Shown piece after piece: positions 1 to 64,000 of a DNA stretch of 64,000 nucleotides. Positions within the stretch are counted from its first letter, which is position 1. Each line of letters begins with the position of its first letter. Made by a program: the position numbers and the translations under genes. Source of the DNA: Deferrisoma camini S3R1 (GTDB lineage: Bacteria > Desulfobacterota > Deferrisomatia > Deferrisomatales > Deferrisomataceae); NCBI RefSeq assembly GCF_000526155.1, contig NZ_JAFN01000001.1, forward strand, positions 206,824 to 270,823, read 5' to 3'. The notes beneath the pieces were generated by a model, which was given only the letters and a program-made list of their open reading frames with translations, was not told the origin of the DNA and ran no database searches.

Positions 1-1
1 C

Positions 2-364
2 GAGCAGCAGATGCTCGCGATCGGCCGGGCGCTCATGGCCCGGCCCAAACTGATGTTGCTGGACGAGCCGAGCCTCGGGCTGGCCCCGCTGCTGGTGAAG
101 GAGATCTTCTCGATCATCCAGAAGATCAACGAGGAGGAGAAGACCACGATCCTCCTGGTGGAGCAGAACGCCAACCTGGCGCTGAAGGTGGCCACCTACG
201 GCTACATCATGGAGAACGGCAAGGTGGTCTTGGACGGGCCCAGCGAGAAGCTCCGGGAGAACGAGGACGTGAAGGAGTTCTACCTGGGGGTGGGCGAGAG
301 CGGTCACAAGCGCTCGTTCAAGAACGCCAAGCATTACAAGCGCCGGAAACGGTGGCTGTCGTAG
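2..364 (+). CDS. livF: LivF-type branched-chain amino-acid ABC transporter ATPase, C-terminal part
   Basis: The gene starts before the window and only the last ~120 residues are visible. The frame opens on the end of the ABC signature (EQQMLAIGRALM), followed by Walker B (LMLLDEPSLGLAP) and the LLVEQNANLAL segment that replaces the usual H-loop sequence in LivF/UrtE-type ATPases. These proteins energise uptake of branched-chain amino acids or related carboxylates from the inner side of the cytoplasmic membrane. The basic tail (KHYKRRKRW) is typical of LivF proteins lying beside acyl-CoA ligases. Its neighbours (CoA ligase, MerR, acyl-CoA dehydrogenase) suggest import of an aromatic or branched acid. 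The substrate is inferred. Confidence 0.85.
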   Translation, partial: EQQMLAIGRALMARPKLMLLDEPSLGLAPLLVKEIFSIIQKINEEEKTTILLVEQNANLALKVATYGYIMENGKVVLDGPSEKLRENEDVKEFYLGVGESGHKRSFKNAKHYKRRKRWLS

Positions 365-389
365 GAAGGCTGGAAAGCTAGAAGGCTGG

Positions 390-545
390 GAGGCTGGGAG
401 GCCACAGATCGGCACAGATTTGCACGGATCTTGGGAGGGACGAGGGCTTCCTGCCGTGGAGGGGTAGCCGGCGGATCCGGCTGCTGGTGGGGTTGAGACC
501 TCCGCTTTTCCTCCATCTGTGTTCATCTGTGTAAATCTGTGGCCG
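390..545. repeat. Intergenic GGCTGGGA and CACAGAT repeats, inverted pair
   Basis: The 316-bp gap before the CoA ligase holds no convincing gene. It starts with 8-bp tandem units of the GGCTGGGA type. Copies of a CACAGATTT/CACAGAT motif then occur at about 403-430 and again in opposite orientation at about 514-543. A GCCGCCTA tandem follows near 588-607. Similar short-period tracts recur throughout this window. Confidence 0.6.
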
Positions 546-680
546 ATGGGTTGCGAAAACGCTGGAAGGCCGTTCGTCGCGGAGTGGCCGCCTAGCCGCC
601 TAGCCGCCAAGCTGCCCGGCGGACGCGAAGCGCCCCAACGACTAACGATTGACAACCGCACTTCCGGAGGGCATCCAGAC

Positions 681-1937
681 ATGGACCGGACGACCGGGTT
701 TCTGAACGAAGAGCTCGAGACCCAGAGCTGGGAGGCGCAGCAAGAGGCGCTGTCGCGCCGGTTGCGCGAAACGGTGGCCCACGCCTACGAGCACGCCCCC
801 TACTGGCGGCGGGTCATGGACGAGGTCGGGGTGTCGCCCGCGGACATCCAGGGGGTGGACGACCTGCCCAAGCTCCCCGTGACCCCCAAGGCCAAGCTCG
901 TGGAGATCCAGGGCGCCGAGCCGCCGTTCGGGGGACTGCTGGGTATGGCCGTGGAGCGGATGCAGCGGGTGTTCCGGTCGCCCGGCCCGATCTACGACCC
1001 CCAGGGCCCCGGCGAGGGATGGGGCTGGGAGGAGGCCCTGTTCGCCGCGGGGTTCCGACCGGGGGACATCTCCATCAACACGTTCAGCTACCACATGACC
1101 CCGGCCGGCATGATGTTCGACGACGCCCTCCGGAGCCTGGGGTGCCCCGTGGTGCCCACCGGGGTGGGGGAGCGGGAGACCCAGGTGGAGATCATGCAGC
1201 GCCTGGGGGTCAAGGGGTTCGTGGGCATGGCCTCGTTTCTCCTGCAGATCGGCGAGAAGGCTAAGGCGTTGGGCGTGGATCCCCGCCGGGCCCTAGGCCT
1301 GGAGGTGGCGTTCGTCACGGCCGAGCCCCTTCCGGACAGCCTGCGTTCCTCGGTGGAGGAGATGTTCGGGCTGATCCTCCGGCAGGGCTACGGCACGGCC
1401 GACTGCGGGTGTATCGCGTACGAGTGCTTCCACAAGGGCGGCATGCACGTGGTGAACCGGGCCGTGGTGGAGATCGTGGACCCCACCACCGGCCGCCCGG
1501 TGCCCGAGGGGGAGACCGGCGAGGTGGTGGTCACCCTGTTCCACAAGGCCTACCCGCTGCTTCGGTTCGGCACGGGCGACCTCTCCGCCTTCCTGCCGGG
1601 TGGGTGCGAGTGCGGGCGGGCCACGCCCAAGCTCAAGGGGTGGCTGGGCCGCGCGGACCAGCTCGTGAAGGTGAAGGGCATGTTCGTGCACCCGGGCCAG
1701 CTCCAGGCCGTGTTCCGGGAGTTTCCCGAGGTGGAGGGGTTCCGGGCGGTGGTGAGCCGCGAGAACAACCGCGACCGCCTGACCCTGCGGGTGGTGAGCC
1801 GGGAGCGCTCCGAGGGCTTGGCCCAGAAGATCGCCGGCCGGCTGCGGGACGTGCTGCGGATCGGGGCCGAGGTGGAGTGGGTGGACGGGCTGCCCGACGA
1901 CGGAAAGGTCATCGAAGACACCCGCACCTGGGACTGA
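681..1937 (+). CDS. Phenylacetate-CoA ligase family protein (PaaK-like, degenerate P-loop)
   Basis: This is a 418-residue adenylate-forming enzyme of the PaaK family, which activates aryl or acyl acids with ATP and CoA. The start is the ATG at 681, preceded by GGAGG at 666-670. Visible family features are the A5-like GYGTADCGC near residue 235, the GDLSAF motif near 298, the CECG knuckle, and the KGWLGRADQLVKVKGMFV hinge that leads into the C-terminal lid. Oddly, the glycine/serine-rich phosphate loop expected near residue 100 (SSGTTGKP in PaaK) reads FRSPGPIYDPQGPGEG. Either this is a divergent subfamily or ATP binding is altered. It is followed four bases later by a MerR gene. The substrate is unknown. 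Confidence 0.8.
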   Translation: MDRTTGFLNEELETQSWEAQQEALSRRLRETVAHAYEHAPYWRRVMDEVGVSPADIQGVDDLPKLPVTPKAKLVEIQGAEPPFGGLLGMAVERMQRVFRSPGPIYDPQGPGEGWGWEEALFAAGFRPGDISINTFSYHMTPAGMMFDDALRSLGCPVVPTGVGERETQVEIMQRLGVKGFVGMASFLLQIGEKAKALGVDPRRALGLEVAFVTAEPLPDSLRSSVEEMFGLILRQGYGTADCGCIAYECFHKGGMHVVNRAVVEIVDPTTGRPVPEGETGEVVVTLFHKAYPLLRFGTGDLSAFLPGGCECGRATPKLKGWLGRADQLVKVKGMFVHPGQLQAVFREFPEVEGFRAVVSRENNRDRLTLRVVSRERSEGLAQKIAGRLRDVLRIGAEVEWVDGLPDDGKVIEDTRTWD

Positions 1938-1940
1938 GGC

Positions 1941-2336
1941 ATGGGTCAACCGGCGCGAAACGGCGGCCCCCCGCCCCTCAAGATCGGGGAGTTGGCCCGG
2001 AGGGTGGGGCTTACACCCCGCACCATCCGCTACTACGAGGACATCGGGCTCCTGAACAGCGTGCGCCGGGTGGAGGGGGGGCGCCGGATCTACACGGACG
2101 ACGACGTCCGGCGGCTCAAGTTCATCAAGCGGCTCAAGCTGCTGGGACTGAGCCTGGAGGAGATGAAGGAGCTGGAGGAGCTCTACCGTACCCACCGGAG
2201 CAACGAGAAGGTGCTGCCCCGGCTCCTGGAGCTGCTGGATCACCACCTGGAGGAGATCGAGCACCGAATCGACCAGCTCCGGATGCTCCAGCGCGACATC
2301 GAGGCCTACCGCGAGCACATCCGTTCGAAGCTGTAG
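1941..2336 (+). CDS. MerR-family transcriptional regulator
   Basis: A 131-residue MerR-type regulator. The N-terminal winged helix-turn-helix (about residues 13-80) contains the hallmark LTPRTIRYYEDIGLL and RIYTDDDVRRLKFI segments. The rest is the antiparallel dimerisation helix. No metal-binding cysteines are seen, so it is more like the MerR regulators of acyl-CoA catabolism (LiuR/BkdR type) than metal sensors. It begins 4 bp after the CoA ligase and sits 73 bp before an acyl-CoA dehydrogenase, which suggests local control of this catabolic group by an acyl-CoA or small-molecule signal. That role is an inference from context. Confidence 0.85.
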   Translation: MGQPARNGGPPPLKIGELARRVGLTPRTIRYYEDIGLLNSVRRVEGGRRIYTDDDVRRLKFIKRLKLLGLSLEEMKELEELYRTHRSNEKVLPRLLELLDHHLEEIEHRIDQLRMLQRDIEAYREHIRSKL

Positions 2337-2409
2337 GGGCGGTTGTTGGCGCCGGGCCGCGGGCCCCTGGTCCGGGCGGCCGACGCGCCGAATCAAAGGA
2401 GTCTATTCC

Positions 2410-3564
2410 ATGGCACTGTCGTTCGATCTGACCGCAGAGCAGAACATCCTTCGCCAGAGCGTGCGCGAGTTCGCCGAGAAGGAGATCCGGCCGGTGGCCC
2501 GCGAGCTCGACGCGAAGGAGGAGTTCAGCTACGAGCTCACCCGGAAGATGGGTGAGATGGGGCTGTTCGGCATCTTCGTGAGCCCGGAGTACGGGGGCAG
2601 CGGGCTGGACTACGTATCGTACATCATCGCGGTGGAGGAGATCGCCCGGGTGGACGGGTCCCAGGCGGCCACCGTGGCCGCCGGGAACTCCCTGGGGATC
2701 GGCCCGATCTACTACTTCGGGAGCGAGGAGCAGAAGAAGCGTTGGCTCCCCAAGCTGTGCACCGGCGAGATGCTGGCCGGGTTCGGGCTCACCGAGCCCC
2801 TGGCCGGCTCGGACGCGGGCAGCTCCCGCACCAAGGCCGTGCTCGACGGCAACGAGTGGGTCATCAACGGTAGCAAGATCTTCATCACCAACGCGGCCAC
2901 CGACATCACCGGCGTGATCGTGGTGCAGGCGGTCACGGGCAAGAAGAGCGACGGCCGAAACGAGCTCTCGTGCTTCCTGGTGCCGGCGGACGCCCCGGGG
3001 CTGACCCGAAAGGCCATGCACGGCAAGATGATGTGGCGCTCGTCCAACACGGCCGAGCTGTACTTCGACGACGTGCGGCTCCCCAAGGACGCCATCCTCG
3101 GGAAGAAGGGGGACGGGTTCCGCCAGATGCTCTCGACCCTGGACGGGGGCCGGCTGTCCATCGGGGCCATGGGGTTGGGGGGAGCCCAGGGCGCGTTCGA
3201 TCTGGCCCTGCGCTACGCCCAGGAGCGCCGCCAGTTCGGCCAGCCGATCTTCGACTTCCAGGCCATCCAGTTCAAGCTGGCCGACATGGCCATGGAGATC
3301 GAGGCGGCCCGGAACCTGCTGTACAAGGCGTGCTGGCTAAAGGACAACGGCCGACCGTTCGGCAAGTACGCGGCCATGGCCAAGCTGTACTGCTCCGAGG
3401 TCATGGGCCGGGTGGTGGACGCCGCGGTCCAGATCCACGGCGGCTACGGCCTGATGCAGGACTACGATGTCGAGCGGTTCTACCGCGACCAGAAGCTCCT
3501 GACCATCGGCGAGGGCACGAGCGAGATCCAACGCCTCGTGATCGCCCGCCACCTCAAAGACTGA
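2410..3564 (+). CDS. Acyl-CoA dehydrogenase
   Basis: A 384-residue FAD-dependent acyl-CoA dehydrogenase catalysing alpha,beta-desaturation of an acyl-CoA, with electrons passed to ETF. The start ATG follows AAAGGAG. FAD- and substrate-binding signatures are seen: GFGLTEPLAGSDAGSS in the middle domain, ERRQFGQPIFDFQAIQF in the C-terminal helical domain, and IHGGYGLMQDYDVERFYRD near the end. The catalytic base is the Glu in GEGTSEIQR (about E368), the position used by short-chain and butyryl-CoA dehydrogenases. The length fits the family. Chain-length preference cannot be read from the sequence. It probably works with the upstream CoA ligase. Confidence 0.93.
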   Translation: MALSFDLTAEQNILRQSVREFAEKEIRPVARELDAKEEFSYELTRKMGEMGLFGIFVSPEYGGSGLDYVSYIIAVEEIARVDGSQAATVAAGNSLGIGPIYYFGSEEQKKRWLPKLCTGEMLAGFGLTEPLAGSDAGSSRTKAVLDGNEWVINGSKIFITNAATDITGVIVVQAVTGKKSDGRNELSCFLVPADAPGLTRKAMHGKMMWRSSNTAELYFDDVRLPKDAILGKKGDGFRQMLSTLDGGRLSIGAMGLGGAQGAFDLALRYAQERRQFGQPIFDFQAIQFKLADMAMEIEAARNLLYKACWLKDNGRPFGKYAAMAKLYCSEVMGRVVDAAVQIHGGYGLMQDYDVERFYRDQKLLTIGEGTSEIQRLVIARHLKD

Positions 3565-3599
3565 TCCGCCGCCCCTGCCGCGGCACAACCTCCTCGGGG

Positions 3600-3990
3600 C
3601 CCAAGCCACGCCCGCAGCGCTCGCAACGGGTTCTGGGGTTGGGGGTTCACGTAGCTGTCCGTGGCGCCGTTGCGTGACCCCCGAAGTTCCCGCCGTGGCT
3701 TGGAGCACTACAACTTCATGTCTCGCGCCACGCTCGCAACGACGCAACGGGTTTTGGGGTTGGGGGTTTCCGGGGCGAGCTTGGCGGCGTTGCGTGAATC
3801 CCGCAGTTCACGCCAAGGTCTGGGGAACGTCAACTTCTTGGTCTCACGCCACGCCCGCAACGGCGCAACGGAAGGCCGTGGGCAGTCACGCGTGAGGAGT
3901 GACGGGGCCGGGGGCGTGTGGCGGTTTCCACGACGAACGACCTGCGACAGGCGGACCAACGTGGCGTCCGTTGCGTGAGCCCCTCTCCCC
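3600..3990. repeat. Dispersed intergenic repeat block A (117-bp family plus 150-bp tail)
   Basis: The 530-bp gap before vapB contains no supported gene. It is made of repeat modules: CACGCTCGCAACG...TTGCGTGA units related to the tandem array at 15.78-17.04 kb, then a ~150-bp module (about 3840-3990) with GTGGGCAGTCACGCG and GTGGCGGTTTCCACGACGAA. From about 3715 to 3990 it is nearly identical to about 17765-18035. The 150-bp module also occurs at about 4990-5150. Open frames here are a consequence of the repeat composition. Confidence 0.8.
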
Positions 3991-4017
3991 CCGAGCTCGG
4001 TTTCCCATGGATACGCA

Positions 4018-4075
4018 TTGACGGATGATTTGCAGAGGGGTAGGGTGGTAGCCACTTTCCGCAGAATAGGGCTAC
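4018..4075 (+). promoter_or_regulatory. Candidate vapBC promoter and operator
   Basis: TTGACG at 4018-4023 is followed after 17 bp by a poor -10, TAGGGT (4041-4046). An inverted repeat, GTAGCC (4048-4053) and GGCTAC (4070-4075), lies between it and the antitoxin start. Type II antitoxins normally bind such palindromes to repress their own operon. The operator role is inferred. Confidence 0.35.
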
Positions 4076-4094
4076 TTGTTTCGCGGAGACTTCC

Positions 4095-4373
4095 ATGCGA
4101 ACCGTTGGGGTCAAGGAGTTGAAAGACCATTTGAGCCGGTACCTACAGCTGGTGAAGTCGGGCGAGAACATCCTGGTGACCGAGCGAGGACGCGTGGTGG
4201 CCCGGATTCTTCCCGACGGGCAGGCGATCGGTACGGAGCTTCAGGACCTGCTGGAGATGGCGGCCCGTGGGCTGGTAAGGCTCCCGGGGCCTGGGAGAGA
4301 CGTTCAGGAGTTCGAACCGGTCGAGATCCGGGGCCAACCCCTTTCGTCCACAGTACTCGAGGATCGGCGGTGA
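4095..4373 (+). CDS. vapB: Type II antitoxin, Phd/YefM (VapB-like) family
   Basis: A 92-residue antitoxin. Its N-terminus (MRTVGVKELKDHLSRYLQLV, then GENILVTERGRVVARILP) is the Phd/YefM fold that binds DNA as a dimer. The C-terminal ~35 residues are the flexible tail expected to wrap and inhibit the toxin. The ATG at 4095 is supported by GGAGA a few bases upstream. Its TGA overlaps the GTG start of the downstream PIN toxin, so the two are translationally coupled, as is usual for vapBC pairs. The pair lies between two copies of a 150-bp repeat (about 3840-3990 and 4990-5150). Confidence 0.88.
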   Translation: MRTVGVKELKDHLSRYLQLVKSGENILVTERGRVVARILPDGQAIGTELQDLLEMAARGLVRLPGPGRDVQEFEPVEIRGQPLSSTVLEDRR

Positions 4374-4795
4374 TCCTGTATTGCGACACCAGCGCCCTGG
4401 TGAAGCGCTACGTCCGAGAGGCCCACACGGAAGCCGTCTTGGCGGCTTGGCGCGACGCGGTCCAGGTGGCCTCCTCGGAAGTGGCCTGTGCGGAGTGTCT
4501 GGCCGCCCTGGCCAGACGCCGGAGGGCTGGGGATTTGGGCGAAAGGGATCACGAGAGGGTCCGCAGCCGATTCCTCGACGATTTTCGGGCCATGGTGCGA
4601 GTGCCCGTGGGCGACGCAGTCAATCGCCTGGTGGCCCGGCTCGTGCTGGAGCATCCTCTACGGGGGTTCGACGCCATCCACCTGGCGTCTGCCTTGCTCA
4701 TCAAGGAACACGTTCGGGGCAAAGTGGTTTTCGCGTGCTACGACCAGGTACTCGCCCAGAGTGCCAGGGCGGTCGGACTTCGGGTCTTGGAGTAA
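4370..4795 (+). CDS. vapC: VapC-type PIN-domain ribonuclease toxin
   Basis: A 141-residue PIN-domain endoribonuclease. The start is the GTG at 4370, overlapping the antitoxin stop, which gives MILYCDTSALVKRY. The acidic metal-binding set is visible: D6 in YCDTSALVK, E42 in the AECLAAL helix, D101 in FDAIHLASA, and D125 in ACYDQVL. All four canonical positions are present, so the toxin is predicted to be active. VapC enzymes cleave tRNA or rRNA when the labile antitoxin is lost. The target here is unknown. Confidence 0.9.
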   Translation: MILYCDTSALVKRYVREAHTEAVLAAWRDAVQVASSEVACAECLAALARRRRAGDLGERDHERVRSRFLDDFRAMVRVPVGDAVNRLVARLVLEHPLRGFDAIHLASALLIKEHVRGKVVFACYDQVLAQSARAVGLRVLE

Positions 4796-5163
4796 CGCCG
4801 TGACATCCCGGCGCCAAAGTCCGGCACACCAAGCCGCATCCCCTGTTCCCGAGGGAGCGCGGTTGTCTCGCCCCGATCGCAGCGCAGGCCTCGGCCGAGG
4901 CCCGTTGGGGCGCTGAGACGGAGAGGCTGCCGACCCTCGTCACGGATCACGCGTCACTCGTCACTGCAGTCCCCGGAGAACTTCAACTTCTTGTCTCACG
5001 CCACGCTCGCAACGGCGCAACGGAAGGTTGTGGGCAGTCACGCGTGAGGAGTGACGGGGCCGGGGGCGTGTGGCGGTTTCCACGACGAACGACCGCCGAC
5101 CTGCGACCGGCGGACCAACGTGGCGTCCGTGGCGTGAGCCGCCGTTGCCCCCCAGATCTCGGT
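4796..5163. repeat. Gap with 16-bp palindrome and repeat block B
   Basis: No gene is seen in this 368-bp gap. It contains a perfect 16-bp palindrome at 4887-4902 (GGCCTCGGCCGAGGCC), a short run of GTCAC-type heptads near 4940-4965, and from about 4976 to 5150 a further copy of the 150-bp module found at 3840-3990 and 17888-18035. Confidence 0.65.
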
Positions 5164-5838
5164 TTACGGAAGGAGTTTGATCAGCGTGACGATCACGCCG
5201 GCCTGGGCGATGAGGAGGCCGGTGACCCAACGGAGGGTGGAGGCATGGGTGCGGACGACCTCCGCCCGTACCCGCTCGATCTCCAGACGGTTCTGCTCGA
5301 TGCGAGCGGAGAGGTCTGCCCGTACCTCCTCGATCCGCTCGGACAGACCCGCTCGGACGTGCTCAGTGCGCTCGGACAGGTCTGCCCGGACCTTTTCGAT
5401 CTCCAGGCGGTTCTGTTCCATGCGGGCGGACAGGTCCGCCCGGATCTGCTCGATGCGTTCGGACAGGCCTGCTTGGACGTGCTCGATGCGCTCGGACAGG
5501 TCTGCCCGGACCTTTTCGATCTCCAGGCGGTTCTGTTCCATACGGGCGGACAGGTTCGCCCGGATCTGCTCGATGCGTTCGGACAGGTCTGCTTGGACGT
5601 GCTCGATTCGCTCTGACAGATCCGCCCGCACCTCCTCGCCCTGGAGGCGTAGACGCTCGATCTCGGTGCGCAGTTCCTGGATATCCCTCTTGAGCTCGAG
5701 TTTCACCGCCTCGAGCTGGTCTTGGGTGGCCACGTCGGCCGGAATCCGCTGCTCCAGGCGGTCGAAGGCCTCGGCCAGGGCCCGGGCCTTGGGCTCATCG
5801 TCCTTGAACGCCTGGTAGATGTCGAGGGCGATGGACAT
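5164..5838 (-). CDS. Coiled-coil protein with C-terminal membrane anchor, internal 40-residue repeats
   Basis: A 224-residue protein whose N-terminus (MSIALDIYQAFKDDEPKARALAEAFDRLE) and general plan resemble the small DUF1640/CCDC90-like coiled-coil proteins common in bacterial genomes. Residues ~50-195 form a continuous coiled coil built of three 40-residue repeats with EQNRLEIEKVRADLSERIEHV-like cores; the matching DNA recurs at 5276, 5396 and 5516, exactly 120 bp apart. The C-terminal VTGLLIAQAGVIVTLIKLLP is a single membrane helix. It is probably a tail-anchored inner-membrane protein. The function is unknown. The repeat copy number may vary between strains. Confidence 0.7.
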   Translation of the reverse strand: MSIALDIYQAFKDDEPKARALAEAFDRLEQRIPADVATQDQLEAVKLELKRDIQELRTEIERLRLQGEEVRADLSERIEHVQADLSERIEQIRANLSARMEQNRLEIEKVRADLSERIEHVQAGLSERIEQIRADLSARMEQNRLEIEKVRADLSERTEHVRAGLSERIEEVRADLSARIEQNRLEIERVRAEVVRTHASTLRWVTGLLIAQAGVIVTLIKLLP

Positions 5839-6010
5839 GGGTGCCTCTCGGAATATCCAGAAACTGTTTCACAATGTTAGCGGGGAGCCGGAAACCGCGC
5901 AAGGGGAATGGGAAACGGTAGAGGCTCGTCTCGTCTCGCGCCACGACCGCAACGGCGCAAAGGGTTTGGCTTTGGGCAGTCGGGGCGCGGGGGCTCAACT
6001 TGGAGCCGCC

Positions 6011-6075
6011 CTTGGCCGATTCGGATCGGGAAGAGCGGTTTTTGATGAGCGGAAACTTCAAAACTTTTCAACGTT
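6011..6075. repeat. 65-bp diverged direct repeat, copy 1
   Basis: It matches 6325-6389 at 55 of 65 positions without gaps. It starts CTTGGCCGAT and contains GAGCGGAAACTTC. It lies about 540 bp upstream of the sigma-54-like promoter of the PEP-CTERM gene. Confidence 0.75.
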
Positions 6076-6324
6076 ATCCCTCCGGAGGCCGGGGGAGCAG
6101 TGGTGGCGGGAGGTGAGTTGGGGGAGGGCCGGAATCAACTGGGCAGCAGCGTCCCCTCCCCTCGATAACGGTGAGGTTGCAGATCCGCCGAGGCAGAGAC
6201 GTCGCCGACGTGATCCGATCGGGGGTGGGGTGTGCCCGAAAACCATGGGTTCGCTCAACCGCTTGTTATCACAGCATAAATTTTTTGCTTGACGGAGGGG
6301 CTATAGAATGTCCCCTCCCCTGGC

Positions 6325-6389
6325 CTTGGCCGATCCGGATGGGGAAGTGCGGTTCTTGGCGAGCGGAAACTTCGAAATTTTGCAGCGTT
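6325..6389. repeat. 65-bp diverged direct repeat, copy 2
   Basis: Second copy of the element at 6011-6075, about 160-225 bp upstream of the sigma-54-like promoter. That distance would suit an enhancer-type activator site, but no function is shown. Confidence 0.75.
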
Positions 6390-6406
6390 CCTTCGAACGA
6401 TAGTTT

Positions 6407-6425
6407 CGTTTTAGACCAGCGTCCC
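6407..6425 (-). repeat. REP-like RAYT-associated motif, inverted copy
   Basis: Read on the minus strand this is GGGACGCTGGTCTAAAACG, the same motif that precedes and follows the RAYT gene copies at 7764 and 8085-8182. It lies upstream of the PEP-CTERM gene in the opposite orientation, so that gene sits between inverted copies of the motif. Confidence 0.75.
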
Positions 6426-6550
6426 CTACTTCCCTCCCAACGGAAGACAACTCCTTCCCTTAAGTGGAACTCCTTTTCCCACCCCGCCGCCGCAAGCGGC
6501 GAGAAAGCCGCTATCGCCCGCACCAGGCCCCATTAGGATCCTCAACGCTT

Positions 6551-6567
6551 TCGGCACATTCATTGCA
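6551..6567 (+). promoter_or_regulatory. Sigma-54 (RpoN)-type -24/-12 promoter of the PEP-CTERM gene
   Basis: The sequence TCGGCACATTCATTGCA fits the TGGCAC-N5-TTGCW consensus, with GG (6553-6554) and GC (6565-6566) separated by exactly 10 bp. It would give a leader of about 160 nt before the ATG at 6738. PEP-CTERM genes are known to be often RpoN-dependent through the PrsK/PrsR system, which supports the call. Confidence 0.65.
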
Positions 6568-6737
6568 TGCTGGTATAGAGCGTGGAGTTAGCTGGAAGGG
6601 CTCGATACCTCGGAAACGCCAACACCGGATCTGGTCTACGAAAAGGAGGGAGCCGAAGCGAACAAGAGCAACGTAAGTCGTAATGCCAGCGTCTGCATCG
6701 ACCACCAAACCTAAGCCACAATTGAGGAGGGAAAACC

Positions 6738-7595
6738 ATGCGGAAAAGATTCCTTGCATTTGCCTTAGCTAGTATATGCGGCGTGTGGGCAAGCACGGCG
6801 ATGGCGGTGCCACTCTTCTATAGCCCCACGGACCAACCAGGGACATTGTTTGAGGACAATGATCTTGACTTTTTCGTGGACAACGACGATAATGGCGTAA
6901 TTTCTGAGGGCGACTACCTTTATTCGGCCGTCGAGTTCTCCTTCGCGAAAGATCAAACGAACGACGTGAAGTATTCTTTAAATGAAGAAGGCGACGAACT
7001 GGTCGCGTGGACCGCGATCAAGGTGGAAAAAATCGTCACGGATTTCTCTGACCCCGAGTTCGGTGCTTGGTTTGGCACGATCGACGACGCCACGCCCATG
7101 GTCTCAGTGTACACCGGGGGCCCGATCAATCTTGACACGATCGCGGGTGACCCCACCATGGCCGCAGCCGAGGCGGCCGTCAAAGATGGAACCTTTCTGT
7201 GGGCTTTTTCGGTCACGGACGACCCGGATACGATGTGGCAGTTCATACCGACAAGTCTCTCTGCTTATGACCCGACGGAAGTTGCAAAAGCGGGCAGTTC
7301 GAGCCCGGTAGGGACCATGCGGTTTGCCTTGGAACAGGTTAACGGTGACCCGATCTTCCTGCCGATCACGCTGGATACGACCTTCTTCACCTTCGGCGAC
7401 AGCTTTGGAGACGACCTCGTGCACCTGCGGGGCAGCGGCGACATCCTTGGTGGACAGGGTTTGACCTACGCGTTTGCACGCAGCGACGTGGACGTCGAGG
7501 TCAACCCAGTTCCGGAGCCGGGTACCATGATCCTTCTCGGCTCGGGGCTTTTGGGCGTGGCTGGCGTGAGCCGCCGCCGGAAAAAGAAGGCCTAA
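6738..7595 (+). CDS. PEP-CTERM sorting domain protein, exported
   Basis: A 285-residue exported protein. It has a clear signal peptide (MRKRFLAFALASICGVWA, cleavage near STAMA-VP), an acidic beta-rich body, and a C-terminal PEP-CTERM signal: VPEPGTMILLGSGLLGVAGV followed by SRRRKKKA. Exosortase (EpsH) cleaves at this signal and the protein is then displayed or released, usually together with exopolysaccharide. No exosortase gene is in the window. A strong RBS (GAGGAGGG) precedes the ATG. GC content is visibly lower than in neighbouring genes, which together with flanking REP-like motifs hints at transfer. The body is not recognised. Confidence 0.88.
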   Translation: MRKRFLAFALASICGVWASTAMAVPLFYSPTDQPGTLFEDNDLDFFVDNDDNGVISEGDYLYSAVEFSFAKDQTNDVKYSLNEEGDELVAWTAIKVEKIVTDFSDPEFGAWFGTIDDATPMVSVYTGGPINLDTIAGDPTMAAAEAAVKDGTFLWAFSVTDDPDTMWQFIPTSLSAYDPTEVAKAGSSSPVGTMRFALEQVNGDPIFLPITLDTTFFTFGDSFGDDLVHLRGSGDILGGQGLTYAFARSDVDVEVNPVPEPGTMILLGSGLLGVAGVSRRRKKKA

Positions 7596-7627
7596 ACGTC
7601 CACCCAGGCATCCACGGCACATACACG

Positions 7628-7653
7628 AAGAGGGCCCCACCGGGGGCCCTCTT
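7628..7653 (+). terminator. Rho-independent terminator after the PEP-CTERM gene
   Basis: An 11-bp stem AAGAGGGCCCC / GGGGCCCTCTT with a short ACCG-type loop runs into TTTCTT, 33 bp after the stop codon. Confidence 0.85.
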
Positions 7654-7763
7654 TCTTGGTACGCCCGGCATGGGCACTGGCTTGGAGGTGGAAGTCCTCC
7701 CCTGAGTAGGTCACAACGAGGGAAGGGAAGCGCAAGGGCGTGAGGGCGACCGAGACGGAATCC

Positions 7764-7782
7764 GGGACGTTGGTCTAAAACG
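7764..7782 (+). repeat. REP-like motif upstream of truncated RAYT copy
   Basis: GGGACGTTGGTCTAAAACG, one base different from the motif at 8164-8182. The homologous upstream segment continues to the ATG of each RAYT copy, so it marks the left end of the 400-bp duplication. Confidence 0.75.
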
Positions 7783-7825
7783 AAAATATATTGCCCTCCG
7801 TGGGCGAGCGCTGTAGGTTGACCCC

Positions 7826-8221
7826 ATGCCAAGGACCGCAAGGCTCGATGTACTCGGTGTCCTCCAGCACGTGATGGCCCGGGGGATCGACGGGTACGCG
7901 ATCTTTCGGGACGAACGGGACCGGGAGGCGTTCTTGGAGCGCTTGGCCGGGGTGGTGGAGAGGGCTCGCGCGGACCTGCTGGCGTGGTGCCTGATGTCCA
8001 ACCACTTCCACCTGCTGGTCCGCCCCCGCGAGGTGCTGCTGGCGCCGATGATGCGACGGCTGATGACGGGGTACGCTGGTCCACGGGACGCTGGTCCAAA
8101 ACGAATATGGGGAATTCGGGACGCTGGTCCTCGGGAATTCGGGACGCTGGTCCTCGGGAATTCGGGACGCTGGTCCAAAACGAATATATCTTGCCATTCG
8201 ATGGCGACCACGGTAGGTTGA
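7826..8221 (+). pseudogene. Truncated REP-associated tyrosine transposase (RAYT), N-terminal duplicate
   Basis: The first ~84 codons (MPRTARLDVLGVLQHVMARG to RRLMTGYA) duplicate the start of the intact RAYT gene exactly 400 bp downstream, with only a few substitutions. The reading frame then runs into the REP-like repeat array at 8072-8182 and ends in unrelated sequence. It keeps the HUH motif (NHFHLLV) but lacks the catalytic tyrosine region and everything C-terminal, so it cannot be an active transposase. It arose by partial tandem duplication of the RAYT 5' part including its upstream REP-like motif. Confidence 0.85.
8072..8182 (+). repeat. REP-like short repeat array between the two RAYT copies
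   Basis: Four copies of GGGACGCTGGTCC begin at 8085, 8118, 8141 and 8164, the last three at a 23-bp period (GGGAATTCGGGACGCTGGTC-type unit), with a partial copy at 8072-8082. The first and last continue into AAAACGAATAT. RAYT enzymes are known to act on such REP palindromes, so this array is the likely substrate of the adjacent enzyme. Confidence 0.8.
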
Positions 8222-8225
8222 CCGC

Positions 8226-9236
8226 ATGCCAAGGACCGCAAGGCTCGATGTACTCGGTGTCCTCCAGCACGTGATGGCCCGGGGGATCGACGGGTACGCG
8301 ATCTTTCAGGACGAACGGGACCGGAAGGCGTTCTTGGAGCGCCTGGCCGGGGTGGTGGAGTGGGCTCGCGCGGACCTGCTGGCGTGGTGTCTGATGTCCA
8401 ACCACTTCCATCTGCTGGTCCGCCCCCGCGAGGTGCTGCTGGCGCCGATGATGCGGCGGCTGATGACGGGGTATGCCGTGTGGCACAACCGCCGGCATGG
8501 CCGGCGTGGCCACGTTTTCCAGAACCGGTACAAGAGCATCGTGGTGGAGGAGGAGCCGTACTTCCTGGAGCTGGTGCGCTACATCCACCTGAACCCGGTG
8601 CGGGCCGGCTTGGTGGCCTCGATGGAAGCCCTGGACGAATACCCTTACACCGGGCACGCGGTGCTCCTGAGGAGCCGGGAGCTCGCGTGCCAGAACGTGG
8701 ACGAAGTGCTCCGGATGTTCGGCCGGCGCATGGGGGAGGCGCGGAAGGGGTACCGGGCGTTCGTGGAAGCCGGATTCAGCCAGGGGAGGCGCGAGGAGCT
8801 TCGGGGCGGTGGGCTGGTTCGGAGTGCCGGGGGGTGGAAGAATCTGCTGCGGAGGAAGAGGGAGGAGCGGGAGCCGGGCGACGAGCGGATCCTCGGGGGC
8901 GGGGAGTTCGTGAGGGAGCTGTTGGAGCGGGCGGGCGCGCCGGTGCGGCGATCGGAGAGGGACGTGCTGCACGTGCTGGAAGAGGTGTGCCGAGAGCATG
9001 GGATCGGGAGGGAGCTGGTGCTGGGGCGGACCCGCCGCCGGGGGGTGGTGCGGGCCCGGGAGGCATTCTTTCTGAGGGCTCACGAGGAGGCGGGGGAGAG
9101 TTTTGCGTCGCTGGGGCGGCTGTGCGGCATGTCCCACACGGCGGTGCGCGCGGCGATCAGGCGGGCCCGGCAGAAGAGGGAAGCAGGGACGCCTCCGCCT
9201 CCAGGGCGATCCGGGGCAGGCGGGAACGCCGAGTGA
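8226..9236 (+). CDS. REP-associated tyrosine transposase (RAYT, TnpA-REP) with DnaA-type HTH tail
   Basis: A 336-residue Y1-type HUH nuclease. The N-terminal domain holds NHFHLLV (HUH motif, about residues 59-65), HVFQNRYKSI, and YFLELVRYIHLNPVRAGL with the conserved tyrosine-bearing helix. The C-terminal ~90 residues (DVLHVLEEVCREHGIGRELV ... LGRLCGMSHTAVRAAIRRAR) look like the DnaA C-terminal helix-turn-helix that many RAYTs carry. RAYTs nick REP hairpins and are thought to spread them as single-copy domesticated transposases. The REP-like array just upstream is its probable target. A nitroreductase-like gene follows after 20 bp. Confidence 0.9.
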   Translation: MPRTARLDVLGVLQHVMARGIDGYAIFQDERDRKAFLERLAGVVEWARADLLAWCLMSNHFHLLVRPREVLLAPMMRRLMTGYAVWHNRRHGRRGHVFQNRYKSIVVEEEPYFLELVRYIHLNPVRAGLVASMEALDEYPYTGHAVLLRSRELACQNVDEVLRMFGRRMGEARKGYRAFVEAGFSQGRREELRGGGLVRSAGGWKNLLRRKREEREPGDERILGGGEFVRELLERAGAPVRRSERDVLHVLEEVCREHGIGRELVLGRTRRRGVVRAREAFFLRAHEEAGESFASLGRLCGMSHTAVRAAIRRARQKREAGTPPPPGRSGAGGNAE

Positions 9237-9256
9237 CGAGTTCAGGAAACCAGAAG

Positions 9257-10273
9257 ATGCCGCCACCCCCGTTTCGTTGGTTAGAGAGAGCCGTATCCGG
9301 AGCCCCTTCGGGATTCAACCGCCAGCCGTGGCGCGTGGCGTGGACCCGCGATGGCCTTCGGGTCACCCGCAGGCCCGATTTGCCCGGGTGCTGGTTTGAC
9401 ACGGGCTTCCGGTACACGTGGATCGACTTTGGCGCATTGGGGGAGTGCTTGCGGCACGCCGGGGCCCGGGCGGGGTGGCGAGTGGGGGGCATGGGGGTCC
9501 GGGCCCGAGCCGACGGGCCGGCCCTGTGGTTGCCGCTGGAGCGTGAGGCCGGCGCGGGCACCCAGGAGGAGCGGCCGGGAGCATCCGTACTCCGGGACCG
9601 CCGGACGCATCGCGAACGGTTCGCACCGGTCGAGGCCCTCCCAATAGCGCTGAAAACGGTTCCGGTCCCCGGAGTGAGAGCCCAGTTGTTGGCTGGAGAT
9701 CGGGGGCGGAACGCACGGGCCGTGTGGTTGGCCCGTTTCGAGGCGCTCTCTCTCCGGTGCGCCGAGGTGCGCCGGGAGCTGCTGGGGGGGCTCGCCGGGG
9801 ACGGGGGGCGGGGAACGGGAATACCCGCGGAGTGCCTTGCCCTGCCAACGGCGGTGGGCCCGGTGTTTCGCTGCCTGCTGCGTCACCCGGCGTGGGATGC
9901 GGTGTGGCGCGTTGCCGCGCCGGTGTATGGGCGCGTCGCCCTGGCGCGCATCCGTTCGGCCTCGGCCCTGGTGTCGTTTGCGCTGGAGGGGCCGGAGACG
10001 CCGGAGGGCCTGGTGGGCTTGGGGGCGGCGTTTACTCGTTATTGGCTTGGCCTCACGGCCGAGGGACTGGCGGCCCAGCCCTATTCTTCTTTCGTGTACC
10101 CGCGGCTTTGCGGCCGGCGCTGCGGGCTGAAACGGTGCTTGGTGGCTCCGGAAAGTTGGCAGGAGCACTTTTCTGCGAAGCCGGAAATCGTTTTTCGGGT
10201 GGGGCGGCCCACCCGACGGGTGCCGCCCCGCCCGCATCGGCCCCTGGAGGACGTGCTGGCGGTGGAGGAGTAG
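9257..10273 (+). CDS. Nitroreductase-like (Acg-type) flavoprotein, putative
   Basis: A 338-residue protein. The N-terminal APSGFNRQPWRV motif and RRTHRERF segment are typical of the nitroreductase-like Acg family, and the end (VFRVGRP, then PRPHRPLEDVL) matches the FMN-binding nitroreductase C-terminal pattern. It would bind FMN and may reduce or sequester the flavin. The substrate is unknown. The ATG at 9257 was chosen because the homologous region starts within a few residues of it; the ribosome site is weak. It follows the RAYT gene by 20 bp but there is no obvious functional link. Confidence 0.7.
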   Translation: MPPPPFRWLERAVSGAPSGFNRQPWRVAWTRDGLRVTRRPDLPGCWFDTGFRYTWIDFGALGECLRHAGARAGWRVGGMGVRARADGPALWLPLEREAGAGTQEERPGASVLRDRRTHRERFAPVEALPIALKTVPVPGVRAQLLAGDRGRNARAVWLARFEALSLRCAEVRRELLGGLAGDGGRGTGIPAECLALPTAVGPVFRCLLRHPAWDAVWRVAAPVYGRVALARIRSASALVSFALEGPETPEGLVGLGAAFTRYWLGLTAEGLAAQPYSSFVYPRLCGRRCGLKRCLVAPESWQEHFSAKPEIVFRVGRPTRRVPPRPHRPLEDVLAVEE

Positions 10274-10282
10274 TGCCGGTGG

Positions 10283-11518
10283 CTACACGTGGCCCAGGGC
10301 GTCCACGATGGGTTTGCGGGCGGCCCGGCGGGCGGGGAGGGCTGCGGACAGAACGGACAGGGCCACGAACACGGCGAAGCCCACGGCGAGCACGGCTGGG
10401 ACCAGATCGACCTCCACCTGCACGAGCTCGGCCACGCCCGGGGGCTTGTAGCGGATGTCGGCGGCGGTCACCAGGACGCGGCCTGCGGCCGTGAGCCCCA
10501 GGCCCGCCACCGCCCCCAGGGTGCCGAGAACCGCGCCCTCGAATGCGAAGAGCCGGATCACGTCCCAGGGCTTGAAGCCGATGGCCCGCAGGGTGCCGAT
10601 CTCCCGGAACCGCTCGTACACCGACATGGACATGGTGTTCACGGTGCCCATGACGACGATCAGGGATGTAATGGAGAACAGGAACAGGAACACCACGTCC
10701 AGGAAGTTCTTTGCCTTGCCGTAGTACTGGCTGATCTGTTCCCACGTGCGCACGTCCACCGGGATGCCGAGGTCCGCGGCAACCCGTTCCACCCGGGCCT
10801 TGACCTCGGGCACGATCGAGACGTCGTCGCAAAGGATGCTCAAGCGGTCGCACCCGTCCGTGTCGTACAGGCTCTGGGCCATGGCCAGGGGCATTTTCAC
10901 GTACTTGTCGTTCATCTCGTCGGAGAACGTGGCGTAGGTGCCGGCCACGGTGGCGTCCACCGCGTTCATCTGGCCGTACTGAGTGGTGGCCATGAGGACC
11001 ACGTTGCTCCCGGGCTGGAGCCGGAGCAGGGTGAGGAGATCCGGTCCCACCAGGATGGCGTCCGGGCGGTCACGCGGGAGGGTCTTCCGGCTCATCCAGC
11101 GGCGGTAGCGGTAGTGGCTCCACAGGTCGGCCTCCTTGGCCGGGTCGATCGCGTCGGATAGGAAGATGGTGGACACGTCGCCGTTCGAAAGGAGGCCGGT
11201 GAGCTCCATTCTTCGGGCCACCCAGGCCACGCCCGGGATCTTTCGGATGGTCTCTGCAAGCCTCGAGCTTTCTTCGCCGGTGAAAAGGTAGTCCTCCGGG
11301 CGGAGGCGTCCTTCCTCCAGAAAACCCTTCTTGTACACCACCAGATGCCCCGGAACCTCCACGAAGATCGCCGCCAGGGCCATCTTTTCGTACGCCTGGT
11401 GCGTGTACCCCTTGAACATCGCAACCGCCATGTACCCGAACGCGATGGCCAGCACGGTGATCAGGCTGCGGCGGCGGTTCTTGAGGACGTTGCGGAAGGC
11501 GATCTTCAGAAGGGTCAT
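10283..11518 (-). CDS. FtsX-like ABC transporter permease (LolCE/MacB type)
   Basis: A 411-residue permease. It has an N-terminal membrane helix (SLITVLAIAFGYMAVAMF, residues ~18-36), a large periplasmic domain (~40-270), then three membrane helices (~285-410) with MSVYERFREIGTLRAIGFK, the FtsX-family coupling segment. Such permeases work with a LolD/MacB-like ATPase in lipoprotein release or macrolide/lipid export. No partner ATPase lies beside it. The upstream side is only 130 bp from an IS21 insertion, so the original operon may have been separated. The specificity is not predictable. Confidence 0.85.
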   Translation of the reverse strand: MTLLKIAFRNVLKNRRRSLITVLAIAFGYMAVAMFKGYTHQAYEKMALAAIFVEVPGHLVVYKKGFLEEGRLRPEDYLFTGEESSRLAETIRKIPGVAWVARRMELTGLLSNGDVSTIFLSDAIDPAKEADLWSHYRYRRWMSRKTLPRDRPDAILVGPDLLTLLRLQPGSNVVLMATTQYGQMNAVDATVAGTYATFSDEMNDKYVKMPLAMAQSLYDTDGCDRLSILCDDVSIVPEVKARVERVAADLGIPVDVRTWEQISQYYGKAKNFLDVVFLFLFSITSLIVVMGTVNTMSMSVYERFREIGTLRAIGFKPWDVIRLFAFEGAVLGTLGAVAGLGLTAAGRVLVTAADIRYKPPGVAELVQVEVDLVPAVLAVGFAVFVALSVLSAALPARRAARKPIVDALGHV

Positions 11519-11617
11519 GGGGCGCGTCTCCCCCTGGTTCGGTCACGGATTTGAAAGGGACACCGCGCATTGTGGCGTACGGGGAATGGATCGGCAATAG
11601 GGCCGTGAATCGTGAGT

Positions 11618-11648
11618 GGGGCGGTGATGGGTGACGGGTGATGGGTGA
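11618..11648. repeat. GGGTGAY heptad repeat, target of the IS21 insertion
   Basis: GTGACGGGTGATGGGTGA-type heptads run up to the left IS end and resume after the right end (14443-14450). The element inserted within this tract. Confidence 0.65.
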
Positions 11649-11798
11649 TGTCACGGATCGCCCTAATGGAGCCACCCATGATCGGCCTAATGGAGCCAGT
11701 TTGGGGGTGCCATGATCGGGCTAATGGAGCCGGGTCATGATCGCCGTAATGGAGCCACTCGGACCGACCTACCTCAGAGGGTCCCGGCGGTGTTGACC

Positions 11799-12581
11799 CT
11801 ACCCCTTTCGACGCGTCGAGGCAACGACCTCCTGGGGGGCGTCGTCCGGCAGGGGTCGGGGTGATCGGTAGCTCTGGCCCTCCAGGACGATCCGGTAGGC
11901 GCCGTGGCGGATCCGGTCGATGGTGGCGGCCCCCAGCAGGCGGTTGGGGAAGGCCTGGCCCCACTCGCCCAAATCGAGGTTGCTGGTGAGGATGGTGGAG
12001 GCGCGCTCGTAGCGTTCGTTCATGAGGTCGTGGAAGTCCTCGTCCTGGGGAGGGCGCAGGGGTTTGAGGCCGAAGTCGTCGATGATGAGCAGATCGACCC
12101 GTGCCAGGGCGGCGAAGCGGCGTTCGTAGGTATCGGTGGCCCGGGCGGCATGGAGCGAGCCCAGGAGCTTGGAGGCGGAGGTAAACAGCACATCGTGGCC
12201 CTGGCGGATGGCGCAGTGGCCGATGGCCTGGGCGAGATGGCTTTTGCCGGTGCCGGTGGGGCCGACGATGAGGACACAGACCTTTTCGTGGAGGAAGCGG
12301 CAGGTGGCGACATCGAGGATGAGGGCCTTGTTGACGCCGGGGTTGAAGGCGAAGTCGAAGTTCTCGATGGTTTTTTCGCCGCGGAAGCCGGCGCGCCGGA
12401 ACCTGAGGGCGAGCTTTTTGTGCTCGCGGCGGGCGATCTCGTCCTGGATGAGCAGGGAGAGGAACTCGGTGTAGGAGAGCTGATGCTCCACGGCCTGACG
12501 GTTTCGGGCCTCGAGGGAGTCGAGGATACCAGAGAGGCGAAGCTGCTTGAGCAAGGGGGCGAGCTGGGGCATGGGGTTCAT
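11799..12581 (-). CDS. istB: IstB, IS21 AAA+ helper ATPase
   Basis: A 260-residue AAA+ ATPase that selects targets and stimulates IstA. The start is taken at the ATG at 12581 (MNPMPQLAPLLKQLRL), preceded by GGAGA; an in-frame upstream extension would overlap istA. Walker A is GPTGTGKS (residues 107-114), Walker B is VDLLIIDDFG (about 162-171), and NERYERASTILTSNLDLGEW is the sensor region. The length is normal for IstB. It follows istA in the same orientation and is probably co-transcribed. Confidence 0.93.
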   Translation of the reverse strand: MNPMPQLAPLLKQLRLSGILDSLEARNRQAVEHQLSYTEFLSLLIQDEIARREHKKLALRFRRAGFRGEKTIENFDFAFNPGVNKALILDVATCRFLHEKVCVLIVGPTGTGKSHLAQAIGHCAIRQGHDVLFTSASKLLGSLHAARATDTYERRFAALARVDLLIIDDFGLKPLRPPQDEDFHDLMNERYERASTILTSNLDLGEWGQAFPNRLLGAATIDRIRHGAYRIVLEGQSYRSPRPLPDDAPQEVVASTRRKG

Positions 12582-12640
12582 GGTCTGGTCTCCGTTGCGT
12601 GAAGGGGTGGAAGGCACAGGCTCGGCAGCGCGGCGGGAAC

Positions 12641-14230
12641 TCAGAGGGTTTCGCCGGGGCCCCGCCGCTGGGGGGCCGGGGGCGGATCCCACAGGAGCAG
12701 TTGGGCGGCATCGCGGCAGAAGCGGCCCTTGCCGGTGTAGGCCTCGGCGAGGGCGGAGGGCTCGGCCGGTTCGGGCTCCTGATCGAGGCCCTTTTGGAGG
12801 ATGGTCTTCACGGTGCGGTAGCGGGGATCATCGAAGCGAAGGGCCCGGCGGCACGCGGCCTCCAGGCGCTCGTGCCCGAAGCGCTGGGCCAGGCGGATCA
12901 CCCCCTGGGCGGCACGGAGGTTGTCGAGGACGCGGTGGGCGAAGAGGCGCTCGACGAGCTCATGGGTGGAGGGCCCGAGGGCTCGGGCCTTCTTGAGGCA
13001 CCACTGGGGGTCTTGCATCTGGTAGGCCACCGCCTCCGGGGGGAGGTGGTCTTGGACGGTGGAGCGCTCGCCGGGGCGAGCCAGGCGGGGGTGGGAGGCG
13101 ACGAGCTCGTGGTCGAGGTAGAGCTCCACGGTCGAGGGGGTGGCGCGCAGCCACAGATGCTGGCGCACGAGGCGAAAGGGGGCGGAGTAGTAGGCCTTCT
13201 CGAAGGTGACGTGGCAGTTGCCGTGGAGCTTCACGCGGGTCCACACGCCGAGGATGGGGGGCACGTCGGGCAGGGGCCTGAGCACGTGGCGCTCCACCTC
13301 GACGAACCGGGTGAGGGGTCGCTCGTGGGTGGTGCCGTGAAGGCGGTTGCCGGCGGTGGAGCGGATCCACTCGTGGAGCTGGCGGTTGGCGTCGACCCGG
13401 TCTCGGAACTCGCGAAGGGGCAGAAACGAGCGCTTGATGTACTTCACCCCGGACTCCACCCGGCCCTTCTTCTTGGGGTCCCGGACGGGACAAGGGGCGA
13501 TGCGGAACCCGTAGCCCTCGGCCAGCTCGGCATAGGAGCGCTGGACCTCGGGATCGTGGTAGCAGGCGCGGACAATGGCGCACTTGGCGTTGTCGATGAT
13601 GATCCGGGCAGGAACGCCGCCAAACCACTCGAAGGCCCGGCGGTGGCAGGCGATCCATGTGGAGACCTTCTGGTCGGGGACGATCTCGGCGTACTGATGG
13701 CGGCTCCAGGCAAGCGTCATCACGAAGACCCAGGTGAGTTGGGGCTCGCCGGTGAGGGGATGGGGGATCGTGGGGCCCTTGCCGAAGTCGACCTGGGCGG
13801 CCTCGCCGGGGGCGAACTCCAGCATGACGGTGGCCTGGGGGTTGGCCTTCCGGATGCCTTGGAGGAATCGCCGTACCGAAGAGTAGTGGCCGGTGTAGCC
13901 GTGCTTTCGGCACAGGGCCTCGTGGATGGTGGTGCCCTGGATGCCGAGCTCGACCCAGCGGGTGATCTCGTCGCGGTAGCGCTCGAGGGAGGAACCGGCC
14001 CGCGGGGTGGCCCGTGCAGGGGAGGAGCCGAGGGCCTGGGCGATGGCGGCCTCGTCGGGCACGGGGGAGTCGGGGTCGAGCCAGCCGTTGTGGGCGGCGA
14101 GCTCACGGAAGGCAGAGGCCTTGCGGCGGCCCATGAGGCCGGCTTTGGCGATCTGGCGGTTGGAGTCTCCAAGCCGCATGCGAACGAGGACGTGTCGGTA
14201 CTGGTGCATCTCGAACCTCCGGTTGGCCAT
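12641..14230 (-). CDS. istA: IstA, IS21 DDE transposase
   Basis: A 529-residue transposase with an N-terminal helix-turn-helix (RHVLVRMRLGDSNRQIAKAG, about residues 11-30) and an RNase H-like DDE core: D in AAQVDFGKGP, D in RIIIDNAKCA, and E in KKGRVESGVKY. A C-terminal beta-barrel/tail follows (FEKAYYSAPFRLV, residues ~370-380). The ATG at 14230 is preceded by GGAGAT. The full length argues that the copy is functional. It lies between the terminal repeat arrays of the element. Confidence 0.93.
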   Translation of the reverse strand: MANRRFEMHQYRHVLVRMRLGDSNRQIAKAGLMGRRKASAFRELAAHNGWLDPDSPVPDEAAIAQALGSSPARATPRAGSSLERYRDEITRWVELGIQGTTIHEALCRKHGYTGHYSSVRRFLQGIRKANPQATVMLEFAPGEAAQVDFGKGPTIPHPLTGEPQLTWVFVMTLAWSRHQYAEIVPDQKVSTWIACHRRAFEWFGGVPARIIIDNAKCAIVRACYHDPEVQRSYAELAEGYGFRIAPCPVRDPKKKGRVESGVKYIKRSFLPLREFRDRVDANRQLHEWIRSTAGNRLHGTTHERPLTRFVEVERHVLRPLPDVPPILGVWTRVKLHGNCHVTFEKAYYSAPFRLVRQHLWLRATPSTVELYLDHELVASHPRLARPGERSTVQDHLPPEAVAYQMQDPQWCLKKARALGPSTHELVERLFAHRVLDNLRAAQGVIRLAQRFGHERLEAACRRALRFDDPRYRTVKTILQKGLDQEPEPAEPSALAEAYTGKGRFCRDAAQLLLWDPPPAPQRRGPGETL

Positions 14231-14442
14231 GGGGATCTCCTCTCGGCTCCTGGGAAAGGGGAGCGGGGAGGATACCCCGGTGGATGGAAGTCCGAGACCC
14301 TCGGGCAGGCAGATCAGGTGGCTCGATTACCCCGATCCTGGGGTGGCTCCATTAGGTGATCATCGGGTGGCCCCATTAGGCGATCATGAGGTGGCTCCAT
14401 TACGGCGATCCTCGAATGGCTCCATATTGGCGATCAGCAACA

Positions 14443-14643
14443 GGTGATGGGGGCGTAGGACCGTGGGGACGTTAGGACGGGAGGACGTGCGGGGAGTGGC
14501 TCACCGAACGACCTGCGACCCAAAATGCCGTGAATCGTGATTTGTGAATGGTTCGCGCGCTTCGCGTGCCGTTGGGATGTTGGAACGGGGTACGAACGAC
14601 GAACGACCTGCGACCGGCGGCAGTTTGGGGGGCGTGGCGTGAA
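14443..14643. repeat. Intergenic heptad repeats and 110-bp direct repeat, copy 1
   Basis: After the IS right end come GGACGTTA-type tracts, GTGAATC heptads and, from about 14534 to 14643, a segment (GCGCTTCGCG ... GTTGGGATGTTGGAACG ... CGACCGGCGGCAGTTT) that recurs at about 15085-15230 on the far side of the small coiled-coil gene. No gene is seen. Confidence 0.65.
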
Positions 14644-14925
14644 TCAGGTCTCTTGGACCCGGTACACTCTGTGATGGGCCTCGGTGTCGGCCCGGTGGGC
14701 GGCGAGGTCGGCGGCCAGGGCGTCGATCTTGGCCTCGAGGCGGGCCTCGGCCTCGTTCACCCGGCGGGTCAGGGCCTCGAACTTGAGGTCCACGAGGTCA
14801 AACCGCCGGTTCACATCCTCCGCCAACGCGTCCATCTTCCGGTCGAGCGCGGCGTGCCCCTCGATGACGAGGTCGAACTTGCTTCGGATGTCTTCGAGCA
14901 GGATCTCCAAATGGTCCTTTTCCAT
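14644..14925 (-). CDS. Small coiled-coil protein, function unknown
   Basis: A 93-residue acidic, helical protein starting MEKDHLEILLEDIRSKFDLV at the ATG at 14925, which has GGAGGGG just upstream. Residues ~20-85 are predicted to form a coiled coil (HAALDRKMDALAEDVNRRFD, then FEALTRRVNEAEARLEAKI). There is no membrane segment or known domain. Similar short proteins accompany repeat-rich accessory regions in many genomes, but no role can be assigned. The gene is flanked by a pair of ~110-bp direct repeats (about 14534-14643 and 15085-15230), so the whole unit may have moved or duplicated together. Confidence 0.65.
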   Translation of the reverse strand: MEKDHLEILLEDIRSKFDLVIEGHAALDRKMDALAEDVNRRFDLVDLKFEALTRRVNEAEARLEAKIDALAADLAAHRADTEAHHRVYRVQET

Positions 14926-15354
14926 GATGGCCCCTCCGGGAGGAGTGGTGTGCGGGCGGAGCCGCGGGGAGGGAGCAGGGCCTGCCAAGCCTTCCGGAAC
15001 CGTTCCGCCGCGTCAACCCCCCCGCCGGGAGAAATCACGTCACGCTCACAACGGCTGAGGGCCGTGAATGGTGAAGTCGGGAATCGTGAATGGTTTTGGC
15101 GCTTCGCGCGCGGTTGGGACGTTGGAACGGTGTACGACCAACGACGAACGACCCGCGACCAACGGTAGTTCACACGACGAACGACCCGCGACCGGCGGCA
15201 GTTTTGGCGGGCGTTGCGTGAGCCCCGAATTTCACGCCAAGGTCTGTGGAACGTCAACTTCAGCTCACGCCAAGCTCGCAACGAGCGCAACGGGTTTTGG
15301 GGTTGGGGGTTCGCATGGCGTCCGTGGCGGCGTTGCGTGAGCCCGAAGTTTACG
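14926..15354. repeat. Intergenic repeats: 110-bp direct repeat copy 2 and 117-bp-family unit
   Basis: This 429-bp gap holds no supported gene. About 15085-15230 repeats the segment at 14534-14643. The stretch 15210-15350 is a single diverged unit of the 117-bp family (GTTGCGTGAGCCC, TTCACGCCAAGG, AACGTCAACTTC). Confidence 0.7.
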
Positions 15355-15741
15355 CTACTCCTCCAAGTTGTTGACCACCCGAGTGATCCCGTCTTTTAGC
15401 AGCGCTTCTCCGAAGTTGATCAGAAGACCGAGCCGACAACCGCTCAGCTTCAGGTGGGTCAGAAGCTGCTTCTTGTGGACGGGTTGGACGGTTTCGACCG
15501 ACTTCAGTTCCACGATGACTCGGTCCTCCACGATCAAATCCGCACGAAACCCTTGGTCGAAGGTCAGCCCGTCGTACTCGATCGGGACGGGTACCTGCCG
15601 GGCGACTCGAAGCTCCCGCTTTTGGAGTTCGTGCGCCAGAGCCAGCTCGTACACGGATTCTAGCAACCCGGGCCCGAGCGCTCGGTGGACCCGGAAGGCA
15701 CTGTCCAAGATGACCTTTGCAATCTCATTTTCCACCGGCAT
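15355..15741 (-). CDS. GxxExxY family protein
   Basis: A 128-residue protein of the GxxExxY family, named for the conserved GPGLLESVYELAL segment (about residues 20-32). It also has the FRADLIVEDRVIVELKSVE core, which resembles the PD-(D/E)XK nuclease fold (D...E-x-K), and the closing LLINFGEALLKDGI. The start is the ATG at 15741 (MPVENEIAKVILDSAFRVH). A nuclease activity is suspected from the fold but not established for the family. These genes are common in repeat-rich accessory DNA, as here: a 117-bp tandem array begins 40 bp upstream of the start. Confidence 0.88.
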   Translation of the reverse strand: MPVENEIAKVILDSAFRVHRALGPGLLESVYELALAHELQKRELRVARQVPVPIEYDGLTFDQGFRADLIVEDRVIVELKSVETVQPVHKKQLLTHLKLSGCRLGLLINFGEALLKDGITRVVNNLEE

Positions 15742-15779
15742 TTGACGCCCCCTCTGGCAAAGGACGAACCGGCCGGATC

Positions 15780-17045
15780 TCACGCGACGAGCGCAAAGAA
15801 CTTCTTGGGGTTTCCGTGGCGGACTTGGCGGCGTTGCGTGAGTCCCGCGGTTCACGCCAAGGTCCGTGGAACGTCAACTTCTTGGTCTCACGCCACGCTC
15901 ACGACGAGCGCAAAGAACTTCTTGGGGGTTCCGTGGCGAGCTTGGCGGCGTTGCGAGAGTCCCGCGGTTCACGCCGAGGTGCGTGGAACGTCAACTTCTT
16001 GGTCTCACGCCACGCCCGCGACGAGCGCAAAGAACTTCTTGGGGGTTCCGTGGCGAGCTTGGCGGCGTTGCGAGAGTCCCGCGGTTCACGCCGAGGTGCG
16101 TGGAACGTCAACTTCTTGGTCTCACGCCACGCCCGCAACGGTCGCAAAGAACTTCTTGGGGTTTCCGTGGCGGACTTGGCGGCGTTGCGAGAGTCCCGCG
16201 GTTCACGCCGAGGTGCGTGGAACGTCAACTTCTTGGTCTCACGCCACGCTCACGACGAGCGCAAAGAACTTCTTGGGGGTTCCGTGGCTGACTTGGCGGC
16301 GTTGCGTGAGTCCCGCGGTTCACGCCAAGGTCCGTGGAACGTCAACTTCTTGGTCTCACGCCACGCTCACGACGGTCGCAAAGAACTTCTTGGGGTTTCC
16401 GTGGCGGACTTGGCGGCGTTGCGTGAGTCCCGCAGCTCACGCCAAGGTCCGTGGAACGTCAACTTCTTGGTCTCACGCCACGCCCGCAACGAGCGCAAAG
16501 AACTTCTTGGGGGTTCCGTGGCGAGCTTGGCGGCGTTGCGAGAGTCCCGCGGTTCACGCCGAGGTGCGTGGAACGTCAGCTTCTTGGTCTCACGCCACGC
16601 CCGCAACGGTCGCAAAGAACTTCTTGGGGGTTCCGCGGCGAGCTTGGCGGCGTTGCGAGAGCCCCGCGGTTCACGCCAAGGTCCGTGGAACGTCAACTTC
16701 TTGGTCTCACGCCACGCCCGCGACGGTCGCAAAGAACTTCTTGGGGGTTCCGTGGCGAGCTTGGCGGCGTTGCGAGAGTCCCGAAGTTCACGCCGAGGTC
16801 CGTGGAACGTCAACTTCTTGGTCTCACGCCACGCCCGCGACGAGCGCAAAGAACTTCTTGGGGGTTCCGCGGCGAGCTTGGCGGCGTTGCGTGAGTCCCG
16901 CGGTTCACGCCGAGGTGCGTGGAACGTCAACTTCTTGGTCTCACGCCACGCTCACGACGAGCGCAAAGAACTTCTTGGGGGTTCCGTGGCGAGCTTGGCG
17001 GCGTTGCGTGAGCCCCGAAGTTCACGCCAAGTTCTACGACGAACC
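15780..17045. repeat. Tandem array of 117-bp repeats, 11 copies
   Basis: The marker AAAGAACTTCTTGG occurs at 15795, 15912, 16029, 16146, 16263, 16380, 16497, 16614, 16731, 16848 and 16965, each exactly 117 bp apart. Each unit reads roughly GGTCTCACGCCACGC, CGCAAAGAACTTCTTGG, TTCCGTGGCGAGCTTGGCG, GCGTTGCGTGAGTCCC, TTCACGCC(A/G)AGGT, GTGGAACGTCAACTTCTT. The outer TCTCACGC / GCGTGAG parts are complementary, so each unit could fold. Copies differ at a few fixed positions in mosaic combinations, suggesting unequal exchange or conversion. Because 117 is a multiple of three, long open frames exist on both strands. They are not treated as genes. This array fills the 1.38-kb gap between the GxxExxY and Uma2 genes. 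Confidence 0.92.
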
Positions 17046-17123
17046 ACGTACGACCCGCGACCAACGACCGGTGAACGAACGTGGCGTTCGTTGCGTAAGC
17101 CCGGTTGGAAAACTGTACACCCC

Positions 17124-17687
17124 TCACGCGCAAAGGACCTGTTCCGGGGCGAGGCGTAGGCTCGTTCCCGGGATGGGAAGGGTCGGGTCGCCGGGGTGCA
17201 GGGTCTGGGCGGTCCGGTAGGCGGTTTCTCCGGGGTCTCGGTACACCTCGATAACGCCCCCCGGGAGGTCCACGAGCCACACCTCGGGAATGCCGGCCTT
17301 GGCATAGAGGGGCAGCTTGACCTCCCGGTCCGCTGCCGCCGAGGTGTCGGCCACCTCTATGATCAGAACCACGTCCCGGGGCCTGGGGTGGGCCGAGGCG
17401 TAGTAGTCGGGCCGGGGCTTCAAAAGGGCGATGTCGGGCTGGAGCTCGGTGCGAGGGTCCAGGGCGATGGGGTCTTGCACGCTCAAAAGCCATGGATTGC
17501 CGCTGTGCGGCGCCAGCGTGTGAAGGATACGTTTGACACAGGCGGCGTGCCGGCTTCCGATGGGCGTCATCTCGATCAGTTCCCCCTCGATCAACTCGAC
17601 CCGGTCGTCCTCGCCGAGAATGCCGGCCTCGGCCATGCGGTGGAACTCGTCGACGGTGAACAGCCGCCGGGCAGGCTCGGGTGTCAT
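17124..17687 (-). CDS. Uma2 family (DUF820) putative restriction-like endonuclease
   Basis: A 187-residue protein of the Uma2 family, which has a PD-(D/E)XK nuclease fold. Diagnostic segments are FTVDEFHRMAEAGILGEDDR, VELIEGELIEMTPIG near residues 30-44, the catalytic-like LQPDIALLKPRPDYY, and VLIIEVADTSAAADREVKLPLYAKAGIPEVW. The pattern D...E-V-x(10)-K fits the metal-binding site. The biological role is unknown. The family is greatly expanded in cyanobacteria and some other phyla. It lies among 117-bp-family repeats on both sides. Confidence 0.9.
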   Translation of the reverse strand: MTPEPARRLFTVDEFHRMAEAGILGEDDRVELIEGELIEMTPIGSRHAACVKRILHTLAPHSGNPWLLSVQDPIALDPRTELQPDIALLKPRPDYYASAHPRPRDVVLIIEVADTSAAADREVKLPLYAKAGIPEVWLVDLPGGVIEVYRDPGETAYRTAQTLHPGDPTLPIPGTSLRLAPEQVLCA

Positions 17688-18054
17688 GGGGCGGACCTCC
17701 GTGGTTCTGCTGCGGGTTCACGAACAGCTCCAGCGTAGCAAGGGGGTATGGGAACTTCAACGGTCCATCCCGCGCCACGCTCGCAACGACGCAACGGGTT
17801 TTGGGGTTGGGGGTTTCCGTGGCGAGCTTGGCGGCGTTGCGTGAGTCCCGCAGTTCACGCCAAGGTCTGGGGAACGTCAACTTCTTGGTCTCACGCCACG
17901 CTCGCAATGGCGCAACGGAAGGCCGTGGGCAGTCACGCGTGAGGAGTGACGGGGCCGGGGGCGTGTGGCGGTTTCCACGACGAACGACCTGCGACCGGCG
18001 GACCACCGTGGCGTTCGTTGCGCGCGAGAAGTTCATGCCAGGTCCCCAAAAGAC
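17688..18054. repeat. Dispersed intergenic repeat block C
   Basis: No gene. About 17765-18035 is nearly identical to about 3715-3990 (117-bp-family unit joined to the 150-bp module), a duplication separated by 14 kb. The 150-bp module also matches about 4990-5150. Confidence 0.8.
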
Positions 18055-18082
18055 GTCGGGGAGGCCCGAGGGCCTCCCCGAC
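18055..18082 (-). terminator. Terminator of metF
   Basis: A 13-bp perfect stem, GTCGGGGAGGCCC / GGGCCTCCCCGAC, with a 2-base loop lies 8 bp beyond the metF stop. On the minus strand it is followed by TCTTTT. Confidence 0.85.
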
Positions 18083-18090
18083 GGTAGGGG

Positions 18091-19653
18091 CTACTTCTTC
18101 GCGGGGGGCTTGATGCCCAGGCGTTTCGCCGTGTGGTCCCGGCCCAGGTAGAAGTTCAGCCACGACGAGGTGAACCGCAGGTCGTAGTTCACGGGCGGAA
18201 TCATGTAGGCGCCCAAGGTGTCCTCGGCGCCGTGGCTCTTGAGCCTCGGGTAGGCGCGCACGTAGATGCACTGCTTCTTGTTGGGGTACACCTCGCACCA
18301 TCCCTCGAACGATCCGCCGCAGGGGCCGTTGCGCTGGCCCTTGGGGCACTGGCTCATGGGGCACAGGTACGCGATGTCGAACAGGGCGCAGTCCCCGCAG
18401 TGCATGCACTCGTTGGTCATCACCTTCATGAAGTGCTCGACCCGGGTGAAGAAGTGCTCCATGCTGGTGCCGTCCACGGCCTTGGCCAGGGACCGCATGG
18501 GCTTGAACAGGAAGCCCTTGGTCTCGAACATGGCGTTGTGGAGCACCCGGAACATCTTGTAGCCCACCGGAGCCGCGGGCCGGTCCTTGGACCGGTCGGC
18601 CGGCTCCTCCTTGTTGAGGCCGGTCTCGGGGTCCTTCTCGAAGTAGTACCAGCCGCCGGGCTGGGGGAAGTCGAACTCCCGCACCAGGTCCTGCCAGTTG
18701 GGCGCGAGCTCCTCACCCTTCTCGATGATGAACTCCACGTCCTCGAACTTCATGCCGTGGCCGCCGATGTGCACGCCGGCGAACCCCATGCCCTTCATGA
18801 AGGCGTACATCTTGGCGGCCCGCAGCAGCCGCTCGGTCTTGCCCTTGTCCTTGGACCGCTCCACCTCGGCCGCGATCTCCTTGACCAGCTTGTCGGTCAC
18901 CACGCACCCTGGGATGCCGTTGCGGTTCATCAGCCGGGCCGCGCCCAGGGGCAGCACGTACACGTTGCCGATCACCGGGATGTTGCCGTAGCCCAGGTGC
19001 CGGACCATCAGCAGGGCCTCGTGGAACTTGCGGGCGTCGTACCCCAGCTGGGTCACGATGAACTGGGCCCCGGACTCCAGCTTCTTCTTGAGCTTGTAGT
19101 ACTGGCCCATCTGCTCGGACTCGAGCTTCTTGAAGGGGCTCACGGCCGCGCCGGCGAAGAAGTGGGTGGGCTTCAGGGTGGTGGAGCCCTTGAAGGTGGG
19201 GACCTCCAGGCCCTGGTTCAGGTCCGAGATGAGCCCCAGGAGCTGGGCTGGGTCCAGGTCGAATACGGGCTTGGCCCGGCCGCCAAACCCGCTGACCGGG
19301 TAGTCGCCGGTCATGATCAGCAGGTTGCGGACGTTCTCCCGCTCCAGGCCGTAGAGGAGCCCCTCGAGCTGGTTTCGGTTCTTGTCCTTGCAGGTGAAGT
19401 GGACCAGGGGCTCGATGCCGAGCTTGTTGATCTCGGCCCCGAGCATCTCGGCCGAGATCGCGGGGTTGCCGCCCGGGTTGTCCGTGATGGTGAGGGCGTG
19501 GACCTTGCCGCTCTTCGCGGCCTGCTCCGCGGACGCCATCACCACCTCCTGGGCCTTTTCGAAGGCCCCGCGGCCGGGAACGAGCTCCCAGGTCACGCTG
19601 AAGGTGTTTTGATCGAGGAGGGACTCCTGAAATCTGCTCACGAACTCGGCCAC
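18091..19653 (-). CDS. metF: Methylenetetrahydrofolate reductase with MetV-like C-terminal domain
   Basis: A 520-residue protein. The N-terminal ~320 residues are the MetF TIM barrel (TWELVPGRG, then HALTITDNPGGNP, NVRNLLIMTGDYPVSG with flavin/folate contacts, and QFIVTQLGYDARKF). The C-terminal ~130 residues carry a cysteine-rich cluster (NECMHCGDCALFDIAYLCP, then CPKGQRNGPCGGS, and CEVYPNKKQCIYVRAYPRL) matching the MTHFR C-terminal/MetV partner of acetogens and sulfate reducers. The fusion is consistent with a ferredoxin-linked methyl-branch reductase in the Wood-Ljungdahl pathway. The start is taken as the GTG at 19653, after GGAGGAGG. The electron donor is inferred. Confidence 0.87.
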   Translation of the reverse strand: MAEFVSRFQESLLDQNTFSVTWELVPGRGAFEKAQEVVMASAEQAAKSGKVHALTITDNPGGNPAISAEMLGAEINKLGIEPLVHFTCKDKNRNQLEGLLYGLERENVRNLLIMTGDYPVSGFGGRAKPVFDLDPAQLLGLISDLNQGLEVPTFKGSTTLKPTHFFAGAAVSPFKKLESEQMGQYYKLKKKLESGAQFIVTQLGYDARKFHEALLMVRHLGYGNIPVIGNVYVLPLGAARLMNRNGIPGCVVTDKLVKEIAAEVERSKDKGKTERLLRAAKMYAFMKGMGFAGVHIGGHGMKFEDVEFIIEKGEELAPNWQDLVREFDFPQPGGWYYFEKDPETGLNKEEPADRSKDRPAAPVGYKMFRVLHNAMFETKGFLFKPMRSLAKAVDGTSMEHFFTRVEHFMKVMTNECMHCGDCALFDIAYLCPMSQCPKGQRNGPCGGSFEGWCEVYPNKKQCIYVRAYPRLKSHGAEDTLGAYMIPPVNYDLRFTSSWLNFYLGRDHTAKRLGIKPPAKK

Positions 19654-19716
19654 CGGTCTACCTCCTCCCCCTCCCAGGGGAAATGGGGATCGAAACAGGG
19701 AAATCGAGCGGCGCGG

Positions 19717-19746
19717 ATTATAGGGGACCGATTTCGGGGAAGTCAA
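19717..19746 (-). promoter_or_regulatory. Sigma-70 promoter of metF
   Basis: On the minus strand TTGACT (19746-19741) and a perfect TATAAT (19722-19717) are separated by 18 bp, about 60 bp upstream of the GTG start. This is one of the clearest housekeeping promoters in the window. Confidence 0.75.
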
Positions 19747-19820
19747 CGAAGAGGCGGGAAAACCTGGGAAAATGAAACCCGGTTATCGGACGGCTGGGGT
19801 GGAGGGCGGATCGTGTTGGG

Positions 19821-20411
19821 TCACTCGCGGGCGAGGCGGGCCAGATCCTTGGCCACGGACCCCACGAGCCTGGCCACGACCCGATCGGCCGCGGTCTGGA
19901 ACCCCTGGAGCGTGGCCGGGTCCACCGGAACCTCCCACTGCCCCGACCGGAACGATTCGAGCTCCCCGTCGGGGCCGATCAGGCTCCAGGTGGCGCCGAG
20001 GACCACCACCCCCCGGGACCGGTCCCAGTACAGGGCGTCCACCACCCCGGTGCACCTGAGATCCGGCGAAACCGGGGCCGGGGCCGCGAACGCCGCCTTG
20101 GCCGCACCGGAGCCTATGAGCCCCCGCCGCAGTGCGTCGGCCACCAGGGGCCCGGGCTCGGCGGCCCACCGCACCCGGGTGAGGAACCGGTATCCGGAGC
20201 CGCCCTCGGCCACGGCCACCCGGTCGGTGCGAAACGCCGGCGCCGTGGCGAAGGCGGCGATCTCCACCACTGTGTCCGTGGAGGCCGGGGATCCCGCAGC
20301 GACGTCGGGCGAGATCCCCAGGCGGACCACCGGCACGGCCGGCCGCCGCCACCCGGCGCAGCCGGACGAGAGGAATGTGAGGGCCAGGGCCAAGGCGAAC
20401 AGGGCTCTCAC
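19821..20411 (-). CDS. ABC-type transport auxiliary lipoprotein (PqiC-like)
   Basis: A 196-residue outer-membrane lipoprotein. The GTG start at 20411 overlaps the end of mlaD (GTGA) and has AGGAGG upstream. The signal peptide ALFALALALTFLSSG ends in a lipobox with Cys (LSSGC). The body has the ABC_trans_aux pattern (VRLGISPDV, FRTDRVAVAEGGSGYRFLTR, WAAEPGPLVADALRRGL), in which the RVRWAAEP-type strand is diagnostic. PqiC-like lipoproteins connect MCE tunnels to the outer membrane. As the last gene of the mlaEFD operon it should link that transporter to the outer membrane. Confidence 0.82.
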   Translation of the reverse strand: MRALFALALALTFLSSGCAGWRRPAVPVVRLGISPDVAAGSPASTDTVVEIAAFATAPAFRTDRVAVAEGGSGYRFLTRVRWAAEPGPLVADALRRGLIGSGAAKAAFAAPAPVSPDLRCTGVVDALYWDRSRGVVVLGATWSLIGPDGELESFRSGQWEVPVDPATLQGFQTAADRVVARLVGSVAKDLARLARE

Positions 20412-21445
20412 GGCAGGTCCTCCTCGAGGGGGGTCTCCCATACGATGCGGGACGGGCTCTCCCCCAGGTCCCGGGCCACGGTCTCCAGCCGGCCGGCCGC
20501 GGCCTCGATCCGGGCCAGGGACCGGAGGGCGGCCGCGGCGGTGCGGCCGGCGTCGCCCTCGGCCGTCCGGGCCGCCGAGGCGACCTGGTCCGCGGCCCTG
20601 CCCAACCGGTCCGTCGCCCCGGCCAGGCCCGCCTCCAGCCGATCGAGGCGGGCCTTCAGGTCCAACGCTGCCACCTGCTCCTGCAGGGCCTGGGCGGCGA
20701 GCCGCACCTGCCGGGCCGACCCGGACAGGTCCGCCAGGGTCTGGGATAGGGCCGGGTCGGCCAGCAGGTCGTCCACCCGGCCGGCCGCCCGTTTCCAGGT
20801 GCCCACGGTCTGCTCCGCGCCGGCCAGGATCCGGTCGATCCTCGGGCCGGCCATCACCGCCTCCAGCCGGTCGGCCGCCCGCGCCAGGGCCTCGGCGGCC
20901 GCGGCCGCCTGCCGCGCGGCCTCGGGGATGCCCGAGCCGTTCACCAGGCGCCGCAGGTCGGCGATCAGCCCCGGCAGGTCTGCCGATCGGAGGTCCGCCA
21001 CCAGGCCGGCCACGTCCGAGGCCAGGTGGGTCAGAAACGACGGGGCCGAGGGGATGTAGTCCGGCGGGGGGGGAAAGGGAAGGCTCGGTTCCGGCGACTC
21101 CAGGAGCTCCAGGTCCACGAACGCCGCGCCGGTGATGCCCACGGTGCCCAGCCGGGCCCGCATGCCCGGTCGAACCCGGAAGGTGGGGTCGATCTCGAGC
21201 CGCACCTCCACGTGCTCCCCGTCCGGGGCGACCCGGATCGCGCTCACCCGGCCCAGGGGGACCCCCCGGAACTTCACCGGCGAGCCCACGTCGAGCCCCT
21301 GCACGCTCTCGGCGAAATAGGTCACGTAGGTGCGGTACTCCTTCCACACCCGGCTGGCGCCCAGCCACAGCAGGGCGCCGGCCAGCAGCAGAAACCCCAC
21401 GATCAGGAACAGCCCCACCTTGAACCGGGTGGACTCACTCGCCAC
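20408..21445 (-). CDS. mlaD: MlaD/MCE family periplasmic lipid-transport protein
   Basis: A 345-residue protein. The GTG at 21445 (MASESTRFKVGLF) follows AGGAGG and overlaps the end of the ATPase gene by 11 bp. It has one membrane helix (VGLFLIVGFLLLAGALLWLG, residues ~9-28), then the MCE domain (TYFAESVQGLDVGSPVKFRG and VPLGRVSAIRV), then a long alpha-helical region (~150-330) rich in Ala/Arg that may form a periplasm-spanning barrel as in longer MCE proteins. It is a membrane-anchored lipid-shuttling component of the MlaEFD complex. Confidence 0.9.
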   Translation of the reverse strand: MASESTRFKVGLFLIVGFLLLAGALLWLGASRVWKEYRTYVTYFAESVQGLDVGSPVKFRGVPLGRVSAIRVAPDGEHVEVRLEIDPTFRVRPGMRARLGTVGITGAAFVDLELLESPEPSLPFPPPPDYIPSAPSFLTHLASDVAGLVADLRSADLPGLIADLRRLVNGSGIPEAARQAAAAAEALARAADRLEAVMAGPRIDRILAGAEQTVGTWKRAAGRVDDLLADPALSQTLADLSGSARQVRLAAQALQEQVAALDLKARLDRLEAGLAGATDRLGRAADQVASAARTAEGDAGRTAAAALRSLARIEAAAGRLETVARDLGESPSRIVWETPLEEDLP

Positions 21446-22226
21446 GGGGGCCTCCTTTCTTCAACCCGTCGGGCCGGGGCGGCTCCCGCCGGAAAAAGGC
21501 GCGCACCGCCGGGTCCGGATGCTCGTCGCGCAGCCGGGCGGGAACCCCCTCGGCCCGGATGCCGGCCACCTCACGGTCGATCAGGACGCACCGGTCGGCC
21601 ACCGCGAAGGTGCTGGCCAGGTCGTGGGTGACCAGGAGCACGGTGATGCCCAGATCCCGCCGCAGGCCCAGCACCAGTTCGTCCAGCTCCGCCGCGGTGA
21701 CCGGGTCGAGGCCGGAAGAGGGCTCGTCCAAGACCAGGATCGGCGGGTCCAGGGCCATGGCCCGGGCCACACCGGCCCGCTTGCGCATGCCCCCCGAGAT
21801 CTCGTTGGGAAACCGGGACTCCGCCTCGGCCAGCCCCACCTGGGAGAGCTTGAGGCACGCCAGGATCCGGGCCGTGGACTCGGGCAGGTCCGTCTGGGCC
21901 CGGATGGGCAGCATCACGTTCTCGGCCAGGGTCAGGTCGGCCAGCAGGGCCCCGGTCTGGAACAGGACCCCCAGGCGCCGGGACACCTGGGCCCACCGGT
22001 CCGGAGAGCTGCGGGTCATCGACACCCCTGCGATCTCCAGGTCTCCGGCCAGGGGCGGCAGGATGCCGATCAGGGTCTTCAGGATCGTGGTCTTGCCGGA
22101 GCCGCTTCCGCCCAGGATCGCAAAGATCTCCCGGGGCCGCACCTCGAAGCTGAGGTTCCGCAGGACGGGCTGGCCGTCGTAGCCCACGCTCAGGTTCGTC
22201 GCCTTGAGGACCGGGGCCGGCTTCAT
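21435..22226 (-). CDS. mlaF: MlaF-type ABC transporter ATP-binding protein
   Basis: A 263-residue ATPase. It has Walker A GGSGSGKTT (about residues 39-47), a Q-loop in LFQTGALLADLTLAENV (MlaF-like), signature ISGGMRKRAGVARAM, Walker B PILVLDEPSSGLDP, and H-loop TVLLVTHDLAST. The ISGGMRKR signature and SGLDP are typical of MlaF. It starts 3 bp after the permease stop and powers lipid transport between the membranes. Confidence 0.92.
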   Translation of the reverse strand: MKPAPVLKATNLSVGYDGQPVLRNLSFEVRPREIFAILGGSGSGKTTILKTLIGILPPLAGDLEIAGVSMTRSSPDRWAQVSRRLGVLFQTGALLADLTLAENVMLPIRAQTDLPESTARILACLKLSQVGLAEAESRFPNEISGGMRKRAGVARAMALDPPILVLDEPSSGLDPVTAAELDELVLGLRRDLGITVLLVTHDLASTFAVADRCVLIDREVAGIRAEGVPARLRDEHPDPAVRAFFRREPPRPDGLKKGGPRGE

Positions 22227-22228
22227 GG

Positions 22229-23350
22229 TCAGAACGGGAGGTACGCCAGGATCACGGCGAACAGGGAGTCCAGAAGGATCACCAGGAAGATGCCGGTGAC
22301 CACGGCCGAGGTGGCGGCCCGGCCCACGGCGTTGGCACCCCCGCGCACGCCGAGCCCCTTGAAGCAGCCCACGGCCGCGGCCACGGTGCCGAACACGCAT
22401 CCCTTGGCCACCCCCACGATCAGGTGCTGCAGGGTCAGCACGGCCCGCGTCTCCTCCAGGTACTGGGCCGCCGTGAGGTCCATGGCGAACACCCCCACCG
22501 CGAGCCCGCCGAGCACCCCGGCCAGGTCGGAGATCAGGATCAGCACCGGCATCGACACCGCCACGGCCGCCACCCGGGGCACCGCCAGGAATTCCACCGG
22601 GTCGAACCCCATGGTGGTGAGGGCGTCCACCTCCTCGTCCACCACCATGGCCCCCAGCTCGGCCGCATACCCGCTGCCGGAGCGGCCGGCCACCAGGATC
22701 GAGGTGATCACCGGGCCCAGCTCCCGCACGATGGCCAGGGCCACCATGTCGGCCACCAGCAGCTGGGCTCCGTAGGGCTTGAGCTGGAGTGAGCCCAGGA
22801 ACCCCAGGATCAGCCCCAGCAGGGCCGCGCTCAGGGCCACGATGGGCACGGCGTCCACCCCGGCCCGGTCCACGAATCGCAGCATCTCCGCGAGCCGAAG
22901 CCGTGACCGCAGCAGGCACGAGAACGAGCACAGGAACAGCCCACCGGCGAAGGAGAACAGCCGGCGCATCTCGGTCAGCAGGTACAGGGCGTTCGTGCCC
23001 ACCTGGAGCACCAGCCCGGGCTGGGGAGGGCGGCCGGGCAGCCTGCGGCAGGCCAAGTCCTCCCAGTCCACGGCCGAGAGCATGGCGGCCACGGAGCCCT
23101 GGGCGCCGGTGATCCGGAGCCGCCGTCCCCGGGGCCGGAGCTCCCGGTCGAGCTCCACCAGCACGGCCAGCGCCGCGGTGCCGAGGTGGGTCACGGTCGA
23201 CAGGTCGAGCACCAGATCTTCGGAGCCCGTGCGGGCGTGCCGCCGGAGCGCCGTGCGCAGCTCGGCAGCCCGGTCGGCCGACAGCCGGCCTTCGATCGCC
23301 AGGGGGGCGGCGTCACGCTGCCCGGACGGGGAAACTCCGAGTCGGCCCAT
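22229..23350 (-). CDS. mlaE: MlaE-type permease with N-terminal STAS-like domain
   Basis: A 373-residue protein. Residues ~1-105 resemble a STAS domain (LAIEGRLSADRAAELRTALR and LVLDLSTVTHLGTAALAVL), a fusion seen in many MlaE proteins where MlaB is not separate. The rest is the MlaE permease (RAGVDAVPIVALSAALLGLI, ELGPVITSILVAGRSGSGYA, TMGFDPVEFLAVPRV). The ATG at 23350 has GGAGG eight bases upstream. It leads the four-gene operon mlaE-mlaF-mlaD-pqiC-like, which probably maintains outer-membrane lipid asymmetry. Confidence 0.9.
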   Translation of the reverse strand: MGRLGVSPSGQRDAAPLAIEGRLSADRAAELRTALRRHARTGSEDLVLDLSTVTHLGTAALAVLVELDRELRPRGRRLRITGAQGSVAAMLSAVDWEDLACRRLPGRPPQPGLVLQVGTNALYLLTEMRRLFSFAGGLFLCSFSCLLRSRLRLAEMLRFVDRAGVDAVPIVALSAALLGLILGFLGSLQLKPYGAQLLVADMVALAIVRELGPVITSILVAGRSGSGYAAELGAMVVDEEVDALTTMGFDPVEFLAVPRVAAVAVSMPVLILISDLAGVLGGLAVGVFAMDLTAAQYLEETRAVLTLQHLIVGVAKGCVFGTVAAAVGCFKGLGVRGGANAVGRAATSAVVTGIFLVILLDSLFAVILAYLPF

Positions 23351-23381
23351 GGGTTGCCTCCGCGGTCGGCGTGCCAGTCTA

Positions 23382-26288
23382 TCACATCCGCGGGCGCCGG
23401 CCCCCTGGCGGCGGAAACTCCCCGGCTCGGATCGCGGTTCCCCGCACGAGGGGTGCCAGCACCCGGCACAGGTCCGCGAAGGAATAGGGCTTGGAGACCG
23501 CCGCGTCGAACCCGTACTCCTGGGGATTGGCGATCGCCGGGGCCTCGGCGTACCCGCTGGCCGCCACGATCGGAACGGTCGGGTCCAGCTCGCGGATCCG
23601 CCGGCCGGCCTCCAGGCCACCCATGCCGCCGCGCACCGTGAGGTCCAGGACGATCGCCCGGTAGGGGCGGCCCTCTTCTTGGGCGCTCCGGAACGCGGCG
23701 ACCGCCTGCTCCCCGTCCTCCACCACACGGGGGCGGGCTCCGCACGACTCCAGGTTCTCCTGGAGGATCTCCCGGAGCAGCGGATCGTCGTCCATCGCCA
23801 GGATCCGAAGGCCGGACACCACCTTCTCGGGCGACATGCCCTGGGCCGCCCCCTGCTCCGGCCGGGCCGAAGGGGCCGCCGGAAGGTAGACGGAGAAGGT
23901 GGCCCCGGCGCCTTCCCGGGACTCCACCTGGATCGTGCCGCCGTGGCGCCGGACTACCGAGTAGGAGGTGGCCAGCCCCAGGCCGGTGCCGTCTTGCTTG
24001 GTGGTGAAGTAGGGGTCGAAGATCCGGCGCAGGTGCTCCGGGGGAATGCCGCAGCCCTCGTCGGCCACGGTGATCCGCACGTAGCCCGCGGGGCTACGCC
24101 GGGGTTCCACAACGCCGGGGGCGGTCTCCACGTTCTCGGCTCGCACCCGCAGCCGCCCCCCCTCGGGCATGGCCTGCCGGGCGTTCACCACCAGGTTGGT
24201 GACGACCTGGTGGATCTGCTCCACGTCGGCGTCCACCGGCTTGAGGTCGGGGGCCAACCAGATCTCTGCCGTGACCGCGGAGCCTGCCAAGGGGAACCGC
24301 ACCCAGTCCTCGAGCAGGGGCCCCAGTTGGACCCTCTCCCGCACCGGCTCACCGCCCCGGGCAAAGGTGAGGAGCTGGCGTGCCACGCCGGAGGCCCTGC
24401 GGCAGGCGTCCTGGGCCCGCCGTAGGGGTCCCAGGGCCCGCTCGGGAGACGTGGGGAGCCGGCGCTCCGCCAGCTCGAGGTTTCCGGAGATGCCCATGAG
24501 CAGGTTGTTGAAGTCGTGGGCGAGCCCCCCGGCGAACACCCCCAGGGCCTCCACGTGCTCGGACCGGACTCGCTCGCGCTCCAGGGCCCTGGCGTCGGTC
24601 ACGTCGCGCATCACGATCACGGCCCCGGTGGCCGAAGGGGGGTCGGGCCGGAGGGCAAGGACCCGGGCGTCCACCTCGCGCCGGCCCCCGCCCCGGGGTT
24701 CCACGCAGCCCTCCCCGGCCCAGGGTTTCCCGCCGGCGAGCACGGCTTGCACCGCCTCGGCGAGCGAAAACCCCTCGCAAGGGGGAACCACCTCCTCGAG
24801 GGGCCGGCCCCTGGCGCGCTCTGCGGACCATCCGGTGACCCGCTCGGCCGCCGCGTTGAGGAAGGTGACGCAGGCCTCGCCGTCCACCGCGATCACGGCG
24901 TCGGACATGGTGCCGAGCAGGGTGTTCAGGTTCGCCCTTTCCCGGGCGAGCCGCTCCTCCGCCCGTTTCTGCCGGGTGATGTCCCGGGCCACGTACACCC
25001 AGCCCCGGTCCGACTCCCGCGTCCCCAGGGACACCGGCGTGGCCGACACGAGGAACACGCCCCCCAGCCGGGAGCTTCGCCACTCGCCCTCACCCCTGCC
25101 CGAGGCCGTCCGTTCCATCTCGGCCAGGCCCGCTTCCTCCATGCCCAGGCCGACCACCTCGGCGGGGGAGCGGCCGAGCCGCCGCGCCAGGGGCCGGTTC
25201 ACCCGCCGGATCCTCCGGTCCGGCCCCACGACCGCAACGAGGTCGGGCACGGCGTCGAACGTGGCCTCCCACTCGGCCTTGGCCCGGGCCAGCGAAGCGA
25301 GCAGTTGGGCCCGCTCGGTGATGTCCCGGCCGACGGTCACGGCTCCGAGCGTCTGGCCGGCAGGGTCCTTGAGGGGCGCCACGAGGACCTCCAGGGTCGT
25401 GACCCCTCCCCCCGGGTCGGGCAGGTCCCTCACCACCCGGACCGTCGCGCCGGTCTCCATGGCGTCGGCCACCGGGCAGGCCCGCTCGCCCGCCCGGCAC
25501 GGGACCCCGATGTTCTCGTGGAGCTCGCGGCAGCTCACGGCTCCTTCCGGACCGTTCACGTCGAATCCTGCCGCCCGGTTCCCCTGGATCACCCGGAGTT
25601 GCGGGTCCACCACCAGCACCCGGTCGGGCACCGTATCGAGCACGGTCCGCAAGAACCTTCGGGCCTGCTCGGCCCGGTGGTGCTCCCTCTCCAGGTACGC
25701 GATCAACAGCCCGACGGCCGTGACCAGGCTGAACGCCGCCCCCAGGGTGTACCCCCAGGGCGCCGCAGCCGGCAGGCGGGCCAGGAACGGGTAGTCCCAC
25801 TTGTGCAGGCCCCAGAGCACGAACACGGCTCCGGTGAACCGCACGGCCGAGCCTGCCCGTGGGAACTGCTTCCCGCTCGCCAGGAGCACCCGGCCGGCCT
25901 CCAGGTTGGCGAACCCCAGGAACAGGAAGGTGGGGGCGGTGTACACCATGAACGGCGCCTTCCAGAGCGGCCCGGCGGCGACCCATGCGGACAGGGCCGC
26001 CGCCGTCAGGGCCCATCCCCCGGCCAGGCACCTGTCGGCGAACACCCGGGCCCCGCCGAGCAGGAGGTAGCCGCTCCACAGGGCGCAGAGCTGGTTCGCC
26101 ACCTGCCACGGGGCGCGGGGGGCGCCCAGGGCGATGGGGACCATCGCCGCGAACCTCGCCGTGTACAACAGCCAGCCCCAGGTCCAGAGCCGGAGAAACG
26201 CCTCGCGGTACGCGCGGGTGAGGTATCCGTAGACCCCCACGAGGATCAGGGATCCCAGCAAGGGGGGGATGATCCAGAACAGCGACAC
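23382..26288 (-). CDS. Hybrid histidine kinase: membrane sensor, three PAS domains, receiver
   Basis: A 968-residue hybrid kinase. The start is taken as the GTG at 26288, after AGGAGG. Residues ~1-200 are hydrophobic with about seven membrane helices. PAS-like domains begin near residues 210 (LDTVPDRVLVVDPQLRVIQG), 338 (FDAVPDLVAVVGPDRRI) and 453 (LLGTMSDAVIAVDGE). The phosphoacceptor is His ~591 in GLAHDFNNLLMG. The ATPase has TNLVVNARQAMPEGG and DEGCGIPP. A receiver (~824-950) has LAMDDDPLLRE and a phosphoacceptor Asp in IVLDLTVRGGMGG. No DNA-binding partner is adjacent. The first PAS contains CRELHENIGVPCRAGERACP, four cysteines that could bind a cofactor or sense redox state. Confidence 0.9.
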   Translation of the reverse strand: MSLFWIIPPLLGSLILVGVYGYLTRAYREAFLRLWTWGWLLYTARFAAMVPIALGAPRAPWQVANQLCALWSGYLLLGGARVFADRCLAGGWALTAAALSAWVAAGPLWKAPFMVYTAPTFLFLGFANLEAGRVLLASGKQFPRAGSAVRFTGAVFVLWGLHKWDYPFLARLPAAAPWGYTLGAAFSLVTAVGLLIAYLEREHHRAEQARRFLRTVLDTVPDRVLVVDPQLRVIQGNRAAGFDVNGPEGAVSCRELHENIGVPCRAGERACPVADAMETGATVRVVRDLPDPGGGVTTLEVLVAPLKDPAGQTLGAVTVGRDITERAQLLASLARAKAEWEATFDAVPDLVAVVGPDRRIRRVNRPLARRLGRSPAEVVGLGMEEAGLAEMERTASGRGEGEWRSSRLGGVFLVSATPVSLGTRESDRGWVYVARDITRQKRAEERLARERANLNTLLGTMSDAVIAVDGEACVTFLNAAAERVTGWSAERARGRPLEEVVPPCEGFSLAEAVQAVLAGGKPWAGEGCVEPRGGGRREVDARVLALRPDPPSATGAVIVMRDVTDARALERERVRSEHVEALGVFAGGLAHDFNNLLMGISGNLELAERRLPTSPERALGPLRRAQDACRRASGVARQLLTFARGGEPVRERVQLGPLLEDWVRFPLAGSAVTAEIWLAPDLKPVDADVEQIHQVVTNLVVNARQAMPEGGRLRVRAENVETAPGVVEPRRSPAGYVRITVADEGCGIPPEHLRRIFDPYFTTKQDGTGLGLATSYSVVRRHGGTIQVESREGAGATFSVYLPAAPSARPEQGAAQGMSPEKVVSGLRILAMDDDPLLREILQENLESCGARPRVVEDGEQAVAAFRSAQEEGRPYRAIVLDLTVRGGMGGLEAGRRIRELDPTVPIVAASGYAEAPAIANPQEYGFDAAVSKPYSFADLCRVLAPLVRGTAIRAGEFPPPGGRRPRM

Positions 26289-26532
26289 CCGAAAACCTCC
26301 TGCGTTCGACCTCCCCCCCGAGGCCCCTCTTTCTCCCCCTTCCTTTTCGGGTTTGGATCGGCCGAACCCGGCGCAACCTTGACGGGGGCGGGGGGGAGGC
26401 GCCCCCAAACTTCCCACGCTCCCCTCCTGGGAGCGCGGGGCCGAAACCGTGTACAATGACCGCACCGAGTACGCACAAGCGGCGAAGTTCGCACCAAGAT
26501 CCGACGACCAGCAACCAACCCCCGGAGTCCCC

Positions 26533-26949
26533 ATGTTCGCCCGGCTCGTTCTTTTGTTCACCCTGGTCCCGGCCCTGGAGATCTACCTGCTGATCAAGGT
26601 GGGCGCCGGGATCGGGGCCATGAACACGATCCTCCTGATCATCGCCACCGGGGTGGTGGGGGCCCACTACGCCCGGCTCCAGGGGTTCTACGTGCTGCGG
26701 CGGCTGGAGGCCAGCCTGGCCGAGGGCCGGTTGCCCGCCGGAGAGATCCTGGAGGGGGCCATGCTGCTCGTGGGCGGGGCCCTGCTGATCACCCCCGGGT
26801 TCCTCACCGACCTCGTGGGCTTCAGCCTGGTGTTCCCCCTGACCCGGGAGTGGTGGCGCCGCCGCCTGGTGGAGTGGCTCCGCCGCAGGCTGGAGCGCGG
26901 CGAGATCGTGATCGTGCGCCGTCGGGGTCCGTGGGACGGGGGCCCGTAG
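26533..26949 (+). CDS. fxsA: FxsA family membrane protein
   Basis: A 138-residue inner-membrane protein of the FxsA family (named for a role in relieving phage exclusion by F). Typical segments are FTLVPALEIYLLIKVGAGIG (helix 1), IATGVVGAHYARLQGF, and MLLVGGALLITPGFLTDLVG, the most conserved part. The C-terminus is strongly basic and cytoplasmic. The ATG at 26533 begins the conserved region. It is divergent from the upstream hybrid kinase. The cellular function of the family is poorly defined. Confidence 0.9.
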   Translation: MFARLVLLFTLVPALEIYLLIKVGAGIGAMNTILLIIATGVVGAHYARLQGFYVLRRLEASLAEGRLPAGEILEGAMLLVGGALLITPGFLTDLVGFSLVFPLTREWWRRRLVEWLRRRLERGEIVIVRRRGPWDGGP

Positions 26950-26982
26950 CGAGCCGCGACAGAATAGGCACGCTTCATCGGG

Positions 26983-27196
26983 GGTCGGGGCAAGGGGCCT
27001 GGTTCCGGCCGTGCGTGAGTGCAGCATCCGACTTGCGCTGCATCCGGCACTCAGCCCGAAATGCCCCGGGAGCGGTGGTGGGACAGGTTCTGGAAACGCA
27101 ATCTAGGCCCATCGACAAGGCGGGCATCGGCTGAGTGCCGGATGCAGCGACTGTAGGAGCCATGCACGGCTCTCCACCAGGCCCCTTGCCCCGACC
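26983..27196. repeat. MITE-like 214-bp element with nested inverted repeats
   Basis: The 346-bp gap before the cyclotransferase gene has no gene but holds a non-coding element. Outer 21-bp perfect inverted repeats are at 26983-27003 (GGTCGGGGCAAGGGGCCTGGT) and 27176-27196. Inner 19-bp perfect inverted repeats are at 27037-27055 (GCTGCATCCGGCACTCAGC) and 27130-27148. Part of the right arm (GGCTCTCCACCAGGCCCC) recurs at about 39172-39189. No target duplication was found. Confidence 0.7.
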
Positions 27197-27295
27197 GGCA
27201 ATGCTCGCCCCGTCCCATACGCGAAGTCTGCGTTCTGCAAGCAGGCCTCGGCGGAGCCTACCGGAGCTGAATTTTGCACCCTATAGCACAAACCC

Positions 27296-27685
27296 ATGCG
27301 CCCCAGCTTTTGTGATCGAGTGTTCGTGTACGGCACCCTGAAGCAGGGGGGGATCTACCACTCCCTCATCGCTCCCCACCTGCTCGAGGTGCAGGAGGGG
27401 TGGGTGCCCGGCGTTCTCGTGGACCTGGGGACGTACCCGGGCTGGGTCCCAGGGCCGGGCCGGGTGTGGGGGGAGGTGGTGCGGGTCGCACCGGTGGTCG
27501 AGGCCCTGGCCAAGTTGGACGAGTTGGAGGACTACCACGGCCCGGGCCGGCCCGAGAACCTGTACGAGCGGGTCTTGGTGAAAGTGGAAACGGCGACAGC
27601 CCCGGTGGAGGCATGGGCCTACCGCTACCTGGGCCCCACCGAGGGCCGCCCGGCGGTGCCCGGGGGGCGGTGGCCGGTGGGGTGA
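27296..27685 (+). CDS. Gamma-glutamylcyclotransferase family (AIG2-like) protein
   Basis: A 129-residue protein of the GGCT/AIG2 fold. The N-terminal RVFVYGTLKQGGIYH is the family signature (YGTL...G), the middle has PGPGRVWGEVVRV, and KLDELEDYHGPGRPENLYER contains the conserved Asp-Glu motif and Tyr. Family members cyclise gamma-glutamyl amines or act on gamma-glutamyl peptides. The exact substrate is not predictable. The gene stands alone on the plus strand, with a terminator-like hairpin 120 bp downstream. Confidence 0.88.
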   Translation: MRPSFCDRVFVYGTLKQGGIYHSLIAPHLLEVQEGWVPGVLVDLGTYPGWVPGPGRVWGEVVRVAPVVEALAKLDELEDYHGPGRPENLYERVLVKVETATAPVEAWAYRYLGPTEGRPAVPGGRWPVG

Positions 27686-27805
27686 CGAGGCCGTTCCACC
27701 CCTTGGGCTCTTGGTTGTCCGGGGGCATCGGTTCCCGTATCATCGTGAACCGCCGTTCAGAGAGGGGTGGGAACCGACGGCGGCCGCGGGGGGGATCGGA
27801 ACCGT

Positions 27806-27848
27806 AACGGCCACCCAAGGCGCCCTCGGGCGCGGGGTGGCCGTTTTC
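27806..27848 (+). terminator. Rho-independent terminator before the RND operon
   Basis: An 11-bp stem AACGGCCACCC / GGGTGGCCGTT encloses an inner GCGCCC/GGGCGC hairpin and is followed by TTTTCCT. It separates the cyclotransferase gene from the RND efflux operon. Confidence 0.8.
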
Positions 27849-27892
27849 CTCCAGGAGCCTCTCCTTGTGAACCCCATCACCGGAGAACGCGG

Positions 27893-29374
27893 GTGAGCGA
27901 AGCCGAAGTCCCGAACCACAACCACAGGAGCCGGGTGGCGAGCGTGGTCTCGTGGGCCGTGACCCTGTTCCTGGTGGGGTTGGTGGTGCTGGTGGTGGTG
28001 TACGGGGTGACCCGGCCCAAGCCGCCCGCGCCCCAGCCCGTGGCCCACGTGGCCAACGTGGAGGTGCGCACCGTGCGGCCGCGGCCCTACGAGGAGCGGC
28101 TGGACCTGCCGGCCCGCCTGGTGGCCCAACGGGAGGCCGGCGTGGCGCCGGAGTTCGGCGGCCGGCTCCGGCGGTGGCTGGTGGCCGAGGGGGCGGCCGT
28201 GGCCCAGGGCCAGGTGGTGGCCGAGCTGGACACCGAGGCCCTGGAGGCCCAGCAGGCCGAGCTGGAGGCCCGGCGCGCCACGGCCGAGGCCACCGTGGCC
28301 CGGGCCGCCTCGGCCGTGGAGGCCGCCCGGGTGGCCCGGGACCAGGCCGAGCGCCAGGCGGCCCAGGCCGAGCTCGCGGTGGAGGCGGCCCGCTCGGCGG
28401 CAGGCCTGGCCGAGAAGGAGTGGGCCCGGGCCGACCAGCTGGTCCGGGCCGGGGTGCTGGACCGGGCCCGGCTCGACCAGGCGGAGAACGCCCGCACCCA
28501 GGCCCGGGTGGCGGTGGACCAGGCCGAGCAGGGGTTCGAGGCGGCCCGCCTCGGCGTGGCCCGGGCCGAGGCCGCGATCGCCGAGGCCCAGAAGGCCCTG
28601 GAGGCGGCCCGGGCCGGCGTGGTGGAGGTGGACCGGGCGCTGGACTCGGTCCGTGTGCGGCTCGACAAGGCCCGGATCCGGGCCCCGATCCCGGGCCGGC
28701 TCGACGCCCACCTGGCCGAGCCGGGCGAGGTGATCGCCCCCGGCCAGGAGATCGCCCGGATCTACGACCTGTCGTCGCTGAAGGCCGTGGTGGACGTGCC
28801 CGAGCGGTACGTGGCGTTCCTGGACCCGGCCAACCCGGCCCTGGCCGCCTACGCCTCGGCGGCCCGGCCCGGAGCGGTGGTGGGGGCCCGGGCCCGGGTG
28901 GTGGTGCCGGGGCTTCCCAAGCTCACCGGTGGGGAGGAGGAGGGGCTCGCCCTGGCCGCCGAGATCGTGCGGGTGGGCCAGGCGGCCGATCCGGAGAGCA
29001 ACACGTTTCCGGTGGAGCTGCGGGTGCCCAACCCCTCGGACACCCTGCGGCAGGGCCTGATCGCCCGGGCCGAGATCGAGTACCTGAGCTATCCGGAGGC
29101 GATCGTCATCCCCTCGTCCGCGATCCAGGTCACCGACCAGGGCCCCCGGGTGCTGGTGGTGGAGGAGGAGGAAGGGGGTCGGCCCGTGGCCCGGGTGCGC
29201 GACATCGTGCCGGCCTCGATCCGGGGCGACGAGGTGCTGGTGCTCTCGGGCCTCGCGCCGGGGGACCGGCTGATCGTGGCCGGCTGGAAGGGGCTGGTCT
29301 CCGGCCAGGCCGTGCGGATCGTGGTGGAGGACGGCGCGGTGGTGGCGTCGGACGGCGGAGGGAAGGCGGAGTGA
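27893..29374 (+). CDS. RND efflux periplasmic adaptor (HlyD/AcrA family)
   Basis: A 493-residue membrane-fusion protein. The GTG start at 27893 follows CGGAGAA. It has one N-terminal helix (VVSWAVTLFLVGLVVLVVVY, residues ~19-38), a lipoyl half (EFGGRLRRWLVAEGAAVAQG), a long coiled-coil hairpin rich in Ala/Glu/Arg (~110-260), the returning lipoyl half (KARIRAPIPGRLDAHLAEPG), then beta-barrel and membrane-proximal domains. It stops overlapping the RND pump start. It bridges the inner-membrane pump to an outer-membrane channel, but no TolC-like gene is in the window. Confidence 0.9.
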   Translation: MSEAEVPNHNHRSRVASVVSWAVTLFLVGLVVLVVVYGVTRPKPPAPQPVAHVANVEVRTVRPRPYEERLDLPARLVAQREAGVAPEFGGRLRRWLVAEGAAVAQGQVVAELDTEALEAQQAELEARRATAEATVARAASAVEAARVARDQAERQAAQAELAVEAARSAAGLAEKEWARADQLVRAGVLDRARLDQAENARTQARVAVDQAEQGFEAARLGVARAEAAIAEAQKALEAARAGVVEVDRALDSVRVRLDKARIRAPIPGRLDAHLAEPGEVIAPGQEIARIYDLSSLKAVVDVPERYVAFLDPANPALAAYASAARPGAVVGARARVVVPGLPKLTGGEEEGLALAAEIVRVGQAADPESNTFPVELRVPNPSDTLRQGLIARAEIEYLSYPEAIVIPSSAIQVTDQGPRVLVVEEEEGGRPVARVRDIVPASIRGDEVLVLSGLAPGDRLIVAGWKGLVSGQAVRIVVEDGAVVASDGGGKAE

Positions 29375-32300
29375 TCGTCACCCGGTTCTCGGTCCGCCAC
29401 TTCATGGCGGTGTTGGTGGCGTGCGTGGGCATCGTGGTGCTGGGCACGGCGGCGTACTTCTCGATGCCCCGCGAGGCGTTCCCCGACGTCAAGGTGCCCG
29501 TGATCACGGTGACCACCGTGCTCGACGGGGCCAACCCCACCGACATCGAGACCTCGGTCACGGTGCCCCTGGAGACCGAGCTCGACGGCGTGGAGGGCGT
29601 GAAGGAGATCCGCAGCACCTCCATGACCGATCTGTCGGTCATCTCCATCGAGTTCGACCCCGAGGTGGACACCCAGGTGGCCCTGTCGCGCGTGCGCGAC
29701 GCGGTGGACAAGGCCAAGGGCGAGCTGCCCCCCGAGGCCGACGACCCGATCGTGAAGGAGTTCTCGTTCTCGGGCGACGTGCCGGTGATGGTGGTGAACC
29801 TGGTGGGGCCGGCGAGCATGGCCCTGTCGGAGCTCAAGGACCTGGCCGACCGGGTGGAGGACGAGATCCAGCGGATCCCCGGGGTGCTCGACGTGAAGAT
29901 CCGGGGCGGCCGGGAGCGCCAGGTGCGCATCGAGGTGGATCCGGTGCGGCTCAGGTACTACGGCCTGGTGCCGGCCCAGGTGGAGGCCGCGGTGCGCGGC
30001 GCCAACCACAACGTGTCGGCCGGGGTGGCCGACGGCCCGCTGACCCGGGTGATCTACCGGGTGCCCGGCGAGTTCCGGAGCCCGGCCGAGATCTACGACC
30101 TGGTGGTGGGCCGGTCGGCCGACGGGGTCCCCGTGTACCTCAAGGACGTGGCCACCGTGACCTACGCCTTCGCCGACGAGACCGCCCGGGCCCGGCTCTA
30201 CGACTTCCGGGCCGAGGACGGCGAGCGGTCCGTGGGCCGGTACGTGGAGCCCCAGAAGACGGTGTCGCTGGAGATCATGAAGAAGAGCGGCGAGAACATC
30301 ATTGCCGTGACCGACGCCGTGAAGGGGCTGCTGGCCGAGCTGGGGCTGCCCCCCCAGGTCAAGGCCGTGGTGGCGCTCGACACCTCCCGGGACGTGCGGC
30401 GGATGGTGAGCGACCTGGAGAACGGCATCCTCACCTCCCTGGTGCTGGTGCTGGGGGTGATCCTGATCGGCCTGGGGGCCCGCAACGCGTTCCTGGTGGC
30501 CTGGGCGATCCCGTTCTCCATGCTGCTGTCGATCCTGGTGCTGCGGCTCCTGGACTACACCTTGAACATGATGGTGCTGTTCTCCCTGCTCCTGGCGCTC
30601 GGCATGCTGGTGGACAACGCCATCGTGATCGTGGAGAACATCTACCGCCACCACAGCCTGGGGCTGTCGCGGCCCCGGGCCGCGATCCAGGGCACGGCCG
30701 AGGTGGCCTGGCCGGTGATCACCTCCACCTCCACCACCGTGGCCGCGTTCCTGCCCATGGTGTTCTGGCCGGGCATCATGGGCGAGTTCATGGCCTACCT
30801 GCCGGTCACGGTGATCGTGGTGCTCACCAGCTCCCTGTTCGTGGCCCTGGTGATCAACCCGACCCTGTGCGCCCTCGTGATGAAGCGCAAGCGGGGCGCC
30901 GAGGCCACCGTGGACCCCGAGACCACCCGCCCCACCTACCGGGCCGTGGTATGGTACGGCCGGTTCCTGGAGTTCCTGCTCGACCGGCCCGTGTGGACCC
31001 TGACCACGGGGTTCGGCGTGCTGCTGCTGGTGTTCGCGGTGTACGGGGTGTTCGGCCACGGGGTGGAGTTCTTCCCGACCATCGACCCCAACCTGGTCAT
31101 GGTCAGCGTGACCCCGCCCGAGGGCACCAGCCTCGACGCCTCGGACCGGCTGAGCCGCCTGGCCGAGGACCGGATCTTCGGCCGGCCCGGCTCCGGGTAC
31201 GACCGGCCGGTGGAGAACCTAAAGCACGCCACGGTCACGGTGGGGTTGGAGGCCCGGGGCGGGTTCGGCGAGGAGGGGCTGGGGCCGGTGGTGACCCGGA
31301 TCCAGTTCGTAGAGCGGCCGTTGCGCACCGAGCCCACCTCCGAGACCCTGGCCGAGATCCGACGCCGGCTCGAGGGGTTGGACCCCTCGGGCCGGCGGGT
31401 GGCCCCTCCGCTGTACGGTGCCGAGTTCAACGTGGTGAAGCCCCAGGAGGGGCCGCCCACCGGCAAGCCGGTGTCCATCCAGATCTTCGGGGACGACCTG
31501 GCCCGGATGGCTGCCGTGGCCGAGGACATGAAGGCCCTGATGGCCGCCGTGCCCGGGGTGGCCAAGCCCACGGACGACGCGGCCACGGCCCAGCCCACCC
31601 TGGAGTGGACCGTGGACCGGGCCCGGGCCGGCATGTTGGGGCTGGATCAGGCCTCGGTGGCCGGGGCGCTCCAAATGATCGTGGGCGGCCGCCGGGCCGG
31701 CACCTTCGGCCACGGCGACGACGAGCAGGACATCTGGTTCCGGCTGCCCCGGCCCTACCGCCTCGACACCGACCGGGTGCTCGCGGTGCCCATTCCCACC
31801 CCCCTGGGCGGGGCCGTGGCGGTGGCCTCGGTGGCCCGGCCGGAGCTGGTGCCCGGCCCGATCCAGGTCAAGCACCTGGACCGGAAGCGGGTGCTCACGG
31901 TGGGGGCCGACGTGGAGCCCTGGGTGCGGGCCGATGCCGACGTGCGCGCCGCGTTCCAGGCCCGGGCCCGGGAGTACCCGTTCCCGCCCGGCATCACTTA
32001 CCGGTTCGCCGGCGCGGCCGAGGAGCAGGAGGAGTCCACCCGGTTCCTCACTGAGGCCTTCGTGGTGGCCCTGTTCCTGATCGCGCTGGTGCTGGTGCTC
32101 CAGTTCAACTCGATCCTGGTGCCGGCCATCGTGATGACCTCGGTGGTGCTGAGCTTCATCGGGGTGTTCCTGGGGCTCCTGGCGTTCCGGATGCCGTTCG
32201 GCATCATCATGAGCGGGATCGGGGTGATCTCCCTGGCCGGGGTGGTGGTGAACAACGCCATCGTGCTGCTGGACGCGGTGCGTCAGTTCCAGCGCCGGGG

Positions 32301-32655
32301 CCAGAGCGTGCGCGAGGCCGTGGTGAGCGCGGGCATGGTCCGGTTCCGGCCGGTGCTCCTCACGGCCGTCACCACGATCCTGGGGCTGGTGCCCATGGCC
32401 CTCAAGATCAACATCGACTTCCTGCACCTGACCTACCAGTACAACACCGAGTCCTCCCAGTGGTGGCAGTCCATGGCCGTGGCCATCATCTTCGGCCTGG
32501 CCGTGGCCACCGTGCTCACCCTGGGGGTGGTGCCCACCCTGTACCTGCTCTACGCCCGGTTCCGGCTGTGGCTGTTCCGCAGGCTGGGCTGGAGGCTCGA
32601 CCGCGAGATGGACATCATGGGCCTGGCCGAGGAGCTGGAGCAGGCCTCGGGGTAG
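29371..32655 (+). CDS. RND family efflux transporter permease
   Basis: A 1094-residue RND pump, GTG start at 29371 overlapping the adaptor stop (GTGA). It has the expected twelve membrane helices and two large periplasmic loops. Seen are FSVRHFMAVLVACVGIVVLG (TM1), DVKVPVITVTTVLDGANPTD, ALGMLVDNAIVIVENIYRHH in TM4, and SGIGVISLAGVVVNNAIVLL in TM10. The TM4 pair is Asp-Asn rather than the Asp-Asp of AcrB, common in RND branches outside the HAE1 group. The drive is proton motive force. The substrate is unknown. It ends 13 bp from a convergent gene. Confidence 0.9.
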   Translation: MIVTRFSVRHFMAVLVACVGIVVLGTAAYFSMPREAFPDVKVPVITVTTVLDGANPTDIETSVTVPLETELDGVEGVKEIRSTSMTDLSVISIEFDPEVDTQVALSRVRDAVDKAKGELPPEADDPIVKEFSFSGDVPVMVVNLVGPASMALSELKDLADRVEDEIQRIPGVLDVKIRGGRERQVRIEVDPVRLRYYGLVPAQVEAAVRGANHNVSAGVADGPLTRVIYRVPGEFRSPAEIYDLVVGRSADGVPVYLKDVATVTYAFADETARARLYDFRAEDGERSVGRYVEPQKTVSLEIMKKSGENIIAVTDAVKGLLAELGLPPQVKAVVALDTSRDVRRMVSDLENGILTSLVLVLGVILIGLGARNAFLVAWAIPFSMLLSILVLRLLDYTLNMMVLFSLLLALGMLVDNAIVIVENIYRHHSLGLSRPRAAIQGTAEVAWPVITSTSTTVAAFLPMVFWPGIMGEFMAYLPVTVIVVLTSSLFVALVINPTLCALVMKRKRGAEATVDPETTRPTYRAVVWYGRFLEFLLDRPVWTLTTGFGVLLLVFAVYGVFGHGVEFFPTIDPNLVMVSVTPPEGTSLDASDRLSRLAEDRIFGRPGSGYDRPVENLKHATVTVGLEARGGFGEEGLGPVVTRIQFVERPLRTEPTSETLAEIRRRLEGLDPSGRRVAPPLYGAEFNVVKPQEGPPTGKPVSIQIFGDDLARMAAVAEDMKALMAAVPGVAKPTDDAATAQPTLEWTVDRARAGMLGLDQASVAGALQMIVGGRRAGTFGHGDDEQDIWFRLPRPYRLDTDRVLAVPIPTPLGGAVAVASVARPELVPGPIQVKHLDRKRVLTVGADVEPWVRADADVRAAFQARAREYPFPPGITYRFAGAAEEQEESTRFLTEAFVVALFLIALVLVLQFNSILVPAIVMTSVVLSFIGVFLGLLAFRMPFGIIMSGIGVISLAGVVVNNAIVLLDAVRQFQRRGQSVREAVVSAGMVRFRPVLLTAVTTILGLVPMALKINIDFLHLTYQYNTESSQWWQSMAVAIIFGLAVATVLTLGVVPTLYLLYARFRLWLFRRLGWRLDREMDIMGLAEELEQASG

Positions 32656-32668
32656 GTTCTGCCGAGGC

Positions 32669-34630
32669 TCACACGGCGGGCCGGCGGTCCCGGAGGCCCC
32701 CGGCGCTGCGGAGGAACGTGGGCCCTGCGCCGGTGCGGGGGGCGTCGAGGATGCGGGCCAGGGTGGCCCGGACCGTGGCCGGGTCGTCGTCGAAGTCCCC
32801 GTGGTGGCGGGCGCGGGAGGCGCCGGCCGAGCCCACGGGCTCGGTGTTGGGGGCGAGGACCCAGCTCTCGCCCCGGACGAGCACCCGCCCCAGGTCCGGG
32901 TCGTCGGCCACGAACCGCTCCATGCCCAGGATCGGTTCCCCGTCCCGGACCCCGGGAATGCGCGGCCGGGCCTCGAAGGCGTTCGACACCAGGTACAGCA
33001 GGGACTTGTGATAGATGTTGGCGCAGTGGTCGTCCTGCTCGGCCTCGTCGGTCAGGGTGAACAAGGTGAACCGGCCGATGCCCCCGTCCCGCACGGCCGG
33101 GAGGTAGCAGGCCTTGAACAGTTCCACGGTGCACGCCGGCGCCCACAGGGTGCACGAGGCCACCGGCAGCCCCAGCCCCATGCGGCCCGCCATGGGCCCC
33201 GAGGGGATCCTCCCCCGGGCGGTGAGCCACTGGACCAGCGGGGCCAGGAAGATGCTCCCGGCGCTGTGGCCGGCCAGATGGATCTCCAGGTCCGGGTCGG
33301 CCCGGGCCAGGTCGGCCACGAGCTCCCCCACCCACCGGGCCGCGCCGTCCCGGCGCGTGGTGGAGCGCAGCGCGTTCTCCTTCATCTCGTCCCACACCGC
33401 CTTGCCGCCCAGGCCCCGGGCCAGGGGCTCCAGGGCGTCGTCCAGCCGGTCCAGCAGGAAGTCCTTGGCCTTGTCCCAGAACCCCTCGGGCCGCCGCCGG
33501 CCCAGGGCGTCGTCCAGGATGTTCCGGACCGTGGTCCAGAAATCCGTCTTCCACACGAAGGCCAGGGGGTAGACCTCGGCCCCGAGCAGGGCCGCCCGGT
33601 ACTCGGCCACCCGCTGGATCGCGGTCTTCTCGTCCACCAGCCCCCCGTGGGCGTAGAGGAGCACGCGTTTCCGGCCCCACCCGGCCACGGCCCGAGGGAT
33701 CTCGGTGCGCACGATCTCGGCCACCTCGGCCCGGGAGGTGCCGTAGGTGCCGCCCTGGCGCAGCCGGCCGTCGTTGCCCACGCTCACCAGGTGGGGCCGC
33801 AGGTCGGCGTAGGCGTAGCCGCCGGCCAGGTTGCCCCGGGCCGACAGCCCGGCGGCCACGGTCTGGCGGGCCAGCGCCACCGGCGCCCCGAGCCGGGTCA
33901 CCCACACGTCCATGGCGTTCTCGAACCAGTCGTCGTAGGTGACCAGCGCGAGCCCCCGCTGCCCCCACCCCGGCCCCCAGGAGTTCTGGATCCAGAACCC
34001 CCTCTCGTCGTAGGCCACGATGGCGAAGGCATGGCCGCCCACCCGGTCGGGCCGGTGGGGGATCACCCCGTCGGCCTCGGACTCATACCACCCCGTGTGG
34101 ATCCAGGAGGTGGCGAACAGCACCCCCACCTCGGCCAGGGCCGTGTGGAGCGCGGCCAGGTCGTGGTGGTTCACCCGGTAGTAGGCGCCCAGGGGCCGGC
34201 GGCCGGCGTCCCGGGCGATCGCGGCCGTGAGTCGGCCCCGGTTCCGGCGCCGGGGCCAGAGCCGTGCCGCGCACACCCCGTGCTTGTGCCAGCCCTTCAC
34301 CGCGCCCCGGGCGCTGGAGCCCTCGTAGCCCTCGCCGGGCCACTCGTCGTACCGCCGGGCCAGATCGTAGAGCATCCAGGGGCTCACCCGGGTTCGGTCG
34401 GGCTCCACGCTGCGGGTGCGCAGCAGGAAGTGGACCACCGTGGCCAGCCCGAACCCGGTGCATGCGCCGTCCGGCCCCTGGTCCAGCACCGGCACCCGGG
34501 CCCGCCGGAACCGCTCCACCGGCAGCCGGGGGGGCACCTCGATCAGGGTGGGCTCGAACAAGCGGTCGCGGAAGTCGGCCGTGTCGGGCCGGGCGTCGAA
34601 GCGGTAGGTCTCGAAGGGGACCGGGGACAT
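32669..34630 (-). CDS. Papain-like (C1) protease fused to alpha/beta hydrolase
   Basis: A 653-residue two-domain protein without signal peptide. Residues ~1-250 are a C1-family cysteine peptidase: Gln51/Cys57 in VLDQGPDGACTGFG, His200 in VGGHAFAIVAYDE, and Asn216 in GFWIQNSWGPGWGQRG. Residues ~315-640 form an alpha/beta hydrolase: RKRVLLYAHGG, the nucleophile elbow HLAGHSAGS (Ser456), and a late His-rich segment (RARHHGDFDD). The ATG at 34630 follows AAGGAG. It is the last gene of a leftward cassette controlled by a SARP regulator. Both active sites look complete. The substrates are unknown. An intracellular effector or stress protease role is possible but unproven. Confidence 0.75.
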   Translation of the reverse strand: MSPVPFETYRFDARPDTADFRDRLFEPTLIEVPPRLPVERFRRARVPVLDQGPDGACTGFGLATVVHFLLRTRSVEPDRTRVSPWMLYDLARRYDEWPGEGYEGSSARGAVKGWHKHGVCAARLWPRRRNRGRLTAAIARDAGRRPLGAYYRVNHHDLAALHTALAEVGVLFATSWIHTGWYESEADGVIPHRPDRVGGHAFAIVAYDERGFWIQNSWGPGWGQRGLALVTYDDWFENAMDVWVTRLGAPVALARQTVAAGLSARGNLAGGYAYADLRPHLVSVGNDGRLRQGGTYGTSRAEVAEIVRTEIPRAVAGWGRKRVLLYAHGGLVDEKTAIQRVAEYRAALLGAEVYPLAFVWKTDFWTTVRNILDDALGRRRPEGFWDKAKDFLLDRLDDALEPLARGLGGKAVWDEMKENALRSTTRRDGAARWVGELVADLARADPDLEIHLAGHSAGSIFLAPLVQWLTARGRIPSGPMAGRMGLGLPVASCTLWAPACTVELFKACYLPAVRDGGIGRFTLFTLTDEAEQDDHCANIYHKSLLYLVSNAFEARPRIPGVRDGEPILGMERFVADDPDLGRVLVRGESWVLAPNTEPVGSAGASRARHHGDFDDDPATVRATLARILDAPRTGAGPTFLRSAGGLRDRRPAV

Positions 34631-34646
34631 GGAAGCGCTCCTTTCC

Positions 34647-35159
34647 CTACGGAGAAGAGGGCGGTTGGGACGGGGCGTCCGGCCCGGGCCGGCGCATCGA
34701 GCCGAACAGGTAGCCCACGATGGCGCCCAGGATGCCCATGGCCGCGGTGAGCTGCTGCTCGGCATCGGCCAACACCACGATGAACACGGTGGCGAACACC
34801 ACGAGAACGAGCCCGCTTGCGTTGAGGACCTGGGCGGTCGAGTGGGGGGATCGCCACAGCAGAACCCCGAGCACCGAGGCCAGGCTCACCACCAGGGTGA
34901 TGCTCAGCAGCACGCACTCGATCACCCGGTTGGCCTCCTGCTTCATCCGGTACTCGTGCAGGAGCTTCAGATAGAGCTGGTAGTCGGTGCTCGTCGCCGT
35001 GAGGTCCGAGGGCGGCACACCGGCGAGGTCGGTGGCATCCACCAGTTTCATCAGCGCGTCCACCCGGTTCGGGGCGGGGGTGTCGCCGGGCGCCCCACCC
35101 GGCACGAGGACGAGGAAGGCGGCGAGGACGGCCACCGGCAGCGGGCCCCGACCGATCAC
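34647..35159 (-). CDS. Small membrane protein of the protease cassette
   Basis: A 170-residue protein. The GTG start at 35159 overlaps the stop of the preceding gene (GTGA). It has an N-terminal hydrophobic segment (LPVAVLAAFLVLVPGGAPG) likely to be a signal or anchor, a soluble stretch (~40-85), then membrane helices (VIECVLLSITLVVSLASVLG, VLNASGLVLVVFATVFIVVL) and MGILGAIVGYLFGS near the end. No known domain is recognised. It lies 16 bp upstream of the protease-hydrolase start and is almost certainly co-transcribed with it. Confidence 0.65.
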   Translation of the reverse strand: MIGRGPLPVAVLAAFLVLVPGGAPGDTPAPNRVDALMKLVDATDLAGVPPSDLTATSTDYQLYLKLLHEYRMKQEANRVIECVLLSITLVVSLASVLGVLLWRSPHSTAQVLNASGLVLVVFATVFIVVLADAEQQLTAAMGILGAIVGYLFGSMRRPGPDAPSQPPSSP

Positions 35160-35449
35160 GGCTGTTCCTCCAGGATCCGCAGGAACCGGTAGTACCGGTA
35201 CGCGGCCTCCTCGTTTCCCTGCTCCTTTGCCTGCTTCAGCCGCTCCGCGAGCCGTGCCGCCAGGTCCCGGCGTTCCTCTGGGGTGAGCCGGGCCGCCTGC
35301 TGCCGAAACTCCCGGAACGGGTCGGGCCGGGGCGCGGGCTGCTGAGCCGGGGGCGGAGGGGCGAAGGGGCGCAACTCGCCGCCCCACCCCGGTTGGGCGC
35401 CGAGCCAGAGCGGAACGCCGAGGCCGAGCAGCAGAGGTTTCCAACGCAT
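35156..35449 (-). CDS. Small exported protein of the protease cassette
   Basis: A 97-residue protein whose ATG at 35449 overlaps the upstream gene's stop. It has a signal peptide (MRWKPLLLGLGVPLWLGAQP), then a Pro-rich linker (APPPPAQQPAPRPDP) and a helical, charged tail (PEERRDLAARLAERLKQAKE, ending AAYRYYRFLRILEEQP). No family is recognised. Tight overlaps on both sides show it is part of the operon. Confidence 0.65.
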   Translation of the reverse strand: MRWKPLLLGLGVPLWLGAQPGWGGELRPFAPPPPAQQPAPRPDPFREFRQQAARLTPEERRDLAARLAERLKQAKEQGNEEAAYRYYRFLRILEEQP

Positions 35450-35688
35450 CAGGGCCGCCCCTTTCGGGCCGCGACGATCGGCCCAACGTTCTCGGGAAGC
35501 ACCGGAACCCCCTCGATCTCGTCCGGGAGGGGAGGGTCCACGGAACATGCCGGCCGCTCCGTGCCGACCCGGATGCAGGCCGCCCCGTCGGGCCCGAGCC
35601 CCACCCAGACCCCCACCACCCCGGTTCTCGAAAGAAGGGCGGCCCGATGCCGGGCCAGCACGTCTTGGGCCTGATCCACGGTGGCCAT
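35449..35688 (-). CDS. Small hypothetical protein, resembles the N-terminal module of trypsin-like proteases
   Basis: A 79-residue protein starting at the ATG at 35688 after AGGAGA. The sequence (HRAALLSRTGVVGVWVGLG, then PDEIEGVPVLPENVGPI) resembles a short domain often found in front of trypsin-like peptidase domains in bacteria, with the pattern VxGVGVG...PxEIxGxPV. Here it stands alone with no protease domain attached. The resemblance is from pattern memory and is uncertain. It overlaps the next gene and belongs to the cassette. Confidence 0.6.
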   Translation of the reverse strand: MATVDQAQDVLARHRAALLSRTGVVGVWVGLGPDGAACIRVGTERPACSVDPPLPDEIEGVPVLPENVGPIVAARKGRP

Positions 35689-35828
35689 CGCGTCTCCTGG
35701 AGGAACGAAAGAACAACCTGCCGCAGGTTCGGGCGGTGTCAACGAACCGCCCCGGTGTGCCCGTTGCCGCGGCACGGTGCCAAGGTCCACCCCCGGGTGG
35801 GGGCTGCGGTCGACCAACTCGGGGAAGC

Positions 35829-35990
35829 TCAGAAGAAGTCGAACCGCACGTAGGGCACGAACACCGAGTCGGGGTGTCGAAAGCTCACCCGGGACGTGGA
35901 CCCCCCGCCCGACGTGTAGGCATGGACCCGCAGCTGTACCTCGGCGATCTGCACCTCGCGCACCGCCTGTTCCACCCCTTCGGTTGCCAT
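35829..35990 (-). CDS. Very small protein, first gene of the protease cassette
   Basis: A 53-residue protein (MATEGVEQAVREVQIAEVQL at the start, PDSVFVPYVRFDFF at the end) with a strong RBS, GGGAGG, before the ATG at 35990. It has no membrane segment and ends in an aromatic-rich tail. It is the first reading frame after the TCACCGG repeats at 36056-36095. No family is recognised. A small regulator, substrate or inhibitor of the downstream enzymes is possible. Confidence 0.55.
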   Translation of the reverse strand: MATEGVEQAVREVQIAEVQLRVHAYTSGGGSTSRVSFRHPDSVFVPYVRFDFF

Positions 35991-36055
35991 GACCACCTCC
36001 CGGGCCTCGCCCGCTTGTGGGAACCCCCGTCGAGGGGCACCCAACCCGATCCAGA

Positions 36056-36095
36056 TCACCGGGGAGTCACCGGGGAGTCACCGGAACGTCACCGG
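36056..36095. promoter_or_regulatory. Four TCACCGG direct repeats at 11-bp period, candidate SARP operator
   Basis: TCACCGG occurs at 36056-36062, 36067-36073, 36078-36084 and 36089-36095, separated by GGAG, GGAG and AACG. Known SARP regulators bind heptameric direct repeats with 11-bp spacing, placed on one DNA face near the -10 region. The array lies between the SARP gene and the first cassette gene. No convincing -10 is seen on either strand. Confidence 0.75.
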
Positions 36096-36151
36096 GCAGA
36101 AAAATATCCGTTTGGTGCGAGAAAGAACCGAAAGGACGGGAGCGCGGGGGG

Positions 36152-36985
36152 CTATTTGAGGAGCCGTTCGAGCCGGTCGATACAGCGATCGAGGCGGTCC
36201 AGGGCCGCGGCGAGGCGGGGATCAGGGGATTCGAGGGGCGGCCGAGGCGGTCCAGGGAGCCGCGCCTGTTCGGCCAAGCGAAGGGTCTCGGGGTCGGGGG
36301 TGGCGTCCAGTTGATCGCGCAGCGCAGCCCGGCATCGCTCGAACTGGCGGAGGGCGAGCCCCCGGCGGCCGGCCTCCAGGTGGATCTGCATGACGTGGCG
36401 GTGCACGTCTTCGCGCAGCGAATCCTCGTCCAGCAGGCGCAAGGCCGCAGCCAGGGCCTGTTCGTACATGCCGTAGTACGCGTAGAAGCGGGTCAGGGTC
36501 TCGAGCGCGGCATGGCGCCTGCGGCGGACGCTCTCCCGTTCCAGATCGATCCACGGGGCGTCCCACCCGGAGAGGAGATCCCCGGTGTGGAGGGCGAGCC
36601 CGGCCTCGGCCTGGGTCGCCCGATCAAACGAAAGGGAGTGGAAGGGGTGGGTCGCCGCCGGCTCGGTGAGTCGGAGAAACTCGTCGAGGTCGAACCAGTG
36701 CCCATCGAGGTCGATCGCCACCTCCGCACGGTTCGCGACGAGGCACCGTCCGCCGCCGAGTGCCCCGTTGAGCCTCCACAGGGCGGTGCTGAGGCAACGC
36801 CGGGCGCGCGCGTCGGGCAGGCCGGCCCAGAGGGTTCCCGCGAGGGTGTCCCGGGGCACTCTGCGTCCGGCGCACAGGAGATAGGCAAGCACGGCGGCCG
36901 CGCTGGCCGGCAGGGAAACCGCCTGGCCGCTCGGTACACACTCCACCCGCAGTTCGCCCAGCACGAAGAACCGAAGCCCGCCCAT
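36152..36985 (-). CDS. SARP-like transcriptional regulator with BTAD domain
   Basis: A 277-residue regulator. The ATG at 36985 (MGGLRFFVLGELRVECVPSG) is preferred, with GGAGA upstream; an in-frame TTG lies at 37039. Residues ~1-95 are an OmpR-type winged helix (LRFFVLGELRVE, VLAYLLCAGRRVPRDTLAGT, ARRCLSTALWRLNGALGGG). Residues ~100-235 are the bacterial transcriptional activator domain (TGDLLSGWDAPWIDLERES, EQALAAALRLLDEDSLREDV, ALRQFERCRAALRDQL). A C-terminal amphipathic tail (LAAALDRLDRCIDRLERLLK) may multimerise. SARPs are known mainly from actinomycetes, where they activate gene clusters. Here it directly precedes the protease-hydrolase cassette and probably activates it through the TCACCGG array. 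Confidence 0.88.
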   Translation of the reverse strand: MGGLRFFVLGELRVECVPSGQAVSLPASAAAVLAYLLCAGRRVPRDTLAGTLWAGLPDARARRCLSTALWRLNGALGGGRCLVANRAEVAIDLDGHWFDLDEFLRLTEPAATHPFHSLSFDRATQAEAGLALHTGDLLSGWDAPWIDLERESVRRRRHAALETLTRFYAYYGMYEQALAAALRLLDEDSLREDVHRHVMQIHLEAGRRGLALRQFERCRAALRDQLDATPDPETLRLAEQARLPGPPRPPLESPDPRLAAALDRLDRCIDRLERLLK

Positions 36986-37071
36986 CGCAGTGTCTCCGGA
37001 GTCCGGAGCAGCGGCCCCGCCCGCTGGTCCGTTGTTCAAGGGAGAGCGAGTGTACCGGAAAGGGGGCCCAG

Positions 37072-37106
37072 CACAAGAAAGAAGGAGGGGCCGGTGAGAC
37101 CCCTCC
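37072..37106 (-). terminator. Terminator of the cysteine synthase gene
   Basis: Stem GGAGGGG / CCCCTCC (37084-37090 and 37100-37106). On the minus strand it is followed by the T-rich TTCTTTCTT, 45 bp after the stop. Confidence 0.7.
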
Positions 37107-37151
37107 CTTGTGCGGTGCGCAGTTCGTGGGAGACGGCGGGTGGGGCCGGGG

Positions 37152-38117
37152 CTACACCCGGGGTTGGCCCTCGTCCCCGAGCCAGTCCTGGTAGAAGCTC
37201 ATGTACTTGAACGCCCCGTCGGGCACGATGGCCACGCCCACGCCGCCTTCGGTGCGGGCCTTCTCCCGGGCCGCCCACAGAACCGCCCCCGACGAGGGGC
37301 CCACGAGCAGGCTCTCGGTCCGCGCCACCTCGATGGCGGTGCGGTAGGCGGGCTCGTCGGGCACGGTGATCGTCTCGTCCACCACCGACGGATCCAGGAT
37401 CTCTGGCTGCTTCGACTCCTCGAAGTTCTTGAGCCCGGGCAGGCGGTGGCCCCGCTGGGGCTGGATCGCCACGATCCGGACGTCCGGATTCTGCTCCTTG
37501 AGGTACCGTCCCACACCCGTGATCGTGCCGCAGGTGCCGTACCCGGCGAAGAAGTGGGTGATCCGGCCCTCGGTCTGCTCCCAGATCTCGGGGCCGGTGG
37601 TCTCGTAGTGGGCGCGGACGTTGTCCGGGTTCTCGTACTGGTTGGGCATCACGTACTCGTCCCGGGTCCTCGGCCCCTCGGCGATGCTCTTGGCGAGCGC
37701 GATGGCCCCGTCCTTGGGGTGGTTGATGGGGCACAGGTCGTCCGGGGTGGGCCACACCTCCGCGCCCAGAAGCCGGAGCACGGTGAGCTTCTCCTCGGGC
37801 AGGGCGCTGGGCACGGTGATGGTCGCCTTCACCCCCAGAAGGTTCGCCAGCGCCACCAGCGCGATGCCGGTGTTCCCCGAGGTGGGCTCCACGATCTTCT
37901 TGCCCTGGGGCAGCTCCCCCCGCTCCCGAAGGCCCTTTAGCAGGTAGGCCGCGGTGCGGTCCTTGACCGAGCCGAACGGGTTGAAGCACTCGAGCTTGCC
38001 GTACAGCTCCATGGGCCCCTCGGGGGCGAACCGGCCCAGGCGCACAAGGGGGGTGGGATTGTCCGGGTTGGCCACCAGGTCCGCGATGCTGTCGTACACA
38101 CGGCGGGAAGCGGGCAT
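37152..38117 (-). CDS. Cysteine synthase family PLP enzyme (CysK/CysM-like)
   Basis: A 321-residue fold-type II PLP enzyme. PLP-lysine is K52 in FNPFGSVKDRTAAYLL, the substrate loop is EPTSGNTGIALVALAN, and the phosphate-binding loop is FFAGYGTCGTITGVGRYL. The C-terminal region has LVGPSSGAVLWAA. These make cysteine from O-acetyl- or O-phosphoserine and sulfide. It is close to CysK or the CBS core, and no CBS regulatory domain is present. The start ATG at 38117 follows AGGAGA. It has its own promoter and terminator and is probably monocistronic. Confidence 0.9.
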   Translation of the reverse strand: MPASRRVYDSIADLVANPDNPTPLVRLGRFAPEGPMELYGKLECFNPFGSVKDRTAAYLLKGLRERGELPQGKKIVEPTSGNTGIALVALANLLGVKATITVPSALPEEKLTVLRLLGAEVWPTPDDLCPINHPKDGAIALAKSIAEGPRTRDEYVMPNQYENPDNVRAHYETTGPEIWEQTEGRITHFFAGYGTCGTITGVGRYLKEQNPDVRIVAIQPQRGHRLPGLKNFEESKQPEILDPSVVDETITVPDEPAYRTAIEVARTESLLVGPSSGAVLWAAREKARTEGGVGVAIVPDGAFKYMSFYQDWLGDEGQPRV

Positions 38118-38160
38118 GACGATCTCCTGTCGTCGGGTGGAAAATGGTTTGGTTAGGCTG

Positions 38161-38211
38161 ATTATTTCACAGCTATAAAGTAGGGTCAAGAGAATCCGAT
38201 AATTTATCCGA
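38161..38211 (-). promoter_or_regulatory. Sigma-70 promoter and possible operator of the cysteine synthase gene
   Basis: On the minus strand TTGACC (38189-38184) and AATAAT (38166-38161) are 17 bp apart. Just upstream of the -35 is an AT-rich GATAATTTATC palindrome (about 38198-38208) within repeated ATCCGA (38194-38199 and 38206-38211), a plausible regulator site. The regulator is not identified. Confidence 0.6.
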
Positions 38212-38289
38212 ATGGTGTGCTTTCGGTCGGACCGCTTCGTGCCGTCTGCCGGAAACCGCTCGGATTCATTGGTGACTTCTCCGGGCCCT

Positions 38290-38646
38290 CTTGACACGGC
38301 GGCCGGTCCCACTACACTGCGCGGGGCCGGTAAGGAGGGCCGCACCCGAGGGCCCCGATGATCCACTGTTCCGTTTCGCAGAAACGTATGCGGATTGCGG
38401 CGGTGGGGCTGGAGGCCCCTCCTTCGCTGAACGGCCTCGCAGGGGCCGCCTCGGCGCGGTCCGCTGCGGCGCGTGAGAGCACGCGCCGCGGCCGCTCCCC
38501 TGGCGCCGGGCGGCCCGGGCTGCTCGGCCGTCGCGCTTCGTCGGGGCCTCCAGCCCCACCGCGTGGGAACAGCACGGAATTTCCGAAACACGACACTACG
38601 GAGGGAACGTGGACGATTTCGTACGGGCGGCGCAGGAGGATGGGCC
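38290..38646. other. Non-coding gap with a 158-bp imperfect palindrome
   Basis: No gene is supported between the cysteine synthase promoter and the HAD gene. The main content is a long inverted repeat: outer arms GTGGGGCTGGAGGCCCC (38403-38419) and its perfect complement (38543-38559), centre GCGGCGCGTG-AGAG-CACGCGCCGC (38466-38489), with partial complementarity in between. It could form a cruciform or a long RNA hairpin. Confidence 0.7.
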
Positions 38647-39117
38647 GTGATCCGGGTGGAGATCCCCGGGGCCGGGACTTTGGAGGTCCGCACCGTGCTC
38701 GCGGACTTCAACGGAACCCTGGCGGTGGACGGCCGGGTGGAGCCGGAGGTGAGGGAGCGGCTGGCCGCCCTGGCGGCCCGGGTCCGGGTGGTGGTGGCCA
38801 CGGCCGACACCTTCGGCACGGTGGGCGAGGAGATCTCCGTGCCAGGGGTGGAGGTGCGGCGTTTGACCCCGGGGTTCCAGTCGGCCCAGAAGGAGAAGAT
38901 CCTCGAGCGGCTGGGGCCGGAGACCGCCGCGGCCGTGGGCAACGGGGTCAACGATCACCGGATGGTCGCCCGGGCTGCCCTGGGCATCGTGGTGATGGGG
39001 CCGGAGGGGGCGGCGTGGGAGACGCTGAGGAGGGCCCGGATCGTGGTGCCCAGGCCGCAGGACGCCCTGGACCTCCTGCTCCATCCCAAGCGCCTGGTGG
39101 CCACGCTGCGGGACTGA
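38647..39117 (+). CDS. Small HAD-superfamily protein (soluble P-type-ATPase-like)
   Basis: A 156-residue protein. The GTG start at 38647 has AGGAGGA upstream. It corresponds to the P-domain of P-type ATPases without membrane parts: LADFNGTLAVDG near residue 20 (D-x-N-G-T; the nucleophile Asp is kept but the usual DKTGT is DFNGT), VVVATADTFGT, and AVGNGVNDHRMVARAALGIVV (the metal-binding Asp loop). Proteins of this type (COG4087) occur in archaea and deltaproteobacteria. A phosphatase activity is likely, substrate unknown. It lies after the long palindrome and is not obviously in an operon. Confidence 0.82.
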   Translation: MIRVEIPGAGTLEVRTVLADFNGTLAVDGRVEPEVRERLAALAARVRVVVATADTFGTVGEEISVPGVEVRRLTPGFQSAQKEKILERLGPETAAAVGNGVNDHRMVARAALGIVVMGPEGAAWETLRRARIVVPRPQDALDLLLHPKRLVATLRD

Positions 39118-39435
39118 CGGCTCCCTGACCTCCGGGCTGTGGTAATTCTGACAGCTGGTATGGCCGCACGCGGCTCTCCACCAGGCCCCCGAACTTTGGT
39201 GCGGTTCGAGACCTGTCCAGCCGCCTAGCAGCCTAGCCACTCAGCGGGCCGAAGGCCCCAAACCGACGACCGTTGACCGTAGACCGACGACCGAAGTTAT
39301 TGGGAATGCTTGGAGACCAACAAAGGGGGTCCAGCCTTCCGGCCTTCAAGCTTTCCAGCCTTCTAACCTCTGAGCCTTCAAGCGGGCCGAAGGCCCCGAC
39401 CAACGACCGACGACCAACGACCAACGACCGAACTT
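39118..39435. repeat. Intergenic short-period repeats
   Basis: The gap carries a fragment of the element at 26983-27196 (GGCTCTCCACCAGGCCCC, about 39172-39189), CCTAGCAGCCTAGCC and CCTTCCGGCCTTC tracts, two GCGGGCCGAAGGCCCC hairpins (about 39244-39259 and 39380-39395), and CGACCAA/CGACCGA heptads (39271-39295, 39396-39430). No gene is seen. Confidence 0.65.
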
Positions 39436-40482
39436 ATGGACACCGTGCGACCTGCAGAGCTGTGGGAGACCGTGGAGGGGGCACGCGAGCCGGACACGGT
39501 TCGGTGCCGGCTGTGCCACCACCGGTGCCGGATCGCCCCGGCGCGCAGGGGCCTGTGCGGGGTCCGGGAGAACCGGGACGGCAGCCTGGTCACCCTGGTA
39601 TACGGCCGGCTGGTCGCCCGAAACGCGGACCCCATCGAGAAGAAGCCCCTGTTCCACGTGGCGCCGGGAAGCATGTCGTATTCCATCGCCACGGCGGGGT
39701 GCAACTTCCGGTGCGGCCACTGCCAGAACTACCAGATCAGCCAGGCGGTGACCGAGCTCGGAATGCTGCCGGGGCGGTTCGTGCCCGCCCGGGCCGTGGT
39801 GGAGGACGCCGTGGCCGCGGGCTGCCGGTCGGTGGCGTACACCTACACCGAGCCCACGGTGTTCTTCGAGTACGCCCGCGACTGCATGACCCTGGCCCAC
39901 GAGGCCGGCCTCCTGAACGTGTTCGTGACCAACGGGTACATGAGCCCCGAGTGCCTGGATGCGCTGGAAGGGCTCCTGGACGCGGCCAACGTGGACCTGA
40001 AGGCCATGACCGACGGGTTCTACCGGTCGGTGTGCGGGGCCCGCCTCCAGCCGGTGCTCGACACCATCGCGGAGCTGGTGCGCAGGGGGGTGTGGGTGGA
40101 GGTCACCACCCTGCTGATCCCGGGGCGGAACGACTCGGACGACGAGCTTCGGGAGGCGGCCCGGTTCCTGAGGGGGCTGAGCCCCGACATCCCCTGGCAC
40201 GTGACGGGGTTTTTCCCCACCTACCGCCTCACCGACGCCCCCCCCACCCCGGCCGCCACCCTGATCCGGGCCTGGGAGATCGGCTTGGAGGAGGGGCTGC
40301 GGTTCGTGTACACCGGGAACCGGCCGGGCCACGGGGGGGAGGACACCGTGTGCCCGTCGTGCGGCGCCGTCGTGCTGGGCCGGCTCGGGTACGCGGTGAC
40401 CGCTCGCAACCTCGACCCGGAGGGCCGGTGCCGGCGCTGCGGCGCCGCGGTCCCCGGCCTGGAGATGGGAGAACGGCCATGA
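39436..40482 (+). CDS. amrS: AmmeMemoRadiSam system radical SAM enzyme (AmrS)
   Basis: A 348-residue radical SAM protein. The [4Fe-4S]/SAM motif is C89-x3-C93-x2-C96 in TAGCNFRCGHCQNYQIS. An N-terminal Cys cluster (CRLCHHRCRI, then RRGLCGVREN; C24, C27, C31, C41) and the PIEKKPLFHVAPGS segment are diagnostic for AmrS/PflA-like proteins of this system. A C-terminal zinc-ribbon-like pair (CPSCG and CRRCG) is present. AmrS normally works with the AmmeMemoRadiSam proteins AmrA and AmrB, which are not in the window. The reaction is uncharacterised. Its stop overlaps the UspA start (ATGA). Confidence 0.9.
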   Translation: MDTVRPAELWETVEGAREPDTVRCRLCHHRCRIAPARRGLCGVRENRDGSLVTLVYGRLVARNADPIEKKPLFHVAPGSMSYSIATAGCNFRCGHCQNYQISQAVTELGMLPGRFVPARAVVEDAVAAGCRSVAYTYTEPTVFFEYARDCMTLAHEAGLLNVFVTNGYMSPECLDALEGLLDAANVDLKAMTDGFYRSVCGARLQPVLDTIAELVRRGVWVEVTTLLIPGRNDSDDELREAARFLRGLSPDIPWHVTGFFPTYRLTDAPPTPAATLIRAWEIGLEEGLRFVYTGNRPGHGGEDTVCPSCGAVVLGRLGYAVTARNLDPEGRCRRCGAAVPGLEMGERP

Positions 40483-40940
40483 GATACAAGCGCATCGTGG
40501 TGCCTCTGGACGGAAGCGAGCTCGCGGAGAGGGCGTTGGACGAGGCGATCCCCCTGGCGCGGGAGGCGGGGGGGGAGGTGGTGCTCGTGGGGGTGCTCGA
40601 CCTCACTGCCGGCATGTACGATGTGTACGCCGAGGCGTTCAACCCGGCGGACCTGCGAGCCCAGCTCGAGCGGTTCCTCGAGGCGGCCCTCGACCGGGCC
40701 AAGGAGCGGGTGGAGGCAGCAGAGGTGCCGGCGCGCCGGTTCCTGCGGGTGGGGGTGCCCCACGAGGAGATCGCCGCCCTGGCCCGGGAGGAGAACGCGG
40801 ACCTGCTGGTGATGACGACCCACGGCCGCAAGGGGATCAGCCACCTGCTGTTGGGGAGCGTCACGGAACGGGTGATCCGCACCGCCCCGTGCCCCGTGCT
40901 GGTGGTCCGGCCGGCCGAGGAACCGAAGGAAGCCCCTTGA
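40479..40940 (+). CDS. Universal stress protein (UspA family)
   Basis: A 153-residue UspA-fold protein. RYKRIVVPLDGSELAERALD is the N-terminal ATP-binding strand and GRKGISHLLLGSVTERVIRT the G-2X-G-9X-G-(S/T) motif typical of ATP-binding members, followed by PCPVLVVRP. It is translationally coupled to amrS by a 4-bp overlap. Usp proteins aid survival of stress. The specific role is not known. Confidence 0.9.
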   Translation: MRYKRIVVPLDGSELAERALDEAIPLAREAGGEVVLVGVLDLTAGMYDVYAEAFNPADLRAQLERFLEAALDRAKERVEAAEVPARRFLRVGVPHEEIAALAREENADLLVMTTHGRKGISHLLLGSVTERVIRTAPCPVLVVRPAEEPKEAP

Positions 40941-40944
40941 TGTC

Positions 40945-41165
40945 CCGGGCCCGGAGGGCCGTAAACCGTTCACGATTTACGATTCACGATTCACGGCCCC
41001 CCCACCTATCTGTAGGAGCCACCTCCCGGTGGCGATCCGGCCCGGAGGACCGTCAGGGCCCCGGACTGACGCCGGGGGTCGCCTGCGGGAGCAGGCTCCC
41101 AGGGGGGCGGGCCCTGGCCGTCGAGGTTGGATTTGAGCCGTAGAGCCTCCCAGCGGGCCGAAGGC
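40945..41165. repeat. REP-like repeats before the Rrf2 gene
   Basis: This stretch holds TTCACGA/TTTACGA heptads (40966-40997), the motif TGTAGGAGCCACCTCCCGG with GTGGCGA (from about 41011; also at 61213), and CAGCGGGCCGAAGGCCCGAA near 41152. The same composite recurs in the flagellar cluster. No gene. Confidence 0.65.
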
Positions 41166-41177
41166 CCGAAGAGGGGC

Positions 41178-41225
41178 TTGACACCGTCGTATTGATGCAG
41201 TAAAAGACGATAAAGGTCATCAATA
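41178..41225 (+). promoter_or_regulatory. Rrf2 gene promoter with overlapping inverted repeat
   Basis: TTGACA (41178-41183) and TAAAAG (41201-41206) are 17 bp apart. An 8-bp inverted repeat, TATTGATG (41190-41197) and CATCAATA (41218-41225), spans the -10 region and touches the start codon. It is a good candidate for autoregulation by the Rrf2 protein. Confidence 0.6.
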
Positions 41226-41665
41226 TGATCATCACGAGAGCGACCGAGTACTCGATCCGCGCGGCCCTGTACCTGGCCGAGAGGTACCCGGCTCCGGTGG
41301 TCTCGAAGCAGGAGATCTGCGAGGCCGAGGGGATCACCCCCGCGTTCCTGACAAAGATCCTCCAGCCCCTGATCCACGCGGGGATCGTTCGTTCCAAACG
41401 GGGCGTGTCCGGGGGGTTCGCCCTGGCCCGCGACCCGGCTCGGCTGACCCTCCTGGACATCATGGAGGCGGCCGAGGAGCCCATGCTCCTGAACGTCTGC
41501 CTGCTGGAGAACCATCCGTGCGAGCGGGAGTGCACCTGCCCGGTGCACGAGCTTTGGGCCGAGGCCCGGGATCGGTTGGCCGAGATCTTTTCGCGCAAGT
41601 CCTTGACCGAGCTGGTCGAGGAGAGACGCCGCCTCCGGACGAGGTCGTGTCGGAAGGGGTCGTGA
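41225..41665 (+). CDS. Rrf2 family transcriptional regulator, Fe-S type
   Basis: A 146-residue Rrf2 protein. The winged helix covers residues ~1-80 (ITRATEYSIRAALYLAERYP, EGITPAFLTKILQPLIHAG, RGVSGGFALARDP). Four cysteines (C92, C99, C103, C105 in VCLLENHPCERECTCP) form the usual Fe-S-binding loop, so it may sense redox state, NO or iron-sulfur status like IscR, NsrR or CymR. It is followed 129 bp later by a pentaheme cytochrome, the likely target. The ligand is unknown. Confidence 0.9.
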   Translation: MIITRATEYSIRAALYLAERYPAPVVSKQEICEAEGITPAFLTKILQPLIHAGIVRSKRGVSGGFALARDPARLTLLDIMEAAEEPMLLNVCLLENHPCERECTCPVHELWAEARDRLAEIFSRKSLTELVEERRRLRTRSCRKGS

Positions 41666-41794
41666 TCCGACGGACCCACCGGTCCGGAGGCGCCGAGGGA
41701 GCCGGTCCGACGCATCCCCTGGGGCCCCGGGATGCGCCCGCGGCCGGTTCACGACCACGATCCATCACCGACACCCGTCCTGAGGAGGAGATCC

Positions 41795-43177
41795 ATGCGA
41801 AAGGTGGGGTATGTCTCGACCGTGCTCGCCGCGGTGGCGTTTGCGGCCGCGGCCTACGCAGGGGACCCGACCGAGTCCCATCCGTTCTTCCCGAGCCTGT
41901 TGAACACGGCCACGGGCAAGCCGGTGAAGTCCACGGCGTTCTACCCTCCGTCCAAGTGCAAGGGCTGTCACGCCGAGATCTTTGACCAGTGGAAGGGCTC
42001 GATGCACTCCAACGCCTACCGGGACCCGGTGTTCCAGGCCCTGTGGAAGCTGGCGAACAAGGAGACCAACGGCCTGACCGACAAGCTGTGTGCCGGGTGC
42101 CACACGGCCGTGGGCACGGTGAGCGAAGAGGTGCGCATGGGCGAGGACGGCGAGTTCCACGTGAGCGAGATCGCCGAGGAGGGGGTCCAGTGCCACCTGT
42201 GCCACAGCGTGGTGGGCACCCGCATGCTGGAGACCCCGACCACCATGCCCCAGAACGCGAGCATCGTGGTGGACCCCAGCCTGGTCATGCGGGGGCCCTA
42301 CGACGACGCCAAGCCCATGTGGCACAAGGCCGCGTACTCCGAGCTGCACACCAAGGCCGAGTTCTGCGGCAACTGCCACAACGTGTTCCATCCGCTCAAC
42401 AACTTCCACATCGAGAACACCTACAACGAGTGGAAGTTCTCGGTGTACGCCCAGAAGGGGATCGTGTGTCAGGACTGCCACATGATGCCGGTGGAGAAGG
42501 CCATCGAGGTGGCCCGCACCCTCCAGAAGCCCAAGAACCCCGGCAAGGCCTCGCCCATGGGCCCCGACCGGGACAACGTGTTCACCCACGAGTTCGTGGG
42601 CGGCAACTTCACGGTGACCGCGCTCCTTGGGGCGGACAAACACGCCGAGATCGCCCGGAAGCGCCTGAAGAGCGCGGCCGAGTTGGAGCTGTTGCTCCCC
42701 GAGGAGGCCGACGACGGCGACATCGCCCGATTCACGGTGCGGGTCCACAACGTGGGCGCCGGCCACAACCTGCCCACCAGCCTCACCGAGGTGCGGCAGA
42801 TGTGGCTCGACGTGCGGGTGACCGACGCGAGCGGCCGCGAGCTGTACCGGTCGGGCGCCCTGGACGAGGACCACAACCTCCAGGAGGGCACGGTGCTGTT
42901 CCGGGCCGAGTCCGTGGACGCCCAGGGACGCCACACCATCAAGCCCTGGGAGATCGTGCGGTTCGCCTACAACACCACGATTCCGCCCAAGGGGTACGCG
43001 GACCGGGAGTTCGCCTTCCTGGTGCCCGACGACGCCAAGGGTCCGGTGAGGGTGGAGGTGAAGCTGCGCTACCGGTCCTATCCCCAGGCCGTGGCGAACC
43101 TGCTGCTGGGCGACGAGGCCCCGGTCCTGCCGATCGTGGACATGGCCGAGGCCGAGGGCACGATCCCGGTGGACTGA
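41795..43177 (+). CDS. Exported pentaheme c-type cytochrome (cytochrome c-554-like)
   Basis: A 460-residue exported protein, ATG at 41795 after GAGGAGGAG. The signal peptide is MRKVGYVSTVLAAVAFAAAA. Five CxxCH haem sites are present: CKGCH (55-59), CAGCH (99-103), CHLCH (133-137), CGNCH (191-195) and CQDCH (225-229), all in the N-terminal half. They begin with the KCKGCHAEIFDQWKGSMH pattern of the cytochrome c-554/NrfB-like multihaem family. The C-terminal ~200 residues are haem-free and beta-rich (NVGAGHNLPTSLTEVRQMWL). It is probably a periplasmic electron carrier or reductase. It is regulated by the adjacent Rrf2 protein on context. Confidence 0.9.
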   Translation: MRKVGYVSTVLAAVAFAAAAYAGDPTESHPFFPSLLNTATGKPVKSTAFYPPSKCKGCHAEIFDQWKGSMHSNAYRDPVFQALWKLANKETNGLTDKLCAGCHTAVGTVSEEVRMGEDGEFHVSEIAEEGVQCHLCHSVVGTRMLETPTTMPQNASIVVDPSLVMRGPYDDAKPMWHKAAYSELHTKAEFCGNCHNVFHPLNNFHIENTYNEWKFSVYAQKGIVCQDCHMMPVEKAIEVARTLQKPKNPGKASPMGPDRDNVFTHEFVGGNFTVTALLGADKHAEIARKRLKSAAELELLLPEEADDGDIARFTVRVHNVGAGHNLPTSLTEVRQMWLDVRVTDASGRELYRSGALDEDHNLQEGTVLFRAESVDAQGRHTIKPWEIVRFAYNTTIPPKGYADREFAFLVPDDAKGPVRVEVKLRYRSYPQAVANLLLGDEAPVLPIVDMAEAEGTIPVD

Positions 43178-43205
43178 TCCGGCCCGGACGGGCCGGAGGA
43201 ACCCG

Positions 43206-43246
43206 CGGGGCGGACGGGCAACAGGCGGCCCGTCCGCCCCGTTTTC
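43206..43246 (+). terminator. Rho-independent terminator after the pentaheme cytochrome
   Basis: A 14-bp perfect stem CGGGGCGGACGGGC / GCCCGTCCGCCCCG (43206-43219 and 43228-43241) is followed by TTTTC. Confidence 0.9.
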
Positions 43247-43295
43247 TGTTGCGCGCCTTCAAGCACTCCTCCGTTTCTGCTACTCTGCGGCCGCC

Positions 43296-43946
43296 ATGCC
43301 CGAGCGAAACCCCGAAGCCGAACGCCTGGATCGTATCCTGCAGACCCTGAAACGGGTGCACCCGGACGTGGCGCCCAGCCTGAACCACCGTTCGCCGTGG
43401 GAGCTGCTGGTGGCCACGATCCTGTCGGCCCAGTGCTCCGACGTTCAGGTGAACCGGGTGACGCCGAAGCTGTTCCGGCGGTTCCCCACCCCGGAAGCGC
43501 TGGCCGAGGCCGAGCCCGACGAGGTGGAGCCGCTGATCCGATCGATCGGGCTGTTCCGGGGGAAGGCCCGCAACCTGGTGGCCGCCGCCCGCATCGTGGC
43601 CGGGCGGCACGGGGGGCGGGTGCCGGCCGATCGGGAGGCCCTGGAGGCGCTCCCCGGCGTCGGCCGAAAGACCGCCTCGGTGGTGCTGGGCCAGGCGTTC
43701 GGCATCCCGGCGTTTCCGGTGGACACCCACGTGGCCCGGGTGTCCCACCGCCTGGGGTTCTCGCCCCGGCCCGAGCCTCGGGAGGTGGAGCGGAGGATGA
43801 CCCGGCTCATGGCGCCCGAGCGGTGGAACCTGGCCCATCTGCTCCTGATTCGTCACGGCCGCGCGGCGTGCCACGCCCGCCGGCCCGCCTGTGCCCGTTG
43901 CCCTGTGGAAAGGTCGTGCCCATGGCCGCACAAGCCCACAGCCTGA
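43296..43946 (+). CDS. nth: Endonuclease III (DNA glycosylase/AP lyase)
   Basis: A 216-residue HhH-GPD glycosylase. It has LLVATILSAQCSDVQVNRVT near the N-terminus, the helix-hairpin-helix LEALPGVGRKTASVVLG with the catalytic Lys (GRKTA), the catalytic Asp in FPVDTHVARVSHRLG, and the C-terminal [4Fe-4S] ligands C-x6-C-x2-C-x5-C (CHARRPACARCPVERSC). It removes oxidised pyrimidines. It overlaps the start of mgtE. Confidence 0.94.
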   Translation: MPERNPEAERLDRILQTLKRVHPDVAPSLNHRSPWELLVATILSAQCSDVQVNRVTPKLFRRFPTPEALAEAEPDEVEPLIRSIGLFRGKARNLVAAARIVAGRHGGRVPADREALEALPGVGRKTASVVLGQAFGIPAFPVDTHVARVSHRLGFSPRPEPREVERRMTRLMAPERWNLAHLLLIRHGRAACHARRPACARCPVERSCPWPHKPTA

Positions 43947-45316
43947 CCCCGATGGACCGCCGGGTCCAGCTGCGGCTCGAGGCGATCCGCCGGCTCATGC
44001 GCAAAGGGGCGGTGGTGAACCTGCGCCGGATCGTGGAGAAGACCCACCCGGCCGACCTGGCGGCCATCTTCCAGGAGCTCAACGATCTCGAGCAGGGCCG
44101 GCTGTTCCAGATCCTGGTCCAGGCCGGCCTGGCCGGGGACGTGCTCAGCGAGCTCGACCCCGACGTGCTCCAGGGCCTGGTCGAGAGCCTGAGCGACGAG
44201 GAGCTGGCCGAGATCCTCTCCGGAATGGACGCGGACGACGCCGCCGACCTGCTGGCGCTGCTGCCCGAGGACCGCCGCTCGGGGATCCTCGCGGCCATGA
44301 ACCTGGAGGACAGCGAGGACATCGGCAAGCTCCTGGGCTATCCCGAGGACTCGGCCGGCGGCATCATGACCTCGTCGTTCTTCGCCCTGGGTGAGGGGGT
44401 CACGGTCGAGGAGGCGATCCGGGCGATCCAGGGGGCCGAGGAGGCCGAGACGGTCTTCTACGTGTACGTGGTGGACGACGAGGGCCGGCTGGTGGGGGTG
44501 GTGAGCCTGCGCCAGCTGATCACCTCGCCCCCCACGGCCACGTTGCGGCAGATCATGGCCACCGACGTGATCAAGGTGGACGTGCACACCGACCAGGAGC
44601 AGGTGGCCCGGGTGGTGGCCAAGTACGACCTGCTGGCCATCCCGGTGGTGGACGAGGCCGAGCACCTGGTCGGGATCATCACGGTGGACGACGTGATCGA
44701 CGTGCTCCGCGAGGAGGCCACGGAGGACGTGTTCAAGATGGCCGGCACGAGCCAGGAGGAGCTCGTGTACGGCAACCGAGTGCTTCCGATCGTGCGGATC
44801 CGGATGCCCTGGCTGGTGATCAACCTGTTCGGCGGCATCCTCACCGGCACGATCCTGTGGTGGTTCCGGGCGACGGTGGAGGAGATCATCGCGCTGGTGT
44901 CCTTCGTGCCGGTCATCACGGCCATGGGCGGCAACGTGGGCACCCAGAGCTCGTCCATCCTGGTTCGGGCCTTCGCCACCGGGCGGGTGGACTTCCAGAA
45001 CCTGCGGGCCCACCTGTGGAAGGAGGTGCGGGTGGGGCTCCTGCTGGGTCTGGTGTGTGGGGTGCTGGTGGGAGGGGTGGCCCTGGTGTGGCACGGCAAC
45101 GTGTTCCTGGGGATCGTGGTCGCGGTGTCGATGGTGGCCGCCATGACCGTGGCGGCCACCATGGGCACCCTGGCCCCGGCCCTGTTTCGGAAGCTGGAGA
45201 TCGACCCGGCCGTGGCCTCGGGCCCGTTCGTGACCACCGCCAACGACATCACGGGCATCCTGATCTACCTGGGCACGGCCACGGCCCTCCTGCGTTTTCT
45301 CCCCCACGCGCGATGA
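43922..45316 (+). CDS. mgtE: Magnesium transporter MgtE
   Basis: A 464-residue MgtE. It has the N-terminal superhelical domain (ADLAAIFQELNDLEQGRLF, then SDEELAEILSGMDADDAADL), a CBS pair (~140-260, with VVDDEGRLVGVVSLRQL and LLAIPVVDEAEHLVGIITVD), the connecting helix, and five membrane helices. The pore signature PVITAMGGNVGTQSSSILVR and the closing TTANDITGILIYL are intact. The ATG at 43922 overlaps the nth end. There is no room for a magnesium riboswitch upstream. The CBS/N domains close the gate at high cytoplasmic Mg. Confidence 0.93.
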   Translation: MAAQAHSLTPMDRRVQLRLEAIRRLMRKGAVVNLRRIVEKTHPADLAAIFQELNDLEQGRLFQILVQAGLAGDVLSELDPDVLQGLVESLSDEELAEILSGMDADDAADLLALLPEDRRSGILAAMNLEDSEDIGKLLGYPEDSAGGIMTSSFFALGEGVTVEEAIRAIQGAEEAETVFYVYVVDDEGRLVGVVSLRQLITSPPTATLRQIMATDVIKVDVHTDQEQVARVVAKYDLLAIPVVDEAEHLVGIITVDDVIDVLREEATEDVFKMAGTSQEELVYGNRVLPIVRIRMPWLVINLFGGILTGTILWWFRATVEEIIALVSFVPVITAMGGNVGTQSSSILVRAFATGRVDFQNLRAHLWKEVRVGLLLGLVCGVLVGGVALVWHGNVFLGIVVAVSMVAAMTVAATMGTLAPALFRKLEIDPAVASGPFVTTANDITGILIYLGTATALLRFLPHAR

Positions 45317-46026
45317 CCCCCCGCCGGACCGACGCGTTCGTGCTGCGGGTGCGGGCGTTCGGTGAGGCCGATCGGGTGGCCGACCTGCTCACGCCCGACC
45401 TGGGCCGGGTGCCGGCCCTGGCCCGGAGCGCCCGGCGGTCCCGCCGGCGGTTCGGGGGGGTGCTGGACTACTTCGTCCGGGTGCGGGCCGCCCTGCGGCC
45501 GGGCCGGGGCGAGCTGTGGCGGCTGGACGACGTGGAGCTGGTCCGGGACTACGGGGCCGTGGCCCGGGACCTGGACACCCATGCCGCGGCCGCCCACGTG
45601 CTCGAGGTGGCCTGGATGGGATCCCGCGAGGGGGCGCCGGGACGGGACCTGTTCGACCTGGTGGACGCGGCCCTGGCCGCCCTGGCCGCCGGCGCCGATC
45701 CCAAGAGCCTGCGCCGGGTGTTCCAGGCCCGGGTCCTGCGGGTGCTGGGGGTGGCGGGTGGGTTCGACCGGTGCCCGCAGTGCGGGGCCGGACTGGAGGG
45801 GGGGGCGGCCGTGGCCGCGGGGGCGGTGGTGTGCCCGGCCTGCGCCGGGCCGGCCGATCCCCGGATGCCGGCCGGCGCCGTGCGCACCCTGGCGGCGAGC
45901 GTGGGGGTCCCCCTGGACAAGCTCAAGTCGGTCCGGGTGACCCGGGCGGCCGAGGAGCACATCGGCCCGTTCCTGTGCCAGGCCCTGTGCCAAACCCTGG
46001 GCCGGAAGCCCCGCACCATCGATTGA
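45313..46026 (+). CDS. recO: DNA repair protein RecO
   Basis: A 237-residue RecO that loads RecA with RecR. It has an N-terminal OB fold (RRTDAFVLRVRAFGEADRVA, then LTPDLGRVPALARSARRSRR), a helical C-terminal domain, and a zinc site (CPQCGAG and VCPACAG). Start ATG at 45313, overlapping the mgtE stop by 4 bp. The order nth-mgtE-recO suggests a single transcript. Confidence 0.9.
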   Translation: MTPRRTDAFVLRVRAFGEADRVADLLTPDLGRVPALARSARRSRRRFGGVLDYFVRVRAALRPGRGELWRLDDVELVRDYGAVARDLDTHAAAAHVLEVAWMGSREGAPGRDLFDLVDAALAALAAGADPKSLRRVFQARVLRVLGVAGGFDRCPQCGAGLEGGAAVAAGAVVCPACAGPADPRMPAGAVRTLAASVGVPLDKLKSVRVTRAAEEHIGPFLCQALCQTLGRKPRTID

Positions 46027-46143
46027 CCGGATTTCGCCCGGTCTGCTAACGTAATGCCCCCTTTTCCGCCAAAGAAAACAGAGGTTTTCCCCGTCAAACC
46101 AAAGAGCCGCATCGTCGGCAAGACCCTTGAGGAGGCGTTTCGC

Positions 46144-46941
46144 GTGAGCGACACTGGTCTGAACGGAAGTTGGGCCCTCATCCTGGGGGCTTCGAGCGGG
46201 TTCGGGGCGGCCACGGCCCGGGCCCTGGCCCGCAAGGGAGTGAACATCTTCGGCGTGCACCTGGACCGGAAGGCCACCCTGCCCCAGGTGGAGGCCCTGG
46301 TGGAGGAGCTCCGGGGCACCGGGGTTCGGGTTCGCTACTTCAACGTCAACGCGGCCGACGAGGCCAAACGCCGCGAGGTGCTCGACGCCGTGGCCGCCGA
46401 GTGCGGGGAAGGGCCCAAGGTGCGGGTGCTGATGCACAGCCTGGCCTTCGGGGCCCTGCGGTCGTTCGTGGGGGACCCGGCCGAGACCCTGACCAAGGCC
46501 CAGATGGAGATGACCCTGGACGTCATGGCCCACAGCCTGGTGTACTGGACCCAGGACCTGGTGGCCCGGGACCTGTTCGACCGCAACGGCCGGGTGTTCG
46601 CCATGACCAGCTCCGGGGGGCAGCGGGTGTGGGCCTACTACGGCGCGGTGTCCGCGGCCAAGGCGGCCCTGGAGAGCCACATCCGGCAGCTGGCCCTGGA
46701 GCTGGCGCCCCGGGGCATCACGGCCAACGCCATCCGGGCCGGGGTCACCGACACCCCGGCGCTCCGGAAGATCCCGGGTCACGAGCAGATGGTCGAGGTG
46801 GCCCGTTCCCGCAACCCCATGGGCCGCCTGACCACCCCCGAGGACGTGGCCGAGGCCATCGCGCTCCTCTCAGAGCCCGCCAGCCACTGGATCACCGGCA
46901 ACGTGATCGGGGTGGACGGCGGAGAGGACATTACGGGCTAG
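46144..46941 (+). CDS. Short-chain dehydrogenase, enoyl-ACP reductase-like
   Basis: A 265-residue Rossmann-fold SDR. The GTG at 46144 is preferred because GAGGAGG lies 7-9 bases upstream; an in-frame ATG at 46054 would add 30 residues without an RBS. It has the nucleotide motif [25 protein letters not shown], and the active-site pair in [15 protein letters not shown] spaced Tyr-x6-Lys as in FabI/FabL enoyl reductases. The end [12 protein letters not shown] is typical. A role in fatty acid synthesis is probable but unproven. The exact start is uncertain. Confidence 0.8.
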
Positions 46942-46985
46942 AAGGCTGGGAGGCTGGAAGGCCGGAAGGGCTAGCCGCCCGGCAG
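46938..46985. repeat. GGCTGGAA-type 8-bp repeat between the SDR and glyQ genes
   Basis: AGAAGGCTGGGAGGCTGGAAGG fills the short gap after the SDR stop. The same unit occurs at 370-400 and 49973-49990. Confidence 0.6.
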
Positions 46986-47003
46986 ACAAAAGGAGCTCTC
47001 TCC

Positions 47004-47902
<899 letters not shown>

Positions 47903-47906
<4 letters not shown>

Positions 47907-49972
47907 GCCGCGGCCTGGAGCTGCTGCTGGAGGTGGGCACCGAGGAGATCCCGGCGGGGTTCCTGCCGCCGGCCCGGGCCCAGTTGGCCGAGGCCGCCCG
48001 AAAGGGCCTGGAGGCCCAGCGGATCGGGTTCGAGGCCGTGCAGGCCCTGGGGACCCCGCGGCGGCTGGTGCTCCACGTGACCGGCGTGGCCGACCGGCAG
48101 GCCGACGCGGTGGAGGAGAAGATCGGGCCGCCGGTGTCCGCCGCGTTCGACGCCGAGGGCCGGCCGACCCGGGCCGCGGAGGGGTTCGCCCGGTCGAACG
48201 GCGTGGCCGTGGAGGACCTGCTTCGGGTGGAGACCGAGCGGGGCCTGTACGTGGCGGTGCGCCGGGAGCTCGCGGGCCGGCCCACGGCCGACGTGCTGGC
48301 CGAGGCGATCCCCCAGTGGCTGTCGGCGCTTCGGTTCCCCAAGGTCATGCGGTGGGGCGAGGGGGAGTTCGCGTTCGCCCGGCCGGTGCACTGGGTGGTG
48401 GCGCTGCTGGGCGACGAGGTGATCCCGTTCTCCTTCGGGGGGGTGGAGTCGGGCCGCCAGAGCCGGGGGCACCGGTTCCACCACCCCGGCGCCGTGGACG
48501 TCATGGACCCGCCCGACTACTTCCGGAAGATGAAGGAGGCGTGGGTGGTCGTCGATCCCGAAGAGCGCCGGGCTCTGATCCGCGAGGGGGTGGAGGCGGC
48601 CGCCCGCAAGGTGGGGGGCGAGCCCCTGGCCGACGAGGACCTGCTCACCACCGTGGTGGACCTGGTGGAGTACCCGGTGCCCGTGGCCGGGAGCTTCGAG
48701 GAGCGCTACCTGGAGCTGCCCCGGGAGCTCCTGATCCTCACGATGAAGCACCACCAGAAGTACTTCGCCGTGGTGGACGGCCGGGGCCGGCTGCTCAACC
48801 ACTTCGTGGCCGTGTCCAACACCCGGGCCCGGGACCTCACCGTGGTGGCCCGGGGCAACGAGAGGGTGCTCCGGGCCCGGCTGGCGGATGCGCGGTTCTT
48901 CTTCGACGAGGACCAGAAGCGCTCCCTCGAGGAGCACCTCGAGGGGCTGAAGGACGTGGTGTTCCAGTCGAAGCTGGGCACCAGCTACGAGAAGGTGGAG
49001 CGGTTCCGGGCCCTGGCGGCCGAGATCGCCGAGCGGGTCTGCCCGGACCGGAAGGCCGTGGTGGACCGGATCGCGCGGCTCGCCAAGGCCGATCTGGTGA
49101 CCCAGATGGTCTACGAGTTCCCCGAGCTCCAGGGCGTCATGGGCCGGGAGTACGCCCTGCGGGCGGGCGAGGATCCGGTGGTGGCCCGGGGGATCGAGGA
49201 GCACTACTGGCCGGCCCAGGCCGGCGGGCCGGTGCCGTCCACGGACGAGGCGGCCTGCGTGAGCCTGGCCGACAAGATCGACACGATCGTGGGGTGCTTC
49301 GGGGTGGGGCTGATCCCCACCGGCGCGGCCGACCCCTACGCCCTCCGGCGGCAGACCCTGGGCATCCTGCGGATCCTGCTGGAGCGGGGGCTCCGGCTGC
49401 CCCTGGGCTGGCTGGTGGACCGGGCCCTGGCCGGCCTGGCCGACAAGCTGACCCGGCCGGCGGGCGAGGTGCGCTCGGACGTGCTCCAGTTCTTCCGGGG
49501 CCGGCTCGAGGGATTGCTGGCCCAGCAGAACCTGGACGCCGACCTGGTGGCCGGGGTGCTGGACCGGGGGTTCGACGACGTGCTCGACGCGGCCGGCCGG
49601 GCCCGGGCGCTTCAGAGGGCCCGCTCCGACGGCCGGCTCGACCCCCTGGCCGAGACCTTCAAGCGGGTGGGGAACATCCTGAAGGGGAAGGAACCCGGCG
49701 AGGTCCGGCCGGAACGGCTCGGAGCCCAGGCCGAGCAGGCCCTGTGGGACGCCTACCGGTCGGTGGCCGAGACCATGGAGGAGGCGGCCGGCCGGGGGGA
49801 CTACGACGCGTTCCTGGACGCGGCGAGGCCCCTGAAGGCGGCCGTGGACCGGTTCTTCGACGAGGTGCTGGTGATGGACCAGGACCCCGAGGTCCGGGCC
49901 AACCGCCTGGCGTTGCTGGGCGCGGTGGCCCGGCTGCTGGGCCGGGTGGCGGAGTTCTCGAGAATCGGCTAA
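47903..49972 (+). CDS. glyS: Glycine-tRNA ligase beta subunit
   Basis: A 689-residue beta subunit for tRNA recognition. It begins [18 protein letters not shown] and has [47 protein letters not shown], and [17 protein letters not shown] (HD-like domain); the C-terminus is the DALR anticodon-binding type. The length is standard. Confidence 0.96.
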
Positions 49973-50110
49973 AAGGCTAGGAGGCTGGGACGTTAGGACG
50001 TTAGGACGTTCCGTTCGCACCTCCGCACGTCCACGCGTCCGCACGGTGAAACGACCAACGACCGGCGACGAACGGCCTTCAACGATTCCCGATTTACGGT
50101 TCCCATATTC
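49973..50110. repeat. GGACGTTA and CGACCAA short-period repeats before ppdK
   Basis: Tandem GGACGTTA units (about 49988-50010), CCGCACGTCCACGCGTCC, then CGACCAACGACCGGCGACGAA heptads. No gene or clear promoter was found. The ribosome site AGGAGGA precedes ppdK. Confidence 0.6.
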
Positions 50111-50131
50111 CCTTCACACCAGGAGGACGCC

Positions 50132-52843
50132 ATGGCCAAGTACGTGTACACGTTCGGGGCGGCTCGGGCCGAGGGCCGGGCCGGCATGAAGGACCTGTTG
50201 GGCGGCAAGGGCGCCAACCTGGCGGAGATGTGCCATCTGGGCATCCCGGTTCCGGCGGGGTTCACCATCACGACCGAGGTGTGCACCTACTACTATGAAC
50301 ACGGGGGCACGTATCCCCAGGGCCTGCGGGAGGACGTGGAGAAGGCCCTGGCGTTCATGGCCGAGGTGATGGAGGCCCGGTTCGGCGACCCGGACAACCC
50401 GCTCCTGGTCAGCGTGCGCAGCGGCGCCCGCCAGTCCATGCCGGGCATGATGGAGACCGTGCTCAACGTGGGTCTGTGCTCCTCCACGATCCCGGGCATG
50501 GTGCGCCGGACCGGCAACGAGCGGTTCGTGTACGACTCGTACCGCCGGCTCATCATGATGTACGCCGACGTGGTCATGGAGAAAGCCGCGGGGATCGAGC
50601 CGGCCGAGGGCGAGGCGATCCGGGTGCAGCTCGAGCACCTCATGGACGCCCGCAAGAAGGAGAAGGGGGTCACCGCCGACACCGACCTCACGGCCGACGA
50701 CCTCAAGGCTTTGTGCGACGCCTTCCGCCGCCGGGTGGAGGAGGTGCTGGGCAAGCCGTTCCCCGACGACCCCATGGACCAGCTGTGGGGGGCGATCGGG
50801 GCGGTGTTCCAGAGCTGGAACGGCAAGCGTGCGGTCCAGTACCGGCGCATCGAGGGCATCCCGGACGAGTGGGGCACGGCCGTGAACGTGCAGGCCATGG
50901 TGTTCGGGAACATGGGCGAGCGCAGCGCCACCGGCGTGGGGTTCACCCGGAACCCGGCCACCGGCGAGAACTCCTTCTACGGCGAGTGGCTCCCCAACGC
51001 CCAGGGCGAGGACGTGGTGGCGGGCATCCGCACCCCGTACGCCATCAACGAGGCGAGCAAGAACGACGCGAACCGCCACCTGCCCACCCTCGAGGAGGCC
51101 ATGCCCGAGGCCTACCAGGAGCTCCTGGAGGTCCGGAACCGGCTGGAGCGCCACTACCGCGACATGCAGGACATCGAGTTCACCGTGCAGGAGGGCCGGG
51201 TGTGGCTGCTGCAGACCCGCACGGGCAAGCGCAACGGCCCGGCCGCGGTGCGCATGGCCGTGGACATGGTGGACGAGGGCCTGATCGACAAGGCCGAGGC
51301 CGTCATACGGGTGAAGCCCAACCAGCTCGACGAGCTGCTCCACCCCATGGTGGACCCGGCGGCCGAGAGGTCGGCCCGGCCCCTGGCCCGGGGGCTGCCG
51401 GCCGGGCCGGGCGGGGCCACCGGCCGCATCGTGCTGACCCCGGAACGGGCCGAGGAGCGGGCGGCGGCCGGTGAGACCGTGATCCTGGTGCGGATCGAGA
51501 CGAGCCCCGAGGACGTGCACGGCATGCACGTGGCCGAGGCCATCGTCACGGCCAAGGGCGGCATGACCTCCCACGCCGCCCTGGTGGCGCGGGGGTGGGG
51601 AAAGACCTGCGTCGTGGGGTGCGGCGCCCTCGAGATCGACGTGGCGGCCGGCACCGTGACCGTGGGCGACACCGTGCTGCGCGAGGGCGACGTGATCACG
51701 GTGAACGGCACCAAGGGGGTGCTCTACGCCGGGGAGCTGCCGCTGATCGTGCTGGACCCCGAGCGCCACGAGCACCTGGCCCGGTTCCTGGGGTTCTGCG
51801 ACGAGCTGCGGCGGCTGGGGGTGCGCACCAACGCCGACCGGCCCGAGGACGCGGCCCAGGCCCGCCGGTTCGGGGCGGAGGGCATCGGGCTGTGCCGCAC
51901 CGAGCACATGTTCTTCGGGGGGGAGCGCATCCGGGCCATGCGCGAGATGATCCTGGCCGAGACCCCGGAGGAGCGGGCCCGGGCCCTGGAGAAGCTGCTC
52001 CCGTACCAGAAGGAGGACTTCAAGGGGATCTTCCGGGCCATGGAGGGCCTGCCCGTGACCGTGCGGCTGCTGGACCCCCCGCTCCACGAGTTCGTGCCCC
52101 ACGAGGACGCCCAGATCCGGGAGCTGGCCGAGACCATGGGCAAGGACCCCGAGGCCGTGCGCACCCGGGTGGCGCAGCTCAGGGAGATGAACCCCATGCT
52201 GGGCCACCGGGGGTGCCGCCTGGGGATCAGCTACCCCGAGATCACCCGGATGCAGGCCCGGGCCGTGCTGGAGGCCGCGGCCGAGCTGCGCAAGGAGGGC
52301 GTGGACGCCCGGCCCGAGATCATGGTGCCGCTGGTGGGGCACGTGGCCGAGCTGCAGGACCAGAAACGGCTCATCCTGGAGGTGGCCGAGGAGGTGAAGC
52401 GGGCCACCGGCGTGGACGATCTTCCGTTCCTGGTGGGCACCATGGTGGAGGTGCCCCGGGCTGCCCTGACCGCCGGCGAGATCGCGTCCGAGGCCGAGTT
52501 CTTCAGCTTCGGCACCAACGACCTGACCCAGATGACCTGCGGGTTCAGCCGGGACGACGCGGGGTCGTTCCTTCCCGTGTACGTGGAGAGGGGGATCTAC
52601 CCCAAGGACCCCTTCCAGAGCATCGACCAGGAGGGGGTGGGGCAGCTCGTGGCCCTGGGCACCGAGCGGGGCCGGGCGGCGCGGCCCGACCTCAAGGTGG
52701 GGGTGTGCGGCGAGCACGGGGGCGACCCCGACTCCATCGCGTTCTTCCACCGGGTCGGCCTGGACTACGTGTCGTGCAGCCCGTTCCGGGTGCCGATCGC
52801 CCGGCTGGCCGCGGCCCAGGCGGCGGTGTCGGAGACGGCGTGA
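50132..52843 (+). CDS. ppdK: Pyruvate, phosphate dikinase
   Basis: A 903-residue PPDK interconverting pyruvate/ATP/Pi and PEP/AMP/PPi. The ATP-grasp start is LLGGKGANLAEMCHLG, with RSGARQSMPGMMETVLNVGL. The phosphohistidine is about His481 in AKGGMTSHAALVARGW, the active-site Cys is about C859 in KVGVCGEHGGDP, and the PEP-binding barrel has FFSFGTNDLTQMT. The RBS AGGAGGA precedes the ATG. Its stop overlaps the start of an exported multihaem cytochrome. This is an unusual partner for a central metabolic enzyme and suggests co-regulation with anaerobic respiration. Confidence 0.96.
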   Translation: MAKYVYTFGAARAEGRAGMKDLLGGKGANLAEMCHLGIPVPAGFTITTEVCTYYYEHGGTYPQGLREDVEKALAFMAEVMEARFGDPDNPLLVSVRSGARQSMPGMMETVLNVGLCSSTIPGMVRRTGNERFVYDSYRRLIMMYADVVMEKAAGIEPAEGEAIRVQLEHLMDARKKEKGVTADTDLTADDLKALCDAFRRRVEEVLGKPFPDDPMDQLWGAIGAVFQSWNGKRAVQYRRIEGIPDEWGTAVNVQAMVFGNMGERSATGVGFTRNPATGENSFYGEWLPNAQGEDVVAGIRTPYAINEASKNDANRHLPTLEEAMPEAYQELLEVRNRLERHYRDMQDIEFTVQEGRVWLLQTRTGKRNGPAAVRMAVDMVDEGLIDKAEAVIRVKPNQLDELLHPMVDPAAERSARPLARGLPAGPGGATGRIVLTPERAEERAAAGETVILVRIETSPEDVHGMHVAEAIVTAKGGMTSHAALVARGWGKTCVVGCGALEIDVAAGTVTVGDTVLREGDVITVNGTKGVLYAGELPLIVLDPERHEHLARFLGFCDELRRLGVRTNADRPEDAAQARRFGAEGIGLCRTEHMFFGGERIRAMREMILAETPEERARALEKLLPYQKEDFKGIFRAMEGLPVTVRLLDPPLHEFVPHEDAQIRELAETMGKDPEAVRTRVAQLREMNPMLGHRGCRLGISYPEITRMQARAVLEAAAELRKEGVDARPEIMVPLVGHVAELQDQKRLILEVAEEVKRATGVDDLPFLVGTMVEVPRAALTAGEIASEAEFFSFGTNDLTQMTCGFSRDDAGSFLPVYVERGIYPKDPFQSIDQEGVGQLVALGTERGRAARPDLKVGVCGEHGGDPDSIAFFHRVGLDYVSCSPFRVPIARLAAAQAAVSETA

Positions 52844-54018
52844 ACCCCAGGGGGCTGTGCGCGGCGGTCGTTGCCGCGGCCCTGGCCTGGGCCGCGGCCG
52901 CCGGGGCCACGCCGGGTGGGGTGGCCCACGTGACCCTGGCCTCGGGCCTGGCCCAGAGCCGGTCGCGCACCTGCGGAACCTGCCACAACCCCGAGTTCTC
53001 CCTGTGGATCCGCCACCCCCACAGCCACTTCCTCATCGACCCGGACCGGGACCCGAGGCTGGTCAAGGCCCGGTGGGGCAAGCGGGTCGAGGGGTGGGCG
53101 GAGCACGTGGAGGGCCGGTTCGAGCGCGACCAGGTGGCCCTGGCCTACGGCATCATCCAGATCCAGGTGTACTTCCGGCGGGACCCGGACGGGTACCGGC
53201 TCCTCCCGGCCCAGTGGAACCTGGCCCGACGTCGGTGGGAGCCCCTGCCGGCCAGCCTCGAGGCGGTGCTCCGCAAGGGCCTCACCTGGGAGGACGGGTG
53301 CGCCGGGTGCCACACCACGGGGTATGACCCGACCACCCGCACGTTTCCCGAGGCGAACGCCGGATGCTCGGCCTGCCACGGCGACGGCCAGGCCCACGCC
53401 GACTCCGGGGGGCGGGAGCCGATCCTCCGTCCCACCACCCTCACCCCCCTGACCCGGGCCGCCCTGTGCGGGGCGTGCCACAGCCGGGGCCGGAGCCTCG
53501 ACGGCAAGCACCCCTATCCCGTGGGGTTCCGGCCGGGGGACCGGCTCGAGGCCCGGTTCGAGCTCATCCGGCCCGACCCCGAGCGGACCACCTCCCATTT
53601 CTGGCGGGGGGGTGCCGAGCGGCTCCCGTTCATGGAGTACCAGGGGTTCGTGGAGAGCCGGCACGCCGGAGTGGGGCTGTCGTGCACCACCTGCCACCTT
53701 CCCCACGGGTCCGAATACCCCCACAGCCTGCGGCGCCGCAGCGAGGAGATCTGCTCGGGGTGCCACGAGGAGTCCGAGCTGGCCCTGGTGCCCGCCCACC
53801 AGCGCCACCCCGAGGACGAGGCCGGGTGTATCGACTGCCACATGGCGGTCACCAACCCGGACCGGGGGGCCTACCGGGTGCGGACCCACTCGCTTCGGGT
53901 GTGGGTGGCGGAGGATCCGGAGGGTGGTAGGGTGTACTCGGCATGCACCAGCGTGTGCCACACGGACCGGGACGGAACGTGGGCACGAAAGCGGATGGAG
54001 GTCTGGAGGGTCCGATGA
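52840..54018 (+). CDS. Exported octaheme-type cytochrome with one CX3CH site
   Basis: A 392-residue exported protein, GTG start at 52840 overlapping the ppdK stop. The signal peptide is LCAAVVAAALAWAAAAGATP. Seven CxxCH sites: CGTCH (45-49), CAGCH (154-158), CSACH (176-180), CGACH (210-214), CTTCH (282-286), CSGCH (305-309) and CIDCH (330-334). An eighth, near the C-terminus, is CTSVCH (369-374), a CX3CH spacing used rarely for haem attachment. Haem attachment there is not certain. It is similar in plan to decahaem/octahaem respiratory cytochromes. The protein is probably periplasmic. It is coupled to the downstream response regulator. Confidence 0.88.
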   Translation: MNPRGLCAAVVAAALAWAAAAGATPGGVAHVTLASGLAQSRSRTCGTCHNPEFSLWIRHPHSHFLIDPDRDPRLVKARWGKRVEGWAEHVEGRFERDQVALAYGIIQIQVYFRRDPDGYRLLPAQWNLARRRWEPLPASLEAVLRKGLTWEDGCAGCHTTGYDPTTRTFPEANAGCSACHGDGQAHADSGGREPILRPTTLTPLTRAALCGACHSRGRSLDGKHPYPVGFRPGDRLEARFELIRPDPERTTSHFWRGGAERLPFMEYQGFVESRHAGVGLSCTTCHLPHGSEYPHSLRRRSEEICSGCHEESELALVPAHQRHPEDEAGCIDCHMAVTNPDRGAYRVRTHSLRVWVAEDPEGGRVYSACTSVCHTDRDGTWARKRMEVWRVR

Positions 54019-54719
54019 GCCGAGCGGGGGGCGCAACGATCTTGGTGGTGGACGACGACCCGGCCGTGTTACCCCTGCTCGAGGCGGCCCTGGACGAGGA
54101 GGCCGTCTCGTTCCGCGGGGCGGCGGACGGGGCCGAGGCCCTGGCACTGCTGGACCGGGGCCTGGAACCGGACCTGGTCGTGCTCGACTGGGTGATGCCG
54201 GGCATGGACGGGCTGGGGTTCCTGGCCCGGTTTCGGGACCGGCCGGGGGCCGAGAGGGTGCCGGTGCTCCTGCTCACCGGCCGCGGGGACGCGGACCACG
54301 TGGCCGAGGGGCTCGAAGCCGGGGCGAACGACTACCTGGTGAAGCCCTTCGATCTCATGGAGCTGAGGGCGCGGCTGCGGGCCGCCCTGCGCCTGCGGCG
54401 GGTGTTCCGGGAGCTCGATGAGGCCCGGGCGGCTCAGCTCGAGCGGGAACGGCTGCGGGTGGTGCTGGAGACGGCCGGGGCCGTGGCCCACGCCCTCAAT
54501 CAGCCGCTGACCGCGGTGGGCCTGAAGACGGAGACCCTGCTGGAGCGGCTCGGGCCCGACAGCCCCTGGTGGGACGACCTGGAGTTCGTCCACCGGGGGA
54601 TCCGCCGGATCGCCCAGGCCGTGGCGAAGATCCGCCGTTTGGCGGTGTACCGCACGGCCCGGTACCTGGAGGGGCTCGACATCGTCGACTTGGGGGAGGA
54701 CGAGGGAGAAGGGGAGTGA
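54015..54719 (+). CDS. Response regulator with receiver and DHp-like domain, no ATPase
   Basis: A 234-residue signalling protein. Residues ~8-125 are a receiver with DDD (13-15), phosphoacceptor D58 in LVVLDWVMPGMDG, T88, and K110 in DYLVKPFDL. Residues ~145-220 look like a histidine-containing dimerisation helix pair: AGAVAHALNQPLTAVGL with His159. No catalytic ATPase domain follows; the next gene encodes one. It could form a phosphorelay with it. It overlaps both neighbours by 4 bp. Confidence 0.85.
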   Translation: MSRAGGATILVVDDDPAVLPLLEAALDEEAVSFRGAADGAEALALLDRGLEPDLVVLDWVMPGMDGLGFLARFRDRPGAERVPVLLLTGRGDADHVAEGLEAGANDYLVKPFDLMELRARLRAALRLRRVFRELDEARAAQLERERLRVVLETAGAVAHALNQPLTAVGLKTETLLERLGPDSPWWDDLEFVHRGIRRIAQAVAKIRRLAVYRTARYLEGLDIVDLGEDEGEGE

Positions 54720-55849
54720 GCCGAACGGACGCGGCTCCGGTCTCGTGGGACGAACTTCTCGACCGGCTGAGCCACGAGTTCAAGACCCCCCTGGTGTCCA
54801 TCAAGGGCCATGCGGAGCTCCTGCTCGACCGGGCCCCGGCGGGGCTGGACCCCACCGCCAGGGAGTGGGTGCGCCGGATCGCGGCGGCCGCCAACCGCCT
54901 GAACGCCGTGCTGCGGAAGGTCACGGCCGAGGCCCACACCCGGGAGGCCTGGACCTACCTGGCCCGGCCCGTGGACCCCGAACGGTGGGTGGAGGGGTGC
55001 CTGGCCGAGGCCCGCACCCTCGGGGCGGGCCGGCGGCTTTCGTGGGAGTGCCAGCTGCCCGAGGGTCTGCCCCCCGTGGCCGTGGACCCCGAGGCCGGCC
55101 GGGACGCGCTGCTGGAGCTGCTGCAGAACGCCGCCCGGGCCACGCCGGACGGCGGGACGGTGCGGGTGGAGGCGGGGGCGCTCGAACGGGCCGGGAGGCC
55201 AGGCGTGCGCATCACGGTGGAGGACACCGGCATCGGGCTGCCGGAGGGCGGCGAGGCCGAGCGGTGCTTCGAGCGGTTCGTCACCTTGACCCCCCTCCAC
55301 GCCCACCACAGCGGGGACTTCGAGTTCGGGGCGGTGGGGCTGGGGCTCGGCCTTCCCATGGTTCGGGGCATCGCCCGGGCCCACGGCGGCGAGGCGTGGG
55401 CCGAGGGAAGGGGGCGGGATCCCGAGGGGCTGCCGGGGGCCCGGGTCCACCTGTGGCTGCCGGCGGCCTCGGCCGGGGAGAGGCAGGCGGCCGGGGCCGG
55501 CGGGCGGGTGCTCCTGGTCGAGCCCGACCCCCAGGCCCGCCAGGTGTTGGCCAAGGGACTGGGGGCCCGGTTCGAGGTGGTGGCGCCCGACGACCCCGAC
55601 GAGGCCCTGAAGCTGTGGGCCTGGTCGGGGCCGTGGGCCGGGGTCGTGGTGGAGCCCCGGGGAGTCGGGGGGGCGGGGTTCGTGGCGCGTCTCAGCTCGG
55701 TGGACGGACGGGCTCCCGTCATCGTGTACACGGCCGGCCCCGCCTCGGACGCCGCGTTCTGGCGGCGGCTGGGGGTCGACGCCTGGGTGCCCAAACCGGC
55801 GCGCGCCCGGACGCTGCGCCAGCACCTGGAACGCCTGGTAGAGGGGTGA
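54716..55849 (+). CDS. Histidine kinase with degenerate C-terminal receiver
   Basis: A 377-residue soluble kinase, GTG at 54716. DHp His20 is in DRLSHEFKTPLVSIKG. The ATPase has LLELLQNAARATPDGG (N box), DTGIGLPEG (G1), and GLGLGLPMVRG (G2). Residues ~275-377 resemble a receiver, but the acidic pair is replaced (VLLVEPDPQAR) and the phosphoacceptor Asp is Glu in VVVEPRGVGG, so it should not be phosphorylated. No sensor domain is present, so input may come from the upstream receiver or the cytochrome. Confidence 0.85.
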   Translation: MSRTDAAPVSWDELLDRLSHEFKTPLVSIKGHAELLLDRAPAGLDPTAREWVRRIAAAANRLNAVLRKVTAEAHTREAWTYLARPVDPERWVEGCLAEARTLGAGRRLSWECQLPEGLPPVAVDPEAGRDALLELLQNAARATPDGGTVRVEAGALERAGRPGVRITVEDTGIGLPEGGEAERCFERFVTLTPLHAHHSGDFEFGAVGLGLGLPMVRGIARAHGGEAWAEGRGRDPEGLPGARVHLWLPAASAGERQAAGAGGRVLLVEPDPQARQVLAKGLGARFEVVAPDDPDEALKLWAWSGPWAGVVVEPRGVGGAGFVARLSSVDGRAPVIVYTAGPASDAAFWRRLGVDAWVPKPARARTLRQHLERLVEG

Positions 55850-55854
55850 CGTCG

Positions 55855-56008
55855 GTCGTCGGTCGCCGGTCGTCGGTCGTTGGCCGTCGGTCGTCGGTCG
55901 TCGGTCGTCGGTCGTCGGTCGCCGGTCGCCGGTCGCCGGTCGCCCGCCACCCGCCACCCGCCACCCGCCACCCGTCACCCGTCACCCGTCACCCGTCACC
56001 CGTCACCG
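55855..56008. repeat. Unbroken run of 22 heptanucleotides
   Basis: The 154 bp divide exactly into 22 seven-base units in one register: mostly GTCGTCG, then GTCGCCG, then GCCACCC (four), then GTCACCC (five), ending GTCACCG. All fit GYCRYCS, apart from one GTCGTTG. It lies between the kinase and thiolase genes. Confidence 0.92.
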
Positions 56009-56032
56009 ATCCCCGACATGGAGACGTTGCCC

Positions 56033-57241
56033 ATGCGTTTTGCCAAGACCGACCGCGACGCCGTGATCGTGAGCGCCGTGCGCACCCCCATCGGAAAGTT
56101 CGGGGGAAGCCTGAAGGGGCTGAGGGCCCACCGGCTGGCCGCCGTGGTGATGGACGAGGCCCTACGCCGGGCGGGCCTGGCCGGGGCCGACCTGGACGAG
56201 GTGATCGCCGGCGAGTGCATCCAGTGCCCTGACGAGGCCAACACGGCCCGCACCGCTGCGCTGGCCGCGGGCATCCCGGTGGAGGTGCCGGCCTTCACGG
56301 TGCAGAAGCAGTGCTCCTCGTCCATGCAGGCCCTGGGTTCGGCCCGGCTCCTGGTCAACGCGGGCGAGGCCGGGGCCGTGCTGGTGGTGGGGGTGGAGAG
56401 CATGTCCAACGCCCCCTACGTGCTCAAGACCGCCCGGTGGGGCCAGCGCTTGACCCATGGGGAGATGACCGACAGCCTGTGGGAGCTCCTGAACTCCGGG
56501 AGCCGGATCCTCGGCAACGAGATGATCATGGGGCTCACGGCCGAGAACCTGGCCGAGCGCCACGGCATCTCCCGGGCCGACCAGGACGAGGTGGCCCTGC
56601 GGAGCCACCGCAACGCCGAGGCCGCGATCCGGGCCGGCCGGTTCGACGACGAGATCGTGCCGGTGCGGGTACCGGGCCGGAAGGGGGAGACCGTGGTCGA
56701 GACGGACGAGCACCCCCGGTTCGGCCTCACCCTGGAGGACCTGGCGAAGCTTCCGCCCGCCTTCAAGGAGGGGGGCACGGTCACGGCCGGAAACAGCTCG
56801 GGCCTCAACGACGGGGCGGCCGCGGTCGTGATCACCAGCCGGCACCGCGCCCGGTCGCTGGGGCTGCCCATTCTCGGCCGGGTGGTGGCCCAGACCAGCG
56901 CGGGGGTTCCCCCCGAGATCATGGGCTACGGCCCCGTGCCCTCCACCCGGAAGCTGCTGGAGCGCACCGGCATCGGTTTGGGGGACATCGGGCTGGTGGA
57001 GCTGAACGAGGCGTTCGCGGCCCAGTACCTGGCCTGCGAGCGGGACCTGGGGCTCGACCGGGAACGGGTCAACGTGAACGGAAGCGGCATCGGCCTGGGG
57101 CACCCGGTGGGGGCCACGGGTCTCAGGCTGGTCGTGAGCCTGGTCTACGAGATGCGGCGGCGGGGCGTGGGGCTGGGCCTCGCCACCCTGTGCGTGGGCG
57201 GCGGCATGGGCATGGCCACCCTCGTGGAAGCGGAGGGCTGA
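56033..57241 (+). CDS. Acetyl-CoA acetyltransferase (thiolase)
   Basis: A 402-residue thiolase. The active-site Cys is near residue 90 in VQKQCSSSMQALGSA, with VELNEAFAAQYLACERD, GSGIGLGHPVGATGLR (His) and the second Cys in LCVGGGMGMA. It catalyses reversible Claisen condensation of acyl-CoAs. Start: the ATG at 56033 has GGAGA eight bases upstream and fits the family start; another ATG at 56018 would add MET LP without an RBS. The heptad tract lies immediately upstream. It may act with the acyl-CoA genes at the other end of the window. Confidence 0.92.
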   Translation: MRFAKTDRDAVIVSAVRTPIGKFGGSLKGLRAHRLAAVVMDEALRRAGLAGADLDEVIAGECIQCPDEANTARTAALAAGIPVEVPAFTVQKQCSSSMQALGSARLLVNAGEAGAVLVVGVESMSNAPYVLKTARWGQRLTHGEMTDSLWELLNSGSRILGNEMIMGLTAENLAERHGISRADQDEVALRSHRNAEAAIRAGRFDDEIVPVRVPGRKGETVVETDEHPRFGLTLEDLAKLPPAFKEGGTVTAGNSSGLNDGAAAVVITSRHRARSLGLPILGRVVAQTSAGVPPEIMGYGPVPSTRKLLERTGIGLGDIGLVELNEAFAAQYLACERDLGLDRERVNVNGSGIGLGHPVGATGLRLVVSLVYEMRRRGVGLGLATLCVGGGMGMATLVEAEG

Positions 57242-57260
57242 GGCGCCCCTTCTCCCGGCG

Positions 57261-57707
57261 CTACCCCCTCCGGTCCGCGAACCGGGGGGTGGGGTCGGTG
57301 GGGCCCCGGTAGCCCCGGAGCCCCTGCTGACCCCGCTGCAGGGCTCGGACCCGGTCACGCAGCTCATCCCGGGCCCGCTCGGCAGCCCTGCGGGCCTCGG
57401 CGTCGGCGTGGCGGATGCGCACGGTCAGGTCCGTGAGCGCGGCCAGGAGCTCGGCCAGGAGGGGAGGAGGGGCGAAGGCCTGGCCGCGCAGGTCCTCGGC
57501 CTCGGCCTCGAGCCCGGCCAGCTCTTTCAATGCCCGGCCCCGGCGCTCCATGGCCGCCTCGATGCCCGGAATGTCCAGCTCGTCGGCCGCCTCGGCCGCG
57601 GCCCGGGTCGCATCGAGGATCTCCCGGCAGATCCCCACCTGGGCCACCAGGATGGCCTTGAGCGTCTGGGTCCGGGTGTCTCCGGTGTCGAGCTCGGCAC
57701 GTGCCAT
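57261..57707 (-). CDS. FliT/FlgN-like flagellar chaperone, putative
   Basis: A 148-residue, almost fully helical protein. ATG at 57707 after AAGGAGA. The position after FliS and the helical plan (TQTLKAILVAQVGICREILD; GIEAAMERRGRALKELAGLE) suggest a FliT or FlgN type export chaperone. Sequence conservation in these families is low, so the assignment is by context and size. It would cap FliD or FlgK and FlgL before export. Confidence 0.55.
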   Translation of the reverse strand: MARAELDTGDTRTQTLKAILVAQVGICREILDATRAAAEAADELDIPGIEAAMERRGRALKELAGLEAEAEDLRGQAFAPPPLLAELLAALTDLTVRIRHADAEARRAAERARDELRDRVRALQRGQQGLRGYRGPTDPTPRFADRRG

Positions 57708-57714
57708 GGAATCT

Positions 57715-57896
57715 CCTTGAATCAGTGACGGGTGACGGGTGATCTGTGACATCGGATCAGTGACGCGTGGCAAGTGACCCGTGATGCGTCACCCGTCCCC
57801 GCCGTTTCCCCGTCACCCGTCACCGCCCTTGTGGCGACCCGGCCCGAAGGGCCGCAAACCATTCACCATTCACGATTTACGATTCACGGCTCTCTA
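57715..57896. repeat. Composite repeat, flagellar copy 1
   Basis: GTGACGG/GTGATCT heptads, CGTCACC heptads, CTTGTGGCGACCCGGCCCGA with AGGGCCGCAAACC (hairpin CGGCCC-GAA-GGGCCG), then TTCACGA/TTTACGA heptads. The same order recurs in the next gaps of the flagellar cluster. Confidence 0.75.
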
Positions 57897-58346
57897 GCCC
57901 GTCACGCTCAACCGCGCGCCATCCTCGGCCGCGGGCACCCGCCGGTCCAGGGCCTTCACGGTCTCGTCGGCCTCGTCGAGCTTGAGCTCGGCCCACGCGT
58001 CCCGCAGCTCCCGGATGGCGGGCAGGATGCCCCGCACCGGCTCGGGGTCGTTGGTGAGGTTCGACTCGGTGATCTTCTGCATGAAGAACACGTACAGGTT
58101 CCACAGGTTCCGGGCGATCTCGCCCCCTTCCTCCATGTTCAGGGTGCTCGCCAGTTCCTGGATCACGGCCCGGGCCTTGGTGAGCTTCTCGTGCTTGGCC
58201 TCGATCTCTTTCTTCTCCATGTGGTCGAGGGCCTGGTTCAGGAACCTCAGGATGCCGTCGTAGGCCATCACAATCAGCTTCTGCTGGCTCGCCGTGGTGG
58301 CCACCTGGGTCTGTGTGTAGGCGGCAGCGCCCGGTCCGTACGTCAT
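57894..58346 (-). CDS. fliS: Flagellin export chaperone FliS
   Basis: A 150-residue FliS. ATG at 58346 with AGGAGG upstream. It begins YGPGAAAYTQTQVATTASQQ and has LIVMAYDGILRFLNQALDHM (the conserved MAYDG) and IARNLWNLYVFFMQKITESN (the conserved LY segment), then PVRGILPAIRELRDAW. It binds flagellin's C-terminus and prevents premature polymerisation. It is preceded by fliD and followed by a FliT-like gene. Confidence 0.93.
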   Translation of the reverse strand: MTYGPGAAAYTQTQVATTASQQKLIVMAYDGILRFLNQALDHMEKKEIEAKHEKLTKARAVIQELASTLNMEEGGEIARNLWNLYVFFMQKITESNLTNDPEPVRGILPAIRELRDAWAELKLDEADETVKALDRRVPAAEDGARLSVTG

Positions 58347-58369
58347 GAACTCCACCTCCTTGTGGGTCC

Positions 58370-58574
58370 TGTCAACTGCCGTGAATCGTGAATGGTGAAT
58401 CGTGAATCGTGAATCGTGAATCGTGGGGCGCTTCGCGCCCCGTGACGAGTGATTCGTCACCCGTCACCGCCCTGTCCCCGTCACCCATCACCTGTCACCC
58501 GTCACCGCCCTTGTGGCGACCCGGCCCGAAGGGCCGCAAACCATTCACAATTTACGATTCACGATTTACGGCCC
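58370..58574. repeat. Composite repeat, flagellar copy 2
   Basis: Six GTGAATC heptads at 58381-58422, a GGGCGCTTCGCGCCC hairpin (58427-58441), CGTCACC heptads, CTTGTGGCGACCCGGCCCGA and TTTACGA heptads. Confidence 0.75.
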
Positions 58575-60518
58575 CTAACCGTTCCACTTCCAGTTCGCAT
58601 TGAGCCCGGAGAGCGCGTTCATCAGGTAGTTGCCTTGGCTGTTGAACTCGTTGACCGCCTTCTCCATGCGGTAGAACTGCTCCAGCAGGCTCTCGCGCCG
58701 CTGATCCAGCCGGTCCTCCAGCTCCTTGATGTACTCGGCCATGGAGTCGATGGAGTTCTCCAGGGCCGTCTCCTTCATGCCGATCGTGCCGATCAGCGGC
58801 TGGGTCAGCCCCTGCAGGTACTCGTCGAACTTGTTGCCCACGCCCTTGGCAAAGTGGAGGGTCGTGGTGACCGAGCCGCCGGCATCCACCAGATCCTGGG
58901 CGGTGAGCTCCACCTTCAGCGTCACCCCGTCGGTGTTGGGGTTCCCGTCGTCGCCGGTCAGGGTCTGGCCCACGCCGGTGGCGCTCTCGCCGTTGATCGT
59001 GCCGGCCACGTCCACCCCGGAGTCCTGGTCGCCCGCCGTGAACCCGAGGTTCGAGAGGGCGTTTCCGCTGATGATCTGGACCTTGGAAGCCGATCCGTAC
59101 TTCTGAGAGGTGATCGTAAGGGTCCCCCCGCTTTCGGACACGCTCACTTCTCCCGCAGGCGCGGCCGCGTTCACCTTGGCCTGGATCTCCGCGGCCAGGT
59201 CCGCGGCCGACGCATAGGTCTTCTGCTCCAGGGTCACCGTGAACGAGGTCCCACCGTCCAGGGCCAGGGTGAGGGTGTCGTTCGTGGAGTCGATGGTGAG
59301 GGACCCCACGGCCGAGGCCCCGGTGACGGCCGCGCGCTCCGCCGCCCGGGTGATCACCACCTGGTACCCAGAGGACGATGGCTCCACCGCGTCCTTGCCG
59401 GCGTACACGAACGAGACCTTGGCGTGCTCGGTGCGGCCCGCGGTCCGAAACAGGTTCTTCACTGCGCCCGGGTCCTGGGCCACGGCCTCCTGGAACTTTG
59501 CCGTGTCGAACGACAGCACCCCGTCGTCGTCCAGCTTGAGCCCGATGGACCGGAGCGAGGTGATGTCGCCGCCGGTGGCCACGGGGCTCGCGATCATCGA
59601 CTGGATCCGGGTCTGGATCGTCAGAAGCGTGCGGTCCCCCATCAGGATGCCGCCGGTGTTCGTCTGGGGGTCGAACTTGAACTGCTCCCCGATGAACTCC
59701 ATGGCGGTGTTGTAGGCGTCCACGAACGCCTGGATCTTCTCCTCTACTCCCGAGGTGTCCCGGCTCATCGAGACCGTGACCTGGGTGCCCGGGCTCGCGT
59801 TCACCAGGTTCAGGGTCACCCCGGGGATCACGTCCTCGATCTGGTTCGACGACGAGGTGATCGTGATCGCACCGGTGCCCGACCCGAAGTTGATGGAGGC
59901 GTCCTGGGCGTCCTGCACCGTGGTGGTCGTCAAGGTAAACCCCGTGGCCGTCAGGCTCACGGTGTTGGCCGTGCCGGTCTGGTCCGAGGTCACCAGCAGC
60001 CGGTACTGGGAGCCGTCGTAGATCACCGAGGCCGTGGCGCCCACGTCGGCCTGGTTGATGGCGTCGGCCAGGCCCCGCAGGGTGTTGTTCGACGAGTCCA
60101 CCGTGATGTCCACGGACTTCGCGCCCACGGTCACGGTGAGGGTGCCGGTGCCCACGGTGTCCAGGTCCGAGGAGTACCCTCCCGTGGAGATTTGGTGGGC
60201 CTGGGCGAGCTGGGTGACCTCGATCGTGTAGGTGCCCGGCTGGGCATCGGACGAGGCCGTTGCCGTGAGGATGTTTTCGTTGGAGCTGGTGGCCGAGAGG
60301 GTGGTCCAGGTGGATGCCTTCCAGATCTCCTGGGCCTGGGTCCTGAGGTCCAGGAGCTTGGAGTTCACCTCCTGCCACGCCGAGAGCTGGTTCTCCAGCC
60401 GGGCCTTCTCGGCTTCCTTGAGAATCTTGGGCCGGCTCTCGACCTCGATCAGCTTGTCCACCGTCTCGGTGGTGTTGATCCCGGTCGCCAGCCCGTCGAA
60501 ACTGATCGTTCCCGGCAT
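58575..60518 (-). CDS. fliD: Flagellar filament cap protein FliD
   Basis: A 647-residue FliD. N-terminal TISFDGLATGINTTETVDKL, the FliD_N coiled coil, hypervariable beta domains in the centre, and FliD_C with GTIGMKETALENSIDSMAEY then ELEDRLDQRRESLLEQFYRM and EKAVNEFNSQGNYL at the end. The RBS GGAGG precedes the ATG. It promotes flagellin polymerisation at the tip. It is somewhat longer than E. coli FliD (468), as in many deltaproteobacteria. Confidence 0.95.
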   Translation of the reverse strand: MPGTISFDGLATGINTTETVDKLIEVESRPKILKEAEKARLENQLSAWQEVNSKLLDLRTQAQEIWKASTWTTLSATSSNENILTATASSDAQPGTYTIEVTQLAQAHQISTGGYSSDLDTVGTGTLTVTVGAKSVDITVDSSNNTLRGLADAINQADVGATASVIYDGSQYRLLVTSDQTGTANTVSLTATGFTLTTTTVQDAQDASINFGSGTGAITITSSSNQIEDVIPGVTLNLVNASPGTQVTVSMSRDTSGVEEKIQAFVDAYNTAMEFIGEQFKFDPQTNTGGILMGDRTLLTIQTRIQSMIASPVATGGDITSLRSIGLKLDDDGVLSFDTAKFQEAVAQDPGAVKNLFRTAGRTEHAKVSFVYAGKDAVEPSSSGYQVVITRAAERAAVTGASAVGSLTIDSTNDTLTLALDGGTSFTVTLEQKTYASAADLAAEIQAKVNAAAPAGEVSVSESGGTLTITSQKYGSASKVQIISGNALSNLGFTAGDQDSGVDVAGTINGESATGVGQTLTGDDGNPNTDGVTLKVELTAQDLVDAGGSVTTTLHFAKGVGNKFDEYLQGLTQPLIGTIGMKETALENSIDSMAEYIKELEDRLDQRRESLLEQFYRMEKAVNEFNSQGNYLMNALSGLNANWKWNG

Positions 60519-60529
60519 GGCTCGAACCT

Positions 60530-60725
60530 CCGTGATCAGTGACGAGTGATCCGTAACATGGAATCAGTGACGCGTGACGAGTGATCGTCACCGCTGTCCC
60601 CCATCACCCGTCACGTGTCACTCGTCACTGTGTCACCGCAGTTCCCCACCCGTCACCGCCCTTGTGGCGACCGGCCCGAAGGGCCGCAAACCATTTACGA
60701 TTTACGATTCACGATTTACGGCCCC
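60530..60725. repeat. Composite repeat, flagellar copy 3
   Basis: GTGACGAGTGATC heptads, CGTCACC heptads, CTTGTGGCGACCGGCCCGAA with GGGCCGCAAACC, TTTACGA/TTCACGA heptads. Confidence 0.75.
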
Positions 60726-61085
60726 TCAGCCCTTCCTGTCCAACAACGCCCCCACCATCTCCCCGATCTTGGCCGCCAGGTCCAGCAACTCCTTGGGCGG
60801 GAAGGTCTTGATGACCTCCTGGGTGCGGTTGTCCACCACCTCCACCATGAGCTGCTTCAGCTTGTCGTGGAGGGCGAACTGGATGTGGCTGTTATTGGCC
60901 TTCAAGAACCCGTTCATGGCCTCCACGGCCTGGGCCACCTCCTCGGGGGAGGGTTCGCGTTCCTCCCGCGCCTCCTCCACCCGCTGGGCCACGGCCTCCT
61001 GGGCCCTATGAATCGCCTCGTTCTGGGCGCCCCCGCTCTGGGGCGACCCGCGGATCGAAACCTCTGTGATCGCTTGCAAATTCAT
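60726..61085 (-). CDS. flaG: Flagellar protein FlaG
   Basis: A 119-residue FlaG. The ATG at 61085 is chosen because GGAGG lies 8 bp upstream; an earlier start would add five residues. The C-terminal conserved part reads ANNSHIQFALHDKLKQLMVE then VVDNRTQEVIKTFPPKELLD, diagnostic for FlaG. FlaG affects filament length and lies between flagellin and fliD as usual. Confidence 0.92.
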   Translation of the reverse strand: MNLQAITEVSIRGSPQSGGAQNEAIHRAQEAVAQRVEEAREEREPSPEEVAQAVEAMNGFLKANNSHIQFALHDKLKQLMVEVVDNRTQEVIKTFPPKELLDLAAKIGEMVGALLDRKG

Positions 61086-61354
61086 GGTCAACGCCTCCAT
61101 GCGTTAAGTGCCGTGAATCGTAAATGGTGAATCGTGAATCGTCGGGCGCTTCGCGCCCCGTGACGGGTGATCGGTGACGCGTGACCAGTGGCCCGCCGCC
61201 CGCCACCGCCATGTAGGAGCCACCTCCCGGTGGCGACCCGGCCCGAAGGGCCGTTCGTCGCAGGTCGCCGGTCGTTCGTCGTTTGGGCGGCCCGCAGGGC
61301 CGCAAACCATTTACGATTTACGATTCACGATTTACGGCCTTTCCCCCCCGCGAG
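61086..61354. repeat. Composite repeat, flagellar copy 4
   Basis: GTGAATC heptads, a GGGCGCTTCGCGCCC hairpin, GTGACGG heptads, TGTAGGAGCCACCTCCCGGT with GGCGACCCGGCCCGAAGGGC (as at 41011), CGCAGGTCGCCGGTCGTTCG, and TTTACGA heptads. It fills the 309-bp gap with flanking terminator. No gene. Confidence 0.75.
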
Positions 61355-61386
61355 GCGAAACGGGGGGCCCGAAGGCCCCCCGTTCG
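61355..61386 (-). terminator. Terminator-like hairpin after the flagellin gene
   Basis: Stem CGGGGGGCC / GGCCCCCCG (61361-61369, 61374-61382) with CGAA loop, extended by AA/TT; only a short T-run on the minus strand. Confidence 0.65.
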
Positions 61387-61394
61387 CCGAGCTA

Positions 61395-62858
61395 CTACCT
61401 CAAGAGCTGGAGGATGTTGTTCGGGATCTGGTTCGCCTGCGCCAGCATCGCCGTGCCGGCCTGCATCATGATCTGGTACTTCGTGAACTGGGCCATCTCC
61501 AGCGTCATGTCGGTGTCGCGGATGGTGGACTCAGAGGCCTGCAGGTTCTCGTAGGCGATCCGGATGCGGTCAAGCTGCACCTGGAGGTTGTCGGCCTGAA
61601 CCGCTCCCAGCTTGCCACGCAGGTCCGACACCTGGTCGATCGCCTTGTCGATGATCTTGAGCGCGTCTTCAATGTTGTCGGAGGAGCCGTTCTTGAGCAC
61701 CGAGTTTGTCTGGAGGTCGGAAAGCGAGGTATATCCCGAGTCGTTCGTGACGCCTGTGCCTAGTTTCGAGGCCTTCACGCTACCGATCGTGATGCTCACG
61801 AACTGGGTCGCGTTTGCGCCTACTTGGAACCGGACATTGTTGGCCTCGAGGTTCCCCGCTACCGAAATGGTGTCGCCGCTATTTGAAGCGTACGTGGCCC
61901 AGCTGCCGAACGTGATCACGTTCCCATTGCCGTCCGAAACCGTAAGGCCATCGTTGTAGGAGGTGTTCGAGAAGGCCAGCGTGCTACCGTTGGCGAACGA
62001 CACGGTAGCCTTCGCGTCCTGACCGGTATCCGTAGCGCTTACGTTGGCAGTGTCGAGTTCACCGGAGGCTGCGAGGAGGGTGATCGTAGCGTCATCGCCG
62101 TACGCCGTGGTTTTCAGAATGAGTTTCCCACTCGACACAGTCGCAGATACGCCTGTGGAAGCCTTGTAAGCATTGATGACGGACGCGATGTTTTTCCCCG
62201 CTGATCCCGTGATCGTCACACCGTTCAAGGTGAAAGTCGCGTTCGCCAAAAGGCCGCCCGATGTGCTAACACTGGCGAGGTCGGTCGAAATCGTGAATGA
62301 CTTCACAGCTTGCTGGGCGATCTGGTCCAGCTTCACGGCGAACGTTCCGTCCATGCTCGCCACCACGTTGCTGCCACCGAAAGTGACGCTATCGATCTTG
62401 TCAGTGGCGTACACGGTGGTAGTGTTTCCGAGGCTACCGTCCAGCAGTTTCTTGGTCCCGAACTGGGTGTAGCTGGCAATCCGGGTTACCGACTGGATCG
62501 CCTCGTCCAGTTCGTCCTGGTTCGCTTTGCGCATGGCGTCGTCGTTCACGCCCAAGTTCAGGGTGTCAACCGTGAGTTGACGCATTTTGTCCAGGAGTTT
62601 CTGCACCTGGTCGAGCGCCGCTTCGGCCGTCTGCACCATGTTGATGGCCTTCTCCGCGTTCTTGGCCGCGGCATCCAAACCCACGAGCTGGGCGCGCATC
62701 TTCTCGCTGATCACCAGCCCGGCCGGGTCGTCGGCGGCGCGGTTGATCCGAAGACCGCTGGAGAGCTTCTCCATGGTCTTTGACATGCGAAAGTCGGTCT
62801 GCTTGAGGTTTCGCCAGGCGTTCAGAGAGGTGATGTTGTTGTTGATGCTGAGGCTCAT
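61395..62858 (-). CDS. fliC: Flagellin
   Basis: A 487-residue flagellin. N-terminal D0/D1 LSINNNITSLNAWRNLKQTD and KLSSGLRINRAADDPAGLVI; C-terminal D1/D0 LQASESTIRDTDMTLEMAQF and IMMQAGTAMLAQANQIPNNI. The central domain (~175-400) is Thr/Ser/Ala-rich, beta-predicted, and its DNA is clearly less GC-rich than the ends, as expected for a variable surface-exposed domain exchanged by recombination. RBS GGAGG, with a leader rich in ANGGA motifs. It is probably transcribed by sigma-28. Confidence 0.96.
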   Translation of the reverse strand: MSLSINNNITSLNAWRNLKQTDFRMSKTMEKLSSGLRINRAADDPAGLVISEKMRAQLVGLDAAAKNAEKAINMVQTAEAALDQVQKLLDKMRQLTVDTLNLGVNDDAMRKANQDELDEAIQSVTRIASYTQFGTKKLLDGSLGNTTTVYATDKIDSVTFGGSNVVASMDGTFAVKLDQIAQQAVKSFTISTDLASVSTSGGLLANATFTLNGVTITGSAGKNIASVINAYKASTGVSATVSSGKLILKTTAYGDDATITLLAASGELDTANVSATDTGQDAKATVSFANGSTLAFSNTSYNDGLTVSDGNGNVITFGSWATYASNSGDTISVAGNLEANNVRFQVGANATQFVSITIGSVKASKLGTGVTNDSGYTSLSDLQTNSVLKNGSSDNIEDALKIIDKAIDQVSDLRGKLGAVQADNLQVQLDRIRIAYENLQASESTIRDTDMTLEMAQFTKYQIMMQAGTAMLAQANQIPNNILQLLR

Positions 62859-62866
62859 GACTTTCC

Positions 62867-63072
62867 TCCATGAAAGTTGGGGTTGGTTTCCGGCGTCCGT
62901 GCCGTTGCCCAGCCGCCTTCAGGGGGGCGACGTTCCCCTGGGAGTCCCTCGGCCCCTCCCGCGGGCCGTCTGCTTCGTTCTTTCCCTCGTTTTTGTCCTC
63001 TGGGTTGCCTCCTTTCCCCCTTGCGGGGTGCGGGGCCGGGCCCTCCGTTGCCCGGCGGAGTTTTTCTTCCGT
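62867..63072 (-). promoter_or_regulatory. Flagellin leader with seven ANGGA motifs (candidate CsrA sites)
   Basis: The 5' leader (minus strand) is purine-rich. ANGGA occurs at 63072-63068, 63048-63044, 63014-63010, 62987-62983, 62949-62945, 62900-62896 and 62871-62867, the last overlapping the Shine-Dalgarno. CsrA is known to repress flagellin translation in Bacillus through such sites. No csrA gene is in the window; the function is inferred. Confidence 0.45.
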
Positions 63073-63082
63073 CTGCCCGGTC

Positions 63083-63110
63083 GAATCGGCAGGTTACGCC
63101 CTCATCTTTA
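63083..63110 (-). promoter_or_regulatory. Sigma-28 (FliA)-type promoter of the flagellin gene
   Basis: On the minus strand TAAAGATG (63110-63103) and GCCGATTC (63090-63083) lie 12 bp apart, against the TAAAGTTT-N11-GCCGATAA consensus. It overlaps the last codon of the upstream TPR gene and would give a leader of about 215 nt. Confidence 0.6.
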
Positions 63111-64000
63111 GCCCTCCGGAAAATTTTTCGCGTTTTCCTCCAGGCGGCGCAACCCCTCACTGGCTCGGGCGTTCCCAGGTGCGAGCCCGAGGGCCTGCAC
63201 GAAAGCGTCACGGGCCCCACCGGTTTCGCCGAGTGCTTCCTGGGCCTCGCCGGCGAGGCACCAAAGGAGCGGATCGCGGGGTGTCCGTTCCAAAAGGTCC
63301 ACGAGGGCTTTGAGGGCGAGGCCCGGGTGTCCGGCCCGGATCATCGTGGTGGCGAGCTCCGGCGCATCGGGGCCGCCCTCGGTGCACAGCGGGTACAAAA
63401 GTTCCGCGGCTTCCCTAGTTGCTCCACGGGCCAGTAGGAGTTTCGCCAGGCGCCGCTTGGCCTCTCGTCGAACCGGGACGTACTCGGTGGCGGAGGCTTG
63501 TTGGTAGTAGGAAACCGCAGCGTCACCATCTTCCCGGAGTTCCGCTTCGAGCCCGGCGGCGAGGGTGTCGATCGCGGCCGCCTCGACTTCGGGGCGTTGG
63601 CTGAGCGCCTCTCGGACCCGTTTCAGGGCCGCCGCGTTGCGATGGCGAAAGGCGTCCTGGGCCCGGCCCAGGGCCTCCCCGGCGTCGAAGTTCCCCTGGG
63701 GACTCACCTCTCGATCGCAGAGGGCCTCACGGCACGCCTCTTCCAGTTTGCTCCGCAGGGGTTCCCCCAGTTCCCCTAGCACCCGCTGGCGGGTGGACGG
63801 ATCGACGCAGTGCAACCGTAAAGGTTCTTTGCGCTCGAGCCATCCACGCACGAGCCGCTCGGGACAGGCCCGAGGGTCGAGCTCGAGGAGGCGGTGTTGT
63901 GCCTTGTCGCGGGCGATCCTGAGCATCCGCTCCAGATGAGGCACGGTGGCCATGTAAGCTTGGAGCAGTTGTTTGTCGTGTCGGATTTTCCCCTTGAGGT
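63108..64000 (-). CDS. TPR-repeat protein upstream of flagellin, 5' end outside window
   Basis: Only the C-terminal part is visible (about 297 residues); the frame stays open to the window edge (IRHDKQLLQAYMATVPHLER). An ATG at 63953 exists but is probably internal. The second half has TPR-like helices (VSYYQQASATEYVPVRREAK; LLARGATREAAELLYPLCTE; WCLAGEAQEALGETGGARDA with FVQALGLAPGNARASEGLRR). It could be part of a motility-associated glycosyltransferase or scaffold, because TPR proteins often precede flagellin, but no catalytic domain is visible. Confidence 0.6.
   Translation of the reverse strand, partial: LKGKIRHDKQLLQAYMATVPHLERMLRIARDKAQHRLLELDPRACPERLVRGWLERKEPLRLHCVDPSTRQRVLGELGEPLRSKLEEACREALCDREVSPQGNFDAGEALGRAQDAFRHRNAAALKRVREALSQRPEVEAAAIDTLAAGLEAELREDGDAAVSYYQQASATEYVPVRREAKRRLAKLLLARGATREAAELLYPLCTEGGPDAPELATTMIRAGHPGLALKALVDLLERTPRDPLLWCLAGEAQEALGETGGARDAFVQALGLAPGNARASEGLRRLEENAKNFPEG

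Follow-up and report, generated by a model that had tools for sequence, protein, structure and literature searches.

What process has left the 5' end of a transposase gene, together with a short motif in front of it, repeated 400 bp apart with an array of the motif at the junction? The locus lies in the window, by which we mean the whole 64,000-nucleotide stretch of the Deferrisoma camini S3R1 genome that was analysed, and the original prediction took it for a RAYT gene captured while amplifying its own REP target sequence. The gene instead belongs with the TIRYTs, a little-studied bacterial jumping-gene family, which the passages of Di Nocera et al. (2013, PMC3733652) on TIRYTs, or TIRtrons, describe as Y1 transposases flanked by terminal inverted repeats (TIRs) in place of REPs. 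The parts of the locus, in coordinates of the window, are the following.

6405-6425, minus strand: solo TIR in inverted orientation (GGGACGCTGGTCTAAAACGAA), located by the 21-mer genome search
7634-7754, plus strand: target sequence, part of a repeat with five copies in the same-genus genome G006 (89-95% identity)
7755-7763, plus strand: terminal 9 nt of copy 1 (ACGGAATCC), outside the GGGAC motif; the homology to the uninterrupted repeat (loci L137 and L138) stops at 7754
7764-7784, plus strand: left TIR of copy 1 (GGGACGTTGGTCTAAAACGAA)
7826-8077, plus strand: TIRYT gene of copy 1, 5' part only, interrupted after some 83 codons
8085-8109, plus strand: truncated TIR copy at the break (GGGACGCTGGTCCAAAACGAATATG)
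8110-8163, plus strand: array of 23-bp period, GGGAATTC plus GGGACGCTGGTCCTC twice, then GGGAATTC
8164-8184, plus strand: left TIR of copy 2 (GGGACGCTGGTCCAAAACGAA)
8226-9236, plus strand: TIRYT gene of 336 aa, with Y1_Tnp at 8268-8588 and Bac_DnaA_C at 8973-9164

The 336-aa protein matches Y1_Tnp (38.4 bits) and Bac_DnaA_C (32.4 bits against a cut-off of 31.5), both above the Pfam cut-offs, and the broken gene fragment of copy 1 still matches Y1_Tnp with 24.9 bits across residues 15-77. Residues H60, H62 and Y119 are invariant among the 18 sequences of an alignment of relatives, where Y119 would be the catalytic residue of the window protein, and the DnaA_C domain is present in 11 of these 18 members. 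The AlphaFold2 model (mean pLDDT 79) finds its best fold match in 4er8, the E. coli RAYT-REP complex (E 1.9e-6, TM 0.71 by target length), and also matches the DnaA DNA-binding domain 3pvp (76 columns, rmsd 1.2); a PDB sequence search with the same protein returned DnaA only, the RAYT emerging from the fold search. The NCBIfam RAYT model NF047646 is matched by all 18 aligned members at E <= 0.001, and the window protein scores 62.8 bits on it, below the cut-off of 80. The prediction of a RAYT gene was thus right as to a RAYT-like Y1 transposase, but with its DnaA_C domain and its score of 62.8 against 80 bits the product is a Y1/HUH transposase with a DnaA-type C-terminal HTH, that is, of TIRYT type and not a REP-associated RAYT. 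A similar arrangement is described in the main text of Quentin et al. (2018, PMC6006769), where TnpA_REP subclass 2.1 / 2.1.2 has a Bac_DnaA_C or HTH C-terminal extension and REPs were not found for it. A plasmid search gave 23 records, none covering 80% of the query, and viral contigs gave a single weak relative.

The motif itself, GGGACGCTGGTCC, is the start of the TIR of the window element. When the 21-mer GGGACGYTGGTCYNAAACGAA was searched with up to 2 mismatches, 9 sites were found in the 4.24-Mb genome and none for the reversed control pattern: four are in the window (one of them the solo inverted site), four at a second TIRYT of the same genome (L010) and one stands alone, so that seven of the nine lie at the left end of the window element or at L010 and two are solo. 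Shorter forms carry little information, the 12-mer with one mismatch being near chance genome-wide (49 sites, control 39) and the 13-mer with two mismatches at chance level across the whole window (17 against 16.2 expected); because of the latter, all arguments below rest on the longer motif and on the register of the repeats. The motif of the window can form a 4-bp hairpin (GGAC-GCTG-GTCC), but just 2 of the 308 related ends have this GGAC-GTCC hairpin. Over their first 24 nt these ends are no more stably folded than shuffled sequence (-1.87 vs -1.82 kcal/mol), and the number of perfect 4-bp hairpins, whatever their sequence, is somewhat above that of the shuffles (81 vs 54.9). The check proposed with the original prediction, for genomic copies and hairpin pairing, therefore returned nine sites and a possible hairpin, but neither dispersal nor a conserved palindrome, and the absence of both rules out the motif as a REP. 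The dispersed palindromic REPs that flank the gene of a REPtron are likewise lacking around the window element. The ends of IS200/IS605 elements are subterminal hairpins and asymmetrical. The TIRYT ends are unlike these, being symmetrical and without a conserved hairpin, and the relatives carry paired TIRs, which IS200/IS605 elements lack, although the HUH/Y1 fold is common to both, as seen in the fold matches to IS608 and ISDra2 (2xm3, 2vjv). In the text on TIRYTs of Di Nocera et al. (PMC3733652) the published TIRs are partly dimers or groups, as here, and the published motif is GGGGWSAS where we find a core of GGGACG, the sixth core base being G in 97% of the 308 ends. Aligned as GGGGACGY, our motif agrees with theirs at the first six positions and has G, not A, at position 7 in 97% of the ends; its initial G is found in 76%.

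The 400-bp pair was predicted to be a duplication of the gene's 5' end and motif at a spacing of exactly 400 bp, and the offset is indeed 400, with 7757-8056 aligning to 8157-8456 and bases 7757-7763 seen again in front of copy 2; the copies, however, are 93% alike, with 20 differences in 300 sites. Twelve of these fall within 62 leader sites and 7 within 231 coding sites (Fisher p = 5e-5), the remaining one being in the flank. Since copy 1 is a dead fragment, duplication in place followed by neutral decay should have hit the coding part as hard as the leader, and a faster leader is also what separates copy 2 from the second element L010 (identical sites 35/62 in the leader, 191/231 in the coding part). 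A simple recent 400-bp duplication is disfavoured by this divergence and its concentration in the leader. The pair probably consists of two related elements that came to lie side by side, or of a duplication that conversion later made more uniform; either fits better than a fresh duplication. Copy 1 and the solo site L011 share the same motif variant (GTTGGTCT). The predicted 23-bp-period array at the break is borne out, with units beginning at 8110, 8133 and 8156, of which the first two are identical and the third 91% so, and the 25-nt motif stretch is located at 7763, 8084 and 8163. This exact array is the recent part of the locus and the only plain recent product in the window. A right TIR of the window element was not found, the sole CGTCCC/TGTCCC string in 9101-10400 being intragenic, at 9130; because its right end is lost, the element is a one-ended, decayed relic.

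The surroundings of the element hold further repeats. A 66-nt repeat pair (6010-6075 and 6324-6389, 85% identical, 314 bp apart) adjoins the solo inverted TIR, which is possibly the remains of another element, and the place looks like a graveyard of element ends. Upstream of the element lie a coiled-coil repeat protein with a 33-bp internal repeat (5164-5838, minus strand) and a PEP-CTERM protein (6738-7595). The sequence 7634-7754, which adjoins the left TIRYT copy, is single-copy in the window genome at the search threshold used, compared with five copies in the same-genus genome. This target of copy 1 may resemble the 5' end of a group II intron; as an RNA element it was set aside, as Rfam gave no match at gathering score in the window and, at 7550-7830, none but sub-threshold ones.

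Other elements of the same genome carry duplicated ends as well. In the second element, L010, the TIRs are paired and inverted; its left end bears an exact 88-bp tandem copy and its right end a 58-bp copy at spacing 60, with arrays of short flank pieces beyond the tandem copies at both ends. Locus L018 also has TIRs at both ends, and L024 contains two more genes, one with a 40-bp tandem copy on its left and the other with 60-bp copies and a 23-bp partial copy on its right side. In L024 (2303-3952, minus strand) a truncated TIRYT gene reads in frame into downstream cysteine-rich sequence, giving one open frame of 549 aa whose downstream part is ferredoxin-like by eye. No uninterrupted site for L010 or L024 was found in genomes G006-G008.

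The frequency of such repeats was measured on relatives, comprising 80 named ones and further loci from the class and phylum, in which 99 of 394 genomes had a match at E <= 1e-80. Open reading frames under 180 aa, HMM matches starting beyond profile position 6 and loci L001-L009 were dropped from the statistics, and genes were deduplicated by end sequence. Paired GGGAC TIRs, defined as a GGGAC pair matching at 14/24, were present at both ends of 154 of the 199 deduplicated TIRYT genes; the 45 genes without such a pair were left out, and the window element, having no TIR pair, stands outside the 154. Exclusion of low-complexity words gives denominators of 299-304 at the end itself, and counts of elements use 152 in place of 154 as elements were keyed by locus and strand. 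Among the 308 ends of the 154 elements, a second occurrence of the 8 nt directly outside GGGAC lies within 60 nt at 49 of 304 testable ends, while the same test placed 100, 150, 200, 250 and 300 nt further out gives 1/287, 1/289, 2/289, 2/289 and 1/288; with 7-mers the figures are 64/301 at the ends and 1-5 of about 287 further out. Left and right ends are affected alike (34 and 31 of 154 each), and by the 7-mer test one or both ends are duplicated in 53 of 152 elements and neither end in the other 99. A strict test finds a near-exact tandem copy at 50 of 308 ends, most ends having none, and a lenient one scores 82 of 308 TIRYT ends against 1 of 34 ends of DDE transposons from the same phylum, a small control of 19 loci from 12 genomes, seven of them in one genome, with TIRs in 17 of the 19. 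Repeat units of 7-11 bp that consist of flank only also exist. Re-copying in tandem of the last ten or so bases, often with part of the element interior and at either end, is thus a habit of the TIRYT family as a whole. Contigs of metagenome-assembled genomes (MAGs) often end a few hundred bases from a TIRYT gene (for example G007:C28, L216, L234 and L247), as expected if terminal repeats break short-read assembly.

The register of the duplicated units was taken from 31 strict events that have a period of 12 or more and reach 5 nt or further into the TIR. In 28 of these the outer edge lies 5-13 nt outside GGGAC, most commonly at 10, where uniform placement predicts 14.2 events; the other three lie further out, two of them (L121 right, L257 left) much further, with long extensions on the outer side that do not fit. 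Inner edges are spread over 0-78 nt; the commonest position, exactly 6 and thus directly after GGGACG, accounts for 17 of 50 events, and nine events that have no junction ambiguity stop exactly there. At the junctions the mean microhomology is 1.1 nt where chance gives 0.67, which is a little above random and below what homology-driven slippage would lead one to expect. Where the element itself terminates can be read from uninterrupted homologues. The stretch 7634-7754 matches five places in the same-genus genome, three of which are cut by contig ends; the other two, L137 and L138, run on past GACCGAG in agreement with each other and differ from the window, and therefore copy 1 begins at about 7755, 9 nt outside GGGACG. 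In Desulfosarcina alkanivorans, the left homology of one copy (A) to repeated modules of the same gene cluster stops at GGAACCA, followed on the element side by GGAAAGTTA, then the unit GGGAAAGTTA, then GGGACA; because the two flanks of copy A correspond to separate points in the module, this site has also been rearranged. As the uninterrupted homologues of window copy 1 and of copy A place the ends there, the outer edge of the duplicated units coincides with the element terminus to within a few nucleotides.

The same species shows when the repeats arise. The complete genome of D. alkanivorans PL12 contains four TIRYT copies of about 100% identity within 40 kb (L308-L311, at 6.88-6.92 Mb of G395:C1), all in the same orientation and at least one inside a tandem-module gene cluster, a clustering that suggests local hopping or co-amplification. 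Outside the motif, all four have GAAAGTTA on the left and TAAGGTT on the right. Terminal repeats are absent from copy C and present at both ends of copies A and B, and the right end of copy D bears three units in series, about 98, 24 and 10 nt long, that share one outer edge. The units of copy B include bases unique to B, GT on the left and an extra T on the right, few bases which nevertheless imply that these units formed after insertion at that place. Since four near-identical copies bear different repeats, the terminal repeats form recently and in place. The predicted amplification of its own target by the locus holds to this extent, in that the repeats centre on the element's own recognition sequence and the relatives show them to come from a recent process; it is not caught in the act in the window, where the 400-bp pair has diverged and the copy is a relic, and D. 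alkanivorans shows it better. Positions 1-1115 of L308 are a 1.1-kb sequence with at least nine further copies of about 100% identity in that genome, and it is probably an IS.

The reading that we favour, at a probability of about one half, is that the locus is a decayed TIRYT element with the left-end tandem duplications typical of its family, made by terminal cleavage, inward re-copying and resealing. The transposase would cleave one strand at the element terminus, some 9-10 nt outside GGGAC, so that the flank ends in a 3'-OH and the element's 5' end is bound to the tyrosine. The flank's 3' end would be extended inward before the break is closed, by a variable length (the terminus, the terminus plus GGGACG, or tens of nucleotides), and the protein would then join the lengthened flank to the 5' end that it had displaced, which would yield an extra copy of the terminus; repeated rounds may build arrays at either end, and the stop after GGGACG may reflect bound protein blocking extension, or a second cut. 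The chemistry and strand of cleavage, the extension and the resealing at TIRYT ends are what we infer from the repeats, because the outer edge lies at the terminus, the inner edge is variable, little homology is involved and the two ends behave alike. Against this reading, most ends lack a repeat by the strict test and the window's 400-bp pair is unlike a simple duplication; the outer edge also varies over 5-13 nt between ends, so that cleavage would not fall on one fixed base in all elements. There is a precedent in the reported attack of a free 3'-OH oligonucleotide on the Tyr-5'P of TnpA_REP, as given in part of PMC8266576.

An unlikely though serious alternative is unequal strand exchange, in which the transposase would cut one sister terminally and its partner further in, with a preference for the position after GGGACG, and join the two into tandem copies without extension by a polymerase. 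The sharp inner stop in the nine unambiguous cases resembles a second cut site, and the similar behaviour of both ends suits this too, but the spread of inner edges over many positions (0-78, with units of about 98, 24 and 10 nt in copy D) is unlike a second specific cut. The slight excess of 1-2 nt microhomology leaves room for a repair-based process, and many terminal segments are purine-rich by inspection, some starting with GGGA-like runs; both features would suit an origin by slippage or template switching during ordinary replication of a G-rich repeat, with the transposase uninvolved. Such an origin is nonetheless improbable when the background rate in the same loci is some 20-50 times lower, the outer register lies preferentially near the element terminus and the DDE element ends of the same phylum are nearly free of such repeats (1/34).

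Nested or repeated insertion, with new or partial copies landing beside an existing end and bringing their own terminal 9 nt, is quite improbable as a general account, as it leaves the flank-only units of 7-11 bp and the B-only bases unexplained. It is the preferred account of the window's 400-bp pair alone, given that elements carry about 8 nt outside GGGAC, that the pair diverges as two elements would, more in the leader than in the coding part, and that the TIR variant of copy 1 is shared with the solo L011. Many of the relatives come from short-read MAGs, where misassembly might be suspected, but an artefact is hardly credible when the window genome, a single contig, and the complete genome of D. 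alkanivorans both have the repeats, and short-read assembly would tend to collapse such repeats.

The literature searched, outside which most subscription papers fall, gave no report of terminal duplication at TIRYT ends. The main text of PMC3733652 leaves duplication unmentioned, its tandem passages not being on TIRYT ends, and that of PMC6006769 makes no mention of tandem repeats. Tandem REP clusters that include flanking DNA are already known from the parts of PMC3733652 and PMC3116915 that treat them. In the tandem REPIN clusters described there by Bertels and Rainey (2011, PMC3116915), the units extend beyond the recognition element into the sequence on either side, as ours do; those clusters consist of dispersed REPINs, whereas here it is the transposase element's own ends that are repeated, in units that start near the terminus.

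A wider interpretation, which we offer tentatively and hold to be possible, is that TIRYTs are terminus-copying enzymes that repeatedly cleave their own ends, re-copy the terminus inward and so build arrays of recognition sites. If true, the same reaction acting at REPs would account for tandem REPIN/BIME arrays with flanking DNA in them, and REP-type repeat families could in this way arise from transposon ends. The register that the duplications keep with the terminus would indicate the position at which the enzyme cuts and predict a specific product, and the D. alkanivorans copies form a natural set with and without duplications on near-identical elements. The finding bears on how Y1 transposases of the RAYT/TIRYT group move or multiply DNA, and on how REP arrays arise.
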